64,000 nt of DNA. It comes from Noviherbaspirillum sedimenti. GTDB lineage: Bacteria; Pseudomonadota; Gammaproteobacteria; Burkholderiales; Burkholderiaceae_D. Below, piece after piece: positions 1-64,000 of this stretch (its first letter is position 1; each line of letters begins with the position of its first letter). Below the pieces are notes generated by a model. The model searched no databases and was not told where the DNA came from. It saw only the letters and a program-made list of their open reading frames with translations. The DNA lies in the NCBI RefSeq assembly GCF_003590835.1, contig NZ_QYUQ01000002.1, forward strand, positions 3,534,001 through 3,598,000, read 5' to 3'. The position numbers were made by a program, and so were the translations under genes.

Positions 1-38
1 TCTTTGCGATACCCATACACTGCAGTTGTCTCCTCCAT
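1..38 (-). CDS. Possible 5' end of a leftward gene cut by the window edge
   Basis: Reading leftward, an AAAGGAGG-type ribosome binding site (about 51-44) precedes an ATG at 38, giving a peptide that begins M-E-E-T-T-A-V-Y and runs off the window. A second ATG at 16 would also be possible. Only 12 codons are visible, so no family can be named. A rightward terminator lies directly behind it at 64-90, which would fit a rightward gene ending here instead, so the reading is uncertain. Confidence 0.25.
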   Translation of the reverse strand, partial: MEETTAVYGYRK

Positions 39-63
39 GTCTCCTCCTTTGATATGGATTCTG

Positions 64-90
64 GCCCGCACAATTTGCGGGCTTTTTTTT
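64..90 (+). terminator. Rho-independent terminator
   Basis: A perfect 7-bp GC-rich stem (GCCCGCA / TGCGGGC, loop CAATT) is followed by eight T residues. The orientation terminates rightward transcription entering from outside the window and insulates the metH promoter. Confidence 0.8.
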
Positions 91-140
91 GCCTTTTTTT
101 CTGTTTCCGCGCCCCACAGCGCCAGGAACGCGCCACCGTC

Positions 141-169
141 TTACATCAGGCCTTGTTCCGGCGTATAAT
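141..169 (+). promoter_or_regulatory. Sigma-70 type promoter upstream of metH
   Basis: TTACAT (141-146) and a perfect TATAAT (164-169) are separated by 17 bp. Transcription would start near 176, leaving a leader of about 200 nt before the metH start codon at 379. No other rightward gene lies in between. Confidence 0.7.
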
Positions 170-175
170 TTTTGT

Positions 176-378
176 AGCGCCGATTTGATTAAGCCAGTCA
201 AACCCAGCTTGCGGGCGCCGGGGTAGAGTCCCACTATAAATACTGCTAAAGCGGCCCAGGCATGAACCCGGACCCGCATTGCAGGCCGGGTTTTTTATTT
301 TATAATTTTATAAATTGTGGGAAAGAGTTTGCGAGGCGCCGCCGTGCGCCGAGTTACTCTGTCCCCAACTGACCAGAC
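176..378 (+). other. Long 5' leader of metH, possible attenuator
   Basis: This stretch between the promoter and metH has no convincing ORF. It contains a short GGG/CCC hairpin around 219-232 and a strong terminator-like hairpin at 265-296. A leader ending in a terminator before a biosynthetic gene fits a riboswitch/attenuator or a separate small RNA. I looked for the SAH-riboswitch core (GAGGAGCGCTGC and its partners) and for a B12 box and found neither, so the class is unknown. Confidence 0.45.
265..296 (+). terminator. Terminator-like hairpin inside the metH leader
   Basis: AACCCGG (265-271) pairs with CCGGGTT (286-292) around a 14-nt loop and runs into six T residues. It sits about 90 nt downstream of the predicted transcription start and 83 nt upstream of the metH ATG, so full-length metH mRNA must read through it. 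Confidence 0.6.
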
Positions 379-4134
<3,756 letters not shown>

Positions 4135-4407
4135 TCAAATTCCCATGCGTTCCAGGGTAAGGCCGAGCTCGCGCAGTGCCACTTCCAGCTGCGGGTGTCG
4201 GGCTGCGAAGCGGGCCGCCAATTGTTGCGCGCGGCCTGCCAGGCTATCCTCATCCGGACTCGCCGGCGTTTCCTGTTGCAGCAACTGGTTGATGTCGCTA
4301 TCGAGTACCTGCAGCAGGTCCTTGAGTTCGGCATCGACCTCCGCGCCGGCCGATTCAAGATGGCGATGCAAATCCTGCAGCGTGGATTTCAGTTGTTCGT
4401 TGCTCAT
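4135..4407 (-). CDS. DUF4404 family protein
   Basis: A small 90-aa acidic, largely helical protein with heptad-like leucines (residues 6-45), matching by overall pattern the DUF4404 family of proteobacteria. It has no signal peptide or membrane segment and is probably a cytosolic coiled-coil protein of unknown role. It lies 36 bp downstream of the YafJ-type amidotransferase on the same strand and is probably cotranscribed. The stop codon directly touches the metH stop. Family assignment is by recognition of the sequence pattern; no function is implied. Confidence 0.75.
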   Translation of the reverse strand: MSNEQLKSTLQDLHRHLESAGAEVDAELKDLLQVLDSDINQLLQQETPASPDEDSLAGRAQQLAARFAARHPQLEVALRELGLTLERMGI

Positions 4408-4443
4408 GGCAGCTCCTTGTAGTGGTGGCCGGGGCCGATACGC

Positions 4444-5214
4444 TCAGGGCGCGATCGGCTGGCCGTCGACGAATACTTTGAATTCGCCAGGTTGAAACGC
4501 AGTCCAGCGTTCATTGGCGGTCAACGGTTCTGTCACGATGATGGCGACCCGGTCGTTGGGCGTCGTGACCTGGGAAAAATCGACCCGCACATCTTCATCG
4601 GACAACCTGGCTTCGGCAAACGGGTATTGGCGCACGATGAAAAACAGCCTGGTCGAACAGTGGGTAAACAAGGCGCTGCCGTCCGAGAGCATCATGTTGA
4701 AGGTGCCGTACGCGGCGATTTCGGTGGTCAACTCGCGCAATGCCGCGGTGAGCGCCGGCTGCGACGGTAAAGCGTCGCCGAAACGGCGCCGCAATTGCTG
4801 CAGGATGTAGCAAAAGGCCCATTCGCTGTCGGTGTTGCCGACCGGGCGGAAAGCGCCGTCGAGCGTCGGCGTGAAATCCTTCAAGTCGCCATTATGGGCG
4901 AATACCCAGTAGCGTCCCCACAGTTCGCGCACGAAGGGATGGCAGTTTTCCAGGGCGATATGACCGTGGGTTGCCTTGCGTATGTGGGCGATGACGTTTT
5001 TCGACTTGATCGGGTAACGCTTGATCAGCTCGGCAATCGGCGAGGCTATTGCGGCCTCGTAATCGACGAAGTGGCGTACGCCAGAGCCTTCGAAAAAGGC
5101 GATGCCCCAGCCATCCTTGTGAGCGTCGGTACGCCCGCCCCGCGTGGCGAAGCCGGTGAAGCTGAAGACGATATCGGTCGGGACATTGCAATTCATCCCC
5201 AGAAGCTGACACAT
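4444..5214 (-). CDS. Class II glutamine amidotransferase, YafJ type
   Basis: A stand-alone Ntn-type glutamine amidotransferase domain of 256 aa, the same length as E. coli YafJ. The catalytic Cys2 is exposed after removal of Met1 (M-C-Q-L-L-G). Family landmarks follow: RGG and DGWGI near residues 25-38, an H-I-R-K-A-T segment around 78, and the FAHNGDL motif near 108. No synthetase partner domain is attached, so the acceptor substrate is unknown, as for the family. It is the first gene of a two-gene leftward unit with DUF4404. An 8-bp inverted repeat lies just upstream (5228-5247). Confidence 0.9.
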   Translation of the reverse strand: MCQLLGMNCNVPTDIVFSFTGFATRGGRTDAHKDGWGIAFFEGSGVRHFVDYEAAIASPIAELIKRYPIKSKNVIAHIRKATHGHIALENCHPFVRELWGRYWVFAHNGDLKDFTPTLDGAFRPVGNTDSEWAFCYILQQLRRRFGDALPSQPALTAALRELTTEIAAYGTFNMMLSDGSALFTHCSTRLFFIVRQYPFAEARLSDEDVRVDFSQVTTPNDRVAIIVTEPLTANERWTAFQPGEFKVFVDGQPIAP

Positions 5215-5227
5215 GTTTGCGATGCAG

Positions 5228-5247
5228 GTATGAAAATGATTTCATAC
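5228..5247. promoter_or_regulatory. Palindrome upstream of the YafJ-type gene
   Basis: GTATGAAA and TTTCATAC form a perfect 8-bp inverted repeat around ATGA, ending 14 bp before the start codon at 5214. It could be an operator or a hairpin in the 5' leader. No regulator can be named. Confidence 0.35.
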
Positions 5248-5331
5248 ACTAGCACGAATGTGGCAGTTTGGTACATGGCACCTCGCTCGCCCCGCGTCCC
5301 GGCGGGCGCAATGTGCCTTGGGTCGCCGGCA

Positions 5332-5370
5332 GGCAGGCCATTGGCGGGCACACGACGCCAATGGCCTGCC
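5332..5370. terminator. Strong hairpin at the 3' end of the Fap-like operon
   Basis: A perfect 15-bp stem (5332-5346 with 5356-5370, 9-nt loop) begins 9 bp beyond the stop codon of the leftward gene ending at 5380. There is no T-tract on either strand, so it may stabilise or end the mRNA rather than act as a classical intrinsic terminator. Confidence 0.45.
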
Positions 5371-5379
5371 CGGCCCGTG

Positions 5380-6309
5380 CTAGCGCGTCCCGGCGAACTG
5401 GGTGAGAGCGTCGAACAGGGTGGATTGCAGATTCGCGCCTTTGAGCAATTCCAGACTGTTGGTGGCGGCGTTGATGATGGTCACGCTCTGGATGGTTTGA
5501 TTGTTGACGCTGTTCTGGATGAAGGTGGCACCCGCTGCTTGCGCCAGCAATCCGGGGGCAAAGGTGTTGCCGGGACCATGCTGGATCAGTGTGGCGGCGC
5601 CATTGCCCAGGTTGGTCGCCACCTGCAAGCTTGCCGCGCTTGCCTGGGCTGCCGGTGCAGCTGATGCAGTTGGCGTGGCCGGCGCCGCTGATGCAATTGG
5701 CGTGGCCGGTGCCGCTGATGCAATTGGCGTGGCCGGCGCTGCCAATGCAGTTGGCGTGGCCGGCGCAGCAATCGATGCTGAAGCGGGAGTAACCGCTGGC
5801 GTAGATGGCGCAGGTCCGGCAGTGGGCGATACAGCAGAAGATTGCTGGGCCTGGACCAGTTTGCTGGCATCCGGTATCTCGATTCTGATAGCGGTCTGCA
5901 GCGCGCCATTCAGGTTGACGACGCGTTCGATGCCAAATGAGATTTTCAAGCCGGGTGCAATGTCGAAGCCGCCACGCATCTGTTCCAGGACCGTGCTATC
6001 GACCGCGACCCAATCCTGGATCGACGACTGGGCCGATGAGTCGCTTGTCCCGGCATGGGCGACGGTGGCGCTGGCGGCATCCGGTTCGAGCGTGGCGATT
6101 CCTGAAGAATCGGCACTTGCCGCGGCAGGGTTGCCTTCAAGATGGAAGATGGCCAGGGTTTCCTGCGCCTTGTCGGCAGAGTCATCCTGGACCGTCATGC
6201 TGTGTACAGCCATCTCTTCAGTCGGATAGGCAGCACCGGGAAAGACGGCTGCGCAGCCTGACATGAAACCGACTGCGATCCATTTTTCCCTGCGTGTGTA
6301 CATTGCCAT
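5380..6309 (-). CDS. Exported Ala/Pro-repeat protein of the Fap-like locus
   Basis: A 309-aa protein I cannot assign to a named family. It starts at the second in-frame ATG (6309), which has GGAG six bases upstream; an ATG at 6321 is the alternative. A basic N-terminus and hydrophobic stretch (about 9-28) suggest a Sec signal. Residues 107-114 hold L-E-Q-M-R-G-G, a double-glycine motif with hydrophobic residues at -12, -7 and -4. A nine-residue A-P-A-T-P-(I/T)-A-S-A unit is repeated four times near 180-220. The C-terminal part carries F-I-Q-N-S and T-I-Q-S-V-T-I-I-N, resembling the ends of the two other exported proteins of the locus. It is the last gene of the leftward cluster, 59 bp after the C39 peptidase. 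Inferred role: minor fibre component or processed accessory subunit. Confidence 0.7.
   Translation of the reverse strand: MAMYTRREKWIAVGFMSGCAAVFPGAAYPTEEMAVHSMTVQDDSADKAQETLAIFHLEGNPAAASADSSGIATLEPDAASATVAHAGTSDSSAQSSIQDWVAVDSTVLEQMRGGFDIAPGLKISFGIERVVNLNGALQTAIRIEIPDASKLVQAQQSSAVSPTAGPAPSTPAVTPASASIAAPATPTALAAPATPIASAAPATPIASAAPATPTASAAPAAQASAASLQVATNLGNGAATLIQHGPGNTFAPGLLAQAAGATFIQNSVNNQTIQSVTIINAATNSLELLKGANLQSTLFDALTQFAGTR
5661..5768 (-). repeat. Four tandem 27-bp repeats
   Basis: Four near-identical 27-bp units (108 bp) encode the A-P-A-T-P-x-A-S-A repeats of the surrounding gene. The units differ at only a few bases, so copy number could change by slippage or recombination without shifting the frame. 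Confidence 0.8.
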
Positions 6310-6368
6310 GATGAACTCCATTGGTGCGAATTACATGCACAGCAGTATCGACTGTGCATGAACTCAGT

Positions 6369-7046
6369 CTAAAAGTCGGTGCTGCCGAACTTGGGCAGCG
6401 TAACGCTTTCCAGGCCCTCGCGCCGTACGCCGGCGGCCAGGGGCGCGCGAGGAGCTGCACCCCAGTCGGCAACCAGGTTGAAGCGCGCTTGTTCCTGACG
6501 ATTATGGATCACGAACAGCACCCGGTTGACCCAGCTGGCTTCAAAGCTGGCGCGCTCGACGGCACGCGTGCCGGTGGCCGGGTCGCCGATCAATACCCGC
6601 CCATCGCGCAATCCCTTGACGACCACGAAATGGTGATAGCCCTTGTCGTTGATCAGCACGATGGCCGGCAAGCCCGCTTCGACGAGTTTGTCCAGCGGCT
6701 GGGTAAAACCATCCGCGGTAAAACCGTACGCCGCCAGGTAGCGTTTCATGTCCAGCAGTGAAAACCCCTCGCGCCGTATTTTTGCCTGGTCACCGTGCTC
6801 GTACATCGTCTGGAATACCATTTCTTCGGTGACGGGAACGCCGTACTGGTGCGTCAGCAGGGTCGCTATTGCCGCCGAGCCGCAACTGAAATCGTATTGC
6901 TGGCGCAGGGTGGAACTGAAACGCGATTCCTTCATGCTGGTTACAGGCACCGAATAACCGCCACCAATGCCGGAAAAGTGCAGCTTGGCGGCATCGGCCA
7001 GGCTGGCCGCCAGCATGCCGCAGACAAAGAGTGCAAGCCGGATCAT
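6369..7046 (-). CDS. Periplasmic C39-family cysteine peptidase, FapD-like
   Basis: A 225-aa stand-alone C39 peptidase. A Sec signal peptide spans residues 1-19 (hydrophobic, ending A-D-A-A). The catalytic set is visible: Q50 before D-F-S-C55-G, H138/H139 in G-Y-H-H-F, and D155 in I-G-D-P. Unlike bacteriocin transporters it has no ABC-transporter part, so it should act after export, in the periplasm. This is the arrangement of FapD in Pseudomonas functional-amyloid operons. It starts 3 bp after the stop of the small exported protein gene (7050-7451) and is translationally linked to it. C39 enzymes cut after double glycine, and both flanking genes encode proteins with such a motif, so they are the likely substrates (inference). 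Confidence 0.85.
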   Translation of the reverse strand: MIRLALFVCGMLAASLADAAKLHFSGIGGGYSVPVTSMKESRFSSTLRQQYDFSCGSAAIATLLTHQYGVPVTEEMVFQTMYEHGDQAKIRREGFSLLDMKRYLAAYGFTADGFTQPLDKLVEAGLPAIVLINDKGYHHFVVVKGLRDGRVLIGDPATGTRAVERASFEASWVNRVLFVIHNRQEQARFNLVADWGAAPRAPLAAGVRREGLESVTLPKFGSTDF

Positions 7047-7049
7047 GGT

Positions 7050-7451
7050 TTACTGGAATTGCACGTTGACGATGGTCGAGTTCTGGATCAATACGTTCGC
7101 CCCCGAGTTCTGGATCACGATTGGCAGGCCGATCGAATGGGCGAATGCGCCATCGGCGATGGAGTTGTTGCCGGTGGAAACATTTTTGGCGGTCGCGTCC
7201 TGCAACAAGCCGTGGGATACTGCTTCGCTCTTCATTACGCTACCGCCACGATACTGGTCCAGGGAATCGGGAGCGATGCTGGCGCCCAGGCCGGCAAGCG
7301 ATTGCGGTCCGGACTCCTGAGGCGTTGAGGCTGCCGGGCTCGAACTTGCGGCAACAAGCGCACGGGGCGGAACATCTTCAGCCAGCGCGAGCGCGGGGAA
7401 TAGCAAGCCCATGGCCAACAGCGTTCTGGCGTCAAATTTGACAATTCGCAT
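7050..7451 (-). CDS. Small exported protein with double-glycine motif (FapB/FapE-like minor subunit?)
   Basis: A 133-aa exported protein. The start at 7451 follows AAGGAGAAGCAA and gives a clear signal peptide (residues 1-24, ending L-A-L-A). Residues 64-70 read L-D-Q-Y-R-G-G, with I at -12, L at -7 and Y at -4 relative to the cut expected after G70. This fits the recognition pattern of C39 peptidases, and the peptidase gene begins 3 bp downstream. The remaining 63 residues end in I-V-I-Q-N-S-G-A-N-V-L-I-Q-N-S, resembling the C-terminus of the large repeat protein. Inferred role: a minor or nucleating amyloid subunit matured by the C39 peptidase. No named family is recognised with certainty. 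Confidence 0.7.
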   Translation of the reverse strand: MRIVKFDARTLLAMGLLFPALALAEDVPPRALVAASSSPAASTPQESGPQSLAGLGASIAPDSLDQYRGGSVMKSEAVSHGLLQDATAKNVSTGNNSIADGAFAHSIGLPIVIQNSGANVLIQNSTIVNVQFQ

Positions 7452-7556
7452 TTGCTTCTCCTTGCGGGTTTCCGGTCCGGATGTGGTCGGACTGGATTCT
7501 GACAACCTGCGGACGATGGCGTGCCATGCCGTAGACATGGAGGCACACCATCGCCA

Positions 7557-7584
7557 GGATCGCGCCGCTTGCGCGGCGCGATCC
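7557..7584. other. Intercistronic hairpin between the large repeat gene and the minor-subunit genes
   Basis: A perfect 12-bp stem (GGATCGCGCCGC with its complement, loop TTGC) lies 11 bp after the stop of the 594-aa repeat protein. There is no T-tract, so partial termination or 3'-end protection is more likely than full termination. It could set a high ratio of structural protein to downstream minor proteins. Confidence 0.5.
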
Positions 7585-7594
7585 CCTTGCTGCC

Positions 7595-9379
7595 TTACTT
7601 GCCCAGGGTCAGGTTGGCCTGTACATTGACGCTTTGCTGCACCAGCGAGGCGAGGCCGGTGTTCTGGCTCACGACCATGATGCCCGCTGCGGACTGGCCG
7701 ACATTCGACATGGTGTTGGACATGTTGAAGGTGCCGGCATGCACGGCAACCTTGCCGCCGGAGCCGCCTGCGCCGCCTGCGCCGCCCGTGCCGGCACCGC
7801 CCTTGGCTGCACCGCCGGAGCCCCCGCCACCGCCTGCGCCGCCATTGCCGCCGTCACCGCCGGATGCGCTGCCATTGGAAGCGTGGGTTGTGGCGTCGCC
7901 GTTCTGGGTCGCGTTGCCAACGCTTGCGCCACCGCCGTCACCACCCGCGCCGCCGGTCGAACTGGCCGATGCGCCGTTGCCGCCGGTGCCCGTTCCGGCA
8001 GCGGCCGATGCGGTCGCGGTGCCGGTGTTGTTGCCGCTGACGGCGCCGGTGGTGCCGGTAGAGGCGGCACCGCCGCTTGCCGTTGCCGAGCCGCTTGCAT
8101 CACCGGCGGTGCTGGTGTTGCTGCCGCTGCCTGCGCCGCCCGAGTTGGCCGCGGTATTGGACGCATCACCGGTGCTGGCCGAGCCGCTGCCGGAACCTGC
8201 GCCGCCGGTGGCGCTGGCTGCGCCGCCGCTGCTGGTGGCCGAGGCATCGCCGTCCGGATGTTTGCTGATGCTCTTGCTGCCGATGCCTACGCTTGCGGCC
8301 AGCGCGCCGCCGCCCTTGCCCTTGCCGGCTGCCCAGGCGTCACCGGAGCTTGCCTTCTGTCCGGAAGCCGCCAGGCCGCCGCTGCCCTTGGCTGCGCCGG
8401 CAGCATAGCCGCCCTTGTTCTTGTCGATCGCCTTGGCATCGCCGCCAACTGCCTTGGCCTTGGCATCCGCATCGCCCGTGTACTGCTTGTTGGTCGCATA
8501 AGCATCGCCGCCATAGCCTTTGCCGCTGGCACCATCGCCGCCATATGCCTTGGCATTGCCGCCATCGCCGCCATCGCCGGCCTTGGCGCTGCCGTTCTTG
8601 GCGTCGCCAGTGTAGGCCGGGCCGGCAAGCACGCCGCCGTTCTTGGAATTGCCGCCGTCGCCGCCCTTGGCGCCATCGCCACCGTAGCCGCCATCTCCGC
8701 CGATCGCTTTGCCGCCGATACCCTTGGCGCCATCGCCGCCCTTGGCACCATTGGCATCGCCCCAGTTACTGGCTTGGTTGCCAATGCCATAAACCTTCAC
8801 GTGGCTGACTTCGCCGTGCAGTTTGCTGACAGCAATAGCCTTGTTGGTGTTGAAGGAATTGCTGAAATTGGCAGTGGCAGTCGAACCATTGTTGGCTGCG
8901 GCAGTGCCGTAACCATCGGCTTTGGCGCGGCCTTTGACAATGGTCTTGGTGTCATTGTCGTTCTTGGTGATGGTCTTGGTATCGTTGTCGTTCTTGGTGA
9001 TCGTAACGGTCTTGCTGTGATCATCGTTCTTGGTGATGGTCTTGGTATCGTTGTCGTTCTTGGTGATCGTAACGGTCTTGCTGTGATCATCGGTCTTGGT
9101 GATGGTCTTGGTATCGTTGTCGTTCTTGGTAATGGTAGTGGTCTTGGTATCGTTGTCGTTCTTGGTAATGGTAGTGGTCTTGGTGTCGTTATCGTTCTTG
9201 GTCAGCGTAACGGTCTTGGTATCGTTGTCGTTGATGGTGGCGTTGATCGCTTTGGAATTGCCGGCGGCGACGGCACCATTGTCGCTGACAGTAGTCGGGG
9301 GCGTAGCCGAGGTGGCCCATGCCTGACCGGTGAGTCCGAACGCGATTGCGAGCGAAGATGCCAGGAGAGTCTTTTTCAT
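7595..9379 (-). CDS. Large exported repeat protein, candidate amyloid/fibre subunit (FapC-like role)
   Basis: A 594-aa low-complexity exported protein. Layout: signal peptide (1-22, cut near A-W-A-T); an array of nine D-(N/D)-(D/H)-(T/S)-K-T units at about 50-149, spaced alternately 12 and 10 residues, with Thr at every second position; a segment with Asn/Ser/Ala (150-205); a Gly/Ala/Asp/Ser-rich body (about 205-545) with many G-G-D-G units; and a C-terminal conserved-looking segment with V-V-S-Q-N-T-G followed by L-V-Q-Q-S-V-N-V-Q. Alternating Thr suggests beta-strands or a beta-solenoid. It is first in the leftward cluster behind a consensus sigma-54 promoter. Position and composition suggest the major surface fibre or adhesin exported through the FapF-like pore. 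It is not a sequence copy of Pseudomonas FapC, so the role is inferred. The start is fixed by the signal peptide. Confidence 0.75.
   Translation of the reverse strand: MKKTLLASSLAIAFGLTGQAWATSATPPTTVSDNGAVAAGNSKAINATINDNDTKTVTLTKNDNDTKTTTITKNDNDTKTTTITKNDNDTKTITKTDDHSKTVTITKNDNDTKTITKNDDHSKTVTITKNDNDTKTITKNDNDTKTIVKGRAKADGYGTAAANNGSTATANFSNSFNTNKAIAVSKLHGEVSHVKVYGIGNQASNWGDANGAKGGDGAKGIGGKAIGGDGGYGGDGAKGGDGGNSKNGGVLAGPAYTGDAKNGSAKAGDGGDGGNAKAYGGDGASGKGYGGDAYATNKQYTGDADAKAKAVGGDAKAIDKNKGGYAAGAAKGSGGLAASGQKASSGDAWAAGKGKGGGALAASVGIGSKSISKHPDGDASATSSGGAASATGGAGSGSGSASTGDASNTAANSGGAGSGSNTSTAGDASGSATASGGAASTGTTGAVSGNNTGTATASAAAGTGTGGNGASASSTGGAGGDGGGASVGNATQNGDATTHASNGSASGGDGGNGGAGGGGGSGGAAKGGAGTGGAGGAGGSGGKVAVHAGTFNMSNTMSNVGQSAAGIMVVSQNTGLASLVQQSVNVQANLTLGK
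8933..9232 (-). repeat. Tandem repeat array encoding D-N-D-T-K-T units
   Basis: About 300 bp of in-frame tandem repeats. The first copies have a 36-bp period (12 aa); later ones form a 66-bp higher-order unit (22 aa = 12 + 10) that carries a D-D-H-S-K-T variant. Near identity at the DNA level shows recent duplication. It is coding sequence and not a CRISPR array. Confidence 0.85.
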
Positions 9380-10025
9380 GATTGTGCCTTTACAAAAATT
9401 ATCGAAGGTTGATCAATATCCGACAGGGCTTGGCAGAACTCACCAATCCGTTCACCTGCATTGCAAATGTGGTGCCAACGTATGAGTAGTGCCATTAAGT
9501 CATTGAAAAACCGGAAGTTACGAGGCGCAGGCGGCAGTAGATCGCTGTATTGCGCACGGCAGTCGTGGCATGTCCGTGCAAGATATGTAACGCATCTGAT
9601 ACAGCAGTAGGTAAGTCCATGTTATCCATGATTACTCCAGGCATGAGCTTGTCTGGAAATTTCAATTAATTCAAAAACATAAGAGAAACTCTTCGTATTC
9701 TTGCGCAATTATCTGCACTGTAAAGATTGTGTTACATGAGGCCGCCACAAAGCTGAAATACGGCCTGTGCCGCAGGATCATCCATGGGAGTGAAGTGCAT
9801 GCATCGATGTACTGTCATATTTCGATACAGAGGCCGGATTTCATGCTTCGCAAAATCCGCGTGCCGTTGAGGTACTTGTGCGAAATCAAGATGGAATATG
9901 CATGCTTAACGAAAAATGTGGCATTCCATCACCAACTTGAGTGTCCCATGACGAATGTCCATGCAGTCGCACGCCAGCACCGCCGGCCTGCGCGGAAAGT
10001 GACCAGCCTGGTCCGAGAAGGCAAA
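9380..10025. other. Divergent intergenic region of the Fap-like locus
   Basis: About 650 bp between the divergent repeat-protein and barrel genes. It holds the leftward sigma-54 promoter (9462-9477). The reading frame of the barrel gene stays open upstream to 9729, but that part lacks a signal peptide or family pattern and is treated as non-coding. No convincing sigma-54 promoter faces right; the nearest look-alike (9566-9580) has the wrong spacing. Confidence 0.6.
9462..9477 (-). promoter_or_regulatory. Sigma-54 (-24/-12) promoter of the Fap-like operon
   Basis: Read leftward the sequence is TGGCAC-N5-TTGCA with the exact GG-N10-GC spacing of RpoN promoters. Transcription would begin near 9450, about 70 nt before the start codon at 9379. 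A sigma-54 activator with an intact GAFTGA loop is encoded 2 kb away (11448-12869). Confidence 0.8.
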
Positions 10026-11363
10026 ATGAAGCCAGGCGGTTTGCGCAAAGCTGGTGCGCTGTGCTGCGCATTGCTTATGCTGACACATGGCCTGGCGCAG
10101 GGCAGCGATGTTGCGGGCGATACGCCCGAACGCCAGGCATTGCAGCGCAGGCTGGCCGAGCAGATCGAACAGATCAATGCATTGAAGCGCGCGATCGCGA
10201 AACAGGAAGCCGATCTTGTGCAATTGCGCCGCGCCGTGACCAGCGAATCCCTGAATGCGCAGCGCGGTCGCGGACCGGCTGACCCCGCGCAGCAGCCACA
10301 GGGCGGGCAGGCTGCGCAGGCGCCGCAGGATGGACAGGCAGTGCAGACGGCACAGGCAGCGCAGGGTGGTCCGGTCGGCCAGGCGCCGCAACAGGAAGCC
10401 AGGCCGCCGGAGGTGGCGCAGATTTTCGATCAGCCCGGGGTGCTGACGCCGCGGGGTAAATACGTCCTCGAGCCTTCCCTGCAGTACAGCTATTCGTCGG
10501 CCAACCGGGTGGCGCTGATCGGTTACACCGTGATACCGGCGCTGCTGATCGGCCTGATCGATGTGCGCGAGGTCAAGCGCAATACCTTCACCGCGGCGTT
10601 GGCCACGCGCTTCGGCCTGACCAATCGCCTCGAGGTGGAAGCGCGCATCCCTTACGTGTACCGTTCCGATTCGACGGTAAGCCGGGAAGTGGGCACCGGC
10701 AGCGCCAACGACACGGATCGAACCTTCAGTGCCAGCGGCAGGCAAATCGGCGACGTCGAACTCGGCATGCGCTATCAGTTGAACGATGGCGGCATCGACA
10801 AGCCGTATTACATCGGCACGCTGCGATTCAAGTCCCGCACCGGGCGCGACCCCTTCGAGGTGGTGACCGATTGCGTCCAGCGTTGCGTCGGCAATTCCAG
10901 CGGCACCGGCCTGCCGCTGGAATTGCCGACCGGTTCCGGCTTCTACTCGCTGCAGGGTGGCCTGACATGGCTGTTTCCGAGCGATCCAGCGGTGTTTTTC
11001 GGCAGCGTGACTTATCTGCATAATTTCAAGCGCAGCAATGTCAGCCGCACGGTTCTGAATGGCGAGCGCGAATTCCTCGGCAGCGTCGAGCCTGGCGGAA
11101 TTTTCGGGTTCAATTTCGGCATGGGGCTCGGTCTGAACGACAGGACTTCGTTCAGCATCGGCTACGACCACAATTCCGTCGGGCGCACGAAGCTGAACGG
11201 ACAAGTCGTTCCGGGCTCGGTGCGCACGCAACTGGGCACACTCCTGCTCGGCTACTCCTATCGCATCAATGACAGGCGAACCCTGGCAGTGTCGCTGGGA
11301 GCCGGCCTGACGCGCGACACGCCCGATATCACCCTGAGCGTAAAACTGCCGATTTCGAACTAG
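10026..11363 (+). CDS. FapF-like outer-membrane beta-barrel secretion pore
   Basis: A 445-aa outer-membrane protein with the plan of FapF, the trimeric amyloid-secretion channel of Pseudomonas. Residues 1-25 are a signal peptide, 34-72 a coiled coil (Q-R-R-L-A-E-Q-I-E-Q-I register), 78-125 a Gln/Ala/Pro linker, then a short plug-like segment (E-V-A-Q-I-F-D-Q-P-G), and 145-445 a barrel of alternating strands. The reading frame is open from 9729, but the ATG at 10026 has GAGAAGG just upstream and gives the signal peptide, so it is chosen. It is divergent from the candidate fibre genes and probably exports them. The family resemblance is to the FapF / transporter group; sequence identity cannot be measured here. 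Confidence 0.8.
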   Translation: MKPGGLRKAGALCCALLMLTHGLAQGSDVAGDTPERQALQRRLAEQIEQINALKRAIAKQEADLVQLRRAVTSESLNAQRGRGPADPAQQPQGGQAAQAPQDGQAVQTAQAAQGGPVGQAPQQEARPPEVAQIFDQPGVLTPRGKYVLEPSLQYSYSSANRVALIGYTVIPALLIGLIDVREVKRNTFTAALATRFGLTNRLEVEARIPYVYRSDSTVSREVGTGSANDTDRTFSASGRQIGDVELGMRYQLNDGGIDKPYYIGTLRFKSRTGRDPFEVVTDCVQRCVGNSSGTGLPLELPTGSGFYSLQGGLTWLFPSDPAVFFGSVTYLHNFKRSNVSRTVLNGEREFLGSVEPGGIFGFNFGMGLGLNDRTSFSIGYDHNSVGRTKLNGQVVPGSVRTQLGTLLLGYSYRINDRRTLAVSLGAGLTRDTPDITLSVKLPISN

Positions 11364-11447
11364 CGGCATTGTTGCAAGGCTGGGCGCCCGCGTGCCGCCG
11401 GCCCTTGCATCATGCTTGCGCAATGTCGCCGGACGCGCTGCAGGCAG

Positions 11448-12869
11448 CTACTTGAAGCTGTCGAGGTAGGGGGCGCTTGGCGTCGAGATCGAGTGCCCTC
11501 GAATGTTGTATTTTTCAATGAGGCGGTACAGCGTCATGCGCGACACGCCCAGCAGGCTGGCTGCGTGCGACATCTGGTTGCGTGCTTGCGACAAGGCGCG
11601 GTGAATCATGACGCGGTCGGTGGTGGCGCGCGCGTCCTCCAGCGACAGCAGCTTGTTGTTGCTCGGCACATTCATAAAGCCGAGATCCTCGGGCTGGATG
11701 AAGCGTCCTTCCGCCATCACCGTGGCGCGCTGTATGCGGTTGATGAGTTCGCGCACATTGCCAGGCCAGGTATGGTTGCGCATGGCAGTCAATGCGGCGC
11801 GGGAAAATCCGCGAACGGTGTGCTTATGCATGGTGGAGAACTTGGTGAAATAATGCTGCGCCAGGTCATCGATATCGGCTTCACGCTCGGTCAGTCTGGG
11901 CGTGCTGATGCAGATCACATTGATGCGGTAGTAGAGGTCTTCGCGAAAGCGTCCCTGCGCTACCGCTTCGGCGAGATCGACGTGGGTGGCGGCGATGACA
12001 CGCACGTCGACGGCCACGGCTTCGGTGCCGCCCACGCGCACGATCCGCTTTTCCTGCAGAAAGCGCAGCAGGTTGATTTGCATGTCGAGCGGCATGTCGC
12101 CGATTTCATCCAGAAACAGGGTGCCGCCCCTGGCCGCCTCGATGCGGCCGATCTTGCGTTGCTGGGCGCCGGTGAATGCGCCTTTTTCATAGCCGAACAA
12201 TTCCGACTGCAGCAATTGCGGCGCGATCGAGCCGCAATTGACGGCGATGAAAGGCGCATGCTTGCGCGGCGATTGCCGATGCACTGACATGGCGGCGAGC
12301 TCCTTGCCGGTGCCGGATGCGCCGATGATCAACACCGAAGCCTCGGTGCGCGCAACCTTGCGGATCTGTGCAAACAGGCACTGCATGACTTCGCTCTTGC
12401 CTACCACCATAAAATCCGCATCCTTGGCGCTGCGCTCGTGCACCGGCGCGCTGCAGGAGTCGCGCACAAAAGCCATTCCCCACGCGTGACGCAGCATCAG
12501 CATGGTGTGGTCGGGATGCGCGGGCAGGATCAGAAAGTTGAACAGATAGGCGCTGATGCATTCGCGCACGCGCACGTCGGCCACCAGTTCCGGCGCGATC
12601 ATGCCGATCCACGACATGCCGCCGCGGTTCAGCAGCAGTTCACAGCTTTCCAGATGGGCGACGTCGTCTGCATGGTTTAACATCAGCAAGCCGACGCGGC
12701 AGCCCGCGTCGATTGCAAGACCGGACGAATCCGTACCGGCCTGTTCAATCAGTTGCATGCCATGTTTTTGCAGCATGGCCGAATAGGGACAATAAACTTC
12801 AGTGCGCCTGGCCGGGCGCAGGATCAATACGGTCTGGTCCTGCCGCACGGTTTTTGACACATTCAGCAC
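11448..12869 (-). CDS. Sigma-54-dependent transcriptional activator, VpsR-like
   Basis: About 473 aa. The N-terminal 130 residues look like a degenerate receiver or VpsR-type domain with a G-M-I-A-P-E segment. Then comes a complete AAA+ domain: Walker A G-A-S-G-T-G-K-E, the sigma-54 contact loop G-A-F-T-G-A, Walker B G-G-T-L-F-L-D-E, and the R-finger region. The C-terminus is a Fis-type helix-turn-helix ([16 protein letters not shown]). A GTG at 12869 is preceded by GGGAG at six bases and is preferred. Longer starts exist at 12908 (ATG) and 12938 (GTG). VpsR-type activators often control exopolysaccharide or biofilm matrix. Next to a sigma-54 promoter and fibre genes, it is the likely activator of the Fap-like operon (inference). 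It runs towards the end of the barrel gene, 84 bp away. Confidence 0.88.
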
Positions 12870-13081
12870 AGTGCTCTCCCATGGCGATCCATTGTTCGCA
12901 TCAGCCATGCAAGAATCCGGAATGGCTGCTGCAAACACTAGACAGGTTAATTACGCATCGGGAGGCGAGTTTGTTGCGGCGCAAAAAATGGGAAATTACC
13001 GCATCTTCAGTGTTACAAGTTTGATGTAAGACCTTGTGACATTTTTCCAGGCAATGTTGATAAATGGAAGATATTGTTTGT

Positions 13082-13125
13082 AAAAAAAAATTGCCGCATG
13101 CAGCTGAAAAACATGCATGCGGCAA
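13082..13125 (-). terminator. Rho-independent terminator after the DUF3567 gene
   Basis: A perfect 12-bp stem (13091-13102 with 13114-13125) around an 11-nt loop is followed, reading leftward, by nine T residues (13090-13082). It ends transcription of the gene at 13168-13425 and separates it from the activator gene downstream. Confidence 0.9.
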
Positions 13126-13167
13126 TCGTGCAGAACAGGAAGGTGTCTGCTTATGCCCTTACGGCAC

Positions 13168-13425
13168 CTAGTGCAATACGACGGGCTGACTCATCAAGGC
13201 ATCGTATTTGCCAAGAAAAGTATCGATATCTTCCACCGACGGTTCGGTGGCGATCAGATCTTCCACATCCTTGCGGAAGGCTTCGGCCAATGTGCCGCCG
13301 ATAAAAATTTCGCGCTTGCCGGATTTGTCCATGATTTCATAACCGCCAAAGCGCATGGATTCACGATTGCCATCTGCGACGAATTCCACGACGCTGTATT
13401 GATCGCTGTTGTAGATGAGGTTCAT
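13168..13425 (-). CDS. DUF3567 family protein
   Basis: An 85-aa protein with the conserved start M-N-L-I-Y-N-S-D-Q-Y-S-V-V-E-F and the G-G-Y-E-I-M-D-K core of DUF3567, a small family typical of betaproteobacteria. It has no signal peptide or membrane segment. The function is unknown for the family. It is a single-gene unit with its own strong terminator (13082-13125). Confidence 0.85.
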   Translation of the reverse strand: MNLIYNSDQYSVVEFVADGNRESMRFGGYEIMDKSGKREIFIGGTLAEAFRKDVEDLIATEPSVEDIDTFLGKYDALMSQPVVLH

Positions 13426-13588
13426 GTTGCGCTCCTTGGCAAAACATTACTGTTGAAGGGCAAGAAAGCCCTTGTTCCAGATGTGGCGGTCAACCGCTGT
13501 TTTTCAAGGCAAGGACTGGAAGGAAACGGTTACCAGTTGTAACAGCAAATCGACTATTGTTGAGGGGAAAAGTAAGACGGCAGAGACC

Positions 13589-13969
13589 TTAAACATGACT
13601 ATGGTTATTGGCGATCAATTCTTTTGTCAGACTCAGCCATTTATCATAAGGTTCCTGCTGCAGGAATTCGCGGATTTGCGGCAAATGGCTGCTGTTGGCC
13701 AGGCTGATGTAGAGTCGTTCGGGATGCTGGCGCAAAATCCGGTTCAGCGTCACTCGCATGGGTAGATTGCCGCTGCAACAGATACACCCGGGCGCGATGC
13801 GCACGATGGTCAGCCAGGTTGGCAAGGCTTCGCCGAAAGGCGATGCGCCATCCGGCAAGCCTTCCAGGATCAGGGCGGTGCGCAGGCGTGCATCCAGCGC
13901 GCCGGCAATCATGGCTTCGCGCAGGGCCGCGCTGGGACCGGTGACCAGCGTGGCGGCGATGCGGTGCAT
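13589..13969 (-). CDS. Degenerate CobW/COG0523-like protein without P-loop
   Basis: A 126-aa protein resembling a shrunken CobW-type GTPase. The C-I-C-C-S-G metal-binding motif (about 58-63) and the following N-L-P-M-R-V-T-L segment match the G-C-I-C-C region of the family. The N-terminus, T-L-V-T-G-P-S-A-A-L-R-E, sits where the Walker A G-x-x-G-x-G-K-T should be and lacks the Lys-Thr. GTP hydrolysis is therefore unlikely, and metal binding could remain. It lies 23 bp downstream of ntrX on the same strand and may be cotranscribed. Family assignment is moderate and the function is unknown. Confidence 0.6.
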   Translation of the reverse strand: MHRIAATLVTGPSAALREAMIAGALDARLRTALILEGLPDGASPFGEALPTWLTIVRIAPGCICCSGNLPMRVTLNRILRQHPERLYISLANSSHLPQIREFLQQEPYDKWLSLTKELIANNHSHV

Positions 13970-13992
13970 GCGTTAGCCGAAAAACAGTATGT

Positions 13993-14706
13993 TCAGACGT
14001 GCTTCTTGCCAAGCTTGCTGGGTTCGACGCCCAGTTGCTTCAGCTTGCGGTAGAGGTGCGTGCGTTCCAGGCCGGTCTTTTCGGCGACCCGGGTCATGCT
14101 GCCGCCTTCGCGCCCCAGATGGTGTTCGAAATAGGCGCGCTCAAAGGCATCGCGCGCTTCACGCAGCGGCAAGTCGAATGACAGGCTGAAGGGCTGCGCT
14201 TCGGGCTGCAGCATTGTCGCCGGCGCCAGGGCCGCCGGCGCGTTGGCTGCCATGGCCGCGCCACCGTGGGGCGCTGCAGCGGCGGCTTCGGCGGCGGCGG
14301 TCGGGCGGGCGAAATGGGGCGGCGCCGGACGCGCAGCTTCCTGGCCGCGCGACAAACCGTGTTGCACCGCCTTGAGCAGTTTTTGCAGGGCAATCGGTTT
14401 TTCAAGGAAATTGAGTGCGCCGATGCGGGTCGCTTCCACCGCAGTATCGATGGTGGCGTGGCCGGACATCATGATAACCGGCATGGTCAGCAAGCCATCG
14501 CGCTGCCACTCTTTCAACAGGGTGACGCCATCGGTATCCGGCATCCAGATATCGAGCAAGACCAGGTCAGGCAAGCCGGCAACGCGCATTTCACGCGCCT
14601 GCTGGGCATTTTCCGCGGTCTCCACTACGTGACCTTCATCACTCAGGATCTCCGAAAGTAATTCCCGGATACCCATTTCATCATCGACAACCAAGATATT
14701 CGCCAT
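13993..14706 (-). CDS. ntrX: Response regulator NtrX-like, receiver plus Fis HTH, no AAA+ domain
   Basis: A 237-aa response regulator. The receiver domain (1-120) has the acidic pair D8-D9 and phospho-acceptor D52 (L-L-D-I-W-M-P). An Ala/Pro-rich linker follows (about 123-165), then a C-terminal Fis-type HTH with T-R-V-A-E-K-T-G-L-E-R-T-H-L-Y. Classical NtrX has a sigma-54 AAA+ ATPase between these domains; here it is replaced by the linker, as is usual in Burkholderiales. It should bind DNA and act on sigma-70 promoters. It is cotranscribed with the sensor kinase NtrY, 83 bp upstream. Confidence 0.88.
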   Translation of the reverse strand: MANILVVDDEMGIRELLSEILSDEGHVVETAENAQQAREMRVAGLPDLVLLDIWMPDTDGVTLLKEWQRDGLLTMPVIMMSGHATIDTAVEATRIGALNFLEKPIALQKLLKAVQHGLSRGQEAARPAPPHFARPTAAAEAAAAAPHGGAAMAANAPAALAPATMLQPEAQPFSLSFDLPLREARDAFERAYFEHHLGREGGSMTRVAEKTGLERTHLYRKLKQLGVEPSKLGKKHV

Positions 14707-14789
14707 TTGCCACTCTTTCTGATCTTCACTGCCCGTTATTGTGCATCATTTGCGCTAATAATTTACCAAGGGAAATATTTGCAATACGT

Positions 14790-17111
14790 TTACGCTTTAG
14801 GTGCTAACTTTAACAGCAATATTAATACTTTGGCACCACTTTCATCAACACGATTCTGTAAATCAACTCGACCGCCATGTTCGTCGATGATTTTTTTAAC
14901 CATGGCCAGACCCAGGCCCGTGCCACGCGCCTTGGAGGTGACGTAGGGTTCGAATGCGCGCGCCAGGATCTTGGCCGAAAATCCCGGGCCATTGTCGGCG
15001 ATCGTCAGGCGCACCGCACTGCGTGCACTGCCATCCGAGCCGGGATAGTGGACCGCTTCGGTACTTACGTCAATGCGCGGCAGGGTAATGTTCCTGTCGA
15101 GGTCGGCAACGGCATCCTGGGCATTCTGCAACAGATTGTGGATGATTTGGCGCAATTGTGTTGCATCACCCATGATCTGGGGTAAACGGGGGGCCAGATG
15201 CAGATGGATGATATCGCGTTCGTCGCCAGCGATGTACAGGTGCAGGATTTCCGTGATCAAGGCATTCAAGTCGAGCGGCGCCAGCACCGCCGGCGGGGTC
15301 CTGGCGAAGTCGCGGAAATCATTGACCATTTTTTGCATGGCCGCGACCTGGTTGACGATGGTGGTGGTGGCGCGCTTGAGGATGCCGGCCTCAGTCTCGG
15401 CCAGTTTGTCGGCCAGTTTCATTTGCAGCCGCTCGGCCGAGAGCTGGATCGGGGTCAGCGGGTTCTTGATTTCATGGGCCAGGCGCCGCGCCACCTCGCC
15501 CCAGGCCAATGAGCGCTGTGCTGAAATTACATCGGAAATATTGTCGAATACCACCACATAGCCGTTGCCGGCGGTAACCGGCAAGCGTGAGCCGCGCGCC
15601 AGCAGGGTCAGCCCATCATCGCCTTCCGTGCCATTGCTGTCATCTGCAGCCCCAGCACCACGCGGGATTTCGATCTGCTTTTGCCAGTGCCGGCTGGTGA
15701 CGGTGTCGCCGCCGGCCGATTGTGCATTGTGTTCCGAAAAGGCCTTGGTCACCACGTCGGCAAACGATGCCAGTCCCGGAATCGCTGCCAGCGGCTGGCC
15801 GATGGCCTGGCCGACCGATTGTTGCAGGATGCGTTCGACCGAGTCATTGTAGGTGAGCAGCTTGAATTCGCGGTCGAGTACCATCACGCCGGCCGACATG
15901 TTCGCCAGCACCGATTCCAGATAGGCCTTGGCGTTTTCCACGGCCCTGCGGTTTTTCTCGACCGCCGCGCGCGCTTCGGACAATTGCCGGGTCATCAGGT
16001 TGAATGACTTGGTCAGGGTGCCCAGCTCAGTATTGCTGGCGACGATCGGCCGCGGTGACAAATCCCCTTCGGCGACGGCCTTGGTGCCTTCGGCCAGCAA
16101 CAGCAGCGGCTGCGCCAGGTCGCCGGCGATCAGGAAGGCGCTGGCCACCGCGCCGAAGATCGTCAGCAACAGGGTCAGGGTCAGGGTGACCAGGTAAATC
16201 TTGCGCAAGCCGCTGCGCGACAGCGATCTTTCCTGGTATTCGCTGTAGGCGGCGCGCAGCGATTCGGCATTGGCCGCCAGCGCGGTCGGTACCGGCTGGA
16301 TCAGTTGCAAAAAGCGCGTCTCGCTCTTGAGCGAGGAGGCATGCAGGGAGACCGGGATCGTCACCACTACCCGCATGCGCAGCTTGGGCGTTGCATCGAG
16401 GCTGGCCAGGCTTTGGGTGGTGCCGGGCGGAGTGCTGAATCCGCTCTCGTTGTCGACGATGTCGGCCTCGCTTTCGATGATCGAAAAGCCGCGCGTCAGG
16501 CGTGCCTGGCGCAGCATGGCCTGGGTCGGCAGGTGCGGTATCAGGTTATCGGTATCGCTATCTGTTGCGACGATGCGGCTGGCGGCGCTGACAATGGTGG
16601 CTTCCTGCAGGTTGCTCTGGCCACGCAGGCGCGACAGCTGGGTGGCCTGGGCGGTGTCGGAGAGGTCGGCGATTTCCAGTGCAATGCCGCGCGCCTTGGA
16701 TTCCAGGTCGGCCAGTTGCGACTCCAGCGCGGTGCGGCCGAGGTTCAGGCCCGATTCCAGTGCGGATTCAACGCGCACGTCGAACCAGGATTCAATTGAG
16801 CGCGAGACGAATTGCACCGATACCATGTAAATCATCAGGCCCGGCAGGATGCCGACAACGGCAAACAGCAGCACCAGCCGGGTCATCAGCCTGGAGCCGA
16901 ACAGGCCACGCCGGTAGCGCCGGTATAGCCGCGTGAGCAGCAAGAGCACCAGCACCAGCAGCGCCGTCGCCACCAGGGCGTTCAGGCCCAGCAACCAGGG
17001 ATAATGCTTGTCGAAGGCGGCGGAATTTTCCGAGGCCGAGGCCAGCAGGAACAGCAGGATGCTGACAACGGCGGCGCCGATGACGAGGAAGTACCGGAAT
17101 AGCCTGCTCAA
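14790..17111 (-). CDS. ntrY: Sensor histidine kinase NtrY-like
   Basis: A 773-aa membrane kinase. Membrane segments lie near 8-26, 40-62 and 80-105, and a further one near 300 after a periplasmic stretch. Then come HAMP (about 320-370), a PAS domain (about 385-480), the phospho-acceptor box H546-E-I-K-N-P-L-T-P, and a HATPase domain with N-box N-A-Q-D-A, D-N-G-P-G-F and G-L-G-L. It partners the receiver protein encoded just downstream. The proposed start is TTG at 17111, directly after the TAA of the DUF4390 gene; no in-frame ATG occurs before the first membrane segment. The signal sensed is not known; nitrogen or redox control is reported for the family. Confidence 0.9.
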   Translation of the reverse strand: MSRLFRYFLVIGAAVVSILLFLLASASENSAAFDKHYPWLLGLNALVATALLVLVLLLLTRLYRRYRRGLFGSRLMTRLVLLFAVVGILPGLMIYMVSVQFVSRSIESWFDVRVESALESGLNLGRTALESQLADLESKARGIALEIADLSDTAQATQLSRLRGQSNLQEATIVSAASRIVATDSDTDNLIPHLPTQAMLRQARLTRGFSIIESEADIVDNESGFSTPPGTTQSLASLDATPKLRMRVVVTIPVSLHASSLKSETRFLQLIQPVPTALAANAESLRAAYSEYQERSLSRSGLRKIYLVTLTLTLLLTIFGAVASAFLIAGDLAQPLLLLAEGTKAVAEGDLSPRPIVASNTELGTLTKSFNLMTRQLSEARAAVEKNRRAVENAKAYLESVLANMSAGVMVLDREFKLLTYNDSVERILQQSVGQAIGQPLAAIPGLASFADVVTKAFSEHNAQSAGGDTVTSRHWQKQIEIPRGAGAADDSNGTEGDDGLTLLARGSRLPVTAGNGYVVVFDNISDVISAQRSLAWGEVARRLAHEIKNPLTPIQLSAERLQMKLADKLAETEAGILKRATTTIVNQVAAMQKMVNDFRDFARTPPAVLAPLDLNALITEILHLYIAGDERDIIHLHLAPRLPQIMGDATQLRQIIHNLLQNAQDAVADLDRNITLPRIDVSTEAVHYPGSDGSARSAVRLTIADNGPGFSAKILARAFEPYVTSKARGTGLGLAMVKKIIDEHGGRVDLQNRVDESGAKVLILLLKLAPKA

Positions 17112-17726
17112 TTACTCTGCCTTGTAGGTAAATGTCTTCCAGCTGGAGGACAGGTGCCAGTCGCTGTCGTTGATGGCATTGACCTGGAAGGGCTTGGGCA
17201 ACTGCGTGACGTCGAGTCGCATACGCACCTTGACCTGGTAATTGGCGCCCGCCTTCAGGGTTTCCTTGTCGGCCACCAGCCAGCGCGCCGGGCGGCGCAC
17301 CAGCGCCAGCACATCGTCCAGGGAGGAAAAGCCCTGCCGCAGGCTGCCCTCGACGGTGGCGTAATACTGCCGGGTCAGCACATTGTAGGAAAGACGGATC
17401 GTGTGCGAGGCGCTCACGGTGTTTTCGTCGAACCAGTACCAGCGCGGCCGGTTCAGCTCGACATCGGTGGTGAAGTACAGCGGCACCCCGCGGTTGAGGG
17501 CGTCTTCCAGCACGCGCTTGAGTTCGAAGCTGAAGCTGGATGCCAGCCGGTAGTCTTCCTCCGTCGCGATCAGTTGCGCCTGCTGGATCTCGATTTCGGC
17601 GGCATGCACGGCCGGGGCGGCCAGCATCCCGCCCAGCAGGAGGGACGCCAGCAAAAATCGTATCGCAATCTGGAACAGGCGGCTGGTCACTGGTGGATCG
17701 TCAGAAAATTGGCAGGCAGTTGTCAA
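17112..17726 (-). CDS. DUF4390 exported protein
   Basis: A 204-aa protein with an N-terminal hydrophobic signal (about 18-42) and a beta-rich domain matching DUF4390, a family regularly found between rsmB and ntrY in betaproteobacteria. It is probably periplasmic and may modulate the adjacent sensor kinase, but this is inference from position only. Its stop codon is immediately followed by the TTG start of ntrY, so translation is coupled. A GTG at 17690 is an alternative start closer to the signal sequence. Confidence 0.85.
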   Translation of the reverse strand: MTTACQFSDDPPVTSRLFQIAIRFLLASLLLGGMLAAPAVHAAEIEIQQAQLIATEEDYRLASSFSFELKRVLEDALNRGVPLYFTTDVELNRPRWYWFDENTVSASHTIRLSYNVLTRQYYATVEGSLRQGFSSLDDVLALVRRPARWLVADKETLKAGANYQVKVRMRLDVTQLPKPFQVNAINDSDWHLSSSWKTFTYKAE

Positions 17727-17761
17727 GAATTTATCGGCTGGGCGAGCATCGCTGCATGCGG

Positions 17762-19090
17762 TCAGTTTTTGGGTTTCTGGAACAGGGCATAAAACAAGCC
17801 GTCATGATCCGCGTCGCCCTCCGCACCTGGCAGCAATTGACCGGGTGCGGCAAGTGGCACGGCATGATTCCGGCTGGCGAACGCTTGCGCCTGCCTTGCC
17901 GATTCCTCGGGCCAGAGCGAACATGTCACAAGCAACAATTTACCATCCGGCTTCACCATCTGCCAAAGATTGTCCAGAATTTGCGCCGAAAGTGTTGCAA
18001 GCCGCGCAGCATCTTCCGGGCGCCGCAGCCAGCGGATGTCCGGATGGCGCCGCACCACGCCCGAGGCGGTGCAGGGCACGTCGGCCAGGATGCGGTCAAA
18101 AGGCTGGCCATCCCACCAGTCGACGCGGCTGGCATCGGCCTGTTGCAGGCGGGCGGAAAGCTGCAGACGTTGCAGGTTCTGGTCGATCCGTTGCAGCCGT
18201 TCGCCGTCGCTGTCCAGCGCCAGCAAATCGATGTCGGCGCATTCCAGCAAATGGCAGGTCTTGCCGCCGGGCGCGGCGCAGGCGTCCAGCACCCGCATGC
18301 CGTCTTGCGCATCGAGCAAGGGCGCCGCCAGCTGGGCGCCGGCATCCTGCACCGACACCAGGCCCTGGTCGAAGCCGGGGATGGCATGCACCGGCAGCGG
18401 CTGCGCCAGCCGTACCGCATCCATGCCGATTTGCCGCGCCGCGATGCCTTGCCCGGCCAATTCCTGCAGATAGGCCGCCAGCGTGGTTTTTCTGCGGTTG
18501 ACGCGCAGGGTGAGCGGCGGTGCGACATTGCCGGCTGCGAGGATCGCCTGCCAGTGGTCGGGATAATCGGCCTGGACGCGCTCGATCCACCATGCCGGGT
18601 AATTCCAGCGCGCAACCGGTTCCCGCATGACTTGCGCCAGCAGGCCCTCGCGTTCGCGCAAAAAGCGCCGCAGGATGGCATTGACCATGCCTTTGGCGTG
18701 CGCGATTCTGGGATCGGCCGCGGCTGCGGCGACCGCCTGGTCGACCAGGGTGAAATCGGTGTAAGGCCGGGCGCCGTCATCATCCTGGCACAGCAGCGCC
18801 AGGCTGCAGCCAAGCAGGCTGGACAGCAGCGGCACTTGCGGCGTACGCGTGGCCAGCTGCGCCAGCAAGGCGCTGGCGCGCCCCCACTGGCGCATGCTGC
18901 GGTAGGCGATATCCTGTTGGGCGCCGCGCGCGGCATCCGACAGTTGCAGCGCCTGCGCCACCCTGGCCAGTGCCGGCGGCAAGGCGGTGCCGTCCAGGAC
19001 AAGGGCGACGGCCTGGGCTGCGCCGTACAGACTCAAGGCCAGCGAATCGGGTTTCAGGCGCGGTTTTTCTACCTTGCTCATACGCCCCAC
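17762..19090 (-). CDS. rsmB: 16S rRNA (cytosine-967-C5)-methyltransferase
   Basis: A 442-aa methyltransferase that methylates C967 of 16S rRNA using S-adenosylmethionine. The N-terminal NusB-like RNA-binding helical domain (about 15-150) precedes the Rossmann domain with V-L-D-A-C-A-A-P-G-G-K. The two catalytic cysteines lie in D-V-P-C-T-A-S-G and T-C-S-L-W. It is the first large gene of the rsmB - DUF4390 - ntrY - ntrX series. Its start overlaps the end of the DUF1840 gene by 13 bp. Confidence 0.95.
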   Translation of the reverse strand: MGRMSKVEKPRLKPDSLALSLYGAAQAVALVLDGTALPPALARVAQALQLSDAARGAQQDIAYRSMRQWGRASALLAQLATRTPQVPLLSSLLGCSLALLCQDDDGARPYTDFTLVDQAVAAAAADPRIAHAKGMVNAILRRFLREREGLLAQVMREPVARWNYPAWWIERVQADYPDHWQAILAAGNVAPPLTLRVNRRKTTLAAYLQELAGQGIAARQIGMDAVRLAQPLPVHAIPGFDQGLVSVQDAGAQLAAPLLDAQDGMRVLDACAAPGGKTCHLLECADIDLLALDSDGERLQRIDQNLQRLQLSARLQQADASRVDWWDGQPFDRILADVPCTASGVVRRHPDIRWLRRPEDAARLATLSAQILDNLWQMVKPDGKLLLVTCSLWPEESARQAQAFASRNHAVPLAAPGQLLPGAEGDADHDGLFYALFQKPKN

Positions 19091-19428
19091 ACGACGTCGC
19101 GTCCTGCCGCATTGGCCGCGCGCAGCATTTCCAGCAGCGGGAAGGCGCGGGCGCCGAAGCTGACGGTTTTGGCGGCCAGCTGCCTGTGGTTTTCGGCGTC
19201 GAAACTGCCTTCGTCGTCGGTTTCCGCCTCGCGCTGCGCTGCCAGCTCGGCCTCGCGCGCATGCTCGGCTTCGATTGCCGCTTCCAGCTTTGCTATTGCC
19301 GCGCCGGTTTCGGCGGCCGTGATGATGCCGCGCGCGACATCCTTGCCCAGCAGGTCGAGCAGACGCTTGGCGTGTTCGGCGTACATCAGGATATCGGCGG
19401 CGGCTTTGGATTTGAAGGTGATTAACAT
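19078..19428 (-). CDS. DUF1840 family protein
   Basis: A 116-aa cytosolic protein beginning M-L-I-T-F-K-S-K-A-A-A-D-I-L-M-Y, the signature of DUF1840 in betaproteobacteria. The middle is charged and Glu/Ala-rich and likely helical; the end F-P-L-L-E-M-L-R-A-A is conserved in the family. The function is unknown. It overlaps the rsmB start by 13 bp, so the two are translationally coupled. Confidence 0.85.
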   Translation of the reverse strand: MLITFKSKAAADILMYAEHAKRLLDLLGKDVARGIITAAETGAAIAKLEAAIEAEHAREAELAAQREAETDDEGSFDAENHRQLAAKTVSFGARAFPLLEMLRAANAAGRDVVWGV

Positions 19429-19485
19429 GTTGGTGACTCCTTACGCAGGGTTGGGGGCAGACTGTGGCGCTCGCCGAGCGTGCCC

Positions 19486-20031
19486 TTAGTCCGGTTTGAA
19501 GGATGAAAAAAATGTGTCGGCCTCGGCCCGCACGACTTTTTGCGGCGGACCGAGCACCAGCACCTGGTAGACCCGGGCATCCTTGGCCACGAAGCGTGCC
19601 AGCAGGAGGAGCTCTGCTCCGTTCGGCGCGCGCGCGCCGATGGCTTCGACTTCAAGCGGCGCGGCGCCTGCTTTGCCTGCGTCTTTGGGATCACCCGTTT
19701 CGCGCTTGATGCTGCCATGGATGTTTAGCACCAGCGCAGTTTTCATGGCAGACAGTGCGGCGGATGCGCCGGCGGCAGCGGGCAGGGTGGCGGCGCCGAC
19801 GGCAAACGTGACGCCATCGACTTCAGCCGCGGTCATCGTCATCTCGACCTGGGCGACACCGAGATCGACCGGTCGTGTCATGCTGGCCGGCTTGGCCGGC
19901 AAGAGCACTTCAAAGGGTACGGGATTGCCGCGCACGACGCGCCAGTCGAATTTCGGGCTGCAAGCCGACAGCATGCAGGCAATGGCCAGGGTGAAGGCGG
20001 CACGCAGCAAGGATGCGTAAGATTTTTGCAT
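19486..20031 (-). CDS. Putative outer-membrane lipoprotein
   Basis: A 181-aa protein with a lipoprotein signal peptide: a basic start, a hydrophobic core and the lipobox L-S-A-C at residues 21-24. The mature part is mixed alpha/beta with no motif I recognise; similar genes sit upstream of rsmB in related genomes only by impression, not by check. It lies 57 bp upstream of the DUF1840 gene and is probably the first gene of this leftward unit. Confidence 0.7.
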   Translation of the reverse strand: MQKSYASLLRAAFTLAIACMLSACSPKFDWRVVRGNPVPFEVLLPAKPASMTRPVDLGVAQVEMTMTAAEVDGVTFAVGAATLPAAAGASAALSAMKTALVLNIHGSIKRETGDPKDAGKAGAAPLEVEAIGARAPNGAELLLLARFVAKDARVYQVLVLGPPQKVVRAEADTFFSSFKPD

Positions 20032-20186
20032 GACCGCAATGGTATCAGGCTGTACGGAAGAAAGCTGGATGTCCGTCAGCGAATCGCATTTCCCCGCCCG
20101 GTGCGATGGCTGCGATTCTTTTAACCTGCATCAATCCGATGATAATTCACCACAATCAAGCGAGTTCGCGGAGGCGTGGATGCGCG

Positions 20187-20204
20187 CTAGGAGTCTGCGC
20201 GGCA
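20187..20204 (+). repeat. Left terminal inverted repeat of the IS
   Basis: CTAGGAGTCTGCGCGGCA, matching the complement of 21717-21734 exactly. It lies 42 bp before the proposed transposase start. Confidence 0.9.
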
Positions 20205-20245
20205 GAACGCTGATGTCATCCGAATAGATTCGTAAACGTTGATTC

Positions 20246-21577
20246 GTGATGACATCGAGCTATCTTCCCTACGATCCGCAGCAGCAAATGCTGCTTCCCC
20301 CTGCATTGCAAGAGTGGCTACCAGATGGCCATCTTGCGTACTACATCAGCGATACGATCGATGCGCTTGATCTGAGCACCTTCCATGCGCGATATGCAGG
20401 TGGCGGGCCGCGCAATCAGCCCTTTCATCCGGCGATGATGGTCAAAGTGCTGGTTTATGGCTATGCGACCGGGGTGTTCTCGTCGCGCAAGCTGGCAAAG
20501 AAGCTGCATGAAGACGTTGCCTTCCGGGTACTTGCTGCTGGCAATTATCCCGCGCACCGCACGATCTGCGACTTCCGTGCTTTCCATCTGAAAGAGTTGT
20601 CCGACTTGTTCGTGCAAGTGGTGAAGTTGGCGCGCGAGTGCGGCCTGGTCAAGTTGGGAACCATCGCTGTGGATGGGACCAAGATTAAGGCCAACGCATC
20701 GCGCCACAAGGCCATGAGTTATGAGCGCATGAAGAAATCGGAGCTGGAATTGAAGGCGCAGATCGACGCGCTACTGGCCAAGGCCAAGGCAGCCGACCTG
20801 GCCGAGAAGAACGAGCCGGCACTGGACATTCCAGCTGAGATAAGCCGACGCGAGGACCGGCTTGCAGCCATTGGCGCGGCGCGCGCACGGCTGGAGGAAC
20901 GCCAGCGTCAGGCAGATACCGAGCGTGGCCGCAGCGCTGACGACGACAATACGCCGCCAGACGGCGATGGTAAGGCGCTCAAGAAGTCGAAATACAAGTA
21001 CAAGTTCGGTGAGCCCAAGCCCAAGGCCCAGGACAACTTTACCGACCCGGAAAGCCGGATCATGAAGCGCGCCGGTGGCGGCTTCGATTACAGCTACAAC
21101 GCGCAAGCCGCAGTCGATGATACGGCGCACATCATCGTCGCTGCCGAACTGACCAATAGCGGCGCCGATAGCCGTCAATTGCCCGCGGTGCTGGCGGCGG
21201 TCAAGGCGAATACGGGCGACGATCCGCACCAGGTCGTCGCCGATGCAGGCTATCGATCCGAGGCCGTGTTTGAAACGCTGCGTGATCATCCCGCCGAGAT
21301 CATCGTTGCCCTTGGGCGCGAAGGTAGACAAGCGCTTGGGATTGATCCGAACAAACGCCCACTCTCGGCGGCCATGGCAGAACGATTCAAATCCACCGCC
21401 ACCCAAGATGCCTACCGGCGGCGCAAGTGGTTATCCGAACCGCCAAATGGTTGGATCAAGCACGTACTGGGCTTCCGACAATTTAGCATGCGCGGCATCG
21501 CCAAGGCCCAGGCAGAGTGGAAACTCGTCTGCGCTGCGCTTAACCTGCGAAGAATGGCAAATATGATGTGTGCGTAG
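20246..21577 (+). CDS. IS1182-family transposase
   Basis: A 443-aa DDE transposase. The N-terminal domain (about 8-110) carries P-A-L-Q-E-W-L-P and the conserved P-F-H-P-A-M-M-V-K-V-L-V-Y-G-Y block. A Lys/Glu-rich central stretch follows (150-245). The catalytic core includes the first Asp in A-V-D-G-T-K, D-A-G-Y-R-S, and the C-terminal Glu in a Y-R-R-R-K-W-L-S-E-P-P-N-G-W region. The length is normal and no frameshift is seen, so the element is probably active. An ATG at 20249 is an equally good start. Confidence 0.95.
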   Translation: MMTSSYLPYDPQQQMLLPPALQEWLPDGHLAYYISDTIDALDLSTFHARYAGGGPRNQPFHPAMMVKVLVYGYATGVFSSRKLAKKLHEDVAFRVLAAGNYPAHRTICDFRAFHLKELSDLFVQVVKLARECGLVKLGTIAVDGTKIKANASRHKAMSYERMKKSELELKAQIDALLAKAKAADLAEKNEPALDIPAEISRREDRLAAIGAARARLEERQRQADTERGRSADDDNTPPDGDGKALKKSKYKYKFGEPKPKAQDNFTDPESRIMKRAGGGFDYSYNAQAAVDDTAHIIVAAELTNSGADSRQLPAVLAAVKANTGDDPHQVVADAGYRSEAVFETLRDHPAEIIVALGREGRQALGIDPNKRPLSAAMAERFKSTATQDAYRRRKWLSEPPNGWIKHVLGFRQFSMRGIAKAQAEWKLVCAALNLRRMANMMCA

Positions 21578-21716
21578 TTTAAAAATGGGGAAAACGCACA
21601 TTCCGGTGTCGCGCCGCAGCTCAAAAACGCCTATCAGTCAGCAATTTCAGAATTCAATGCCGGGCCAATATCAGCCCGGCTGGCGTTGCGCCCGTTTCGC
21701 TCGCTCAAATTCTGTT

Positions 21717-21734
21717 TGCCGCGCAGACTCCTAG
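21717..21734 (+). repeat. Right terminal inverted repeat of the IS
   Basis: Exact inverse complement of 20187-20204. It ends in CTAG. Confidence 0.9.
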
Positions 21735-21757
21735 GTCTCCGGCGTAATAATGTTTTC

Positions 21758-22212
21758 CTATGGCAAACATTGCAACTTAAGCATCGGCCCCCGGCTTGCC
21801 ATCGATACGCGCAGTGTGGGCGGGGCTGCAAGCAAGTCCGCTTGCGTCACATGGTGGTCAAGCCTGAAAACGCTGACTGCTTGAGATAATGCGCCGGCTT
21901 GATCCTGCATGCTCTGCGCAGCCGCCGCAGCCTCTTCCACCAGCGCCGCGTTCTGCTGCGTCGCTTCGTCCATCTGTGAAATTGCCCGTGCCGTGCAAAA
22001 TGTCGGTTGCGATCAACTGATTGCGGTTGATCAGTCGCATGAGTTGATCGAGCTGCAGCGATGCGACCAGACCCTCATCATAGATAGTCTGCACCGAATC
22101 ATTGGTGTTGCTTAACCTGTAATTTGCTACGCTCCCTATGAACACCATGAGGGCGGCGAGAAAGGAAATCAGACAGATCAAGCCTTGCCTTGATAGAAAT
22201 ACTTTCCAACAT
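21758..22212 (-). pseudogene. Decayed methyl-accepting chemotaxis protein gene
   Basis: Remnant of a chemoreceptor. An ATG at 22212 with GAGGA upstream encodes M-L-E-S-I-S-I-K-A-R-L, the usual receptor N-terminus. A one-base insertion near 22180 then moves the membrane segment (L-I-S-F-L-A-A-L-M-V-F-I-G) into another frame. After about 110 codons the sequence jumps, near 21985, straight to the very end of the signalling domain (A-I-S-Q-M-D-E-A-T-Q-Q-N-A-A-L-V-E-E), again in a new frame. HAMP and nearly all of the signalling hairpin, roughly 350 residues, are deleted. The gene cannot make a working receptor. It lies 23 bp from the IS end, which may have contributed to the deletion. Confidence 0.85.
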
Positions 22213-22338
22213 TTCAATTCCTCAAAATCCGCTTCATGCTTTTCTCGCCCAGAAATTGTCAGTTTCCGCTTTGCACGGTTGCGCTCGTCAGCCAAGCCGC
22301 GCCGCGCTCGCTGCATCTTTCAACAACCTACAGCCCTC

Positions 22339-22914
22339 TCAACCGAGTTCGCGGATCAAGCTTTCCGCCTGCGGCCATTCGCCGAAGCCAGCGGCTGGAT
22401 TGAGGTGGCCGGCCGCGCCGATATTGACGAGCCGGCTGCCCCAATCCTTGGCCAATTGTTCAATACGATCGAAGCTTCCAAGCGGGTCATTGGTGCTTGC
22501 CGCGACAATGCTGGGGAAGGGCAACGGCGTTCTGGGTATGGGTAGCCAGCCGTTGTCGCGTATGGCGTCCGTGGTCGGATAGCCTGCCGGCATCGGCGAT
22601 TCGAGATCGGCTGGTGCGGCCAGCAAGGCGCCGTGAATGGGCCGCTGGTGCCGTTGCGCCCAGTGCACGGTGATCATCACGCCGGCGCTATGGGCAACCA
22701 GGATCACCGGCCCCTCGATTTCCGCCAAGGCCTGGTCCAGGGCCGCCACGCGGGCGGCGCAGCTCAGCTTGTCGTGTTCCAGCGGCGGTACCGAACGTGC
22801 ATTGGGCAGTTTTTTTTGCAGAATGGTTTGCCAATGTTCCTCGACGTGATCCCGCAAGCCGGGGACGATCAGAATGGTGGGAGTGGATGATGCGTTCATA
22901 GGATTTGTGCACAT
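22339..22914 (-). CDS. RBBP9/YdeN-type alpha/beta hydrolase
   Basis: A 191-aa serine hydrolase of the RBBP9/YdeN family (COG3545). The N-terminus is I-L-I-V-P-G-L, the nucleophile elbow is A-H-S-A-G, and a C-terminal Asp (T-N-D-P) and His (A-A-G-H-L-N) complete the triad. It is cytosolic with no signal peptide. The substrate is unknown. It begins 17 bp downstream of the MFS carrier gene on the same strand and is probably the last gene of that unit. Met6 (22899) is an alternative start; neither has a strong ribosome binding site. Confidence 0.85.
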   Translation of the reverse strand: MCTNPMNASSTPTILIVPGLRDHVEEHWQTILQKKLPNARSVPPLEHDKLSCAARVAALDQALAEIEGPVILVAHSAGVMITVHWAQRHQRPIHGALLAAPADLESPMPAGYPTTDAIRDNGWLPIPRTPLPFPSIVAASTNDPLGSFDRIEQLAKDWGSRLVNIGAAGHLNPAAGFGEWPQAESLIRELG

Positions 22915-22930
22915 GCAAAAAAGGTGTCGC

Positions 22931-24241
22931 TCACGAGGCGAGAGCCTGAATGTGTTTCAAGTCACCGGCGTAATAGTGTTTGCCGATGAAAAACGCAGCC
23001 GCAGCCAGGAGGGCGATGACGGGAATGATCTGCAAGGCGCCGAGCAGGCCGATGCGATCGGCGATCACGCCGGTGACAAACGGGCCGGGCGCCAGGCCGA
23101 GCAGATTGTTGGCCAGGGTGAGCGTGGCAAAGGCGCTCGAATGGATCGCGGCGGGAGTGAGATTGGCCACCATGGCGCCGGCCGGGCCGGTGGTCCCCGC
23201 GACCAGGAACATGCCGGCGCCGATCAGCACCAGCTGCGGCATACCGGCGGGCAGTTGAAAGGCGATTAGCAGCAGGACGCTGGAGATAAGCGAATAAGCC
23301 ATCGCGACCCACCACTTTCTGTTGGGTGCATTGCGGCTCAAGCGATCGGTGATCATGCCGCATACCACCATGCCGATGGCGCCGAAGAGAATGAAGATAC
23401 CGGCCAGCGCGCCGGCTTTGTCCGTGGCGAGATGGTAATAGCGGTTCAGGTAACTCGGCATCCAGGCGATCATGGCTGCCATGAGGAAGAGTTGCAGGCC
23501 GCTGCCGATGTACGCCAGGCGAACGGCGTTCGAGCCAAACAGGGCTTCGATCAGACGCCGTGCGCCGGCACGGCTGACCTTGCCTTGCGCCGCCTTGGCG
23601 GCCCGAGCCGCAGGACAGGATCCCAGCTTTTTTTCAATGACGATGGCGCGATACAGGGCGACCAGCAGCAAACCGAAAATGGCCATGGCGCCGAACGACC
23701 AACGCCAGCCGAATTGGGTGGCTATGACGCCGCCCAAAGCCATGCCGAGAACGGAACCAAACGCACCCCCGGCCATGAAGGCGCCGCTGAGGGTCGAACG
23801 CATGTGGGGCGGGAAGATGCTCAGGATCAGCGCAATGCCGACGCTGCCGTAGGCGGCTTCGCCGACGCCGACGAAAAAGCGTGCCGCAAACATCTCGCCG
23901 TAGTTGGTCGCCAGCGCGCAGCCCAGGGTCGCCAGGCTCCACAGGGCGGCCATGAGGGTAATACTCTTGACGCGGCCCCAGCGGTCGGCAATCACCGACA
24001 GGGGAAAAGTCAGCAAGCCAACCAGCAGGGCGACGACGCCGCTTAAGGAACCCAGCTGCGTATCCGATAGGACCCATTCGGCCTTGAGGATGGGAAACAC
24101 CGCATTGAGAACCTGGCGTGACATGTAGTCCGACAGCAGCAGGCCAAAGGTCAAGGCAAAGACCAGCCAGGCATAAGGGCGAGAAACCCGTGACGCGGCG
24201 GAAGTATCCACTGCAATGGTGTGAACGGCGTGCATGCCCAA
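22931..24241 (-). CDS. MFS transporter, copy 1
   Basis: A 436-aa major facilitator carrier with about 12 membrane segments. The MFS signature D-R-W-G-R-V-K lies between segments 2 and 3, and the motif L-S-D-Y-M-S-R-Q follows the first segment. It is a close paralogue of the carrier at 34754-36079 (shared L-K-A-E-W, S-D-T-Q-L-G-S-L and A-D-R-W-G-R-V). The start TTG at 24241 gives M-G-M-H, the same N-terminus as the paralogue, and has GGAG six bases upstream. The substrate is probably an organic acid used by the nearby catabolic enzymes (inference). Confidence 0.88.
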   Translation of the reverse strand: MGMHAVHTIAVDTSAASRVSRPYAWLVFALTFGLLLSDYMSRQVLNAVFPILKAEWVLSDTQLGSLSGVVALLVGLLTFPLSVIADRWGRVKSITLMAALWSLATLGCALATNYGEMFAARFFVGVGEAAYGSVGIALILSIFPPHMRSTLSGAFMAGGAFGSVLGMALGGVIATQFGWRWSFGAMAIFGLLLVALYRAIVIEKKLGSCPAARAAKAAQGKVSRAGARRLIEALFGSNAVRLAYIGSGLQLFLMAAMIAWMPSYLNRYYHLATDKAGALAGIFILFGAIGMVVCGMITDRLSRNAPNRKWWVAMAYSLISSVLLLIAFQLPAGMPQLVLIGAGMFLVAGTTGPAGAMVANLTPAAIHSSAFATLTLANNLLGLAPGPFVTGVIADRIGLLGALQIIPVIALLAAAAFFIGKHYYAGDLKHIQALAS

Positions 24242-24371
24242 AATCGTCTCCAGTAGTTTTTATCGTGGCAGCGTTATGAGAAAAATGCCGCCATCAAGTA
24301 AATTGCCGCCCGGGACAGAATGCATTGATGCATCTTGCCCCGAGCGGAAAGGTGGAACAGGCTCAGCGGTA

Positions 24372-25424
24372 TTATCCGCGCTGCGGCAGGTTCTTTTGCC
24401 CCGGCTTGCGGTTCGGGGCCATGCCGTGGGCGGTCAGGGTTTCGTCGGCATTCTTGTACCAGGTGCCGATGCGGTAGATTTCACGCGCTTCCTTGCCGTT
24501 GGCGATCTCGCGGCCGAGTTCCTTGGCCACGCGCACCGTCTGCTTGATTTGGTCCACCGAACCAAAGCGCTTGCCGTGCTGATCGATGATGGTGTCTTCG
24601 TTGCCGCAGCGCGGATGCAGGCCCATGGCCAGGGCCATGGTATTGAACGGCAATACGTTCTTCAGCAGCGACTCGGCAGTCAACGTGCAGCCATCGGGCG
24701 CGCGGTGGATGAAGTTGAAGAAGTTGAACGGGTTGGGGCCGTCGAAACCGCCGCCGATGCCGATCCAGGTCAGGTTCAGCGGGCCGGTGTATGCGCCCTT
24801 GCGCACCATGCGTTCCAGGGTTTCCAGAGCGTGCATGCCGGTCAACTGGAAATGCGGCTGGATGCCGTTGGCTTGCAGGCGCTTGAGGTGTTCTTCCACC
24901 CAGGCCGGGCCGGCCGGCACGGTCATCTCGCGGTAGGCGGCGCCGATGGCCGGATGCCCCAGCGAAGTGCCCTCCAGGTATTCGGGGTAGAGCAGCTCCA
25001 TAATGTTCATCTGGGTGGTGTTGATCGCCACCGTCACCTGATCCGGCTTGGGGTCGAGTTCGGCCAGCATGTGGCGGGTGTCGTCGGACAGCCACTTGGC
25101 GGCCTGTCCGTCGTCTTCCGGCGCGAAGGAAATCGAGCCGCCGACCTGGATGATCATGTCGGGCGCGACCTTGCGCACGCCGGCGATCAGTTCATTGAAC
25201 TTGGACAGGCGCTTGGAGCCCTTGCCATCGAGTTCGCGCACGTGCAGGTGCAGCACGGTGGCGCCGGCTTCGTAGCACTCGGCTGCCTTGTCGATCTGTT
25301 CCTGCATGGTCACCGGAATGTCTTCCGGGAAGTCTGCAGGCATCCACTCGGGGCCGTACGGGGCCACGGTGATGACTACCTTGTCCATGTTCTCCGGGTG
25401 CAGCGAATCGTCTAGAAATTGCAT
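24372..25424 (-). CDS. Beta-keto acid cleavage enzyme (BKACE family)
   Basis: A 350-aa TIM-barrel enzyme of the BKACE family, whose founding member cleaves 3-keto-5-aminohexanoate with acetyl-CoA. The zinc-binding pair H59-x-H61 sits in L-H-L-H-V-R-E. Further landmarks are T-V-A-P-Y-G near 20, I-Q-V-G-G-S-I-S and H-P-R-C-G-N-E-D. It condenses a beta-keto acid with acetyl-CoA to give acetoacetate and a new acyl-CoA. It is longer than the usual 270-310 aa. It sits between a carrier and oxidative enzymes on the same strand, suggesting a catabolic pathway. The actual keto-acid substrate cannot be read from the sequence. Confidence 0.9.
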   Translation of the reverse strand: MQFLDDSLHPENMDKVVITVAPYGPEWMPADFPEDIPVTMQEQIDKAAECYEAGATVLHLHVRELDGKGSKRLSKFNELIAGVRKVAPDMIIQVGGSISFAPEDDGQAAKWLSDDTRHMLAELDPKPDQVTVAINTTQMNIMELLYPEYLEGTSLGHPAIGAAYREMTVPAGPAWVEEHLKRLQANGIQPHFQLTGMHALETLERMVRKGAYTGPLNLTWIGIGGGFDGPNPFNFFNFIHRAPDGCTLTAESLLKNVLPFNTMALAMGLHPRCGNEDTIIDQHGKRFGSVDQIKQTVRVAKELGREIANGKEAREIYRIGTWYKNADETLTAHGMAPNRKPGQKNLPQRG

Positions 25425-25455
25425 GTTGTCCTCCTTGGGTGGTTTATGTTGTCAT

Positions 25456-26303
25456 TTAAAATGGCTTGTCGCCAATGATGGCGGCGCGCTCCATCTTGCG
25501 ATGGCAAGGCGGGTAATCCATCACCGCGTAGTGCTGCGTCGAGCGGTTGTCCCAGATCGCCATGCTGTTCGGTTTCCAGCGCCAGCGGACTTGAAATTCC
25601 GGGACGTAAGCCTGGCTGATCAGGTAGCGCAGCAGGTCCGAGGCGCCCGGATTGGCATCCTGGCCATAACGCACGTTTGCCGGCGTGTGGTAGTTGGTGA
25701 TGTGCGTCGTGAAGGCATTGACGAACAAGATCTTGTCGCCGGTTTCCGGATGCGTACGCACCACCGGGTGTTCCGGATCGGGAAACTGGGATTTCAGGGC
25801 CAGGCGTTTTTCAATCGGCATGGCGGCGCCGAAGCTGGCTTCGATGCTGTGGCGGGCACGCAGGTTGGCGATCCTGGCCTTGATCTCTTCCGGCAGTTTT
25901 TCATAGGCCAGCGCCATGTTCGCCCACATGGTGTCGCCGCCGACCGGCGGGCACTCCACGCAGCGCAGCACGGCGCCCATGGGCGGGGCTTCGCGCCAGG
26001 TGGCATCGGTGTGCCAGGCATTCTCATAGCGATCCGCCGGTTGCTCGGGGATTTGTAGATGCGCACCAGCCCAGGATTTTCGGGATCGCTGCCGGCGACC
26101 GGATGGTCTTCCAGTTCGCCGAAGCGGCGGGCGAAGGCGGCATGCTCGGCGCGCGTAATGTTTTGGTCGCGCAGGAACAGGACTTTATGCCGCAACAGCT
26201 GTGCCCCGATTTCCGCGAACAGGCCATCGTCATGCACGGCGTCGGCCAGGTTGACGCCGACCAGTTCGGCGCCGAGGCTGCATGTCAGTTGTTCGATCTT
26301 CAT
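25456..26303 (-). pseudogene. TauD/TfdA-type dioxygenase with frameshift
   Basis: An alpha-ketoglutarate-dependent Fe(II) dioxygenase gene broken by one base. The first part starts at 26303 (GAGGAGACATTACAA before ATG) with M-K-I-E-Q-L and runs to about residue 85 (V-R-I-Y-K-S-P). At the G4 run 26047-26050 one base is missing. Restoring it joins the frame carrying the iron motif W-H-T-D (about 26002-26010), then M-G-A-V-L-R-C-V and the C-terminal half with R-S-T-Q-H-Y-A. Without the frameshift it would be about 282 aa, normal for TauD. The homopolymer makes a sequencing error possible, so the gene may be intact. It lies 31 bp upstream of the BKACE gene. Confidence 0.8.
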
Positions 26304-26331
26304 TTGTAATGTCTCCTCTGGAATTATTTTC

Positions 26332-27312
26332 TTAGATGACGAAGATCGATGACCCGGTGGTCTTGCGCGCTTCCAGGTCGCGGTGCGCCTGGACCGCGTC
26401 TTCCAGCGCATAGCGCTGGTTGATCTCGATCTTGATGCGGCCGGCCGCGACATGGCCGAAGATTTCGCCGGCGAGCGCGGCTTTTTCCGCCGGATCGGCG
26501 ATGTAGTCGGCCAGCGCCGGACGGGTCAGGTAGAGCGAACCCTTCATCGCCAGCAATTGCGGATCGAACGGCGGGATGGTGCCGGAGGCGGTGCCCACGC
26601 AGACCATCAGGCCGCGGCGCTTGAGCGAGTCGAGCGATGCCGTGAAGGTGCTCTTGCCGACGCTGTCAAATACGACATTGACGCCGACGCCATTAGTCAA
26701 TTCGCGCGCGCGCTTGGCGACATCCTCATGGCTGTAGTTGATGACTTCATCGCAGCCGTGGGCGCGCGCAACGGCGGCCTTTTCTTCGGTGGAAACGGTG
26801 CCGATCACGCGCAGGCCGAGGATCTTGGCCCATTGCGAGACGATCAAGCCGACGCCGCCAGCGGCAGCATGCAGCAGTAGGGTGTCGCCCGGCTTGAAAT
26901 CATAGATGCGCCGCATCAGGTAGGCCGAGGTCAGGCCGCGCATGGTCATGGCGGCGGCGGTTTCGCAGCTGATTGCGTCCGGCAGCTTGATCAGGGGCGC
27001 CGCCGCGATCAGGCGCACAGTGCTGTAGGCGCCCAGGGTATTCAAAAACCCGGTATAGGTCACGCGGTCTCCGACGGCGACGTTGCTCACGCCCGGACCG
27101 ACGGCTTCGACCACGCCGGCGGCTTCGACGCCCATGCCGGCCGGCAGCGGAATCGGGTAGGTGCCGTTGCGGAAGTAGGTATCGGCGAAATTGAGGCCGA
27201 CAGCGACATGGCGCAGGCGGACCTGGCCCTCGCCGGGCTCGCCGACCTGGATGTCTTCGTAACGCAGAACCTCAGGGGCGCCGGCTTCATAGAAGCGAAC
27301 TGCTTTTTCCAA
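26332..27312 (-). CDS. NADPH:quinone oxidoreductase (zeta-crystallin type)
   Basis: A 326-aa medium-chain dehydrogenase without zinc ligands. The N-terminal GroES-like domain has G-L-N-F-A-D-T-Y-F-R-N-G and G-M-G-V-E-A-A-G-V-V. The cofactor fold has A-A-A-G-G-V-G and the NADPH-type segment after G-T-V-S-T-E-E-K. It reduces quinones or enoyl compounds by NADPH. It is the gene upstream of the broken dioxygenase, 28 bp apart, on the same strand, and is probably in one unit with the BKACE gene. The specific acceptor is unknown. Confidence 0.92.
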   Translation of the reverse strand: MEKAVRFYEAGAPEVLRYEDIQVGEPGEGQVRLRHVAVGLNFADTYFRNGTYPIPLPAGMGVEAAGVVEAVGPGVSNVAVGDRVTYTGFLNTLGAYSTVRLIAAAPLIKLPDAISCETAAAMTMRGLTSAYLMRRIYDFKPGDTLLLHAAAGGVGLIVSQWAKILGLRVIGTVSTEEKAAVARAHGCDEVINYSHEDVAKRARELTNGVGVNVVFDSVGKSTFTASLDSLKRRGLMVCVGTASGTIPPFDPQLLAMKGSLYLTRPALADYIADPAEKAALAGEIFGHVAAGRIKIEINQRYALEDAVQAHRDLEARKTTGSSIFVI

Positions 27313-27372
27313 AATATTCTCCTCGAATCTCGAAATGGGTGGTTTATAGGGATGGGTGCGACATTGCCTCGA

Positions 27373-28383
27373 TCAAGCTGCAAGATCCGCGATCCGCGCA
27401 TACAAACGCTGGAATTCCGCGTCCATATCGTTGCCGAAGTGCGGACCCTTGTTTTCTGCAAACGCGCTATGGATCACGGCCCAGTCTTCGTCGGTCAGGT
27501 AGCGCAGCGCTGCCGGCAGGATGACGCCTTCCTCGCGCCCCAAGTGTTCCCAGGTGAGTTTCGCGTAAGCCGCGACCGCGGCTTCCACTTCGCCGGCGGT
27601 GGCGCTGCCGGCGGCATACCTGTCCACCAGGCTGGACAGCTCCGCGACCAGCCGTCCGTCCCGCTCATGCTGGCGTTCAAGCTCGTCCAGTTCGGCATTC
27701 AGCGCCGATGTGCGCTCACGCAGCTTGCCGAACAGGTATTGCTGTTCCTTCGGATGGTGCAGCGTCAATGGAAAGGTCCGGATGTAATGCAGCATGGCTT
27801 GCATCTGTGCCGCATCCGGCGTCATGCCCGACGTCTGGGGGGAGGCCAGCATGAACAGCCAGGCATGCAGGACAGCGGCGAGCGAACGATGCTCGTCCTG
27901 CAAGATGCCAATCGCCTGCGTTGCGGCCGCTGAGCCAGCCGTGGCCGTAACCAGGACCGGGATCTTGGTACCGGCCAGAACTTGCAAGGTTTGCGACCCG
28001 GGCATCTCGCCGATGGCGCTGCGGCGCCCGTGCGATGCCATGAATATCAGGTCGCATGCCTTTTCCCGGGCAGTCGCGAGAATGGCGCTAAAGGGCGTGT
28101 CGCCGATGGCCGTCACGGAGGAGCAGGGTATGCCTTGCGCCCGCGCCGCGGATTCCGCCTTGGCCAGCAATTCCTTTGCCCAGCCTTCGGCCTTGTAGGC
28201 GGAATCTTTTGAAGATATAGGGGCGGACAGTTCTGACTTGCCCTGGGGCGAGGATGCATGGCTGGCTTGCGCATGAAGAAAAGTGATGCGCGCGCCGATT
28301 GCTCGAGCGAATTCGACCGCCTGGCCTGTGGTGACAGTCGACAGGTCAGTATTATCAACAGGAACGAGCAAGTGACGATACAT
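27373..28383 (-). CDS. Universal stress protein fused to hemerythrin-like domain
   Basis: A 336-aa two-domain protein. Residues 1-148 are a UspA fold starting M-Y-R-H-L-L-V-P-V-D, with the G-D-T-P and M-A-S-H-G-R-R-S segments of the nucleotide site. Residues about 160-320 are a hemerythrin/HHE four-helix bundle, with His and Glu ligands in D-E-H-R, L-H-H-P-K-E-Q, H-E-R-D and W-E-H-L-G-R-E-E. Usp domains bind ATP or act in stress; hemerythrin domains bind a di-iron centre and sense or store oxygen or nitric oxide. The fusion suggests an oxygen, NO or iron-linked stress sensor. It is upstream of the quinone reductase on the same strand, 60 bp apart. Confidence 0.88.
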   Translation of the reverse strand: MYRHLLVPVDNTDLSTVTTGQAVEFARAIGARITFLHAQASHASSPQGKSELSAPISSKDSAYKAEGWAKELLAKAESAARAQGIPCSSVTAIGDTPFSAILATAREKACDLIFMASHGRRSAIGEMPGSQTLQVLAGTKIPVLVTATAGSAAATQAIGILQDEHRSLAAVLHAWLFMLASPQTSGMTPDAAQMQAMLHYIRTFPLTLHHPKEQQYLFGKLRERTSALNAELDELERQHERDGRLVAELSSLVDRYAAGSATAGEVEAAVAAYAKLTWEHLGREEGVILPAALRYLTDEDWAVIHSAFAENKGPHFGNDMDAEFQRLYARIADLAA

Positions 28384-28562
28384 GCAAACTCCTACATTGA
28401 CCGGGCGACTGTTGTCATATTTTTACTTCCAACTTTATTTGCCAATCGGGCTTGGCGGTGCCAGCCTGCAGGCAGAGGTGTCTTCAATAGCATGCAGGGC
28501 ATGATCCGGCTTTCTGGCATCGAAATTAGTGTTGAGGAAATGCTAGTGCATGGCACGGCGCA

Positions 28563-28588
28563 GCCCCCCCTCTAGACAGGGGGGGGGC
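28563..28588. repeat. GC-rich hairpin repeat, copy A
   Basis: A run of C (28564-28570) and a run of G (28579-28587) form a hairpin around TCTAGACA. Related C-run/TTGA/G-run hairpins occur at 28635-28660, 33773-33796 and 37905-37923, all between genes. They may be a REP-like family. Confidence 0.45.
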
Positions 28589-28634
28589 TACCTGAGGCCT
28601 GAACTTGGGCAAGTCTCGCGCGATTTCACGTCTG

Positions 28635-28660
28635 CCGGCCCCCTCTTGACGGGGGGGAGG
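28635..28660. repeat. GC-rich hairpin repeat, copy B
   Basis: CCCCC (28639-28643), TCTTGAC and seven G residues form a hairpin similar to copy A. Its GGGGGAGG end also serves as a ribosome binding site for the DsbA-like gene starting at 28666. Confidence 0.4.
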
Positions 28661-28665
28661 CGGCC

Positions 28666-29379
28666 ATGTTGCTTCAACTACCATGTCCGCCCATGAACTC
28701 TTTTCCTCGCAGCCCGGCATCCGAAGGCGTCGCCCCTTCGCTCGTGATCGAGTATTTCTTCGACCTCGTCTGTCCCTGGTGCCTGATCGGCAAACGTCAC
28801 TTGCGCGCCGCCATAAGCCAGTTGGCGGCGCTGCGACCGGATGCGCGGGTGAGCGTGCGGTGGCGCTCGCATCAGTTGCTGCCTGATATACCTCCCGGGG
28901 GCGTACCTTATCAATCATTTTATATTGCACGGCTAGGCAGCGCCGAAGCGGTGGCACAGCGTCGTGCGCAGGTCCAGCAGGCTGGCAATCCCGCCTGCAT
29001 CCAGTTCGCCTTCGAGCGCATCGGCGTGATGCCGAACACGGCGGCGGCACATGATTTGAGCGCCTGGGCGGCCGCGAATGGCACGGAAGCACAGCAGTCG
29101 GCATTGATCGAGAGCCTGTTTGTAGCGTATTTCATGGAGGGCGAGGACATCGGCGACCCTTCCGTACTGCAACGGCGCGCGTTGGCGTGCGGGCTGGAGG
29201 CCGAGGGCTTGCGGCAGCATCTGGCGAAAACAGCCGGACAAACCGGAATCATGCGCGCGCCGCAGGCCGATTACATCAGCGGCGTGCCATTCTTTGTATT
29301 GAACGGCAAGTATGCGATCTCCGGCGCCCATCCGCCCGAAACCCTCGTGCAAGCCATGTTGCAGTCAATCCAAGAGTGA
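28666..29379 (+). CDS. DsbA-family FrnE-like oxidoreductase / 2-hydroxychromene-2-carboxylate isomerase-like
   Basis: A 237-aa thioredoxin-fold protein of the DsbA/FrnE group. The redox pair C36-P-W-C39 lies after F-F-D-L-V, followed by the all-helical insertion typical of the family and a C-terminal G-V-P-F-F-V-L-N-G-K-Y-A-I-S-G-A-H. It has no signal peptide, so it is cytosolic. FrnE proteins act in polyketide or aromatic metabolism or as thiol oxidoreductases. The ATG at 28666 has GGAGG at a good distance; the ATG at 28693 removes nine unconserved residues and is an alternative. It is followed 7 bp later by a Rieske ferredoxin. Confidence 0.88.
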   Translation: MLLQLPCPPMNSFPRSPASEGVAPSLVIEYFFDLVCPWCLIGKRHLRAAISQLAALRPDARVSVRWRSHQLLPDIPPGGVPYQSFYIARLGSAEAVAQRRAQVQQAGNPACIQFAFERIGVMPNTAAAHDLSAWAAANGTEAQQSALIESLFVAYFMEGEDIGDPSVLQRRALACGLEAEGLRQHLAKTAGQTGIMRAPQADYISGVPFFVLNGKYAISGAHPPETLVQAMLQSIQE

Positions 29380-29386
29380 GGGAACC

Positions 29387-29707
29387 ATGTCACGTCAAAT
29401 TCCAGTCGGAACTGTCGGCGAACTCGCGCCGGGCCAGCGCAAGCTGGTCTTTATCGAGGGCCGCAGCCTCGTCCTGTTTAACATCGGCGGGGCAATCCGC
29501 GCGATTGACAATTCCTGCCCGCATAACGGCGCTTCGCTTGCGAGCGGCAAGCTTGACGGCAACATGCTAAGTTGCCCGGCCCATGGCTTGCGCTTCGATC
29601 TGACAACCGGCTGCACGCCGGGAGCCAATCCGCTTTGCCTCACCAGCTTCCCGCTCCGGGAAGCGGATGGCAAGCTGCTTATAGAACTTGATAGGCCGGC
29701 GAAGTAG
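29387..29707 (+). CDS. Rieske [2Fe-2S] ferredoxin
   Basis: A 106-aa small Rieske protein. Cluster ligands are C44-P-H46 and C63-P-A-H66, spaced as in dioxygenase-type ferredoxins and nitrite-reductase small subunits. The ATG at 29387 follows GAGGGAACC and starts the conserved fold; the frame is open upstream without need. It transfers single electrons to an oxygenase or reductase. No Rieske oxygenase large subunit is in the window, so the partner is unknown. It is cotranscribed with the DsbA-like gene, 7 bp apart. Confidence 0.9.
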   Translation: MSRQIPVGTVGELAPGQRKLVFIEGRSLVLFNIGGAIRAIDNSCPHNGASLASGKLDGNMLSCPAHGLRFDLTTGCTPGANPLCLTSFPLREADGKLLIELDRPAK

Positions 29708-30018
29708 GCGGCGAGTCCTGTCAATACTGTCCCAAATCGTTAATAAATTGTCCCGAAAAGGCAAGCGTGCGCCATAGGCGCCGCCTACAATGCTCTTTTT
29801 TGCGGCGCAGCGCGGCGCACTGCGCATACCGAAGGAAGAGGCGGGATGCCTCTACAGGAATAAAGGCAAGAATACTTAGATTGCATTTATTTTCTTACCG
29901 ACCGAAAATGGAAGTCAGGGGGGAACTGATGTGACGCCGGGCAGAAAGCGGAGAAAGAAAGCGAGCCCGCACCTTTTCGTCGAAATTCGGTAGAACGTTC
30001 CTCTCGGGGATCAAGCTG
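29708..30018 (+). other. Intergenic region upstream of the LAL regulator gene
   Basis: 311 bp between the Rieske gene and the large LuxR-type regulator. It holds the TGTCCC direct repeat and a promoter-like TACAAT near 29786. The remaining 220 nt before the ATG at 30019 shows no convincing ORF or terminator. Confidence 0.5.
29728..29791 (+). promoter_or_regulatory. Candidate AraC-type activator site and promoter upstream of the LAL regulator
   Basis: Two TGTCCC half-sites (29728-29733, 29749-29754) repeat directly with a 21-bp period. A -10-like TACAAT (29786-29791) follows 31 nt after the second half-site. The same direct repeat, with the same 31-nt distance to a -10-like hexamer, occurs leftward at 36699-36636, next to an AraC gene. 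Direct repeats two helical turns apart are typical of AraC-family operators. Confidence 0.65.
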
Positions 30019-32706
30019 ATGACTTCCACAACAAGCAATAATGCATTCAAATACGCCGAGCTTTTCCTCAGCACGACGCCGCCGCGCGCGTCGCGGCATC
30101 AGCTTGCCCGTCCGCGCCTGAGTCTGAAAGACGAGCGGTTTCGCGACCACCTGATCATCGTCGTGCAAGCCCCGCCGGGTTTCGGCAAGACTTCGCTGAT
30201 CGGCCAGTGGCGGCGCGAGTACCTGGCGCATGGCGCTGCGGTGGCGTGGGTCATTGCCGACGGCAGCGACGATCCGCATCGATTCCTGCATTGCCTCGTG
30301 CTTGCCGTGCGAGCCGGTTGTGGCCGGCCGGCGTTTGGCCGGCATCTTCTGGAAGGCTCGGGTACCAAGCTCGGCGAGCTGGAAGGGATGACGGCATGGC
30401 TGACCGAGGTGAGCCAAAGTTCGCTTGACCTGGTTCTGATCGTGGACGAGGCCGATCGCTTGTCCTCGGCCAATCTTTCCGCGTTGAACTACCTATTGCA
30501 TAACGCTACGCCCAATCTGCGCATCGTTGTCGGCGCGCGCAGCGGCATCGACGCGGCAGTCGGAGATCTGATGAACTACGGGCAGTGCCTGCTGCTCGGA
30601 CCTGAAGACCTGCGTTTCCGCATGGATGAAACCATGGCCCTCGTGCGCAATCGTTTCGGCTCCAAGATCGATGCCGACACGGCCGCGCGCCTGCATGAAG
30701 TTACGGATGGCTGGCCTCTCGGATTGCAAATCGTGATGTCGGCAATGGAACGGACAAACGACGCACGCGCGGCCATTGCATCGGTAACGTCGGGCATCGG
30801 CGGTAAGGACGACAACTTTGTCGGGGGATTGCTTTCGAACCTGGCACGCGAGGATGCGGATTTTCTGGTGCAAATTTCCGTGGTCGACGTCATTCACCCG
30901 GAATTGTGCCGGTCGCTGACGGGGCTTGATGACGCGCCGCAAGTGCTGGCGCGCCTCGTTCGCGATACGCCGGTATTCGTTGCCGGCGACGACAGCGAGT
31001 GGGTGCGGCTGCACAATCTGGCTCGCGATGCGCTGCGCTCGCGTCTGGCGACAATGCCGGAAGCACAACGCATTGAACTCCACGTGCGCGCCTTCCGCTG
31101 GCTGGCTGCAAACGGCATGATCCAGGAAGCCGCCCGTCACGCGCATTCCGCGGGACAGCACGAGATTGCCTATGACCTGGCCGAGCAATGCCTGTTCGAA
31201 GCCATGACCACCCAGGGACACCAGGACACGGTGCTTGGCTGGCTTGAACTGCTGCCGGAAACCGAGCTGAACAAGCGTCCCCGCTTGCGCCTGGCGGCTG
31301 CCTGGGCGCTTGCCCTGAGCGAACGCCCCGCGGAAGCGGAAAGCCTGGTGCAGGGCCTGCTGGCGAATTCCGATGCGGACGCCGCCTTGCGGTATGAGTG
31401 CGCCCTGATCGTCAGCGGCGCGGCTTTCTACGCCGATGACCCGGACCGATGCATGGCGCTGTTAGAGCCCTGGATGGCGTCGCCGCCGCTGCGCGATCCG
31501 CGCCTGCTGCAGATGCATGCCAATCGTCTGGCGGTCCTGGCGATCCTTGCCGGCGATCCGGCGAAGGGGCGCCGGCATATCCAGATGGCGGCGGGCGCCG
31601 AATCCGGGCAAGTCTATCGCTATGGCGCCCGCTGGGGCTGCTTCATTGTTGGCTTCAGCTATCTCTGGGAAGGGCAGGTCCTGCTGGCCGAAGACGTTTT
31701 GCGCCCGGCGCTGGAGAGCGCGGATACCAACCTCGGCCGCCGCCATCCGCTATGCTGCATGATTGCCTCTTTGCTGGCCGCTGCCCTATACGAGCAGGAT
31801 CGCCTGGACGAGGCGTCCGGACTGCTGGCCAACCGCCTCGACGTCCTGGAGCGCGCCGGCACACCCGAGACCATCATGCTGGGTTACCGGACGGTGTCGC
31901 GCATCGCCGCTGTCAAGGGCATCGAGCATCGCGCTCTCGACCTGCTCGAAGTGTTGAATGCGGTCGGCGTCGCGCGCGATTTGCCGCGGCTGTGCGTGAC
32001 GAGCCTTGTCGAACAGATCAGGCTGCACGCCGCGCGCTTTCGTTCCGAAACTTGCCGGGCGCTGGTCCAGCGTATCGATGACATCGTCACGGACAATCTG
32101 TCATTGCATGGCCCGTTGTGGCAAAACGGGATACAGTTCATCCAATCCCTGGCTCACGCCTACACTGCCATCGCGGCACAGGACTGGCAACGCGCTTTTG
32201 ACGCTCTCAGGCAGACCGGCCAGCTGGCTGAAACGCTGAAATTGGGGCGCTGGCGCATTGAAATCATGGCGCTGCGGGCATTCGTCATGGATCGCAAAGG
32301 CGAGAAAGCGCGGCCGCTGCTGCTGGAGGCGATGAACCTTGCGCAGGCCTTCGGCTTGTCGCGGGTATTTTTCGATGCCCACCCTGGGCTCGGCGACTGG
32401 ATGCAGCGTGTTGCCGAAGATGAAGGGGCGGGAACCAGAATACCGCGCATCGTCCGCCCGCCGCTGGAGCGTCCTTTGTCGGCGCCGCGCGCGGTGCCAA
32501 GCATGATGCTGACGCCGAAGGAGCGCGAGGTTCTGGAGAATCTGGCGCGGAATCTCTCCAACAAGGAGATTGCCCAGGCCATGCAGGTGGGCGAGGAAAC
32601 CGTCAAATGGCATCTGAAAAACCTGTTCTACAAACTCGATGCCGGCACCCGCAAGCATGCGGTGCGGCGCGCCCAGCTTCTCGGGTTGCTGGAGGGGCTG
32701 GAGTAG
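30019..32706 (+). CDS. MalT-type LuxR regulator (LAL family)
   Basis: An 895-aa large ATP-binding LuxR regulator. Residues 51-60 are the Walker A A-P-P-G-F-G-K-T; a Walker B-like V-L-I-V-D-E-A-D lies near 140; a winged-helix part follows to about 340; then a long TPR-like helical sensor region (about 350-800). The C-terminal LuxR helix-turn-helix (835-895) has L-T-P-K-E-R-E-V-L and S-N-K-E-I-A-Q-A-M. Such proteins activate catabolic operons when an inducer binds the sensor region. The inducer is unknown. A possible AraC-controlled promoter lies 220-290 bp upstream. It converges with the EamA gene. Confidence 0.92.
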   Translation: MTSTTSNNAFKYAELFLSTTPPRASRHQLARPRLSLKDERFRDHLIIVVQAPPGFGKTSLIGQWRREYLAHGAAVAWVIADGSDDPHRFLHCLVLAVRAGCGRPAFGRHLLEGSGTKLGELEGMTAWLTEVSQSSLDLVLIVDEADRLSSANLSALNYLLHNATPNLRIVVGARSGIDAAVGDLMNYGQCLLLGPEDLRFRMDETMALVRNRFGSKIDADTAARLHEVTDGWPLGLQIVMSAMERTNDARAAIASVTSGIGGKDDNFVGGLLSNLAREDADFLVQISVVDVIHPELCRSLTGLDDAPQVLARLVRDTPVFVAGDDSEWVRLHNLARDALRSRLATMPEAQRIELHVRAFRWLAANGMIQEAARHAHSAGQHEIAYDLAEQCLFEAMTTQGHQDTVLGWLELLPETELNKRPRLRLAAAWALALSERPAEAESLVQGLLANSDADAALRYECALIVSGAAFYADDPDRCMALLEPWMASPPLRDPRLLQMHANRLAVLAILAGDPAKGRRHIQMAAGAESGQVYRYGARWGCFIVGFSYLWEGQVLLAEDVLRPALESADTNLGRRHPLCCMIASLLAAALYEQDRLDEASGLLANRLDVLERAGTPETIMLGYRTVSRIAAVKGIEHRALDLLEVLNAVGVARDLPRLCVTSLVEQIRLHAARFRSETCRALVQRIDDIVTDNLSLHGPLWQNGIQFIQSLAHAYTAIAAQDWQRAFDALRQTGQLAETLKLGRWRIEIMALRAFVMDRKGEKARPLLLEAMNLAQAFGLSRVFFDAHPGLGDWMQRVAEDEGAGTRIPRIVRPPLERPLSAPRAVPSMMLTPKEREVLENLARNLSNKEIAQAMQVGEETVKWHLKNLFYKLDAGTRKHAVRRAQLLGLLEGLE

Positions 32707-32719
32707 CGCTGCAGGCTAT

Positions 32720-32738
32720 CGCCCCGTTGTGCGGGGCG
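32720..32738. terminator. Possible bidirectional hairpin between convergent genes
   Basis: CGCCCCG and CGGGGCG form a 7-bp all-GC stem with a 5-nt loop, in the 40-bp gap between the stops of the LAL and EamA genes. It lacks a T-tract on either side, so terminator activity is uncertain. Confidence 0.4.
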
Positions 32739-32746
32739 GTTCACGT

Positions 32747-33655
32747 CTAGGCCTTTATTTCTGCTTCCACTACAGAAACGACCCGTTGAGGACGCGGCGC
32801 CGTCAGTACCAGTCCCATTGCCGCCAGCACCACCATGGCGCCGATCAGCGTCGCCGCGCCTACCGCTTCGCGCAGAAAGAGAATGCCCCACAGCATGCTG
32901 AAAAGGGGAAGCAGGAAGGTTGCCGACATCGCGCGTGTCGGACCGATTTTCAATATCAGCGAGATGAACATCGCTTGCGCCAGGCCGGTAGACACCAGCG
33001 CGACCGCGACCGTGCACGTCCAGGCAACTGAAGAGGGCATTGCCGCAGGCAGCGAAAACGGCAGCGCCGGCAGCATTGCCGCGCTACCCAATGCCAGCGA
33101 ACCCGCAGCCATCACGATCGGATGAATGCCGCCGCCGTTGCCGGTTTTTTTCACGATGATGCTTGCCAGCGCAACTGCCATGGCGCCAAGCAGGCAGACC
33201 GCGACCGCCATCAGTATCGCGGCGTTCAGGAGCAGGCTGCCGGCGCCGACCAGGATCGCGACGCCGGCGATGCCAAGCAGCAAGCCGAGCAGCATGCGCA
33301 TGGTGAGTCGTTCCGCCAGGAAGACTACGGAGAGCAAGGCGCCGAACAGCGGCACGGTGGAATTGAGCACCGCGGAATGCGCCGCAGGGATATGCAGCGC
33401 GGCAAAGGAGAAGGTGACGAACGGGACCACGTTGCCGAAAAAGCCAATGATCGCGAAATGCCTGAAATTGCGCCGCCATTGCATGGGCAGGCCAGCAAGG
33501 GTGGTGAACGTAACAAGCGCGACGCTGGCAAGCGAAGCGCGCAGGATGGAAGTCAACCACATTCCCATCTCGGGCACCGCAACGCGCAAGAAGATAAATG
33601 CACTCCCCCAGATCGCGGAAACAAAGACAAGCTTGGCAAGATCGGCTAATGACAT
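32747..33655 (-). CDS. EamA/DMT-family exporter
   Basis: A 302-aa inner-membrane protein with about ten membrane helices in two EamA repeats, each of about 140 residues. It starts with the typical A-I-W-G-S-A-F-I-F-L-R-V and contains H-S-A-V-L-N-S-T-V-P-L-F and L-L-P-L-F-S-M-L-W-G. Members export amino acids or metabolites. The reading frame stays open to 34291 but that extension overlaps the SDR gene and has no family pattern, so the ATG at 33655 is used. No clear ribosome binding site is visible there. It lies downstream of the SDR gene, about 220 bp away. Confidence 0.85.
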   Translation of the reverse strand: MSLADLAKLVFVSAIWGSAFIFLRVAVPEMGMWLTSILRASLASVALVTFTTLAGLPMQWRRNFRHFAIIGFFGNVVPFVTFSFAALHIPAAHSAVLNSTVPLFGALLSVVFLAERLTMRMLLGLLLGIAGVAILVGAGSLLLNAAILMAVAVCLLGAMAVALASIIVKKTGNGGGIHPIVMAAGSLALGSAAMLPALPFSLPAAMPSSVAWTCTVAVALVSTGLAQAMFISLILKIGPTRAMSATFLLPLFSMLWGILFLREAVGAATLIGAMVVLAAMGLVLTAPRPQRVVSVVEAEIKA

Positions 33656-33772
33656 GAATATAGAGAGGAAAGTGACGGAAATGGGATGGGGCAGCACTGA
33701 TGCTATTGCGTCATTGCAAGACTGTCCTCTGCAAGGACTAGTCGTTACCCACAAGGAGACCTTGCCTGGAAG

Positions 33773-33796
33773 CCCCTCATCTTGATGGGGAGGGGA
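33773..33796. repeat. GC-rich hairpin repeat, copy C
   Basis: CCCCTCATC, TT and GATGGGGAGGGG form an imperfect hairpin in the gap between the EamA and SDR genes. It shares the C-run/CTTGA/G-run pattern with copies A, B and D. Confidence 0.35.
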
Positions 33797-33875
33797 TGAC
33801 AGCGCATGCGCATGGTTGCGGGTAAGTCCCGGCGGCGCGCGAGGGCGATGAAGCGATGCCCGGGACGCAGCTGGA

Positions 33876-34700
33876 CTAAACGACCGCGCCTCCCGATGCG
33901 TTGATGATCGATCCAACCAGGTAGCACTCTTCCGAGGCAAGATAGACAGCAAGCGCGCCATATTCTTCCGGTTTGCCGAGACGTCCGAGCGGCACGAGCT
34001 GCCACATGGTATTTCTCTCCTCCGGCGACAACTGGTCGATGTAGCGTTCAAACGCCGGCGTCTGCACGCCGCCCGGGCAGATGCAGTTGACCAGCACATT
34101 GGCGCCGCAAACCTCGTAGCCGACCGAACGGGTGAAGGCAACGACCGCACCCTTGGCTGCTGAGTAGTGCGGACTGTGCGCGCTGGCGGCGGAAATGCCG
34201 GCGACGCTGCCGATGTTGATGATGCGCCCATAGCGCTGCGCTTCCATGCGTTGCAGTGCCGCGCGCGTACAGAAGAACACGCCGTCAACATTGACGCTCC
34301 AGAACCGATGCCATTCCGTATCGCTCATGTCCTTGGTAATGCCCAGCGACTGCCGCGGGATCGGCCGCGTCGCCAGGCCGTAGTGGCGCTTGCGGCGCTC
34401 CTCGTCGTGCGGCTTCTCCGGGACCAGGGCGGCATTGTTGACGAGGATGTGCGTCGTGCCGAAGTACGCGTCGATGCGCGCAAACATCGCATCGACGTCT
34501 GCGCTGTCGCTGACGTCACAGCGCAGCGACAGGCATTCGGCGCCGAGTTCCTGGATCTCGGCTTTGACCGGCGCCAGCGCTGCTTCGTTGATGTCGCACG
34601 CCACGATGCGAGCGCCTTCGCGCGCAAAGCTCAGCGCGATGCCCCGGCCGAGGCCGCCGGCTGCGCCTGTCACAACGGCGACTTTGCCTTTTAGTTTCAT
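33876..34700 (-). CDS. Short-chain dehydrogenase/reductase (SDR)
   Basis: A 274-aa classical SDR. The cofactor motif T-G-A-A-G-G-L-G is near residue 12, N-N-A near 90, the catalytic Ser in I-G-S-V-A, and Y-S-A-A-K near 175. An acidic residue after the second strand (A-C-D-I-N) points to NAD(H). A longer loop follows N-N-A-A-L, extending the substrate region. The ATG at 34700 follows AAGGAGACATC. It oxidises or reduces a hydroxyl or keto group of an unknown substrate. It lies 53 bp downstream of the second MFS carrier, probably in the operon led by the carboxymuconolactone-decarboxylase-like gene. Confidence 0.9.
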   Translation of the reverse strand: MKLKGKVAVVTGAAGGLGRGIALSFAREGARIVACDINEAALAPVKAEIQELGAECLSLRCDVSDSADVDAMFARIDAYFGTTHILVNNAALVPEKPHDEERRKRHYGLATRPIPRQSLGITKDMSDTEWHRFWSVNVDGVFFCTRAALQRMEAQRYGRIINIGSVAGISAASAHSPHYSAAKGAVVAFTRSVGYEVCGANVLVNCICPGGVQTPAFERYIDQLSPEERNTMWQLVPLGRLGKPEEYGALAVYLASEECYLVGSIINASGGAVV

Positions 34701-34753
34701 GATGTCTCCTTGATTAATCGTTATGGAATGTCGGATAAGGATGTGATGAGGGA

Positions 34754-36079
34754 TCACGCGGCTTTTGACAAGTCAGCGACCTCGCCGGTCCGGGCTGCCC
34801 CGGCAATGCGGCGCGCGTCGGCGTCGTAATAACGACGTGCGTACGCAAAGCACAGTGCGGCAATCAGGCTGGCAAGCGGAATAATTTCCAGCGCTACTTG
34901 CAGGTTCGCGCGGTCGGCGATGAGTCCGGTGACGAAGGGGCCGGGCGCAAGGCCAAGAATATTGTTGGCAATCGTGCCGGTGGCCAGGACAGTCGCATGG
35001 ATGCGCGGGTCGCTGACGCCGGTGGCAACCGCACCTACCGGTCCGATAGGTGCGCCCGCCAATACCATCGCCATGGCGATCAGGGAAAATTGCGCCGTTC
35101 CCGGCGGCAGGATAAAGGCCGAAACCATCAGCGCGCAGGCGCCGAAGGCATACGAGGCCATCACTAGCAGGACGTTCTTTCTTTCGCGCTTTACCAGACG
35201 ATCAACAACGATGCCGCCAAGCACCATGCCGACGCCCGCCATCAAGACCAGCACGCTGGCCTTGATGCCGGCTTCGTTTGGCGTCATGCCGTAGTAGCGA
35301 TTCAGGTAGCTGGGCATCCATGCCATGACCGCTCCCAACGTAAACATCTGGAAACCCGAGCCGAGATAGCTGAAGACGGCGGTGCGCGCAGCGAACAATT
35401 CCCTGAATACCGTTTTCAAGGGCATCCGGGAATCCGCCTGGGCGCCGGGGCTCGAAGGCGCTGCCGCCTTGGCCGGTTCCCGCACGACCATGGGGAAGAT
35501 GATTGCAAGCACCAGCCCGCCTGCGCCGACGATGATGAAAGCCATGCGCCATCCGAGATGCGCGGCGATCGCGCCGCCGAGGACGACGCCTAGCACCGAA
35601 CCGAACAGTGCGGCTGCGAGAAACGCTCCCATCACGGTCGCATGCAGGCGCTGCGGGAAGACGCTCAGAAGAATGGCGCCGCCGGCGCTGCTATATCCCG
35701 CTTCTCCCAAGCCGACCAGCATCCGCGCGAGAAAGAGCGACATAAAGCTTCCCGCCAGGCCGCAGGCGACAGTCGCCAGCCCCCAGAGCAGCGCCATGGC
35801 GGTGACGCTGCGTACGCGTCCCCAGCGGTCCGCCGCCAGCGAAATGGGAAAGGTCAGTATGCCGACGGTGAGCGCCACGACGCTGACCAGCGACCCGAGT
35901 TGCGTATCCGACAGCGCCCACTCGGCCTTGAGAAAGGGGAAAAGTACGTTGATCACCTGCCGCGACAGGTAGTCTGAAAGCATCAAGCAAAAGATCAGCG
36001 CGAATACGATCCAGGCGTAGGTGCGCGATACCGCCGGATGATGGGCGGTGGTGGTGGCGCCTCCAAAGTGCATGCCCAT
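34754..36079 (-). CDS. MFS transporter, copy 2
   Basis: A 441-aa twelve-helix major facilitator carrier, paralogous to the one at 22931-24241: both start M-G-M-H, share L-S-D-Y-(M/L)-S-R-Q-V, L-K-A-E-W and S-D-T-Q-L-G-S-L, and the D-R-W-G-R-V signature. Probable proton-coupled uptake of an organic acid. It lies about 90 bp downstream of the carboxymuconolactone-decarboxylase-like gene on the same strand and would be expressed from the promoter controlled by the AraC-type site (36673-36699). Confidence 0.88.
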   Translation of the reverse strand: MGMHFGGATTTAHHPAVSRTYAWIVFALIFCLMLSDYLSRQVINVLFPFLKAEWALSDTQLGSLVSVVALTVGILTFPISLAADRWGRVRSVTAMALLWGLATVACGLAGSFMSLFLARMLVGLGEAGYSSAGGAILLSVFPQRLHATVMGAFLAAALFGSVLGVVLGGAIAAHLGWRMAFIIVGAGGLVLAIIFPMVVREPAKAAAPSSPGAQADSRMPLKTVFRELFAARTAVFSYLGSGFQMFTLGAVMAWMPSYLNRYYGMTPNEAGIKASVLVLMAGVGMVLGGIVVDRLVKRERKNVLLVMASYAFGACALMVSAFILPPGTAQFSLIAMAMVLAGAPIGPVGAVATGVSDPRIHATVLATGTIANNILGLAPGPFVTGLIADRANLQVALEIIPLASLIAALCFAYARRYYDADARRIAGAARTGEVADLSKAA

Positions 36080-36170
36080 GGTTTATGTCCTTTTTTGTTT
36101 GGTGTTGCTAGAGGGGGGCGTCCGGCTCTTGCCGTGCGCAACAGGCGCGCAGGGCTTGTCGTGCATCGCG

Positions 36171-36569
36171 TCAGAACGAGCCTTTCACAGGGCCATCCTT
36201 GGTCAGGCTTTCCGCTTCTTCGACCAGGATCGGCACGCCCATGGCGACCGAGTGGATGCCGACTACCGAGACCATTTGCAGCAAGGCCAGGATCTGTTCC
36301 TTGCTGGCGCCCAGTTCCAGCGCCTTGCGGATATGACGGCGCACGCCTGGTGCATACATATGAGTGCAGGAAGCATCGACCGCGATGGCAATGAATTCCA
36401 GGGTGAGCGGATCGAACAGCCCCTTGCGCACGGCATGCGCGTTCATCTGCATGAATTTTTCGAGCCAGGCTTCGTCGAGCTCGGCGAGCGTGTTCCAAGC
36501 GGGATTCCAGTTGCCGATGCTGCGCATGTGGTCGCAGATCGGGGTGGCAGTATCTTTAGCAGTATCCAT
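36171..36569 (-). CDS. Carboxymuconolactone decarboxylase-like (AhpD-fold) protein
   Basis: A 132-aa all-helical protein of the CMD/AhpD family. The active-site region reads A-V-D-A-S-C-T-H-M-Y, with one Cys and a nearby His; the second Cys of AhpD peroxidases is absent. That favours a decarboxylase-like or non-redox role. The family helix R-R-H-I-R-K-A-L-E-L-G-A-S follows. It is the first gene of the leftward unit (this gene, MFS copy 2, SDR, perhaps EamA) divergent from the AraC regulator. GGAGGAGAT precedes its ATG. Confidence 0.85.
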   Translation of the reverse strand: MDTAKDTATPICDHMRSIGNWNPAWNTLAELDEAWLEKFMQMNAHAVRKGLFDPLTLEFIAIAVDASCTHMYAPGVRRHIRKALELGASKEQILALLQMVSVVGIHSVAMGVPILVEEAESLTKDGPVKGSF

Positions 36570-36635
36570 ATCTCCTCCAGTATCGGGACTGGTTGTTCAT
36601 TTATTCATGAGCGCGGTATGAAAGCCGCGCAATAA

Positions 36636-36699
36636 AGTATCGAAGATTTTTTATCGCCATGATTTACAATTCGGGACAGGTAATTTACCGATTGGGACA
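36636..36699 (-). promoter_or_regulatory. Candidate AraC-type activator site and leftward promoter
   Basis: Read leftward, TGTCCC (36699-36694) and TGTCCC (36678-36673) repeat directly with a 21-bp period, and a -10-like GATACT (36641-36636) follows 31 nt later. The architecture equals that at 29728-29791. The upstream half-site ends 4 bp before the ATG of the divergent AraC gene (36703), so binding could activate the leftward operon and repress the regulator itself. Confidence 0.65.
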
Positions 36700-36702
36700 A
36701 TC

Positions 36703-37722
36703 ATGCCGATGCTGATTCGCAGCGCTTCCTTGAACAACTATGTCGACGTGGCGCGCGCGCTTGGGATCGATCCATTCGCGCAATTGAAAGCGGCGCGAAT
36801 TGCGGCGACTTGCCTGAATAATCCCGATATCAAGATTTCCCTTGCTGCGGTTGGACGGCTGCTGGAGAGCTCGGCCCATGCGGCAGGCGTCGAGGATTTC
36901 GGCTTGCGGATGGCGGAAAACCGGTATTTGTCGAATCTTGGGCCGATCGCTCTGGCGGCGCGCGAAGAGCCGACGATCCGCAAGGCGCTGGAAGCGATGC
37001 AACGCTATCTGCCCTTGCATAACGATGGCATGAGCATGCTGATTGAGGATATCGGCGGCCTGGCTGTGCTGCGCGCGGAGTATATGGCCGCGGGCGGGGC
37101 GCCGCTGCGGCAGGCAATCGAACTGGCAAACGGCGTGTTGTTTCGCTATCTGCGTGGCTTTCTCGGAAATGCCTGGGCGCCCCGCATGGTGTGCTTCCGC
37201 CACGCCGCTCCAAAGGACATGACGACGCATCGGCGGCTGTTCGGCCGGCGCCTGGAATTTTCCCGCGAGTTTGACGGCATCGTGTGCAATGCCGCCGACC
37301 TCGAAGCTTCGATGCCGAATTCTGATCCGGTCGCGGCGCGCTACGTTCACCAGTATCTGCAAACCCTCAATGCGCAGCAGAGCGCGACGGTGCAGGGCAA
37401 GGTACGGGAACTTATCTGGGTGCTGCTGCCCAGCGGACGCTGCTCGGTCGAACAGGTGGCCAAACATCTCGGCGTCGACAGACGCACCATTCACCGGCAC
37501 CTGGTCCAGCAAGGCGAGACATTTTCGACGCAATTGGAACAGGTGCGCCGCGAACTCGCCGCCCGCTATATTGCTGACCGCAACCGGCCGTTGAGCGAAG
37601 TTGCGGGCCTGCTCGGGTTTTCCGCGCCATCGGCGTTCTCGCGTTGGTTTGCCCAGCATTTTGGCTGCAGCGCAACTGCCTGGCGTGCAAGCGGCCATAA
37701 AAATGTGCCGGATGCCTTGTAG
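36703..37722 (+). CDS. AraC-family transcriptional regulator
   Basis: A 339-aa regulator. The N-terminal 190 residues match the arabinose-binding-like domain (PF12625 type) found in OruR/ArgR-like AraC proteins, starting with I-R-S-A-S-L-N-N-Y. The C-terminal about 100 residues hold two helix-turn-helix motifs: V-A-K-H-L-G-V-D-R-R-T-I-H-R-H-L and the signature L-S-E-V-A-G-L-L-G-F-S-A-P-S-A-F-S-R-W-F. It is divergent from the CMD/MFS/SDR operon, and a direct-repeat site lies between them. It is therefore the likely activator of that operon and a candidate regulator of the LAL gene (inference). Confidence 0.92.
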   Translation: MPMLIRSASLNNYVDVARALGIDPFAQLKAARIAATCLNNPDIKISLAAVGRLLESSAHAAGVEDFGLRMAENRYLSNLGPIALAAREEPTIRKALEAMQRYLPLHNDGMSMLIEDIGGLAVLRAEYMAAGGAPLRQAIELANGVLFRYLRGFLGNAWAPRMVCFRHAAPKDMTTHRRLFGRRLEFSREFDGIVCNAADLEASMPNSDPVAARYVHQYLQTLNAQQSATVQGKVRELIWVLLPSGRCSVEQVAKHLGVDRRTIHRHLVQQGETFSTQLEQVRRELAARYIADRNRPLSEVAGLLGFSAPSAFSRWFAQHFGCSATAWRASGHKNVPDAL

Positions 37723-38038
37723 ATAGAAGATTCCGAACAGGTTCTGCGCGTCATAGGTTGCAGCGCGCCTTGCATCTTTGCCATACGTCTTGAACCTTTG
37801 TCATCCCGAACGCAGCGAAAGGCGCGCCCGGGATGAAAATAAATTGCTCTTTTTTACGCAGCCGCGCTGGGCGCTGCCAGTCGCCTCTCCCCTGCCTCCC
37901 CCCACCCCCCCGTCGCTGGGGGGCATGGGTTTGACTCCTGTCTTGATAATTGCCCCAAGCTCATTCCGGGTTGGCGTTGGCGTACCCGGAATAGCCGCTT
38001 TGCAGACCAATTTAAACAAGATGAAGGGGCGAGACAAA
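37723..38038 (+). other. Intergenic region before the DUF1302 operon
   Basis: 316 bp. It contains GC-rich hairpin copy D (37905-37923) and a perfect 9-bp inverted repeat, ATTCCGGGT (37963-37971) with ACCCGGAAT (37984-37992), 46 bp before the start codon, which may be an operator or leader hairpin. No TGTCCC site and no convincing -35/-10 pair are seen. Confidence 0.45.
37905..37923. repeat. GC-rich hairpin repeat, copy D
   Basis: Seven C residues, GTCGCT and six G residues form a hairpin like copies A-C. Confidence 0.4.
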
Positions 38039-39739
38039 ATGAATAAAAGGAGACACTCGATTGGCGCGATGCGTTTGCAGCCGCTTGCCATGGCGGTCAG
38101 CATGGCATTCCTCGCGGCAGGCAACGCCGCGGCCTTCGAGATTGAAACAGGCAATCCGGACGTTTCCGTCCGCTGGGACAACACCGTTCGCTACAACGTC
38201 GCTACGCGCGTTGGGGAACGAGACAGCAGAATCGCCAATAACCAATTGTTCGACGAGGGTGACTTCAGCTTCGACAAGGGCGATCTGGTGGCCAACCGCC
38301 TCGATTTGCTGACCGAACTCGACGTTGTCTACAAGAAGAATTTTGGTTTTCGGGTGAGCGCTGCAGGCTGGGCCGACGCCGCCTATGGCTCTGCCAGCAA
38401 GGCCAATCCTGCGCTGCCGGCTATCACGAACAGCTACGTCAATCGGCAATTCAGCAACTACACCAAGCGCTTTTACCACGGCCCGTCCGGCGAGATTCTT
38501 GACGCCTTCCTGTTTGCCGGCATCGATGCCGGCGAAGTCCCTGTGAAAATGAAACTGGGCAGGCACACGGTGTTCTGGGGTGAGTCACTGTTCCTGGGGG
38601 GCGCGCTGCACAGCGTTTCCTATGCGCAGAACCCGCTGGATCTGCAAAAGGGTTCCGCGACGCCAGGCGTGGAGGCAAAAGAGCTGTTCCGTCCGCTCAA
38701 CCAGCTCTCCGCCCAGGCGCAATTGACCAACGACTTGTCGGTATCTGGCCAGTACTTCTTGGAATGGGACGCTTACCGTTACCCGGAAGGTGGCACCTAC
38801 CTCGGTCCGGCTGACTTTGGATTCAACGGTCCGGACCGCGTCTTTGCCGGGCCGCCGCTGAACGTCGTCACTCGCGCCAATGCGCTCGAGCCGAAGAATA
38901 GCGGCGAATTCGGCCTCAGCGCCCGCTGGTCGCCCGAGGCGCTTGACGGCACGGTCGGTTTTTATTATCGCCAATTTGCCGACAAGCTTCCGCAGCCACT
39001 CATTACCCAGATTGCACCCACGCCGCAATACAGGCTCATCTATGCCGACAAAGTCGATCTGTTCGGCGTCAGCCTGGCCAAGAACATCGGCGGCGTAAGT
39101 GTCGGTTCCGAGCTTTCCTATCGCCGCAATACACCGCTGTCGCCGCGACTCCTGGGCCCGGCGCCCGGCATTCCGGCACAGGGCGAAACCAACGGTCCGC
39201 GTGGCGATACCTTCCACGGCCTCATCAATGCCCTGGGCACAATTGGCAGGACACCGCTGTTCGACGCCGCCAGCTGGTCCGGCGAGTTGACCTGGGCTCA
39301 TTGGGACAAGGTGCGTACCGGCGCATCGCTGTTCAATGCCGAAGGCTTTTTCTGCACGGTCAACGTCCCCGGCGTTGGTGCGCGCCCGGGCGACAGGAGA
39401 GACGGTTGCGCGACGAAGAACTTCTTCGGCATGGCACTGGCCTTTACGCCGACCTGGTATCAGGTCATACCCGGCGTAGACCTGTCGGCGCCGATGGCCT
39501 ATTCGCGCGGCTTGAAGGGCAACGCGCCGACAATCTTCGGTGGTAACGAAGACAACGGCAACTTCAGCCTCGGCCTTGGCGCCGATATCCATCAGAAGTA
39601 TCGCGTTGATCTGAAATACGTCGGCTATTTCGGTCGTCTCAACACCTATGGCACCAACACCGTGGTCAGCCAAAACGGCTTTTCGAGCGTGTTGCAGGAT
39701 CGCGACTTTGTCAGTCTGACACTTAAAACTACATTCTAG
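38039..39739 (+). CDS. DUF1302 outer-membrane protein
   Basis: A 566-aa protein with a signal peptide (about 1-34, ending N-A-A-A) and a beta-rich body typical of the DUF1302 family, ending in an aromatic C-terminus (L-T-L-K-T-T-F) as outer-membrane barrels do. The ATG at 38039 is preceded by AAGGGGCGAG and by the signal peptide; the frame is open further upstream without support. It is the first gene of a four-gene unit with DUF1329, a YCF48-like protein and an MMPL exporter. This set recurs in proteobacteria near lipid, sterol or aromatic degradation genes. It is probably the outer-membrane part of a transport system for a hydrophobic compound (inference). Confidence 0.88.
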   Translation: MNKRRHSIGAMRLQPLAMAVSMAFLAAGNAAAFEIETGNPDVSVRWDNTVRYNVATRVGERDSRIANNQLFDEGDFSFDKGDLVANRLDLLTELDVVYKKNFGFRVSAAGWADAAYGSASKANPALPAITNSYVNRQFSNYTKRFYHGPSGEILDAFLFAGIDAGEVPVKMKLGRHTVFWGESLFLGGALHSVSYAQNPLDLQKGSATPGVEAKELFRPLNQLSAQAQLTNDLSVSGQYFLEWDAYRYPEGGTYLGPADFGFNGPDRVFAGPPLNVVTRANALEPKNSGEFGLSARWSPEALDGTVGFYYRQFADKLPQPLITQIAPTPQYRLIYADKVDLFGVSLAKNIGGVSVGSELSYRRNTPLSPRLLGPAPGIPAQGETNGPRGDTFHGLINALGTIGRTPLFDAASWSGELTWAHWDKVRTGASLFNAEGFFCTVNVPGVGARPGDRRDGCATKNFFGMALAFTPTWYQVIPGVDLSAPMAYSRGLKGNAPTIFGGNEDNGNFSLGLGADIHQKYRVDLKYVGYFGRLNTYGTNTVVSQNGFSSVLQDRDFVSLTLKTTF

Positions 39740-39748
39740 GAGACATAG

Positions 39749-41095
39749 ATGCAATTCAAGAAAACCATCCTGCTTGCCGCGCTTGCGTCAAGCGCGGCAA
39801 GCATCGCTTTCGCGGGCGTTTCCGCCGACGAAGCGAAGAAGCTGGGCACAAGCCTGACGGCCGTCGGCGCCGACAAGGCGGCGAGTGCGGACGGCGCGAT
39901 CCCGGCCTACACCGGCGGTCTGACCACGCCGCCGGCGGGCTTCAAGGCCGGCGACGCGATACGTCCGGACCCGTTTGCCAGCGAAAAGCCCGTGTTCGCC
40001 ATCGATGCGAAAAATGCGGACAAGTACGCAGACAAACTCTCGGAGGGCGCCAAGGCCCTGTTGAAGAAGAATGCGGACTATCGCATCGATGTGTACAAGA
40101 CCCACCGCACCGTCGCGTTCCCCAAGTTCGTCGAGGAAAGCACGCTCAAGTGCGCAGTGAGCGCCAAGACCACTAACGGTGGACGTTCCATGGAAGGATG
40201 CCACGCCGGCTTCCCGTTCCCAATCCCGAAAACCGGGTACGAGGCGATGTGGAATCACCTGTTGCGCTTCAACTTCCCATCGACCGTTAAGTACCGCAAC
40301 TGGAATGTGGACGCGTCGGGCCGGGCCACCGTCTCCACCGAAGGCAACATTGTCCAGGAATTCCCGTACTGGGATAAGGACAAGGCGGAATCGGGCATCT
40401 ATTATCGCCAGCGCATCAGCTACACCGGTCCCGCACGCCGTGCCGGCGAGGCGATGATGATCATCGATCCGCTCGACTATGCAGAAAAAGATCGCCGCGC
40501 ATGGCTGTACCTGCCGGGTCAGCGCCGCGTGAAGGTGGCGCCGGATCTCGGACACGACACGCCGAATCCGGGTACCGCGGGTGCGAGCACGTTCGACAAC
40601 ACCTTCCTGTTCAACGGCTCGATGGATCGTTTCGACTTCAAGTTGGTCGGGAAGAAAGACATGATCGTGCCGTACAACGCCTACAAGATGGCTTATGGAT
40701 CCAAGGCAGAAGATCTGTTCAAGGCGAAATTCCTTAACCCGGATATCGTCCGCTGGGAGCAGCATCGCGTCTGGGTGGTCGAGGCGACGCTGCGCGAAGG
40801 CAAGCGTCACATTTACGCCAAGCGCACGTTCTACCTGGATGAAGACTCCTGGGCAGTTGTTGCGTCGGACGAGTACGATGCGCGCGGCCAGCTCTATCGC
40901 GCCGGCTTTGCGTACATCACGCCGTCCTATGAAGTGCCGGCTCCGACCCCCGAGCTGCATGGCGTCTACGACCTGGTTGCTGGCGTCTATTCGCTGATCG
41001 CTTATACCGCGGAGACTGGTGGCATCCGCCCGGGCAAGGCGTTGGCCGAGCGCGAGTGGTCGCCCGACTCCCTGGCCGGCAGCGGTATCCGTTAA
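39749..41095 (+). CDS. DUF1329 periplasmic protein
   Basis: A 448-aa exported protein with a signal peptide (1-22, ending A-F-A) and the DUF1329 body. Members resemble LolA/LolB lipoprotein-carrier folds, which bind hydrophobic ligands in the periplasm. Recognisable stretches are P-A-Y-T-G-G-L, M-E-G-C-H-A-G-F-P-F-P and Y-L-P-G-Q-R-R-V-K. It starts 10 bp after the DUF1302 stop with AGGAGACATAG as ribosome binding site. It probably carries a hydrophobic cargo between the MMPL pump and the DUF1302 barrel; this is inference from fold and operon. Confidence 0.9.
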   Translation: MQFKKTILLAALASSAASIAFAGVSADEAKKLGTSLTAVGADKAASADGAIPAYTGGLTTPPAGFKAGDAIRPDPFASEKPVFAIDAKNADKYADKLSEGAKALLKKNADYRIDVYKTHRTVAFPKFVEESTLKCAVSAKTTNGGRSMEGCHAGFPFPIPKTGYEAMWNHLLRFNFPSTVKYRNWNVDASGRATVSTEGNIVQEFPYWDKDKAESGIYYRQRISYTGPARRAGEAMMIIDPLDYAEKDRRAWLYLPGQRRVKVAPDLGHDTPNPGTAGASTFDNTFLFNGSMDRFDFKLVGKKDMIVPYNAYKMAYGSKAEDLFKAKFLNPDIVRWEQHRVWVVEATLREGKRHIYAKRTFYLDEDSWAVVASDEYDARGQLYRAGFAYITPSYEVPAPTPELHGVYDLVAGVYSLIAYTAETGGIRPGKALAEREWSPDSLAGSGIR

Positions 41096-41104
41096 TTGCA
41101 AGTC

Positions 41105-42184
41105 ATGCGCAATCAACTGATGGCGGCAAAGCTGGCCGCCCTGGCCCTCGCGCTTCCCCTGGCTGCTTCGGCAGCCACTTTCCAGGACGTGCTCGACACG
41201 CCCGCGAAAGAGAGCGCCCTGGCCGCGAGATCCCTGCTCAACGGCGTCGTCGGCGCGGGCAAGCGTGTTGTCGCCGTTGGCCAGCGGGGCCATATCGTGT
41301 ACTCGGACGACCAGGGCAAGTCGTGGCGCCAGGCCAGCGTGCCGGTCAGTTCGGACCTGCTGGCGGTGACGTTTTCGTCACCGCAAAAAGGCTGGGCTGT
41401 CGGCCATGACGGCGTGGTGCTGCATACCGCCGATGGCGGCGCAAACTGGGTCAAGCAACTGGACGGCAGCAGCGCCGCCAAGGTTCTGGAGTCGTTCTAT
41501 GCAAAGCAGGCTGCGACGGGCGAACTGGGTTCGTCCGAGCAGTCGGCGGCGCTGGTCGAAGAAGTCGCACGCCTTGCCAGGCAGGGCGCAGAGACGCCCT
41601 TCCTCGACGTCTGGTTTGCCGATGACAACACCGGCTTCATCGTTGGCGCCTTCAACCTGATCTTCCGTACCGGCGACGGCGGAAAGACCTGGGAGCCTTG
41701 GTTCCATCGCACCGAGAATCCGACCCGCATGCACCTGTACGCAATCCGCCAGGTCGGCGGCGCACTGTACATCAGCGGCGAGCAGGGGCTCGTGCTCAAG
41801 CTCGATGAGGCGGGCAAACGCTTCGCGGCAATGGATACCGGCTATCGTGGGACCTATTTCGGCGTCAATGGCAACAAAGATGCCGTGGTGGTGTTCGGCC
41901 TGCGCGGCAATGCCTATCGCAGCATCGATGGCGGCAGGCAGTGGGCGAAGATTGAAACCGGCTTGCAGGACGGGATTACAGGCGCCACGACCTGCGGCGC
42001 CAACCGCCTGGTCCTGATCAGCCAGTCGGGCCGCATGCTGGCGAGCGACGATGCGGGTGAGCGTTTCCGTCCGGTCAAGCTGGCTCAGCCCGGCCCCGCT
42101 TCGGCTATCGCCTGCGTTTCGGGCGATGTTGTTGTCATCGCCGGACCACGCGGTGTTCACGCACACGCATTCGACATCAAGTAA
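41105..42184 (+). CDS. YCF48-like beta-propeller exported protein
   Basis: A 359-aa protein with a signal peptide (about 1-24, ending A-S-A-A) and repeated BNR/YCF48 blades: S-D-D-Q-G-K-S-W, T-A-D-G-G-A-N-W, R-T-G-D-G-G-K-T-W and S-I-D-G-G-R-Q-W. It forms a periplasmic or outer-membrane-attached propeller. The ATG at 41105 is preferred; a TTG directly after the preceding stop (41096) would add three residues. In this operon type the propeller is a constant partner of the MMPL pump, likely as an assembly or specificity factor (inference). Confidence 0.88.
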   Translation: MRNQLMAAKLAALALALPLAASAATFQDVLDTPAKESALAARSLLNGVVGAGKRVVAVGQRGHIVYSDDQGKSWRQASVPVSSDLLAVTFSSPQKGWAVGHDGVVLHTADGGANWVKQLDGSSAAKVLESFYAKQAATGELGSSEQSAALVEEVARLARQGAETPFLDVWFADDNTGFIVGAFNLIFRTGDGGKTWEPWFHRTENPTRMHLYAIRQVGGALYISGEQGLVLKLDEAGKRFAAMDTGYRGTYFGVNGNKDAVVVFGLRGNAYRSIDGGRQWAKIETGLQDGITGATTCGANRLVLISQSGRMLASDDAGERFRPVKLAQPGPASAIACVSGDVVVIAGPRGVHAHAFDIK

Positions 42185-42263
42185 AGCAATACTCATCACG
42201 GCGGCGCACGCACCACGTGTGCCGGCGTTCGCATAAGAAAACGTCTCAGGAGATGTGAACGAA

Positions 42264-44711
42264 ATGGCTGTTTCTACAGATTTGATGGATAGGATGCCGG
42301 TCGTACGGTCGCTTGAGGATTTCGATCCGAAATCCGGCAACGCACTGGAACGGCTGATTTTCAACCATCGCCTGAGCGTCATGATCGCCTGTGCGGTGAT
42401 CACGCTGCTGCTCGCGGCGGGAGCGGCGATGAAGCTGACACTCAATGCCAGCTTCGAAAAAATGATTCCGCAGAGCCAGCCATACATCAAGAATTATCTC
42501 GACAACAAGGAGGAATTGCGCGGCCTGGGCAATACGCTGCGCATCGTTGTCGAAAATACCAATGGCGACATCTTCGATCCCAATTATCAGGAAGCCCTGC
42601 GCAAGATCAATGACGAGCTTTTCCTCACCCCGGGCGTCGACCGCGCGTGGGTGAAGTCCCTGTGGACGCCGGGTGTTCGCTGGAACGAAGTCACCGAGGA
42701 AGGCCTGCGCGGCGGCCCGGTGATGCCGGACTCCTATGATGGTTCGCCAAAAGCCACGGAACAGCTGCGCTTGAATATCGCGCGCGCCGGTATTGTCGGG
42801 CGCATGGTCGGTAATGACTTCAAGTCAAGCATGATCATCGTGCCCCTGATGGAAAAAGATCCGGCCACCGGAAAGGCGATCGATTACCGTTCGCTGTCGC
42901 GCGTACTTGAAGACAATATTCGAGCCAGGTTCGAGCGCGACTCCGGCGGCAACGTGCGCATCCACATCATCGGTTTCGCCAAGCTGGTGGGCGACCTGAT
43001 CGACGGCTTGAGCCAGGTGATGAGTTTCTTCGCCGCCGCAGCGCTGATCGCGATCGCCATCATCTATCTGTATACGCGCTGCGTGCGCAGCACCGCGCTA
43101 GTAATTGCCTGTTCGGTGATTGCGGTAGCATGGCAGCTCGGCCTGGTCGCCTTGCTCGGTTTCGAACTTGATCCCTTCTCGATTCTTGTGCCTTTCCTCA
43201 TTTTCGCCATCGGCGTTTCGCACGGTGCGCAGAAGATGAACGGCATCATGCAGGACATCGGCCGCGGCACGCACCGCCTGGTGGCGGCGCGCTATACATT
43301 CCGCCGCCTGTTCCTGGCAGGGATGACGGCGCTGCTGGCCGATGCGGTCGGATTCGCCGTGCTGATGGTGATCGATATTCCGGTGATTCAGGACCTGGCG
43401 CTAACCGCGAGTATCGGCGTAGCCGTCCTGATATTCACCAACCTGATCCTCTTGCCGGTACTGCTATCCTACACTGGCGTGAGCGCTGCTGCAGCTGAAC
43501 GGAGTCTTCGCGCCGAACAGGAAGAGGCAAGCGGCAAGGGCTTCGCCGCAGCCTGGAATGCGCTCGACCGCTTTACCGAGCGACGCTGGGCGCTGGGGGC
43601 AGTCGCTGTTGCGCTTGTTTTAGGCATTGGCGGCTTTTTGGTCAGCCTGCACTTGAAGATCGGCGACCTCGAGGCAGGCGCCCCCGAATTGCGTGCCGAT
43701 TCGCGCTATAACCGCGACAACGCCTACATCGGCGCAAACTATTCGCTTTCCAGCGACCAGTTTGCAGTCATCGTGAAAACGCCGCCCGAGGGCTGCCTCA
43801 ATTACCAGACCCTGGTTGAGGCCGACCGTCTCGCGTGGAACCTGCAGCAAGTGCCGGGTGTGCAAACCACGGCCTTCCTCGGCAACGCGGTTCGGCAGAT
43901 TACCGCTGGCTCCAATGAGGGCAGTCCGAAATGGTTGACGCTGGCGCGCAACCAGGATGTATTGAATTACGGCGCACAGCAGGCTTCGGTCAACAGCCCG
44001 GACCTGTTCAACAATGATTGTTCGGTGATGCCGGTGATCGCCTACTTGACCGACCATCGCGCCGAGACTCTCGACCGCGTCGTCGCCGAGGCCAGCCGTT
44101 TCGCCGACCGGCATTCCCAGCCCGACCGCCAGTTTCTGTTGGCTGCGGGCAACGCCGGCATTGAGGCAGCCACCAATATCGTCGTGCGCGAAGCCAACCG
44201 CACCATGCTGCTGTACGTCTACGGCGCGGTGATCTTGCTTTGTCTCATCACTTTCCGCAGCTGGCGTGCCACGATCGTGGCCGTGGTGCCGCTGGTCTTG
44301 ACCTCGATTCTGTGTGAAGCGCTGATGGTGGTGCTGGGCATCGGCGTGAAAGTGGCGACGCTGCCGGTGATTGCGCTGGGTGTCGGCATCGGCGTCGACT
44401 ATGCGCTCTACCTGCTTTCCATCCAGCTGGCGCAGCAGCGCGCCGGCGAATCGCTGGCGGTGGCGTACAAGCGCTCGATCCAGTTCACCGGCAAAGTGGT
44501 GGCGCTGGTCGGCATCACCTTGGCGGCAGGCGTGGTGACCTGGGTCTGGTCGCCTATCAAGTTCCAGGCCGACATGGGCATCCTACTAACCTTCATGTTT
44601 GTTTTGAACATGATCGGTGCGCTGATCCTGATTCCGGCTTTGTCGCACTTCCTCCTGAATAAATCATCGAAGGAAGTACCTGTGCAGGCGCCGCTACAGC
44701 AGGCTGCCTGA
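42264..44711 (+). CDS. MMPL/RND-superfamily exporter
   Basis: An 815-aa inner-membrane transporter. One helix lies near 40-60, then a periplasmic domain (about 62-240), five helices (245-410), a second periplasmic domain (about 470-630) and a last block of helices (635-800). This is the two-repeat layout of MMPL/RND proteins; an A-I-G-V-S-H-G-A-Q segment in the first block and G-V-G-I-G-V-D-Y-A in the second match the family. The ATG at 42264 follows AGGAG at 11 bases; a GTG at 42255 in frame is the alternative. It is the energy-coupled part of the DUF1302 system. Confidence 0.9.
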   Translation: MAVSTDLMDRMPVVRSLEDFDPKSGNALERLIFNHRLSVMIACAVITLLLAAGAAMKLTLNASFEKMIPQSQPYIKNYLDNKEELRGLGNTLRIVVENTNGDIFDPNYQEALRKINDELFLTPGVDRAWVKSLWTPGVRWNEVTEEGLRGGPVMPDSYDGSPKATEQLRLNIARAGIVGRMVGNDFKSSMIIVPLMEKDPATGKAIDYRSLSRVLEDNIRARFERDSGGNVRIHIIGFAKLVGDLIDGLSQVMSFFAAAALIAIAIIYLYTRCVRSTALVIACSVIAVAWQLGLVALLGFELDPFSILVPFLIFAIGVSHGAQKMNGIMQDIGRGTHRLVAARYTFRRLFLAGMTALLADAVGFAVLMVIDIPVIQDLALTASIGVAVLIFTNLILLPVLLSYTGVSAAAAERSLRAEQEEASGKGFAAAWNALDRFTERRWALGAVAVALVLGIGGFLVSLHLKIGDLEAGAPELRADSRYNRDNAYIGANYSLSSDQFAVIVKTPPEGCLNYQTLVEADRLAWNLQQVPGVQTTAFLGNAVRQITAGSNEGSPKWLTLARNQDVLNYGAQQASVNSPDLFNNDCSVMPVIAYLTDHRAETLDRVVAEASRFADRHSQPDRQFLLAAGNAGIEAATNIVVREANRTMLLYVYGAVILLCLITFRSWRATIVAVVPLVLTSILCEALMVVLGIGVKVATLPVIALGVGIGVDYALYLLSIQLAQQRAGESLAVAYKRSIQFTGKVVALVGITLAAGVVTWVWSPIKFQADMGILLTFMFVLNMIGALILIPALSHFLLNKSSKEVPVQAPLQQAA

Positions 44712-44779
44712 TTATCGAATTGCGAGGCCCTCTGCTGCTCATAAGGCAGGAGGGGACCCGCGCAAGTGAAAGAAATCCT

Positions 44780-45784
44780 ATGCGTCAGCATATTGCTTTG
44801 TCTTGCCAATCAATGCCGGTGCTGTGGCCGGGCATTCTCACTGCCATCACAATCGCGCTGGCGGCTACTTTCATCGCCGAGCATCAGGGCGGCCCGCAAC
44901 TGCTGTATGCACTATTCTTCGGCATGGCTTTCAATTTCGCCGCCAATGGCGAAAAGATCAAGCCCGGCATCGACTTCGCTTCACGCCAGATCCTGCGCTT
45001 CGGCGTAGCCTTGCTGGGCGCGCGCATCACGCTCGAGCAAATTGCCACGCTCGGTGGCGGCTCGGTCTTGCTGGTGATCGCCGGCGTGGTACTGACGATC
45101 CTGTTCGGCATATTGCTCGGACGCGTGTTGAAGCGTCCGCTCGTGGAAGGCATCGTCGCAGGCGGCGCGGTGGCAATTTGCGGCGCGTCCGCCGCGCTGG
45201 CAATCTCGGCGGTATTGCCACGCAACGAGGAAAACCAGCGTTTCACCTTGTTTACCGTGGTGGGTGTGACGACGCTCTCTACCATCGCCATGATCGCCTA
45301 TCCCGCGGTGGCACGCTTTCTGGGATTGGATGCCAATGCATCCGCCGTTTTTCTCGGCGGCACCATTCACGACGTAGCGCAAGTGGTGGCAGCGGGTTAC
45401 CTGATTTCTCCCGAGGTCGGCGATGCCGCCACCTTCGTCAAGCTGCTGCGGGTCGGCATGCTGTTGCCGGTGGTCGCCTGTATTGCCCTGTTGTTTCGCA
45501 AGCAGGGTGGCGGCCAAGGCGACAAGCCGCCGGTCTTGCCGATGTTTCTGGTCGGCTTTGCCGTCCTCATGCTGGTCAACAGTGCCGGCTGGATTCCGCA
45601 CCAGGTCAGCGCAGGTTTTTCCAACTTGTCGCGTTGGTGTCTGGTGGTGGCAATTTCCGCGCTGGGCGTCAAGACATCCTTTCAACAACTGGCCAAGCTG
45701 GGCTGGCGCCCAGTAGCGATGCTGGTGATCAATACCGTGTTTCTGGCAGTGCTGATTCTCTGTGGGCTGATGCTGTTGCGTTAA
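44780..45784 (+). CDS. YeiH-family putative sulfate exporter
   Basis: A 334-aa inner-membrane protein with about ten helices, matching the YeiH/UPF0324 family (conserved L-R-F-G-V-A-L-L-G-A-R-I, G-G-A-V-A-I-C-G-A-S-A-A-L-A and G-G-T-I-H-D-V-A-Q-V-V). Members are annotated as sulfate or sulfonate exporters with little experimental support. The ATG at 44780 starts the conserved region; the frame is open from 44720. It follows the MMPL gene by 68 bp on the same strand and may be cotranscribed, although its role in that system is unclear. Confidence 0.9.
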   Translation: MRQHIALSCQSMPVLWPGILTAITIALAATFIAEHQGGPQLLYALFFGMAFNFAANGEKIKPGIDFASRQILRFGVALLGARITLEQIATLGGGSVLLVIAGVVLTILFGILLGRVLKRPLVEGIVAGGAVAICGASAALAISAVLPRNEENQRFTLFTVVGVTTLSTIAMIAYPAVARFLGLDANASAVFLGGTIHDVAQVVAAGYLISPEVGDAATFVKLLRVGMLLPVVACIALLFRKQGGGQGDKPPVLPMFLVGFAVLMLVNSAGWIPHQVSAGFSNLSRWCLVVAISALGVKTSFQQLAKLGWRPVAMLVINTVFLAVLILCGLMLLR

Positions 45785-45836
45785 TGCCCTCCTGGTCGTC
45801 GTAAAAAACTTTTAATTATTAGTGAGGAGATACTCC

Positions 45837-47489
45837 ATGTCGCAATATCCAAAGAGCCCCATGATGGGCCAAATGATGAGCCAGCCTTTGCTCATTTCCA
45901 CCATTATTCAATTCGCGGATCGCAATTTCGCCGATACGGAAATCGTCTCGCGCCGCGCCGAGGGCGATATTCATCGTTACACTTATCGCGACTGCCACAA
46001 GCGCGCGCGCCAGATGGCCAATGCGCTCTCGAACCTTGGCGTGAAAATGGGCGACCGCGTCGCGACTCTGGCCTGGAACGGCTATCGCCACCTGGAACTT
46101 TATTATGCGATTTCCGGTTCCGGCGCCGTCATGCACACCATCAATCCGCGTCTGCATCCGGACCAGATCGCCTATATCGTCAATCATGCGGAAGACCAAT
46201 ACCTGTTTTTTGACATCACCTTTTTGCCGCTGGTCGAGGGGTTCGCCGCGCAGTGCAAGGCGACTAAAGGTTTTGTCATGATGTGCGGCCGCGACCGCAT
46301 GCCGGCCGAGAGCAAGATTCCCAATCTGATGTGCTACGAAGACTTGGTAGAGCAAAGCTCGGATCAGTATGAATGGCCGCTGTTCGACGAAAACTCCGCT
46401 TCCAGCCTGTGCTATACGTCCGGCACGACCGGCAATCCGAAAGGCGTGCTGTACTCGCACCGTTCGACCTTGCTGCATTCCTTTAGCGCGCTCATGCCCG
46501 ACGCGATCACCTTTTCGTCGCGCGATGTGGTCGTGCCGGTAGTGCCGATGTTCCACGTCAATGCCTGGGGCTTGCCATACTCGGCACCCATGACTGGCGC
46601 CAAGCTGGTTTTTCCGGGACCGGCTCTTGACGGCAAGTCGCTGTATGAATTGTTCGAACAGGAGCAGGTGACGTATGCGGCCGGCGTGCCGACGATCTGG
46701 CTCGGTTTGCTCAACCATGTCGGCCAGAACAACCTGAAATTCTCCAGCTTCAAGCGCACCATCATCGGCGGTTCCACTTGCCCGCCGGCGATGATGAAAA
46801 CCTTCCAGCAACAGTACAACGTGGAAGTCGTGCATGGCTGGGGTATGACGGAACTGTCGCCGCTGGGTGCGGCATGCACGCTGCAACGCAAGCACCTGAA
46901 CTTGCCGGAAGAGCAGAAGCAGGCAATTCTGGAAAGGCAGGGGCGCGCGATATTTGGCATCGACATGAAGATTGTCGACGACGCCGGCCTCGAATTGCCG
47001 TGGGATGGCAAAACCTTCGGCAATCTCCTGGTCAAGGGGTCGTGGGTCGTTTCCAGCTATTTCAGGAGCGACAGCGGCGATGTGCTGCAGGATGGCTGGT
47101 TCCCGACCGGCGACGTGGCCACCATCACGGCGGATGGCTACATGCAGATCACTGACCGCAGCAAGGATGTGATCAAGTCCGGCGGCGAGTGGATCGGCTC
47201 GATCGACCTGGAAAATATCGCGATGGCGCATCCGGCGGTGCAGCAGGTGGCGTGTATCGGCGTATCCCATCCGAAGTGGGACGAACGTCCGCTGCTGGTG
47301 GTAGTGAAGAAGCCCGGTGCAGACGTCAGCAAGGAAGAACTGATCAAGTTCTATGATGGTAAAATCGCCAAATGGTGGACGCCGGACGATGTCACTTTCG
47401 TTGAAGCGCTGCCAATCGGCGCCACCGGGAAAATCCTGAAGAACAAGATTCGTGAGCAATTCCACGACTACAAGCTGCCGACTGCATGA
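45837..47489 (+). CDS. Acyl-CoA synthetase (AMP-forming)
   Basis: A 550-aa ligase that activates a fatty or medium-chain acid to its CoA ester through an acyl-adenylate. Motifs: P-loop Y-T-S-G-T-T-G-N-P-K-G, W-G-M-T-E-L-S-P, G-W-F-P-T-G-D-V, and the C-terminal catalytic Lys in G-A-T-G-K-I-L-K-N-K. The ATG at 45837 follows GTGAGGAGA. It resembles the long/medium-chain ligases used in beta-oxidation. It is followed by a terminator at 47513-47546, closing the unit before pyruvate carboxylase. Confidence 0.95.
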   Translation: MSQYPKSPMMGQMMSQPLLISTIIQFADRNFADTEIVSRRAEGDIHRYTYRDCHKRARQMANALSNLGVKMGDRVATLAWNGYRHLELYYAISGSGAVMHTINPRLHPDQIAYIVNHAEDQYLFFDITFLPLVEGFAAQCKATKGFVMMCGRDRMPAESKIPNLMCYEDLVEQSSDQYEWPLFDENSASSLCYTSGTTGNPKGVLYSHRSTLLHSFSALMPDAITFSSRDVVVPVVPMFHVNAWGLPYSAPMTGAKLVFPGPALDGKSLYELFEQEQVTYAAGVPTIWLGLLNHVGQNNLKFSSFKRTIIGGSTCPPAMMKTFQQQYNVEVVHGWGMTELSPLGAACTLQRKHLNLPEEQKQAILERQGRAIFGIDMKIVDDAGLELPWDGKTFGNLLVKGSWVVSSYFRSDSGDVLQDGWFPTGDVATITADGYMQITDRSKDVIKSGGEWIGSIDLENIAMAHPAVQQVACIGVSHPKWDERPLLVVVKKPGADVSKEELIKFYDGKIAKWWTPDDVTFVEALPIGATGKILKNKIREQFHDYKLPTA

Positions 47490-47512
47490 TTCAGGCTAAA
47501 CCCGTGTAACGG

Positions 47513-47546
47513 CCGCCGCAAGCGTGATCCACTGGCGGCGGTTTTT
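47513..47546 (+). terminator. Rho-independent terminator after the acyl-CoA synthetase gene
   Basis: CCGCCGC (47513-47519) pairs with GCGGCGG (47535-47541) around a 15-nt loop and is followed by five T residues. Confidence 0.75.
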
Positions 47547-47570
47547 CCATTTTTATTTTGTTCAAAAGAC

Positions 47571-50500
47571 ATGCGCAAGATTCAAAAAATACTGGTTGCC
47601 AACCGTTCCGAAATCGCCATCCGTGTCATGCGCGCCGCCGCCGAGCTCGGCATCCGCACGGTGGCCATTTACGCCGCCGAAGACCGCTTCGCGCTGCACC
47701 GCTTCAAGGCCGATGAAAGCTATCTGGTGGGGGAGGGCAAGAAACCGATTGCCGCCTATCTGGATATCGACGACATCATCCGCATCGCCAAGGAAGCGGG
47801 CGTGGATGCGATCCACCCCGGATACGGCTTCCTCTCGGAAAACCCCGATTTCGCCGAAGCCTGCGCCAGGAACGGCATCGTGTTCATCGGCCCTACGCCG
47901 GAAGTCATGCGCACCCTCGGCAACAAGGTCGCCGCGCGTAATGCTGCGGTGTCGGCCGGCGTGCCGGTCATGCCTGCCACGCCGGCCTTGCCGCACGATA
48001 TTGAACAAGCGAAGAAGCTGGCCGCCAACATCGGCTACCCGCTGATGTTGAAAGCCAGCTGGGGCGGCGGCGGCCGTGGCATGCGCGTGATCGAATCCGA
48101 AGCCGAGCTGCCGGGCCAGCTGGAAGTGGCGCGCCGCGAAGCGGCCGCCGCCTTCGGCAACGACGAGATGTACCTGGAAAAGCTGGTGCGCCGCGCGCGC
48201 CACGTCGAGGTGCAGCTGATGGGCGACACCCACGGCAACCTGGTGCATTTGTTCGAGCGCGACTGCTCGGTGCAGCGGCGCAACCAGAAAGTGGTGGAGC
48301 GCGCGCCCGCGCCCTACCTGGACGACCAATCACGCGCCGAACTGTGCGACGCCGCCCTGCGCCTGGGCCGCGCCGTTAATTACACCCACGCCGGCACCGT
48401 CGAATTCCTGATGGATGCCGACACCAACCAGTTTTATTTCATCGAGGTCAACCCGCGCATCCAGGTCGAGCATACGGTCACCGAGCAGGTGACCGGGATC
48501 GACATCGTCAAGGCCCAGATCCGCGTTTCCGAAGGCATGCAGATCGGCGACAAGGATGCCCAGGGTGCCGGCATCCCGGTGCAGGCCGATATCCATCTGA
48601 ACGGCCACGCGCTGCAATGCCGGGTCACCACCGAAGACCCGGAAAACAGCTTCACCCCCGACTACGGGCGCCTGACCGCTTACCGCAGCGCTTCCGGATT
48701 CGGCATTCGCCTGGATGGCGGCACCGCCTATTCGGGCGCGGTGATCACCCCGTACTACGATTCCCTGCTGGTCAAAGTCACCGCCTGGGCACCGACTTCG
48801 AGCGAGGCGATTTCGCGCATGGACCGCGCGCTGCGCGAGTTCCGTATCCGCGGCGTCTCGACCAACCTGCCATTCCTGGAAAATGTCATCAACCATGACT
48901 TGTTCAAGAGCGGCCAGTGCATCACCCGTTTCATCGACACCACGCCGGAACTGTTCCGCTTCGCCAAGAAGCGTGACCGCGCCACCCGCCTGCTGCGCTT
49001 CGTCGGTGAAGTGGCGGTCAACGGCAACCCGGAAATGAAGGGCCGCAAAGGAATCGACGGTGTGCTGACCGCGCCCATCCTGCCGCCGCTGAGCCGTGCC
49101 GCGCCGATCGTGCCGGGCTCGCGCGACACCCTCAAGCTGCTGGGCGCCGAGAAATTCTCGCAATGGATGAAAGAGCAGAAGCAGGTGCTGTTGACCGACA
49201 CCACCATGCGCGACGCCCACCAGTCGTTGTTCGCCACCCGCATGCGCACCGCCGACATGCTGGCCATCGCCCCATACTATGCGCGCATGCTGCCCAACCT
49301 GTTCTCGATGGAATGCTGGGGCGGCGCCACTTTCGACGTTTCGATGCGCTTCCTGAAGGAAGACCCCTGGGAGCGTCTGGCGCAGCTGCGCGAAGCCGTG
49401 CCCAACATCCTGTTCCAGATGCTCTTGCGTGCATCGAACGCGGTCGGCTATACCAATTATGCCGATAACGTCGTCAAGCACTTCGTGCAGCAGGCGGCAA
49501 AAGGCGGCGTCGACCTGTTCCGCGTGTTCGACTCGCTCAACTGGGTCGAGAACATGCGCGTGGCGATCGATGCGGTGCGCGACACCGGCGCCCTGTGCGA
49601 AGGCGCGATCTGCTACACCGGCGACCCGTTCGACCCGGCGCGTTCCAAGTACAGCCTGCAGTATTACGTCAAGATGGCCAAGGATCTGGAACGCGCCGGC
49701 GTCAATATCCTGGCGATCAAGGACATGGCCGGCGTGTGCAAGCCGCAGGCTGCGCGCGCCCTGGTCAAGGCGCTGAAGGAAGAGGTCGGCCTGCCGATCC
49801 ATTTCCATACCCACGACACCAGCGGCATCTCCGCCGCCTCGATGCTGGCGGCGGTCGAAGCCGGCTGTGACGCCGTCGACGGCGCCATGGACGCCATGAG
49901 CGGCCTGACCTCGCAGCCGAACCTGGGTTCGATGGCCGCAGCGCTGAGCCACACCGAGCGCGACCCGCAGCTGGACAAGCAGGCGCTGTTCGCCATCTCC
50001 CAGTACTGGGAAGGCGTGCGCCGCCAGTACGCGCCGTTCGAAGCCGACATGCGCTCGGGCACCTCTGACGTCTATCGCCACGAGATGCCCGGCGGCCAGT
50101 ACACTAACCTGCGCGAGCAGGCCCGGTCGATGGGTATCGAGCATCGCTGGACCGAAGTGGCGCAAGCCTATGCCGACGTCAACCAGCTGTTCGGCGATAT
50201 CGTCAAGGTCACGCCGACCTCGAAAGTGGTGGGCGACATGGCGCTGTTCATGGTCGCCAACGACCTGAGCCCGGACGACGTGAAAAACCCGGGCAAGACC
50301 GTCGCCTTCCCGGAATCGGTGATCTCGCTGTTCAAGGGCGAGCTCGGCTTTCCGCCGGACGGCTTCCCGAAGGAGCTGGAAAGCAAGGTCTTGAATGGCG
50401 AGGCGCCGATGCAGGGCCGGCCGGGCGCGAACCTGCCGCCGGTCGATTTCGCCCAGGCCCGCGCCGACGTCGAAAAAACCATCGGCCGCAGCGTCAGCGA

Positions 50501-51026
50501 GCAGGAGCTGGCCTCGTACCTGATGTACCCGAAAGTTTTCCGTGACTATGCGGAACACCGCCGTCAATTCGGCAACGTCAGCGTGCTGCCGACACCGGTC
50601 TTCTTCTACGGCCTGAAGGAAGGTCAGGAAATCTCGGTCGACATCGATCAGGGCAAGACCCTGGTGGTGCGCCTGCAGGGCCGTACAGACCTGGAAGAAG
50701 AAGGGCAGAGCAAGCTGTTCTTCGAGCTGAACGGTCAGCCGCGCGTGGTCCGCATCGACCGTGCCGGTGCGGCAAAGCAGGTCACGCACCCGCGCGCGCA
50801 AGAGGGCAATGCCAACCACATCGGCGCGCCGATGCCGGGCATGGTGGTGACCCTGGCGGTCAAGCCCGGCCAGAAGGTGAGCAAAGGCGACCCGCTGGTC
50901 TCGATCGAGGCGATGAAGATGGAAACCATGATCCGCGCCGAGCGCGATGCGGTGGTCAAGCACATCTATGTCAAGCCAGGAGCGGTGGTGGCGGCCAAAG
51001 ACTTGTTGTGCGAACTGGCGAATTGA
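47571..51026 (+). CDS. pyc: Pyruvate carboxylase, single polypeptide
   Basis: A 1151-aa biotin enzyme making oxaloacetate from pyruvate, bicarbonate and ATP, an anaplerotic step. Domains in order: biotin carboxylase (1-450; G-G-G-G-R-G-M-R in the ATP grasp and the conserved E-V-N-P-R-I-Q-V-E-H), the carboxyltransferase barrel (about 530-800; D-T-T-M-R-D-A-H-Q-S, with the metal-site Lys in A-I-K-D-M-A-G), the PYC/OADA domain, and a biotinyl domain with K1116 in A-M-K-M-E-T. Length and order are those of alpha4-type pyruvate carboxylase. It starts 24 bp after the terminator of the preceding unit, so it has its own promoter, which I could not pinpoint. Confidence 0.97.
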   Translation: MRKIQKILVANRSEIAIRVMRAAAELGIRTVAIYAAEDRFALHRFKADESYLVGEGKKPIAAYLDIDDIIRIAKEAGVDAIHPGYGFLSENPDFAEACARNGIVFIGPTPEVMRTLGNKVAARNAAVSAGVPVMPATPALPHDIEQAKKLAANIGYPLMLKASWGGGGRGMRVIESEAELPGQLEVARREAAAAFGNDEMYLEKLVRRARHVEVQLMGDTHGNLVHLFERDCSVQRRNQKVVERAPAPYLDDQSRAELCDAALRLGRAVNYTHAGTVEFLMDADTNQFYFIEVNPRIQVEHTVTEQVTGIDIVKAQIRVSEGMQIGDKDAQGAGIPVQADIHLNGHALQCRVTTEDPENSFTPDYGRLTAYRSASGFGIRLDGGTAYSGAVITPYYDSLLVKVTAWAPTSSEAISRMDRALREFRIRGVSTNLPFLENVINHDLFKSGQCITRFIDTTPELFRFAKKRDRATRLLRFVGEVAVNGNPEMKGRKGIDGVLTAPILPPLSRAAPIVPGSRDTLKLLGAEKFSQWMKEQKQVLLTDTTMRDAHQSLFATRMRTADMLAIAPYYARMLPNLFSMECWGGATFDVSMRFLKEDPWERLAQLREAVPNILFQMLLRASNAVGYTNYADNVVKHFVQQAAKGGVDLFRVFDSLNWVENMRVAIDAVRDTGALCEGAICYTGDPFDPARSKYSLQYYVKMAKDLERAGVNILAIKDMAGVCKPQAARALVKALKEEVGLPIHFHTHDTSGISAASMLAAVEAGCDAVDGAMDAMSGLTSQPNLGSMAAALSHTERDPQLDKQALFAISQYWEGVRRQYAPFEADMRSGTSDVYRHEMPGGQYTNLREQARSMGIEHRWTEVAQAYADVNQLFGDIVKVTPTSKVVGDMALFMVANDLSPDDVKNPGKTVAFPESVISLFKGELGFPPDGFPKELESKVLNGEAPMQGRPGANLPPVDFAQARADVEKTIGRSVSEQELASYLMYPKVFRDYAEHRRQFGNVSVLPTPVFFYGLKEGQEISVDIDQGKTLVVRLQGRTDLEEEGQSKLFFELNGQPRVVRIDRAGAAKQVTHPRAQEGNANHIGAPMPGMVVTLAVKPGQKVSKGDPLVSIEAMKMETMIRAERDAVVKHIYVKPGAVVAAKDLLCELAN

Positions 51027-51146
51027 ATGGGCGCTTTCGATGATTGTCGAAAGTGAGCCAAGCGCCGCGTGAAAAGCGGACGGTGGGACGTTATGCTATC
51101 CGGGGCGGCAAGCCGCTCAATGATGCGATTTATTAAGGATTTATTC

Positions 51147-52337
51147 ATGACAAGCAAGAAAGATGTAGTGATCGTCGGCGCGGTGCGTACCGCCATCGGC
51201 ACTTTTGGCGGCGCACTGAAGGACATGTCGGCCTGCGACTTGGGCGCGATCGTGGTGCGGGAAGCGTTTGCACGCGCCGGCGTCGAAGCGGCGCAGGCCG
51301 GGCAAATCGTTTTCGGCAACGTCATTCCCTGCGAACCGCGCGACATGTATGTCTCGCGTGTTGCCGGTATTACAGCCGGCATGGCCAAGGAATCCGCCGC
51401 GCTGAACGTGAATCGTCTGTGCGGCTCCGGTCTGCAGGCGATCGTCACGGCGGCCAACGCGATTCAGCTCGGCGACGCTGAAGTGGCGGTCGGCGGCGGC
51501 GTCGAAACCATGAGCCGTGCGCCTTATATTTTCCCGGCAGGACGCTGGGGCGTGCGCATGGGCGACAGCAAGATGGTCGACATGATGACCGGGGCACTGT
51601 CGGATCCTTTCGGCGCCGGGCACATGGGCATCACCGCCGAAAATGTGGCGCAGCAATTTGGCATCTCGCGTGAGGAACAGGATGCGTTCGCGCTGGAAAG
51701 TCAGCGGCGCGCCACCGCCGCGATTGCCGCCGGCCATTTCAAGTTGCAAATCGTGCCGGTCGAAATCGCCGGGCGCAAAGGCGTGACCTTGTTCGACACC
51801 GACGAGCACCCCAAGAGCGATACCACGCTGGAATCGCTGGCCAAGCTCAAGCCCGCATTCAAGAAGGAAGCCGGATCCGTCACCGCGGGCAATGCATCCG
51901 GACTGAATGACGGCGCGGCTGCCTGCGTGCTGATGGAAGCGGGTGCTGCGGAACGTGCTGGCCTGAAACCGCTGGCACGCCTGGTGTCATATGCCGTCGC
52001 CGGCGTCGACCCGGCGGTGATGGGAACCGGCCCGATCCCCGCCGTCAAGCTGGCGCTACAGCGCGCAGGCTTGACGCTTGCCGACATGCATGTGATCGAA
52101 TCCAATGAAGCATTCGCGGCGCAGTCGCTAGGGGTATGCAAGGGCCTCGACCTGGACCCGGCCCGCACCAATCCGAATGGCGGCGCTATTGCACTGGGCC
52201 ATCCGCTTGGCGCGAGCGGCGCGATCATTACCGTCAAATGCCTGTATGAACTGATTCGCACCGGCAAGCGTTATGGGCTGGCGACGATGTGCATCGGCGG
52301 CGGGCAGGGTATTGCCGCCGTCTTCGAACGCCTGTAA
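51147..52337 (+). CDS. Acetyl-CoA acetyltransferase (thiolase)
   Basis: A 396-aa thiolase condensing or cleaving acetoacetyl-CoA or longer 3-ketoacyl-CoA. Active-site residues: C92 in R-L-C-G-S-G-L-Q, His in G-H-P-L-G-A-S-G and the second Cys in C-I-G-G-G-Q-G. The ATG at 51147 follows AAGGAT and begins the conserved core; the frame is open from 51069. Sequence features fit the broad-specificity BktB/PhaA group. A 7-bp hairpin at 51034-51053 separates it from pyc. It could take the acetoacetate-level products of the BKACE enzyme, but this link is speculative. Confidence 0.94.
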
Positions 52338-52371
52338 AACCAGACCGGCTGCCGCCGCGGCCGGCTTTCCT

Positions 52372-53925
52372 TCATCGATTTCCTCCGGGAGCGTCTTGCT
52401 GTTCGCGCAAGGCGCGTCGGTACTGGATCGCTTCTGCCACATGATCCTGACCGATGACCGCAGCGTCGCCCAGATCTGCGATCGTGCGCGCGACTTTCAA
52501 GACACGATGATAGGCGCGCGCCGACCAGTGCAGCCGTGTCATCGCGGTGCGCAGCAATTGTTCGGCAGCCGCATCGGGGCGACAATGGCGATCGATTTCC
52601 GCGGTGGACAGCACATGATTGGCCTTTTCCTGCCGCTGCAGCTGGCGCGCGAAAGCGCGCTCGACGCGTGCGGCGATGGTCTGCGAGCTTTCGCCAGCGG
52701 CTTCTTTGAGCAAGTCTTCCTGCGGCAATGACGCCACCTGGATTTGCAAGTCGATGCGATCCAGCAGCGGTCCGGAAATCCGGCTCTGGTAGCGCCCCAC
52801 CTGGTCAGGTGTGCATCGGCACTTGTTGGTGGCATGACTGAGATAGCCGCAAGGACAGGGATTCATCGCCGCCACCAGTTGGAAACGCGCCGGAAAATCG
52901 GCTTGGCGCGCCGCCCGGGAAATCGTGATGCGGCCGGACTCCAGCGGCTCGCGCAAGACTTCCAGGACGCGGCGGTCGAATTCCGGCAATTCATCCAGAA
53001 ACAGCACACCGCGGTGGGCCAATGAAATTTCACCGGGGCGCGGGTTGCCGCCGCCGCCCACCAAGGCTACGCCCGAAGCGGTATGGTGCGGCGCGCGAAA
53101 CGGTCGCGCTTTCCAGTTGGCAGCGGTGAATACGCCGGTCAGCGATCGCACCGCGGCCGACTCCAGCGCTTCCTCGTCGGACATCGGCGGCAAAATGCCG
53201 GGGAAACGCGCTGCCAGCATCGATTTGCCGGTGCCGGGCGGTCCCACCATGAGGATACTGTGGCCGCCGGCGGCAGCCACTTCCAGCGCCCGCTTGGCAT
53301 GCAACTGGCCCTTGACCTCGGTGAAGTCCGGATAGCGCGGTATGGCCGTCTGAGTCGCCGCTGCGGCCTGATGGCGCGTCAAGCGGTCTTCGCCTTGCGG
53401 CGCAGCGAAGTGGGCGCATACCTGCTGCAGCGTGGTGGCCGGAAGAATGGCCGCGTCCATCACCAGGGCGGCTTCGTCGGCGTTGGCCTGCGGCAGGATG
53501 AAGGCGCGCTGGCGACCGGCGGCGGCGCCGCTGTTGCGCATGGCGTAAGTCATCGCCAGTGCGCCGCGGATCGGCCGCAATTCGCCCGACAGCGAGAGTT
53601 CGCCGGCAAATTCATAGCGGTCCAGTTCATGCGCGGGAATTTGTCCGGATGCGGCCAGGATGCCGAGGGCGATCGGCAAGTCGAAGCGGCCGGATTCCTT
53701 GGGCAGGTCGGCAGGCGCCAGGTTGACGGTGATGCGCCGTGCGGGGAAGTCGAAGCGGCCGTTTTGCAGGGCCGCGCGCACGCGATCGCGGGCTTCCTTC
53801 ACCTCGGTATCGGGCAGGCCAACAATGGTAAACGCGGGCAAGCCATTGGCCAGATGTACCTCGACCGTCACTTCCTGCGCCTGCATGCCGGTCAGTGCGC
53901 GACTTTTCAGGACGGCCAAGCTCAT
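52372..53925 (-). CDS. comM: ComM/YifB-family Mg-chelatase-like AAA ATPase
   Basis: A 517-aa AAA+ protein of the ComM family, the hexameric helicase that promotes branch migration during natural transformation. The N-terminal Lon-protease-like domain (1-170) precedes Walker A G-P-P-G-T-G-K-S and Walker B G-V-L-F-L-D-E-L-P-E-F; a C-terminal Mg-chelatase domain (about 400-500) has the C-P-C-G-Y and C-R-C-T zinc-like cysteines before it. It is convergent with the thiolase gene, 34 bp apart. The window shows no other competence genes. Confidence 0.95.
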   Translation of the reverse strand: MSLAVLKSRALTGMQAQEVTVEVHLANGLPAFTIVGLPDTEVKEARDRVRAALQNGRFDFPARRITVNLAPADLPKESGRFDLPIALGILAASGQIPAHELDRYEFAGELSLSGELRPIRGALAMTYAMRNSGAAAGRQRAFILPQANADEAALVMDAAILPATTLQQVCAHFAAPQGEDRLTRHQAAAATQTAIPRYPDFTEVKGQLHAKRALEVAAAGGHSILMVGPPGTGKSMLAARFPGILPPMSDEEALESAAVRSLTGVFTAANWKARPFRAPHHTASGVALVGGGGNPRPGEISLAHRGVLFLDELPEFDRRVLEVLREPLESGRITISRAARQADFPARFQLVAAMNPCPCGYLSHATNKCRCTPDQVGRYQSRISGPLLDRIDLQIQVASLPQEDLLKEAAGESSQTIAARVERAFARQLQRQEKANHVLSTAEIDRHCRPDAAAEQLLRTAMTRLHWSARAYHRVLKVARTIADLGDAAVIGQDHVAEAIQYRRALREQQDAPGGNR

Positions 53926-54013
53926 TGCATGCCTTTTTCTTATCTAATTGAAAGAAGGCAAGCTTACCCCGGCGATCCCGGCCGGACTTTGCCGCACATC
54001 AGGCTGGCTCAGG

Positions 54014-54376
54014 CTAGTGCGATTTTGTGGTTTTGTGGTGTTCCAGCTGAAAAATGACCGCCTTGACAATGGCAACCATGACGGCCCGGTCCTTGCTCGG
54101 ATGGTCGGCAAAGGGGACCACGATATCGCCTATTTGCACGCATTTGCCATGCGCCTGTTCCGCTTCCCTGGGGAAGGCGAGTGCCAGGGCGTATTCGGCC
54201 AGCAGCGGCCCGCAGGCCTTCCAGTCGCGTGTCCATTTTGGCAATGCCTTGTTGCCATTCCACAAAGTGCCGGCACTTTCATAGAACTCTTCGACATTGT
54301 GATGGCCCAGCAATTGCGCCAGATGCCGCTCCTTGGCTACACAACTGCGGAAATATTCTTCATCGCTCATGCGCAT
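54014..54376 (-). CDS. Hypothetical protein, DUF2591/phage ABA-sandwich-like
   Basis: A 120-aa protein I do not recognise with certainty. The stretch W-T-R-D-W-K-A-C-G-P-L-L-A-E-Y resembles the T-D-W-A-x-A-G-P-L motif of small phage-derived DUF2591/ABA-sandwich proteins. No signal peptide or membrane segment is seen. Residues E-E-F-Y-E-S-A-G-T-L-W-N-G-N give the only other distinctive part. It stands alone between comM and an alpha/beta hydrolase; similar base composition to the neighbours gives no sign of recent transfer. The ORF end is near a histidine-rich tail (H-H-K-T-T-K-S-H). Confidence 0.55.
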   Translation of the reverse strand: MRMSDEEYFRSCVAKERHLAQLLGHHNVEEFYESAGTLWNGNKALPKWTRDWKACGPLLAEYALALAFPREAEQAHGKCVQIGDIVVPFADHPSKDRAVMVAIVKAVIFQLEHHKTTKSH

Positions 54377-54432
54377 GATGGAACCCCCTTGAAGAAACGC
54401 GTGGCAGGAAGGTACAGCGGATGGTGAAACAA

Positions 54433-55287
54433 TTATCCTATCGCATCGCGGCTGTGGTCAGGCGGAATATATTTGATTGACCCGATAAAATCCTTGGCCA
54501 GTTCGATAATGGTTTGTTCGTGTTCGCGGTGCGGAACATGGTAAGTGTCTGCCATAATTTCGACGCGTAAGGGGCCACCAGATCGCTTTGCGATCATTTC
54601 GGGATGACGCAATGAGCCATATTCGTCATGATTACCATGAATCACGAGCAAGGGGCAAGTAACTTTGGGCAAGACATTCTCGAGTGACCACCCAGAAAAA
54701 TCAGGGTCGGGCCATGTCTCGGTCCAGGCATTCAGAACCCATGTCGCCTTGTCGCCGTGATATTTCTTCAGGCGCGCAATTTGCCCCTCTTGTTTGAACG
54801 ATTCTTTCGCCGCCAGGATGCCTTGCACGGTCCTATCCTCGACAAACGCTTGCGCTGATTCAGTGATGAGCCCTTCACATGCGTTCGAGAATTTGGCAGC
54901 GCAATATACCGCCATGCCGCCCCCAACGCTGTGACCAAAGGCGATGAAGCGTTTGAAGCCCAGTTGTTCACATACCGCCGGGAAATAAGTTTCCGCTTCA
55001 TCGGCAATAAAATTCGGGCTTGGCTTGCCAGAACGCGGGTCGGATTTTCCATATCCCAGTCGGTCATAGGCAATGACGCTTCTCCCCGTGCTCTCGCTTA
55101 GCAGGGCAGGAAAATCACGCCACAGGTCGACACAGCCCAGGGAGTCGTGAAAAAGCACGATGGGACTGCCGGCCACCGCGCCATCCTTGCCTTTCACGGG
55201 ATGCCAGGTGCGAACAAAGATTCGTCCGTGGGGATGCTCTACCCATGCATCTTCATGGAGGCTGTCTTGGACGTTATTGATTTGCAT
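54433..55287 (-). CDS. Alpha/beta hydrolase
   Basis: A 284-aa alpha/beta-fold hydrolase. The oxyanion segment is V-L-F-H-D-S-L-G-C, the nucleophile elbow G-H-S-V-G-G, the acid residue in H-G-N-H-D-E-Y-G and the catalytic His in T-Y-H-V-P-H. It lacks a signal peptide. Substrate unknown; an ester or thioester hydrolase role would fit the surrounding acyl-CoA genes. It lies 38 bp downstream of the PaaI-type thioesterase on the same strand and is likely cotranscribed. Confidence 0.9.
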   Translation of the reverse strand: MQINNVQDSLHEDAWVEHPHGRIFVRTWHPVKGKDGAVAGSPIVLFHDSLGCVDLWRDFPALLSESTGRSVIAYDRLGYGKSDPRSGKPSPNFIADEAETYFPAVCEQLGFKRFIAFGHSVGGGMAVYCAAKFSNACEGLITESAQAFVEDRTVQGILAAKESFKQEGQIARLKKYHGDKATWVLNAWTETWPDPDFSGWSLENVLPKVTCPLLVIHGNHDEYGSLRHPEMIAKRSGGPLRVEIMADTYHVPHREHEQTIIELAKDFIGSIKYIPPDHSRDAIG

Positions 55288-55325
55288 ATGCGCCTGTCGC
55301 CGAGATTGCCTTTACTTATCGACGA

Positions 55326-55775
55326 TCACGCTGACAGCACAATCAGACTGGACGTGGCTGAGGCATAGAGTTTTCCGTCAAGATCGGTCAGGCGCGCCTC
55401 CGTGAATGCGACGCGACGTCCCAAGCTAATAATCTTGCCTTCCGCCCGGATTTTCCCCGTATCCTTGTTCATGGCCTTGTGATAGGAGATTTTGAGTTCA
55501 ATGGTTGAAATGCTCTGCCCGGGAACCATTCGGGACATGACGGCATAGCCGCAGGCGAAGTCCAGCATGGTGGCGGAAAATCCACCCTGGACGATGCCGA
55601 ACGGGTTATAGAGATGAATGTCCGGTATTGACTCGAGCACGACGCGGCCGTCATCAACTTCAACGAGACGGATGTCGAGTGTTTCACCGATGCCGGGCCG
55701 CCGGTCTGCCTGCAGCATGGTCTTGAGTTGTTCGAATCCGGACAGGTGTGGCCCAATTTCGTTCAGCAGATTCAT
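55326..55775 (-). CDS. PaaI-family hotdog thioesterase
   Basis: A 149-aa hotdog-fold protein. The N-terminal N-P-F-G-I-V-Q-G-G-F-S-A-T-M-L-D-F-A segment is the catalytic region of PaaI-type thioesterases, with the Asp on the long helix; S-T-I-E-L-K-I-S-Y-H-K is the following strand. It hydrolyses acyl-CoA or aryl-CoA thioesters and may release CoA from dead-end intermediates. It lies between the DUF169 gene (30 bp upstream) and the alpha/beta hydrolase gene in one leftward series. Confidence 0.9.
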   Translation of the reverse strand: MNLLNEIGPHLSGFEQLKTMLQADRRPGIGETLDIRLVEVDDGRVVLESIPDIHLYNPFGIVQGGFSATMLDFACGYAVMSRMVPGQSISTIELKISYHKAMNKDTGKIRAEGKIISLGRRVAFTEARLTDLDGKLYASATSSLIVLSA

Positions 55776-55804
55776 TTCAGGATGTAAGAAGGAGGGATAA
55801 ATAC

Positions 55805-56608
55805 TCAGGGTGACGCCGCTTTTTTGCCTGCAGTTTCACCATAACTGACGCCAAGGCCGGCGCGCACGTCTTGCTGGATGCCGTACTGGGCAAAGGGGTA
55901 GCGCAAGCCATTGCCGGACAGGGCGCGCATGCCATCGAGCGCCTTTTTCAAATCCTCGGGCGCAATTGCCATCAGCATTTCATCGTCCAGCACGCCGCCG
56001 TAACGCCGCTCGGCAAAGCAGGGGAGCGACAGGCTTGGCTGCCTTGTCGCCAGCGCGCGTCCCCAGGAATCGGCGCAAGCCGATTCGCCCACCACGCTCC
56101 AGTCGAAGCGGCGGTAGCCAGACCATTGCAAGCCATTGATAAAATAAATCATGGCGCCAGGGGTTGCATAAAACAGCACGATATCCGGCGGATTGAGGCG
56201 GTTACTGCGCACCGGCGACACCACCATGGCGGCATAGCGTCCGTGCGGCACGCAATGCATGGCAGCCTGGTGGGCGGCGGCATCGTCTTTGGTCGCATAC
56301 CAGACCCCGGCCATCGGTTCGCCGGCCAGCCAGGTTTCATCCTGTTTGGTTAGTCCGATCACTGCGCGGCACTGATCGCCGACCAGGTCGTCGGCGGTGA
56401 TGCCGACTGTCCAGCCCAGACGTGCTGCCTGGGCAATGATCTGGTCGGTCGTATGGATCGCGGTTGGCCGGCGCAGTTTGGGAATGGCTTGCATGGCTTC
56501 CACCGTTTCGAACATCTTGATGCCGAATGGCGGGGTGCGCAATTTCAGGACATTCTCCAGTTCCTGCGACAGCTGGACCAGATCCAGGTTATTGCTCTGG
56601 TTTTCCAT
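55805..56608 (-). CDS. DUF169 family protein
   Basis: A 267-aa cytosolic protein of the DUF169 family (COG2043), recognised by the pattern K-L-R-T-P-P-F-G-I-K near 30, a central I-V-L-F-Y-A-T-P-G-A-M segment and the C-terminal D-D-E-M-L-M-A-I-A-P-E-D. No biochemical role is established for the family as far as I know. It lies 10 bp downstream of the second acyl-CoA synthetase gene, so it is translated from the same mRNA and may act in the same acyl-CoA pathway. Confidence 0.85.
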   Translation of the reverse strand: MENQSNNLDLVQLSQELENVLKLRTPPFGIKMFETVEAMQAIPKLRRPTAIHTTDQIIAQAARLGWTVGITADDLVGDQCRAVIGLTKQDETWLAGEPMAGVWYATKDDAAAHQAAMHCVPHGRYAAMVVSPVRSNRLNPPDIVLFYATPGAMIYFINGLQWSGYRRFDWSVVGESACADSWGRALATRQPSLSLPCFAERRYGGVLDDEMLMAIAPEDLKKALDGMRALSGNGLRYPFAQYGIQQDVRAGLGVSYGETAGKKAASP

Positions 56609-56618
56609 GGCGATAAGC

Positions 56619-58298
56619 TTATTCCGTGCTCAGGTTGAGGTCGTTGGCGACTTGCTGGCGCAGCAGGTATTTCTGGATCTTGCCGGTGACCGTCATCGGA
56701 AATGCATCGACAAACTGGACATAGCGCGGGATCTTGTAATGGGCGATCTGCCCGTTGCAAAAGCTGCGGATTTCCTCGGCATCGGCTTGCATGCCGGGTC
56801 GCAGGATGATGCAGGCGCACAGTTCTTCACCATATTTTTTATCCGGCACGCCCACGCATTGCACATCCAGCACCTTCGGATGACGGTAGAGGAATTCCTC
56901 GATCTCGCGCGGATAAATGTTTTCGCCGCCGCGAATGACCAAGTCCTTGGAGCGGCCGACGATGCTGCAAAAGCCATTTTCATCGATGACTGCGAGATCG
57001 CCCGTATGCATCCAGCCGGCGGCATCGATCGCTTCCCGGGTCTTTTCCTCGTCGCCCCAGTAACCCAGCATCACCGAGTAGCCGCGCGTGAGCAATTCGC
57101 CCTTGGTGCCGCGCGGCACGATCTTGCCGTCGGCGTCGATGATCTTGACTTCGAGGTGCGGGTGCACGCGGCCAATCGTGGACACGCGCAGGTCGACTGG
57201 ATCATCCACCGAACTCTGGAAGCTGGCCGGCGAGGTTTCCGTCATGCCGTAGGTGATGGTGATCTGGCTCATGTGCATCTGCTTGATCACGCGCGTCATG
57301 ACTTCGGTCGGGCAGGGTGATCCCGCCATGATGCCGGTGCGCAGGCTCGACAGATCGTAGTTCTTGAAGTCCGGATGGTCGAGGATGGCGATGAACATGG
57401 TCGGCACGCCATGCAGGCCGGTGCAGCGTTCGGTTTGCACCGTTTCCAGCACGGCCTTGGGATCGAAGCCTTCGCCGGGATACACCATCGCGGCGCCATG
57501 CGTGACGCAGGCGAGATTGCCCAGCACCATGCCGAAGCAATGGTAGAGCGGCACCGGGATGCACAGCTTGTCTTTCTCGGTCAGCCGCATGGCTTCGCCG
57601 ATGAAAAAGCCATTGTTCAGGATATTGTGGTGCGTGAGCGTGGCGCCCTTGGGCGCGCCGGTCGTGCCGGAAGTGAACTGGATATTGACGGGATCATCGA
57701 ACTGCAGCGTCGCGGCGACGTCGGCCAAGTGCTTGAGGTCGTCGTCGTTGACGGAAGTTAGTAAGTCATCAAAATTGAGCATGCCGGCAGACTTGTCGCG
57801 GCCCATGCGGATGACGTGTTTCAGCGTCGGCAGGTGCGGGGCATGCAAGACGCCGATCCTGGAATGCTTGATTTCGGGGACGACATCTTCGACGATCTCG
57901 ATATAGTTGCTCGACTTGAAGGCCGGCGAGAGAATCAGGGCGCTGCACCCGACCTTGCCGAGCACGTATTCGAGTTCCGAGCGGCGGTAGGCTGGATTGA
58001 TGTTGACCAGCACCAGGCCGGCTTTGGCTGTTGCAAACTGGGTGAGCACCCATTCGGAATTGTTTTGCGACCAGATGCCGATGCGCTCGCCCGGCTGCAA
58101 GCCGAGCTTGAGCAAGCCAGCGGCAAGACGATTGGCGCGCTGCTGGAATTCCCGGTAAGTCCAGCGTACGTTCTGGTATGGAACCACGAGGGCTGGCTGG
58201 TCGCCAAAGCGTTCCGCTATCGAATCCAGATATGAACCGATCGTTTCGCCGATCAGCGGCACGTTATGGGCGCCGTGAACATAGCTTGGCTTTTGCAT
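56619..58298 (-). CDS. Fatty-acyl-CoA synthetase (AMP-forming), second copy
   Basis: A 559-aa ligase of the AMP-binding superfamily. P-loop [19 protein letters not shown], the hinge G-W-M-H-T-G-D-L, and C-terminal M-T-V-T-G-K-I-Q-K with the catalytic Lys. The ATG at 58298 follows AAGGAGACATTC; the frame opens 12 codons earlier without support. It differs clearly from the ligase at 45837. Members with this pattern activate fatty or methyl-branched acids. It is followed by DUF169, thioesterase and hydrolase genes and preceded by an ABC binding-protein gene with a hairpin between. Confidence 0.94.
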
Positions 58299-58318
58299 GA
58301 ATGTCTCCTTGATATGGC

Positions 58319-58352
58319 CGGTCCCACGCGTCATGCGAGGCGCGGGACCGGT
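58319..58352 (-). other. Intercistronic hairpin between binding-protein and ligase genes
   Basis: CCGGTCCC-A-CGCG (58319-58331) pairs with CGCGGGACCGG (58342-58352), one base bulged. It has no T-tract in either direction. It would protect the 3' end of the upstream binding-protein mRNA and lower expression of the ligase genes. Confidence 0.55.
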
Positions 58353-58373
58353 AATGGCAATATCGTCAAATTA

Positions 58374-59588
58374 TTATTTTTTTACCAGCGGGCAGTTGGA
58401 TTGCGCCAGGGGGCGGAAGGCTTCATCGCCAGGCACGGTGCCGATGACTTTGTAGTAATCCCATGGCGCCTTGGATTCCGAAGGCTTCTTGACTTGCAGC
58501 AGCAGCATGTCATGAACCACGCGGCCATCTTCGCGCAGTTTTCCCTTCGGGATGACCACGTCGGAAATCGGCAGTTCACGCATCTTTTTATTGACGGCCG
58601 CGGTCTCGTCGGTGCCGGCAGCCTTGACGGACTTCAGGTAGTGCAAGACGGCAGAATACATGCCCGCCTGCGCCATGGTCGGCATGCGCTTGTGCGCGGA
58701 GAAAAAGCGCTTGGACCAGGCGCGGGTTTCATCATTCAGATCCCAGTAAAAGCCTTCCGTCAGGTACATGCCCTGCGAATAATTGAGGCCGATGGAATGC
58801 ACATCGCTGATAAACATCAGCAAGGGCGCAACCAGCTGGCCTTTGGCGGCAATGCCGAATTCGCCGGCTTGCTTGACGGCGTTGACAGTGTCGCCGCCAG
58901 CGTTGGCCAGGCCAATGACCTTGGCCTTGGAATTTTGCGCCTGCAGCAGGAAGGAAGAAAAATCGCTGGCGTTCAGGGGATGCTTGACTGAACCGAGAAC
59001 CTTGCCGCCGGCGCCGGTGACGACGTCGGAAACGTCTTTTTCCAGCGACTTGCCGAAGGCATAATCCGCGGTCAGGAAGAACCAGCTGTCGGCGCCGCGC
59101 TTGACCAGCGCCTTGCCGGTGCCGACGGAGCTCGAGTAGGTGTCATACATCCAGTGCGAGCTGTTGGCGTTGCATTTGTCATTGGTGATGGTGCTGGAGG
59201 CGGAGCCGACCACGATGGCCAGCTTGTTCTTCTGCTGCGCCACTTCCATCACTGCCAAGGCAACGTTGGTGGGCACCAGGTCCATCAGAACGTCGACATT
59301 TTGCTGGTCGACCCATTCGCGCGCCTTGGAGGCGGCGACATCGGCCTTGTTGAGGCTGTCGGCCGTGACGATTTCAATGGGTTTTCCCAGTACGGTCTTG
59401 CCGAAATCCTCGATCGCCATTTTTGCGGCGATGATCGATCCCTGGCCCGACAGGTCCGAGTACAGGCCGGACAAGTCCGTCAAGACGCCGATCTTGACGA
59501 CATCATTGCTGACCTGCGCGGATGCCGATGCCATGCCGGCGACGGCCAGGGTGACGGCGAGCGAAATCTTCCTGAGTTTGAGGTGCAT
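58374..59588 (-). CDS. ABC transporter substrate-binding protein, branched-chain amino-acid/acid type
   Basis: A 404-aa periplasmic binding protein (type I fold, Peripla_BP_6). Signal peptide 1-24 (ending A-S-A). The mature start has V-K-I-G-V-L-T-D-L-S-G-L-Y, and A-N-A-G-G-D-T lies in the second lobe, as in LivK-like and urea/amide/aromatic-acid binding proteins. The window contains no permease or ATPase genes beside it, so it is an orphan or is served by a system elsewhere. A GGAGATACACA ribosome binding site precedes the ATG. Ligand unknown; being upstream of an acyl-CoA ligase suggests a carboxylic acid. Confidence 0.9.
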   Translation of the reverse strand: MHLKLRKISLAVTLAVAGMASASAQVSNDVVKIGVLTDLSGLYSDLSGQGSIIAAKMAIEDFGKTVLGKPIEIVTADSLNKADVAASKAREWVDQQNVDVLMDLVPTNVALAVMEVAQQKNKLAIVVGSASSTITNDKCNANSSHWMYDTYSSSVGTGKALVKRGADSWFFLTADYAFGKSLEKDVSDVVTGAGGKVLGSVKHPLNASDFSSFLLQAQNSKAKVIGLANAGGDTVNAVKQAGEFGIAAKGQLVAPLLMFISDVHSIGLNYSQGMYLTEGFYWDLNDETRAWSKRFFSAHKRMPTMAQAGMYSAVLHYLKSVKAAGTDETAAVNKKMRELPISDVVIPKGKLREDGRVVHDMLLLQVKKPSESKAPWDYYKVIGTVPGDEAFRPLAQSNCPLVKK

Positions 59589-59959
59589 TGTGTATCTCCA
59601 TTAATGTAATTCTTGTATTCCGATTGATCCCTTCTCTGTACAAGATAAGGAATCCAGCCGTTATTCCTATGTCGTTGTTAATGCGCAGCAACAGTATTCC
59701 TGAAAATATGAGTGTCACTAACAAACGAATGGGATTTTAGGGTGAATGTGAAGGTCCATCAAGTGGAATTTGCTTAGCAAAGTGTTTCAAAATTGATTTG
59801 TTGTGAGCTATACTCACAAATGGTTGTCCGGAAGAGGATGTTTTCATCCGGTGGCAAGCGAACATCTGCCAACCATCAGCGACCGATATTGGCAGCAAGC
59901 TATATAACAATGAAAAAACGGTAATGCCCGTTTTTTCCTACTGATTGGACAAGAAAATC
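59589..59959. other. Divergent intergenic region, binding-protein gene and isovaleryl-CoA dehydrogenase gene
   Basis: 371 bp between divergent genes. It contains the palindrome at 59801-59819 overlapping a -10-like TATACT. No ORF or terminator is evident, and no leftward promoter can be pinned down with confidence. Confidence 0.5.
59801..59819 (+). promoter_or_regulatory. Palindromic operator overlapping a -10 element before isovaleryl-CoA dehydrogenase
   Basis: TTGTGAG-N5-CTCACAA is a perfect 7-bp inverted repeat. A -10-like TATACT (59809-59814) lies inside it; the -35 region (59786-59791, TTCAAA) is poor. A repressor bound here would block the promoter. The TetR gene at 61411 is a candidate regulator, or an LiuR/LiuQ-type protein elsewhere. 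Confidence 0.55.
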
Positions 59960-61156
59960 ATGACGACGCAATTCCTCGATTTCCCCAGCCTGAGTTTTGA
60001 CCATGGCGAAGATATTGCTGCACTTCGTGAGGCAGTGCAGCAATTCGCTCAAGCGGAAATTGCACCGCGCGCAACCGAAATCGACCATAGCGACCAGTTC
60101 CCGATGGACCTCTGGAAAAAATTCGGTGACTTGGGCCTGTTGGGCATTACGGTGGAGGAAGAGTACGGCGGCAGCGCCATGGGCTACCTGGCACATATCA
60201 TCGCGCTGGAAGAAATTTCCCGCGCTTCGGCTTCGGTCGGCCTGTCGTATGGCGCGCATTCGAACCTGTGCGTCAACCAGATCCGCCGCAACGGCAGCCA
60301 CGTGCAAAAGCTGAAGTACCTGCCGAAGCTGATTTCAGGCGAGCATGTCGGCGCCCTGGCGATGTCGGAGCCGAACGCCGGCTCGGATGTGGTCAGCATG
60401 AAGCTGCGCGCCGACAAAAAGGGCGACCGCTATGTCTTGAACGGCAACAAGATGTGGATCACCAATGGCCCGGATGCCGATATTCTGGTGGTGTATGCCA
60501 AGACCGATCCAGCAGCCGGTCCACGCGGCATCACGGCCTTCCTGATCGAGAAGGGTTTCAAGGGTTTCTCGATTGCGCAAAAGCTCGACAAGCTGGGCAT
60601 GCGCGGCTCGCACACCGGCGAACTGGTATTCCAGGATTGCGAAGTGCCGGAAGAAAACATCATCGGCGGTCTTGGCAAAGGCGTCAACGTGCTCATGTCG
60701 GGGCTGGATTCCGAGCGCACCGTGCTCTCGGGTGGTCCTTTGGGCATCATGCAGGCGTGCATGGATGTGGCGATTCCCTACATTCATGACCGCAAGCAGT
60801 TCGGCCAGGCCATTGGCGAATTCCAGCTCATGCAAGGCAAGATCGCCGACATGTATTCGACCATGATGGCGTGCAAGTCGTATGTGTATGCTGTGGGCCA
60901 GGCGTGCGACCGCGCCAAGACGCCGGAAGCCGTGCGCGCCTTGCGCAAGGATGCGGCCGGGGCGATTCTGTACAGCGCCGAGAAGGCGACCTGGATGGCG
61001 GGCGAGACAATCCAGGCGCTGGGTGGCAATGGCTATATCAACGAGTACCCCGCTGGCCGCCTGTGGCGCGATGCCAAGCTGTATGAAATCGGCGCCGGCA
61101 CGTCGGAAATACGCCGCATGCTGATCGGCCGCGAGCTGTTTGGCGAAACCCAGTAA
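59960..61156 (+). CDS. ivd: Isovaleryl-CoA dehydrogenase
   Basis: A 398-aa FAD acyl-CoA dehydrogenase of leucine degradation, converting isovaleryl-CoA to 3-methylcrotonyl-CoA. The catalytic Glu is at the isovaleryl position, E252 in G-L-D-S-E-R, while the usual acyl-CoA-dehydrogenase site reads [12 protein letters not shown] with no Glu at the catalytic place. This distinguishes it from short/medium-chain enzymes. The ATG at 59960 is used; a TTG 15 bases upstream is in frame. The partner genes of the leucine pathway (carboxylase, hydratase) are not beside it. A long hairpin at 61209-61243 follows. Confidence 0.95.
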
Positions 61157-61208
61157 AATCCGGGCATTCGCGAACCGGATCCGCTGGAATGCCGCAGAAA
61201 CACGTGGC

Positions 61209-61243
61209 AGTGAATCAAGCCGTCCCTGACGGCTTGATTCACT
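61209..61243. terminator. Long perfect hairpin downstream of isovaleryl-CoA dehydrogenase
   Basis: A 16-bp perfect stem (61209-61224 with 61228-61243) with a 3-nt loop, about 50 bp after the stop codon. There is no T-tract, so it may be a Rho-aided terminator or an mRNA-stability hairpin. Confidence 0.55.
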
Positions 61244-61410
61244 TGGACCCACGGTGTGCGCAAGGCGTGGGGGCGGCAGCAAGGCCGCCTGCAAATAATG
61301 CTGGATTGGGTTTTTTGAACTGGTGAGCGGCTTAAGTTGTATAGTCGTTTTTCTGCCGGCCGGGTAATGTCCGGTTCAGCGCTTTTGCGTACTTTTTTAC
61401 TGTCATTATC

Positions 61411-62148
61411 ATGCTTGCACCAATAAAATCTCCCCGCAAACGCGAAGCCCTGGGCGTCCGCTCGGAACGCCGTGTCAAGGAGATCCTGATGGTTGCCCGT
61501 CAGGTCTTTTCCGAACAAGGCTACGAGAAATCCACCGTGCTGGAAATTGCACGGAGCATGGATGTGTCGGAAGCGACGGTTTTTTCCTATTTCACCAGCA
61601 AGCGCGACCTGTGCATGCAAGTCATCAAGGTTTGGTACGACGAAATCTCTAGCGAGCTGGAGCGCGAAGTGCCGTTGATCATCGGCACGCGTGCGCAACT
61701 GCATTTCATCGTCCGAAAACATCTGGCGACTCTGATGCATGAGGGTACCGGCATGTGCAAGCTGGTGCTCAGTGAAGGCCGCACTGTCGATGAAGAATTT
61801 GCCGAGATGCAGGCCGACCTGAGGCGCCGCTATACGGCGCCACTCAAGAAAGTGTTTTCGACGGCACAACGCTCCGGTGAGATTCGCCAGGACATGCCGC
61901 TGCCGCTGTTGCGCGATCTCGTGTATGGCGCCACGGAGCACGTACTGTGGGACTACGTGGTGACAAACAACAAGCCGGACATCGACACGACGGCTGCACA
62001 GTTGACCGACATGTTCTGGAGTTCCTTGGTGCCCTTGCCCGCCGACTTGAAGAAACTGGCGCAATTCCATGTCGAGGTGGCAGATGCCTTGCGGCGGCTT
62101 GATGTTCCCGCAGAAGGCAACGCCCGCATTGCCGCCAACGCCCGCTAG
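61411..62148 (+). CDS. TetR-family transcriptional regulator
   Basis: A 245-aa regulator. The N-terminal helix-turn-helix (about 25-75) reads R-V-K-E-I-L-M-V-A-R-Q-V-F-S-E-Q-G-Y with S-M-D-V-S-E-A-T-V-F-S-Y-F; the rest is the helical ligand-binding domain. TetR proteins of this type often control fatty-acid or acyl-CoA genes. Its target may be the palindrome before isovaleryl-CoA dehydrogenase (distance about 1.6 kb), but that is only inference. It is convergent with ubiK, 9 bp apart. Confidence 0.9.
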   Translation: MLAPIKSPRKREALGVRSERRVKEILMVARQVFSEQGYEKSTVLEIARSMDVSEATVFSYFTSKRDLCMQVIKVWYDEISSELEREVPLIIGTRAQLHFIVRKHLATLMHEGTGMCKLVLSEGRTVDEEFAEMQADLRRRYTAPLKKVFSTAQRSGEIRQDMPLPLLRDLVYGATEHVLWDYVVTNNKPDIDTTAAQLTDMFWSSLVPLPADLKKLAQFHVEVADALRRLDVPAEGNARIAANAR

Positions 62149-62157
62149 ACCAGATCC

Positions 62158-62409
62158 TTACTGCGGCGCATTTTTTTTCAGCTGCTCTTCCAGTTCTGCC
62201 ACGCGCGCTTCCAACTCTTCGAGCTTGCTTCGGGTCTTTGCCAGGACCTGGACGTGAATATCGAATTCCTCACGGGTCACCAGGTCCAGGCGTGAAAACC
62301 CCTGGTTGAGCATGGCTTTGACATTCTTTTCGACATCCTTGACCGGCGAATTGTCGATGGCATGCTGGATCTTGGCTTGCAAATCATCAAGGAAATTGGG
62401 CTTGTTCAT
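62158..62409 (-). CDS. ubiK: Ubiquinone biosynthesis accessory factor UbiK
   Basis: An 83-aa BMFP-type protein (formerly YqiC), which binds UbiJ and supports ubiquinone synthesis in the cytosol at the membrane. The N-terminal amphipathic helix (L-D-D-L-Q-A-K-I) is followed by a C-terminal trimeric coiled coil, E-L-E-A-R-V-A-E-L-E-E-Q-L. Length matches the family. A GAGGATTCACC ribosome binding site precedes the ATG. It is divergent from the porin-glnK-amtB operon. Confidence 0.93.
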   Translation of the reverse strand: MNKPNFLDDLQAKIQHAIDNSPVKDVEKNVKAMLNQGFSRLDLVTREEFDIHVQVLAKTRSKLEELEARVAELEEQLKKNAPQ

Positions 62410-62473
62410 GGTGAATCCTCTTTCTGTGGCTAAACGGATAAAAAAGCACTATTTTGATGCATCTCCATCTGAT

Positions 62474-62490
62474 TGCCCGTAAATGGTGCA
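62474..62490 (+). promoter_or_regulatory. Candidate NtrC binding site
   Basis: TGCCCGTAAATGGTGCA resembles the NtrC consensus TGCAC-N7-GTGCA; the right half TGGTGCA is perfect and the left half is degenerate. It lies about 85-100 bp upstream of the sigma-54 promoter, a normal enhancer distance. Other TGCA-rich blocks at 62508-62517 and 62546-62561 may be weaker sites. Confidence 0.5.
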
Positions 62491-62572
62491 ATTCTGCCGA
62501 TGCATGGCGCATTTTTTGCTGCCAAACAATGCTTATTTGCAAAAGATGCAATGCATCTGCACGGTAATAGGT

Positions 62573-62588
62573 TGGCACGGCTCCTGCT
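62573..62588 (+). promoter_or_regulatory. Sigma-54 promoter of the porin-glnK-amtB operon
   Basis: TGGCACGGCTCCTGCT has the -24 TGGCACG element and a -12 CTGCT element with exact GG-N10-GC spacing. Transcription would start near 62599, 50 nt before the porin ATG. This fits nitrogen control by NtrC. Confidence 0.85.
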
Positions 62589-62648
62589 AACCAAGCTAAA
62601 GCTTACATCATCAAGCAGTTTTTATTTCAACACTCACAGGGAATGACT

Positions 62649-63754
<1,106 letters not shown>

Positions 63755-63764
63755 GGAGACTCTG

Positions 63765-64000
63765 ATGAAACAATACTTTGCACGCTTCCTGGCGGCGGCC
63801 ACTTTGCTGGCCGCAGTCAGTCTGGCGCCGGCGGCCATGGCGGCGGAAGAAACGGCGGCACCAGCCGCCGCGGCAATGCCTGCCGTGACCGCGGTGGCGC
63901 CCGCTGCCGCGGAAACTGCCGCAGCGCCGGCTGCCGCGCCTGCCGCTGCTGCGGCGGCACCAGCTGCACCGGCCGCCGCGCCAACCGCCAACAAGGGTGA
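63765..64000 (+). CDS. amtB: Ammonium transporter AmtB, N-terminal part (cut by window end)
   Basis: A partial gene. The ATG at 63765 follows AAGGAGACTCTG, 10 bp after the glnK stop. The 78 visible residues are a signal peptide (about 1-26, ending A-A-M-A-A) and an Ala/Pro-rich segment ending N-K-G, which in Burkholderiales AmtB precedes the first membrane helices. The frame runs off the window without a stop. Identity rests on the constant glnK-amtB order and on this N-terminus. Confidence 0.8.
   Translation, partial: MKQYFARFLAAATLLAAVSLAPAAMAAEETAAPAAAAMPAVTAVAPAAAETAAAPAAAPAAAAAAPAAPAAAPTANKG

Follow-up and report, generated by a model that had tools for sequence, protein, structure and literature searches.

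The question raised by this locus, which lies in a window of 64,000 nucleotides (the whole stretch of DNA analysed), is whether its C39 peptidase and barrel belong to a Fap-type secretion system, and whether this system carries a different cargo. A sequence-only reading had grouped six genes here, coding for a C39 peptidase, a barrel, two small proteins, a repeat protein and an activator. All six ORFs were found at the noted positions in an ORF check of the window (Table 1), and the grouping is confirmed, as the FapD-type C39 peptidase, the FapF-type barrel, S162, S313, the giant protein and the sigma-54 activator form one conserved unit that recurs in relatives. The unit was found in 11 of 59 sampled relatives (the window's own genome not counted), and loci with the same cargo were collected, 98 in all with the window's among them, so the grouping is more than chance. 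Among the 98 loci, FapF is present in 94, S313 in 95 and the giant in 91, and the sister system occurs in many Burkholderiales, including Cupriavidus metallidurans CH34, a laboratory strain regarded as harmless. At E≤1, neither Pfam nor NCBIfam gave a family for S162, S313 or the giant, bar one irrelevant match (E 0.13); no PHROG matched at 0.1, and Rfam gave zero matches at the gathering threshold within positions 4100 to 13500. We consider that the locus probably represents a sister branch of the Fap system, which would export the giant, S162 and S313 by means of the C39 peptidase and FapF.

Table 1. Coordinates of the features of the locus in the window
Feature	Position	Strand	Basis
FapE-like cargo protein S313, 313 aa	5380..6321	-	hhalign, alignment and gene order
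Putative C39-type leader of S313, -12 to -1 = VDSTVLEQMRGG, then F	5968..6003	-	pattern
FapD-type periplasmic C39 peptidase; Gln49, Cys55, His139, Asp155	6369..7046	-	profiles and alignment
Small cargo protein S162	7050..7538	-	ORF; internal double-glycine leader, 63-aa predicted mature part
Putative C39-type leader of S162, -12 to -1 = IAPDSLDQYRGG	7242..7277	-	pattern
Giant cargo protein, 594 aa, Gly-rich repeats	7595..9379	-	ORF and homologue comparison
Putative sigma-54 promoter (-24/-12) TGGCACCACATTTGCA, upstream of the giant gene	9462..9477	-	pattern
FapF-type outer-membrane barrel, coiled-coil-like N-terminal part, PTG motif	10026..11363	+	profiles, PDB and tree
Sigma-54-dependent activator (AAA+ and Fis-type HTH)	11448..12938	-	Pfam, NCBIfam

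The barrel had been read as FapF-type, and a lack of FapF similarity at profile level had been named as grounds against a new Fap branch; the similarity is strong, so that reading stands. The protein matches NCBIfam FapF with an E value of 2.1e-53 over residues 17 to 442, below the curated cut-off (181.6 of 700 bits), and the PDB structure of FapF (5o67) with 1.3e-36 across residues 128 to 442. The NCBIfam FapF cut-off was reached by none of the 370 genomes sampled from the window's class (the class survey), canonical-looking Fap loci included. In the tree, the clade of the barrel (47 sequences, 99/99) is the sister of 11 canonical FapF sequences (95/95), and the PTG motif of the window barrel is found in 87 of 94 sister-type and in all 11 canonical FapF proteins. 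For the putative coiled coil (residues 36 to 79), the evidence is a set of weak Pfam matches. Weaker FapF relatives are not all of the sister type: among seven further class-survey loci, S162, S313 and the giant are all present by profile in L197 and L198, while the leader-bearing proteins of L193 and L194 are different ones. In L196 and L199 there are leader-like proteins that the S162 and S313 profiles do not catch, and no C39 was found in L195. The second C39 and FapF-like pair in the window's own genome (L033) has no S162, S313 or giant neighbour by profile.

The peptidase, said to match FapD in design, does so. It matches NCBIfam FapD with an E value of 3.6e-42, below the curated cut-off (144 of 330 bits), and Pfam Peptidase_C39 with 5e-22, there is no fusion to an ABC transporter, and the catalytic residues are kept. 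Cys and Gln are found in 98/98 C39 homologues, and His and Asp in 97/98, with one gap. The Gln lies six residues before the Cys, at residue 49, which is Gln in all 98 sister-branch peptidases and in 10/10 canonical FapD proteins; residue 50, conserved in only 70/98, was rejected as the catalytic Gln. Six positions ahead of the catalytic His, 10/10 canonical FapD have an Asp, while less than 20% of the sister branch is acidic there.

S313 is a divergent homologue of FapE. The hhalign comparison with canonical FapE gave an E value of 2e-4 (probability 47%; none of 60 column permutations scored as high) over the leader and the FGxE region, and the kinship is also visible in an alignment of 13 S313 and 11 FapE sequences. 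The S313 gene comes directly after the C39 gene in the cassette order of 94/98 loci, and in 71/98 it separates the C39 gene from fapF; the window, with its divergent fapF, is not among the latter. None of 95 S313 proteins scored above 5 bits against the FapB/C repeat profile, compared with 4 of 950 shuffled sequences. Of the two small exported proteins noted before, S313 is thus a FapE homologue, and the cargo is partly common to Fap.

What is new here is that both small proteins carry a putative C39-type leader behind the signal peptide, hydrophobic at -12, -7 and -4 and ending in Arg-Gly-Gly. The residues at these three positions are I, L and Y in the window S162 and V, L and M in the window S313, followed by GG at -2/-1, as in double-glycine leaders (hydrophobic -12/-7/-4, small -2/-1). 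The L...RGG motif is present in 86/98 S162 and 95/95 S313 homologues, and it occurs in 92 of 99 cargo ORFs versus 41 of the 1259 remaining ORFs that one overlap filter kept in these loci. Eight of the 12 S162 proteins lacking it belong to divergent class-survey loci (L076 to L085), so that only 2/10 S162 retain it in those ten loci. Canonical FapE and FapA show the same leader pattern, with FapE ending in Gly-Arg/Lys. One of VILMFYW is found at -12 in 88% of the 86 S162, 93% of the 95 S313, 11/11 FapE and 5/5 FapA, and at -4 in 64%, 86%, 91% and 100%, respectively; since the search for S162, S313 and FapE required L at -7 and R-G at -3/-2, and the five FapA sites were placed by hand, the freedom to vary is limited to -12, -4 and similar positions. 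A strict form of the leader, preceded by a signal-like stretch and written as a pattern after examples had been seen, was searched for in 18 further C39 and FapF loci. It was found in 12 of the 185 ORFs that lie on the same strand as the C39 gene and no more than 3 kb from it, versus 0 of 687 others, and in only 7 of the 18 loci. In LahT, hydrophobic pockets hold leader residues -4, -7 and -12 (PMC6363468). The -1 residue named for C39 enzymes is Gly, Ala or Ser, unlike the Arg/Lys of canonical FapE. From their leaders, S162 and S313 are predicted to be substrates of FapD-type proteases.

In S162, whose database prediction is of 133 aa, so that the true start is likely at 7451, the length after the GG is nearly constant in the 86 leader-bearing copies (63 to 68 aa, sd 1.5), while the length before it runs from 38 to 184 aa (sd 29), inflated in places because the longest ORF was used. 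The AlphaFold2 model has a short helix at residues 61 to 67, which correspond to -10 to -4 (local pLDDT about 70, mean 58), and gives no confident model of the mature part. The leader could instead be a tag for docking or targeting that the C39 protein or FapF recognises and that is not cut, with the C39 protein as a chaperone, a role that inactive C39-like domains have in some type I systems. A binding motif would fit both Arg-Gly as the sole invariant pair in the 13 S313 and 11 FapE aligned and the shift of the -1 residue from Gly to Arg/Lys. However, we find this unlikely: the catalytic residues are retained in all C39 proteins examined bar one gapped row, the length of S162 after the GG is constant, and changing the FapD Cys to Ala abolishes FapC secretion, according to the accessible part of PMC5557850.

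The repeat protein begins with a signal peptide recognised by eye, followed by a T/D/N/K repeat array (residues ~50 to 150, nt 8930 to 9232), a conserved segment (~151 to 205), a Gly-rich body (~206 to 545, 33 to 34% Gly) and a C-terminal module (~546 to 594, nt 7598 to 7744), which is homologous to the C-terminal module of S162 (hhalign E 2.1e-8). The D-N-D-T-K-T array and Gly-rich body described before are both there, but the array is not constant across members: conservation lies in the middle segment and in the final ~50 residues, while the N-terminal region is variable, with DNDTKT as one version and other repeats elsewhere. Only 1/94 giants has a leader by pattern, so the export route of the giant rests on operon logic and the common module. 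The AlphaFold2 model (mean pLDDT 38) has no confident fold and was left uninterpreted. A relationship of the giant C terminus to S313 was rejected, as 42/60 permutations scored as high in hhalign.

The protein had also been called unlike a recognisable FapC, and this was borne out, with no ORF of the 98 loci matching the FapB/C repeat profile at E≤0.1 versus 20 in the canonical and other loci. Giants exceeded 5 bits in 2/94 cases versus 9/940 shuffled, for which reason a Fap repeat is not claimed in the giant, and its C-terminal module did not exceed the permutations (2/60 as high). The repeat set comprised 61 sequences, overlapping duplicates included, for the single-protein scan and 25 for hhalign. 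These results bear on the idea that this is a canonical Fap system in which the giant and S162 are FapB and FapC diverged past recognition. The order cargo-cargo-D-E-F does resemble fapB-C-D-E-F, and the S162 C terminus weakly matches the repeats (hhalign E 5e-4, 0/60 permutations as high; 8/98 above 5 bits versus 2/980 shuffled). We nevertheless regard this idea as decidedly improbable, given the missing repeats, the absence of FapA from 97 loci (all but L077, the window included), the leader present in most S162 and absent from seven FapB and seven FapC, and a genome (G069) that carries both the sister-type and the canonical locus. For FapA itself, in the literature covered, a fapA deletion is a common deviation of Fap loci. 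Another possibility is that S162 is a small signal or antimicrobial peptide exported by the C39/FapF pair, and that the giant is an unrelated adhesin beside it. The general resemblance of the predicted mature length and leader positions of S162 to bacteriocin-type precursors would fit this, but we rank it low and very improbable, since the giant's S162-like module is present in 91/98 loci, the C39 domain is unfused to an ABC transporter, and no transporter or immunity gene was noticed among the adjoining ORFs, viewed without a family search.

The activator has clear AAA+ and Fis-type HTH domains (Pfam, NCBIfam); its best NCBIfam match, a PEP-CTERM response regulator, and a VpsR-domain match are both below cut-off. 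Upstream of the giant gene, a sigma-54 site is present in 24 of the 37 loci with the activator versus 1 of the 43 without it, and the pattern used found none in the other 13 activator-bearing loci. In the sister branch as we picture it, sigma-54 and the linked activator would turn on the giant-S162-C39-S313 genes, with fapF divergent, and every product would reach the periplasm via Sec. The C39 peptidase would bind S162 and the FapE-like S313 at their helical leaders (-12/-7/-4) and cut after Gly-Gly, giving a ~64-residue S162 and a shortened S313. We infer that this cleavage licenses S162, S313 and the unfolded Gly-rich giant to pass the FapF trimer. Outside the cell, the giant may polymerise into the bulk of a matrix or fibre, in which S162 would be a minor subunit that nucleates or caps, and S313 an initiating or anchoring subunit.

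Compared with Pseudomonas Fap (fapABCDEF), the window has in common the FapF-type barrel, the periplasmic FapD-type C39 peptidase and the FapE-like protein, and canonical FapE and FapA have the same leader positions as its cargo. Unlike Pseudomonas Fap, it lacks FapA and the FapB/FapC repeats, its cargo being the Gly-rich giant and a protein of ~64 predicted mature residues, and part of the sister family has a linked sigma-54 activator and promoter. The sister branch also keeps GG at -2/-1, where canonical FapE has Gly-Arg/Lys. The suggestion of a new Fap branch with different cargo thus holds for the barrel clade and the missing repeats, and has to be qualified for the FapE-like cargo common to Fap. 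That the branch is undescribed is supported overall, although co-located fapD and fapF homologues, reported from five further phyla (PMC6173800), were partly glimpsed before; no description of their cargo was found in the accessible part of that source. In the Acinetobacter Fil "putative pilus" genes (NCBIfam FilB and FilC), a C39 peptidase adjoins a FapF-like barrel, as here. The window reaches 137 of 475 bits for FilB and 58 of 630 bits for FilC, both below cut-off, and the FilC match (7.8e-16) is far weaker than that to FapF. No other Fil family was among the NCBIfam matches listed for the six window proteins, and profiles for S162, S313 and the giant picked up no neighbour in the one Fil locus compared. 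The PCAT/AMS C39 peptidases (LahT, ComA and PCAT1) have the same catalytic Gln-Cys-His-Asp, and their substrates have leaders hydrophobic at -12/-7/-4 with a GG end, as in S162 and S313. However, the window peptidase is a free enzyme with its own signal peptide and no ABC transporter, and its putative substrates combine a Sec-type signal peptide with an internal leader.

These comparisons touch on the substrate of FapD. According to the accessible part of PMC5557850, its catalytic Cys is required for FapC secretion, and no peptides came from the first ~70 residues of FapE. The FapD substrate was called undetermined there in 2017 and in PMC6173800 in 2018, and a 2025 review (PMC12822426) still names FapE and FapF as proteins that FapD is "thought" to process. 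We see an even balance for and against a wider reading, in which a C39-type leader behind a Sec signal peptide serves generally as the substrate tag of outer-membrane secretion systems with C39 and FapF, Fap being one branch. This judgement covers its parts jointly: the site at which Pseudomonas FapD cuts FapA and FapE would be L(-12)..L(-7)..M(-4)RG(R/K), its P1 pocket would be re-tuned (compare the Asp before the catalytic His), and many sister systems, as yet unstudied, would build other extracellular polymers with this tag, including Gly-rich silk-like ones. With its intact GG and the constant length after it, the sister system points to the exact bond that would be cleaved and singles out individual residues at which a substitution would be expected to stop secretion. 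It suggests, too, that the Fap pore belongs to a larger family of exporters whose cargo differs.

The three cargo genes of the window, coding for a giant Gly-rich repeat protein, the small exported protein S162 and the FapE-like protein S313, lie beside a C39 peptidase gene and a FapF-type barrel. None of the three cargo proteins matched a described family in Pfam, NCBIfam, or PHROGs, and the giant is a low-complexity sequence. The barrel matched NCBIfam FapF (2.1e-53) and the solved FapF structure (1.3e-36), while the peptidase matched NCBIfam FapD (3.6e-42) and FilB (7.8e-40), all the NCBIfam matches falling under the curated cutoffs. The FapF cutoff is strict: in a sample of 370 genomes from the window's class, none scored that high. 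Beyond the activator, we also found a response-regulator-like gene and a large sensor-kinase-like gene (positions 13993-17111), a pair kept in four loci of the same genus (L020-L023).

Coordinates of features in the window and in four further C39+FapF loci
Locus	Feature	Positions	Strand	Remarks
Window	Giant	7595-9379	-	594 aa
Window	S162	7050-7538	-	likely start 7451
Window	C39 peptidase	6369-7046	-	
Window	S313	5380-6321	-	
Window	FapF-type barrel	10026-11363		divergent from the minus-strand cargo and C39 genes
Window	Sigma-54 activator	11448-12938	-	next after the barrel
Window	Putative sigma-54 site TGGCACCACATTTGCA	9462-9477		upstream of the giant gene; pattern match
L034	Leader-bearing exported proteins	6269-8555		
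L182	Leader-bearing exported proteins	4731-5978		
L191	Leader-bearing exported proteins	8715-9056		
L194	Leader-bearing exported proteins	3386-6869		

The unit recurs. When the barrel was searched in the window's own genome and 59 relatives, 15 of the 60 matched, the window's own included, and it stood together with the window's C39 and cargo in 11 of the relatives. Three of these 11 lacked one cargo gene by BLAST: L024 and L025, which are at a contig end, and L031, in which the profile recovered it. As a second route, the FapF family was searched in 370 genomes of the class, and the hits divided into strong, canonical-looking loci and a weaker group. In ten weaker loci (L076 to L085), profiles found S162 in 10, S313 in 9, and the giant in 8, of which the S162 count is not independent because its profile already included 9 of the 10; the S313 and giant profiles were made from the window and its relatives only. 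Seven additional weaker loci had the full cargo set in two cases. Scanning named genomes with the S162 alignment gave at least 499 confirmed stretches, the best 80 of which were retained, with Ralstonia, Cupriavidus, Paraburkholderia, Burkholderia, Variovorax, Rhodoferax, Massilia, Dyella, Rhodanobacter, and others among the matches listed. After removal of four duplicates (L086 to L088 and L131) and of L074, a canonical locus with a stray S162 match, the final set comprised 98 window-like ("sister-type") loci: the window, 11 relatives, 10 class-survey loci, and 76 named loci (the best of the at least 499 stretches). FapF was present in 94, S313 in 95, and the giant in 91 (72, 75, and 72 of the named loci), some gaps being contig ends and a few loci possibly being one genome under two names. 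In whole-genome samples, S162 alone, whatever its neighborhood, turned up in 24 of 300 taken from the order and 15 of 397 taken from the phylum, each count including the window's own genome. Two giant-like proteins (P0138 and P0144) are labeled Nitrospira, i.e., outside Pseudomonadota. All database relatives with a legible name, among the matches listed, are called "hypothetical" or "uncharacterized protein." Tandem giants lie upstream of S162 in Paraburkholderia loci (e.g., L096, L115, L119, L128, L139, and L141), and the giant-giant order occurs in 12 of the 98 loci.

For comparison with the Pseudomonas-like fap system, eleven canonical loci were chosen by FapF score and neighborhood; FapE was read in all of them and FapB or FapC in eight. 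In a tree of 60 barrels, in which long branches were flagged, the 47 sister-type sequences (22 chosen and 25 random) fell on one side of a branch (99/99) and the 11 canonical FapF formed a group (95/95), with two orphan barrels outside. Both types can coexist: in genome G069, L071 is of the canonical type and L084 of the sister type. A FapB/C repeat profile matched no ORF of the 98 sister-type loci, only one of which has a FapA-like gene, as against 20 ORFs elsewhere (canonical and other loci). By hhalign, S313 is homologous to FapE (score of 36, versus at most 17 among 60 column permutations), and when 13 S313 are aligned with 11 FapE, nothing is invariant except the Arg-Gly of the leader, a predicted C39-type recognition tag behind the signal peptide. 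S162 in turn shows homology to S313 (E 9.5e-10) as well as to the C terminus of the giant (E 2.1e-8); it matches the FapB/C repeat weakly (E 5e-4), and the giant does not match that repeat significantly. The sequence-only reading had proposed a Fap branch with different cargo. Tree, profile, and hhalign results together indicate that the export module is Fap-like and that FapE is common to the sister branch and canonical Fap, while the presumed polymer-forming cargo would be either different from FapB/C or diverged beyond recognition. Among the open-licence PubMed Central papers listed by our searches, we found none that names this branch or its leader.

The leader motif L...RGG is present in 86 of 98 S162 and 95 of 95 S313, compared with 1 of 94 giants and 41 of 1,259 other ORFs of those loci; these motif and profile data come from related sequences and are not independent event by event. 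In the divergent class-survey loci, it is kept in 2 of 10 S162. Passages of PMC6363468 place leader residues -4, -7, and -12 in hydrophobic pockets of the C39 protease LahT, with a short helix from -4 to -11. A hydrophobic residue occupies -12 in 88% of S162, 93% of S313, 11/11 canonical FapE, and 5/5 FapA, and -4 in 64%, 86%, 91%, and 100%, respectively; L/M at -7 was a selection condition and thus not a free observation. The AlphaFold2 model of the window's S162, although poor, has a helix at -10 to -4. S162 has 63 to 68 residues after the GG versus 38 to 184 before it, the latter range being too wide wherever the longest ORF extends upstream of the true start, and such constant and variable lengths are the pattern expected for a discarded pro-region. 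The canonical FapE leader is much like the ComA consensus, Leu(-12)-X3-Glu(-8)-Leu(-7) (PMC6363468, in part), 7 of 11 having Glu at -8; it differs, however, in its Arg/Lys at -1. FapA leaders, with a FapE-like pattern in L066, L067, L072, L075, and L032, end in G-R/K or variants, and FapE matches FapA in this region (hhalign E 1.8e-5, five FapA); FapA may also be a protease substrate. The motif was absent from the seven FapB and seven FapC examined.

In all ten canonical C39 domains (FapD), window residue 133, which lies six positions ahead of the catalytic His, is Asp, whereas this column is mostly V/N/S/T in the sister branch. The Asp may be connected with the basic residue that FapE has at -1, although one evolutionary contrast is only suggestive. 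Column 112 is Arg/Lys in canonical C39 and Asp in the sister branch, so a charge swap across both columns, matching that basic residue, is possible.

To survey regulation, we took the 80 loci in which the giant gene is complete and sufficient upstream sequence is available, and searched the 500 bases preceding its called start for the sigma-54 -24/-12 pattern TGG[CT]A[CT]N5[TC]TGC[AT]. The site was found in 24 of 37 loci with an activator homolog (E≤1e-60 in the fetched DNA) versus 1 of 43 without (Fisher p 4e-10, treating the loci as independent, although they are not entirely so), with a chance expectation of about 0.008 per 500 bases. It lies 74 to 156 bases from the giant start, mostly 80 to 100.

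Outside both branches, we screened 18 further C39+FapF loci with a stricter leader pattern required after a signal-like stretch, which was present in 7. Among ORFs on the strand of the C39 gene and no more than 3 kb from it, the pattern marked 12 of 185, versus 0 of 687 others, an enrichment rather than a blind test, as the pattern was written after examples had been seen and both sets contain overlapping ORFs. Looser leaders were seen by eye in eight of the other 11 (L180, L181, L183, L185, L188, L190, L196, and L199), and neither kind in L184, L187, or L189. One to four small exported proteins of L034, L182, L191, and L194, which combine leaders such as LSAAEMDGVTAG with mature parts that look unrelated, suggest additional cargo classes in loci of this type. 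L196 and L199 code for RGGF-bearing FapE-like and RG-bearing small proteins missed by the S162 and S313 profiles, perhaps a third subgroup. The window's genome has a second, distant C39 and FapF-like pair (L033, G000:C2:4213000-4232500, 9318-11266), where an ORF beside the C39 ORF, overlapping its start, has a signal-like stretch followed by a classic double-glycine leader, MTNDALDQVAGG.

Passages of the Pseudomonas work (PMC5557850) report that FapC secretion requires FapD with its active Cys, and FapE too, and that the first ~70 residues of FapE give no peptides, which roughly fits a leader end at residues 46 to 81 in 11 canonical FapE ORFs. The same passages describe Fap proteins as without canonical C39 sequences and point out the GG/GA motifs of FapE. 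In the sister branch, we infer that the C39 peptidase would cut the leaders of S162 and S313, that cargo would leave through the FapF-type barrel, and that fibers would form.
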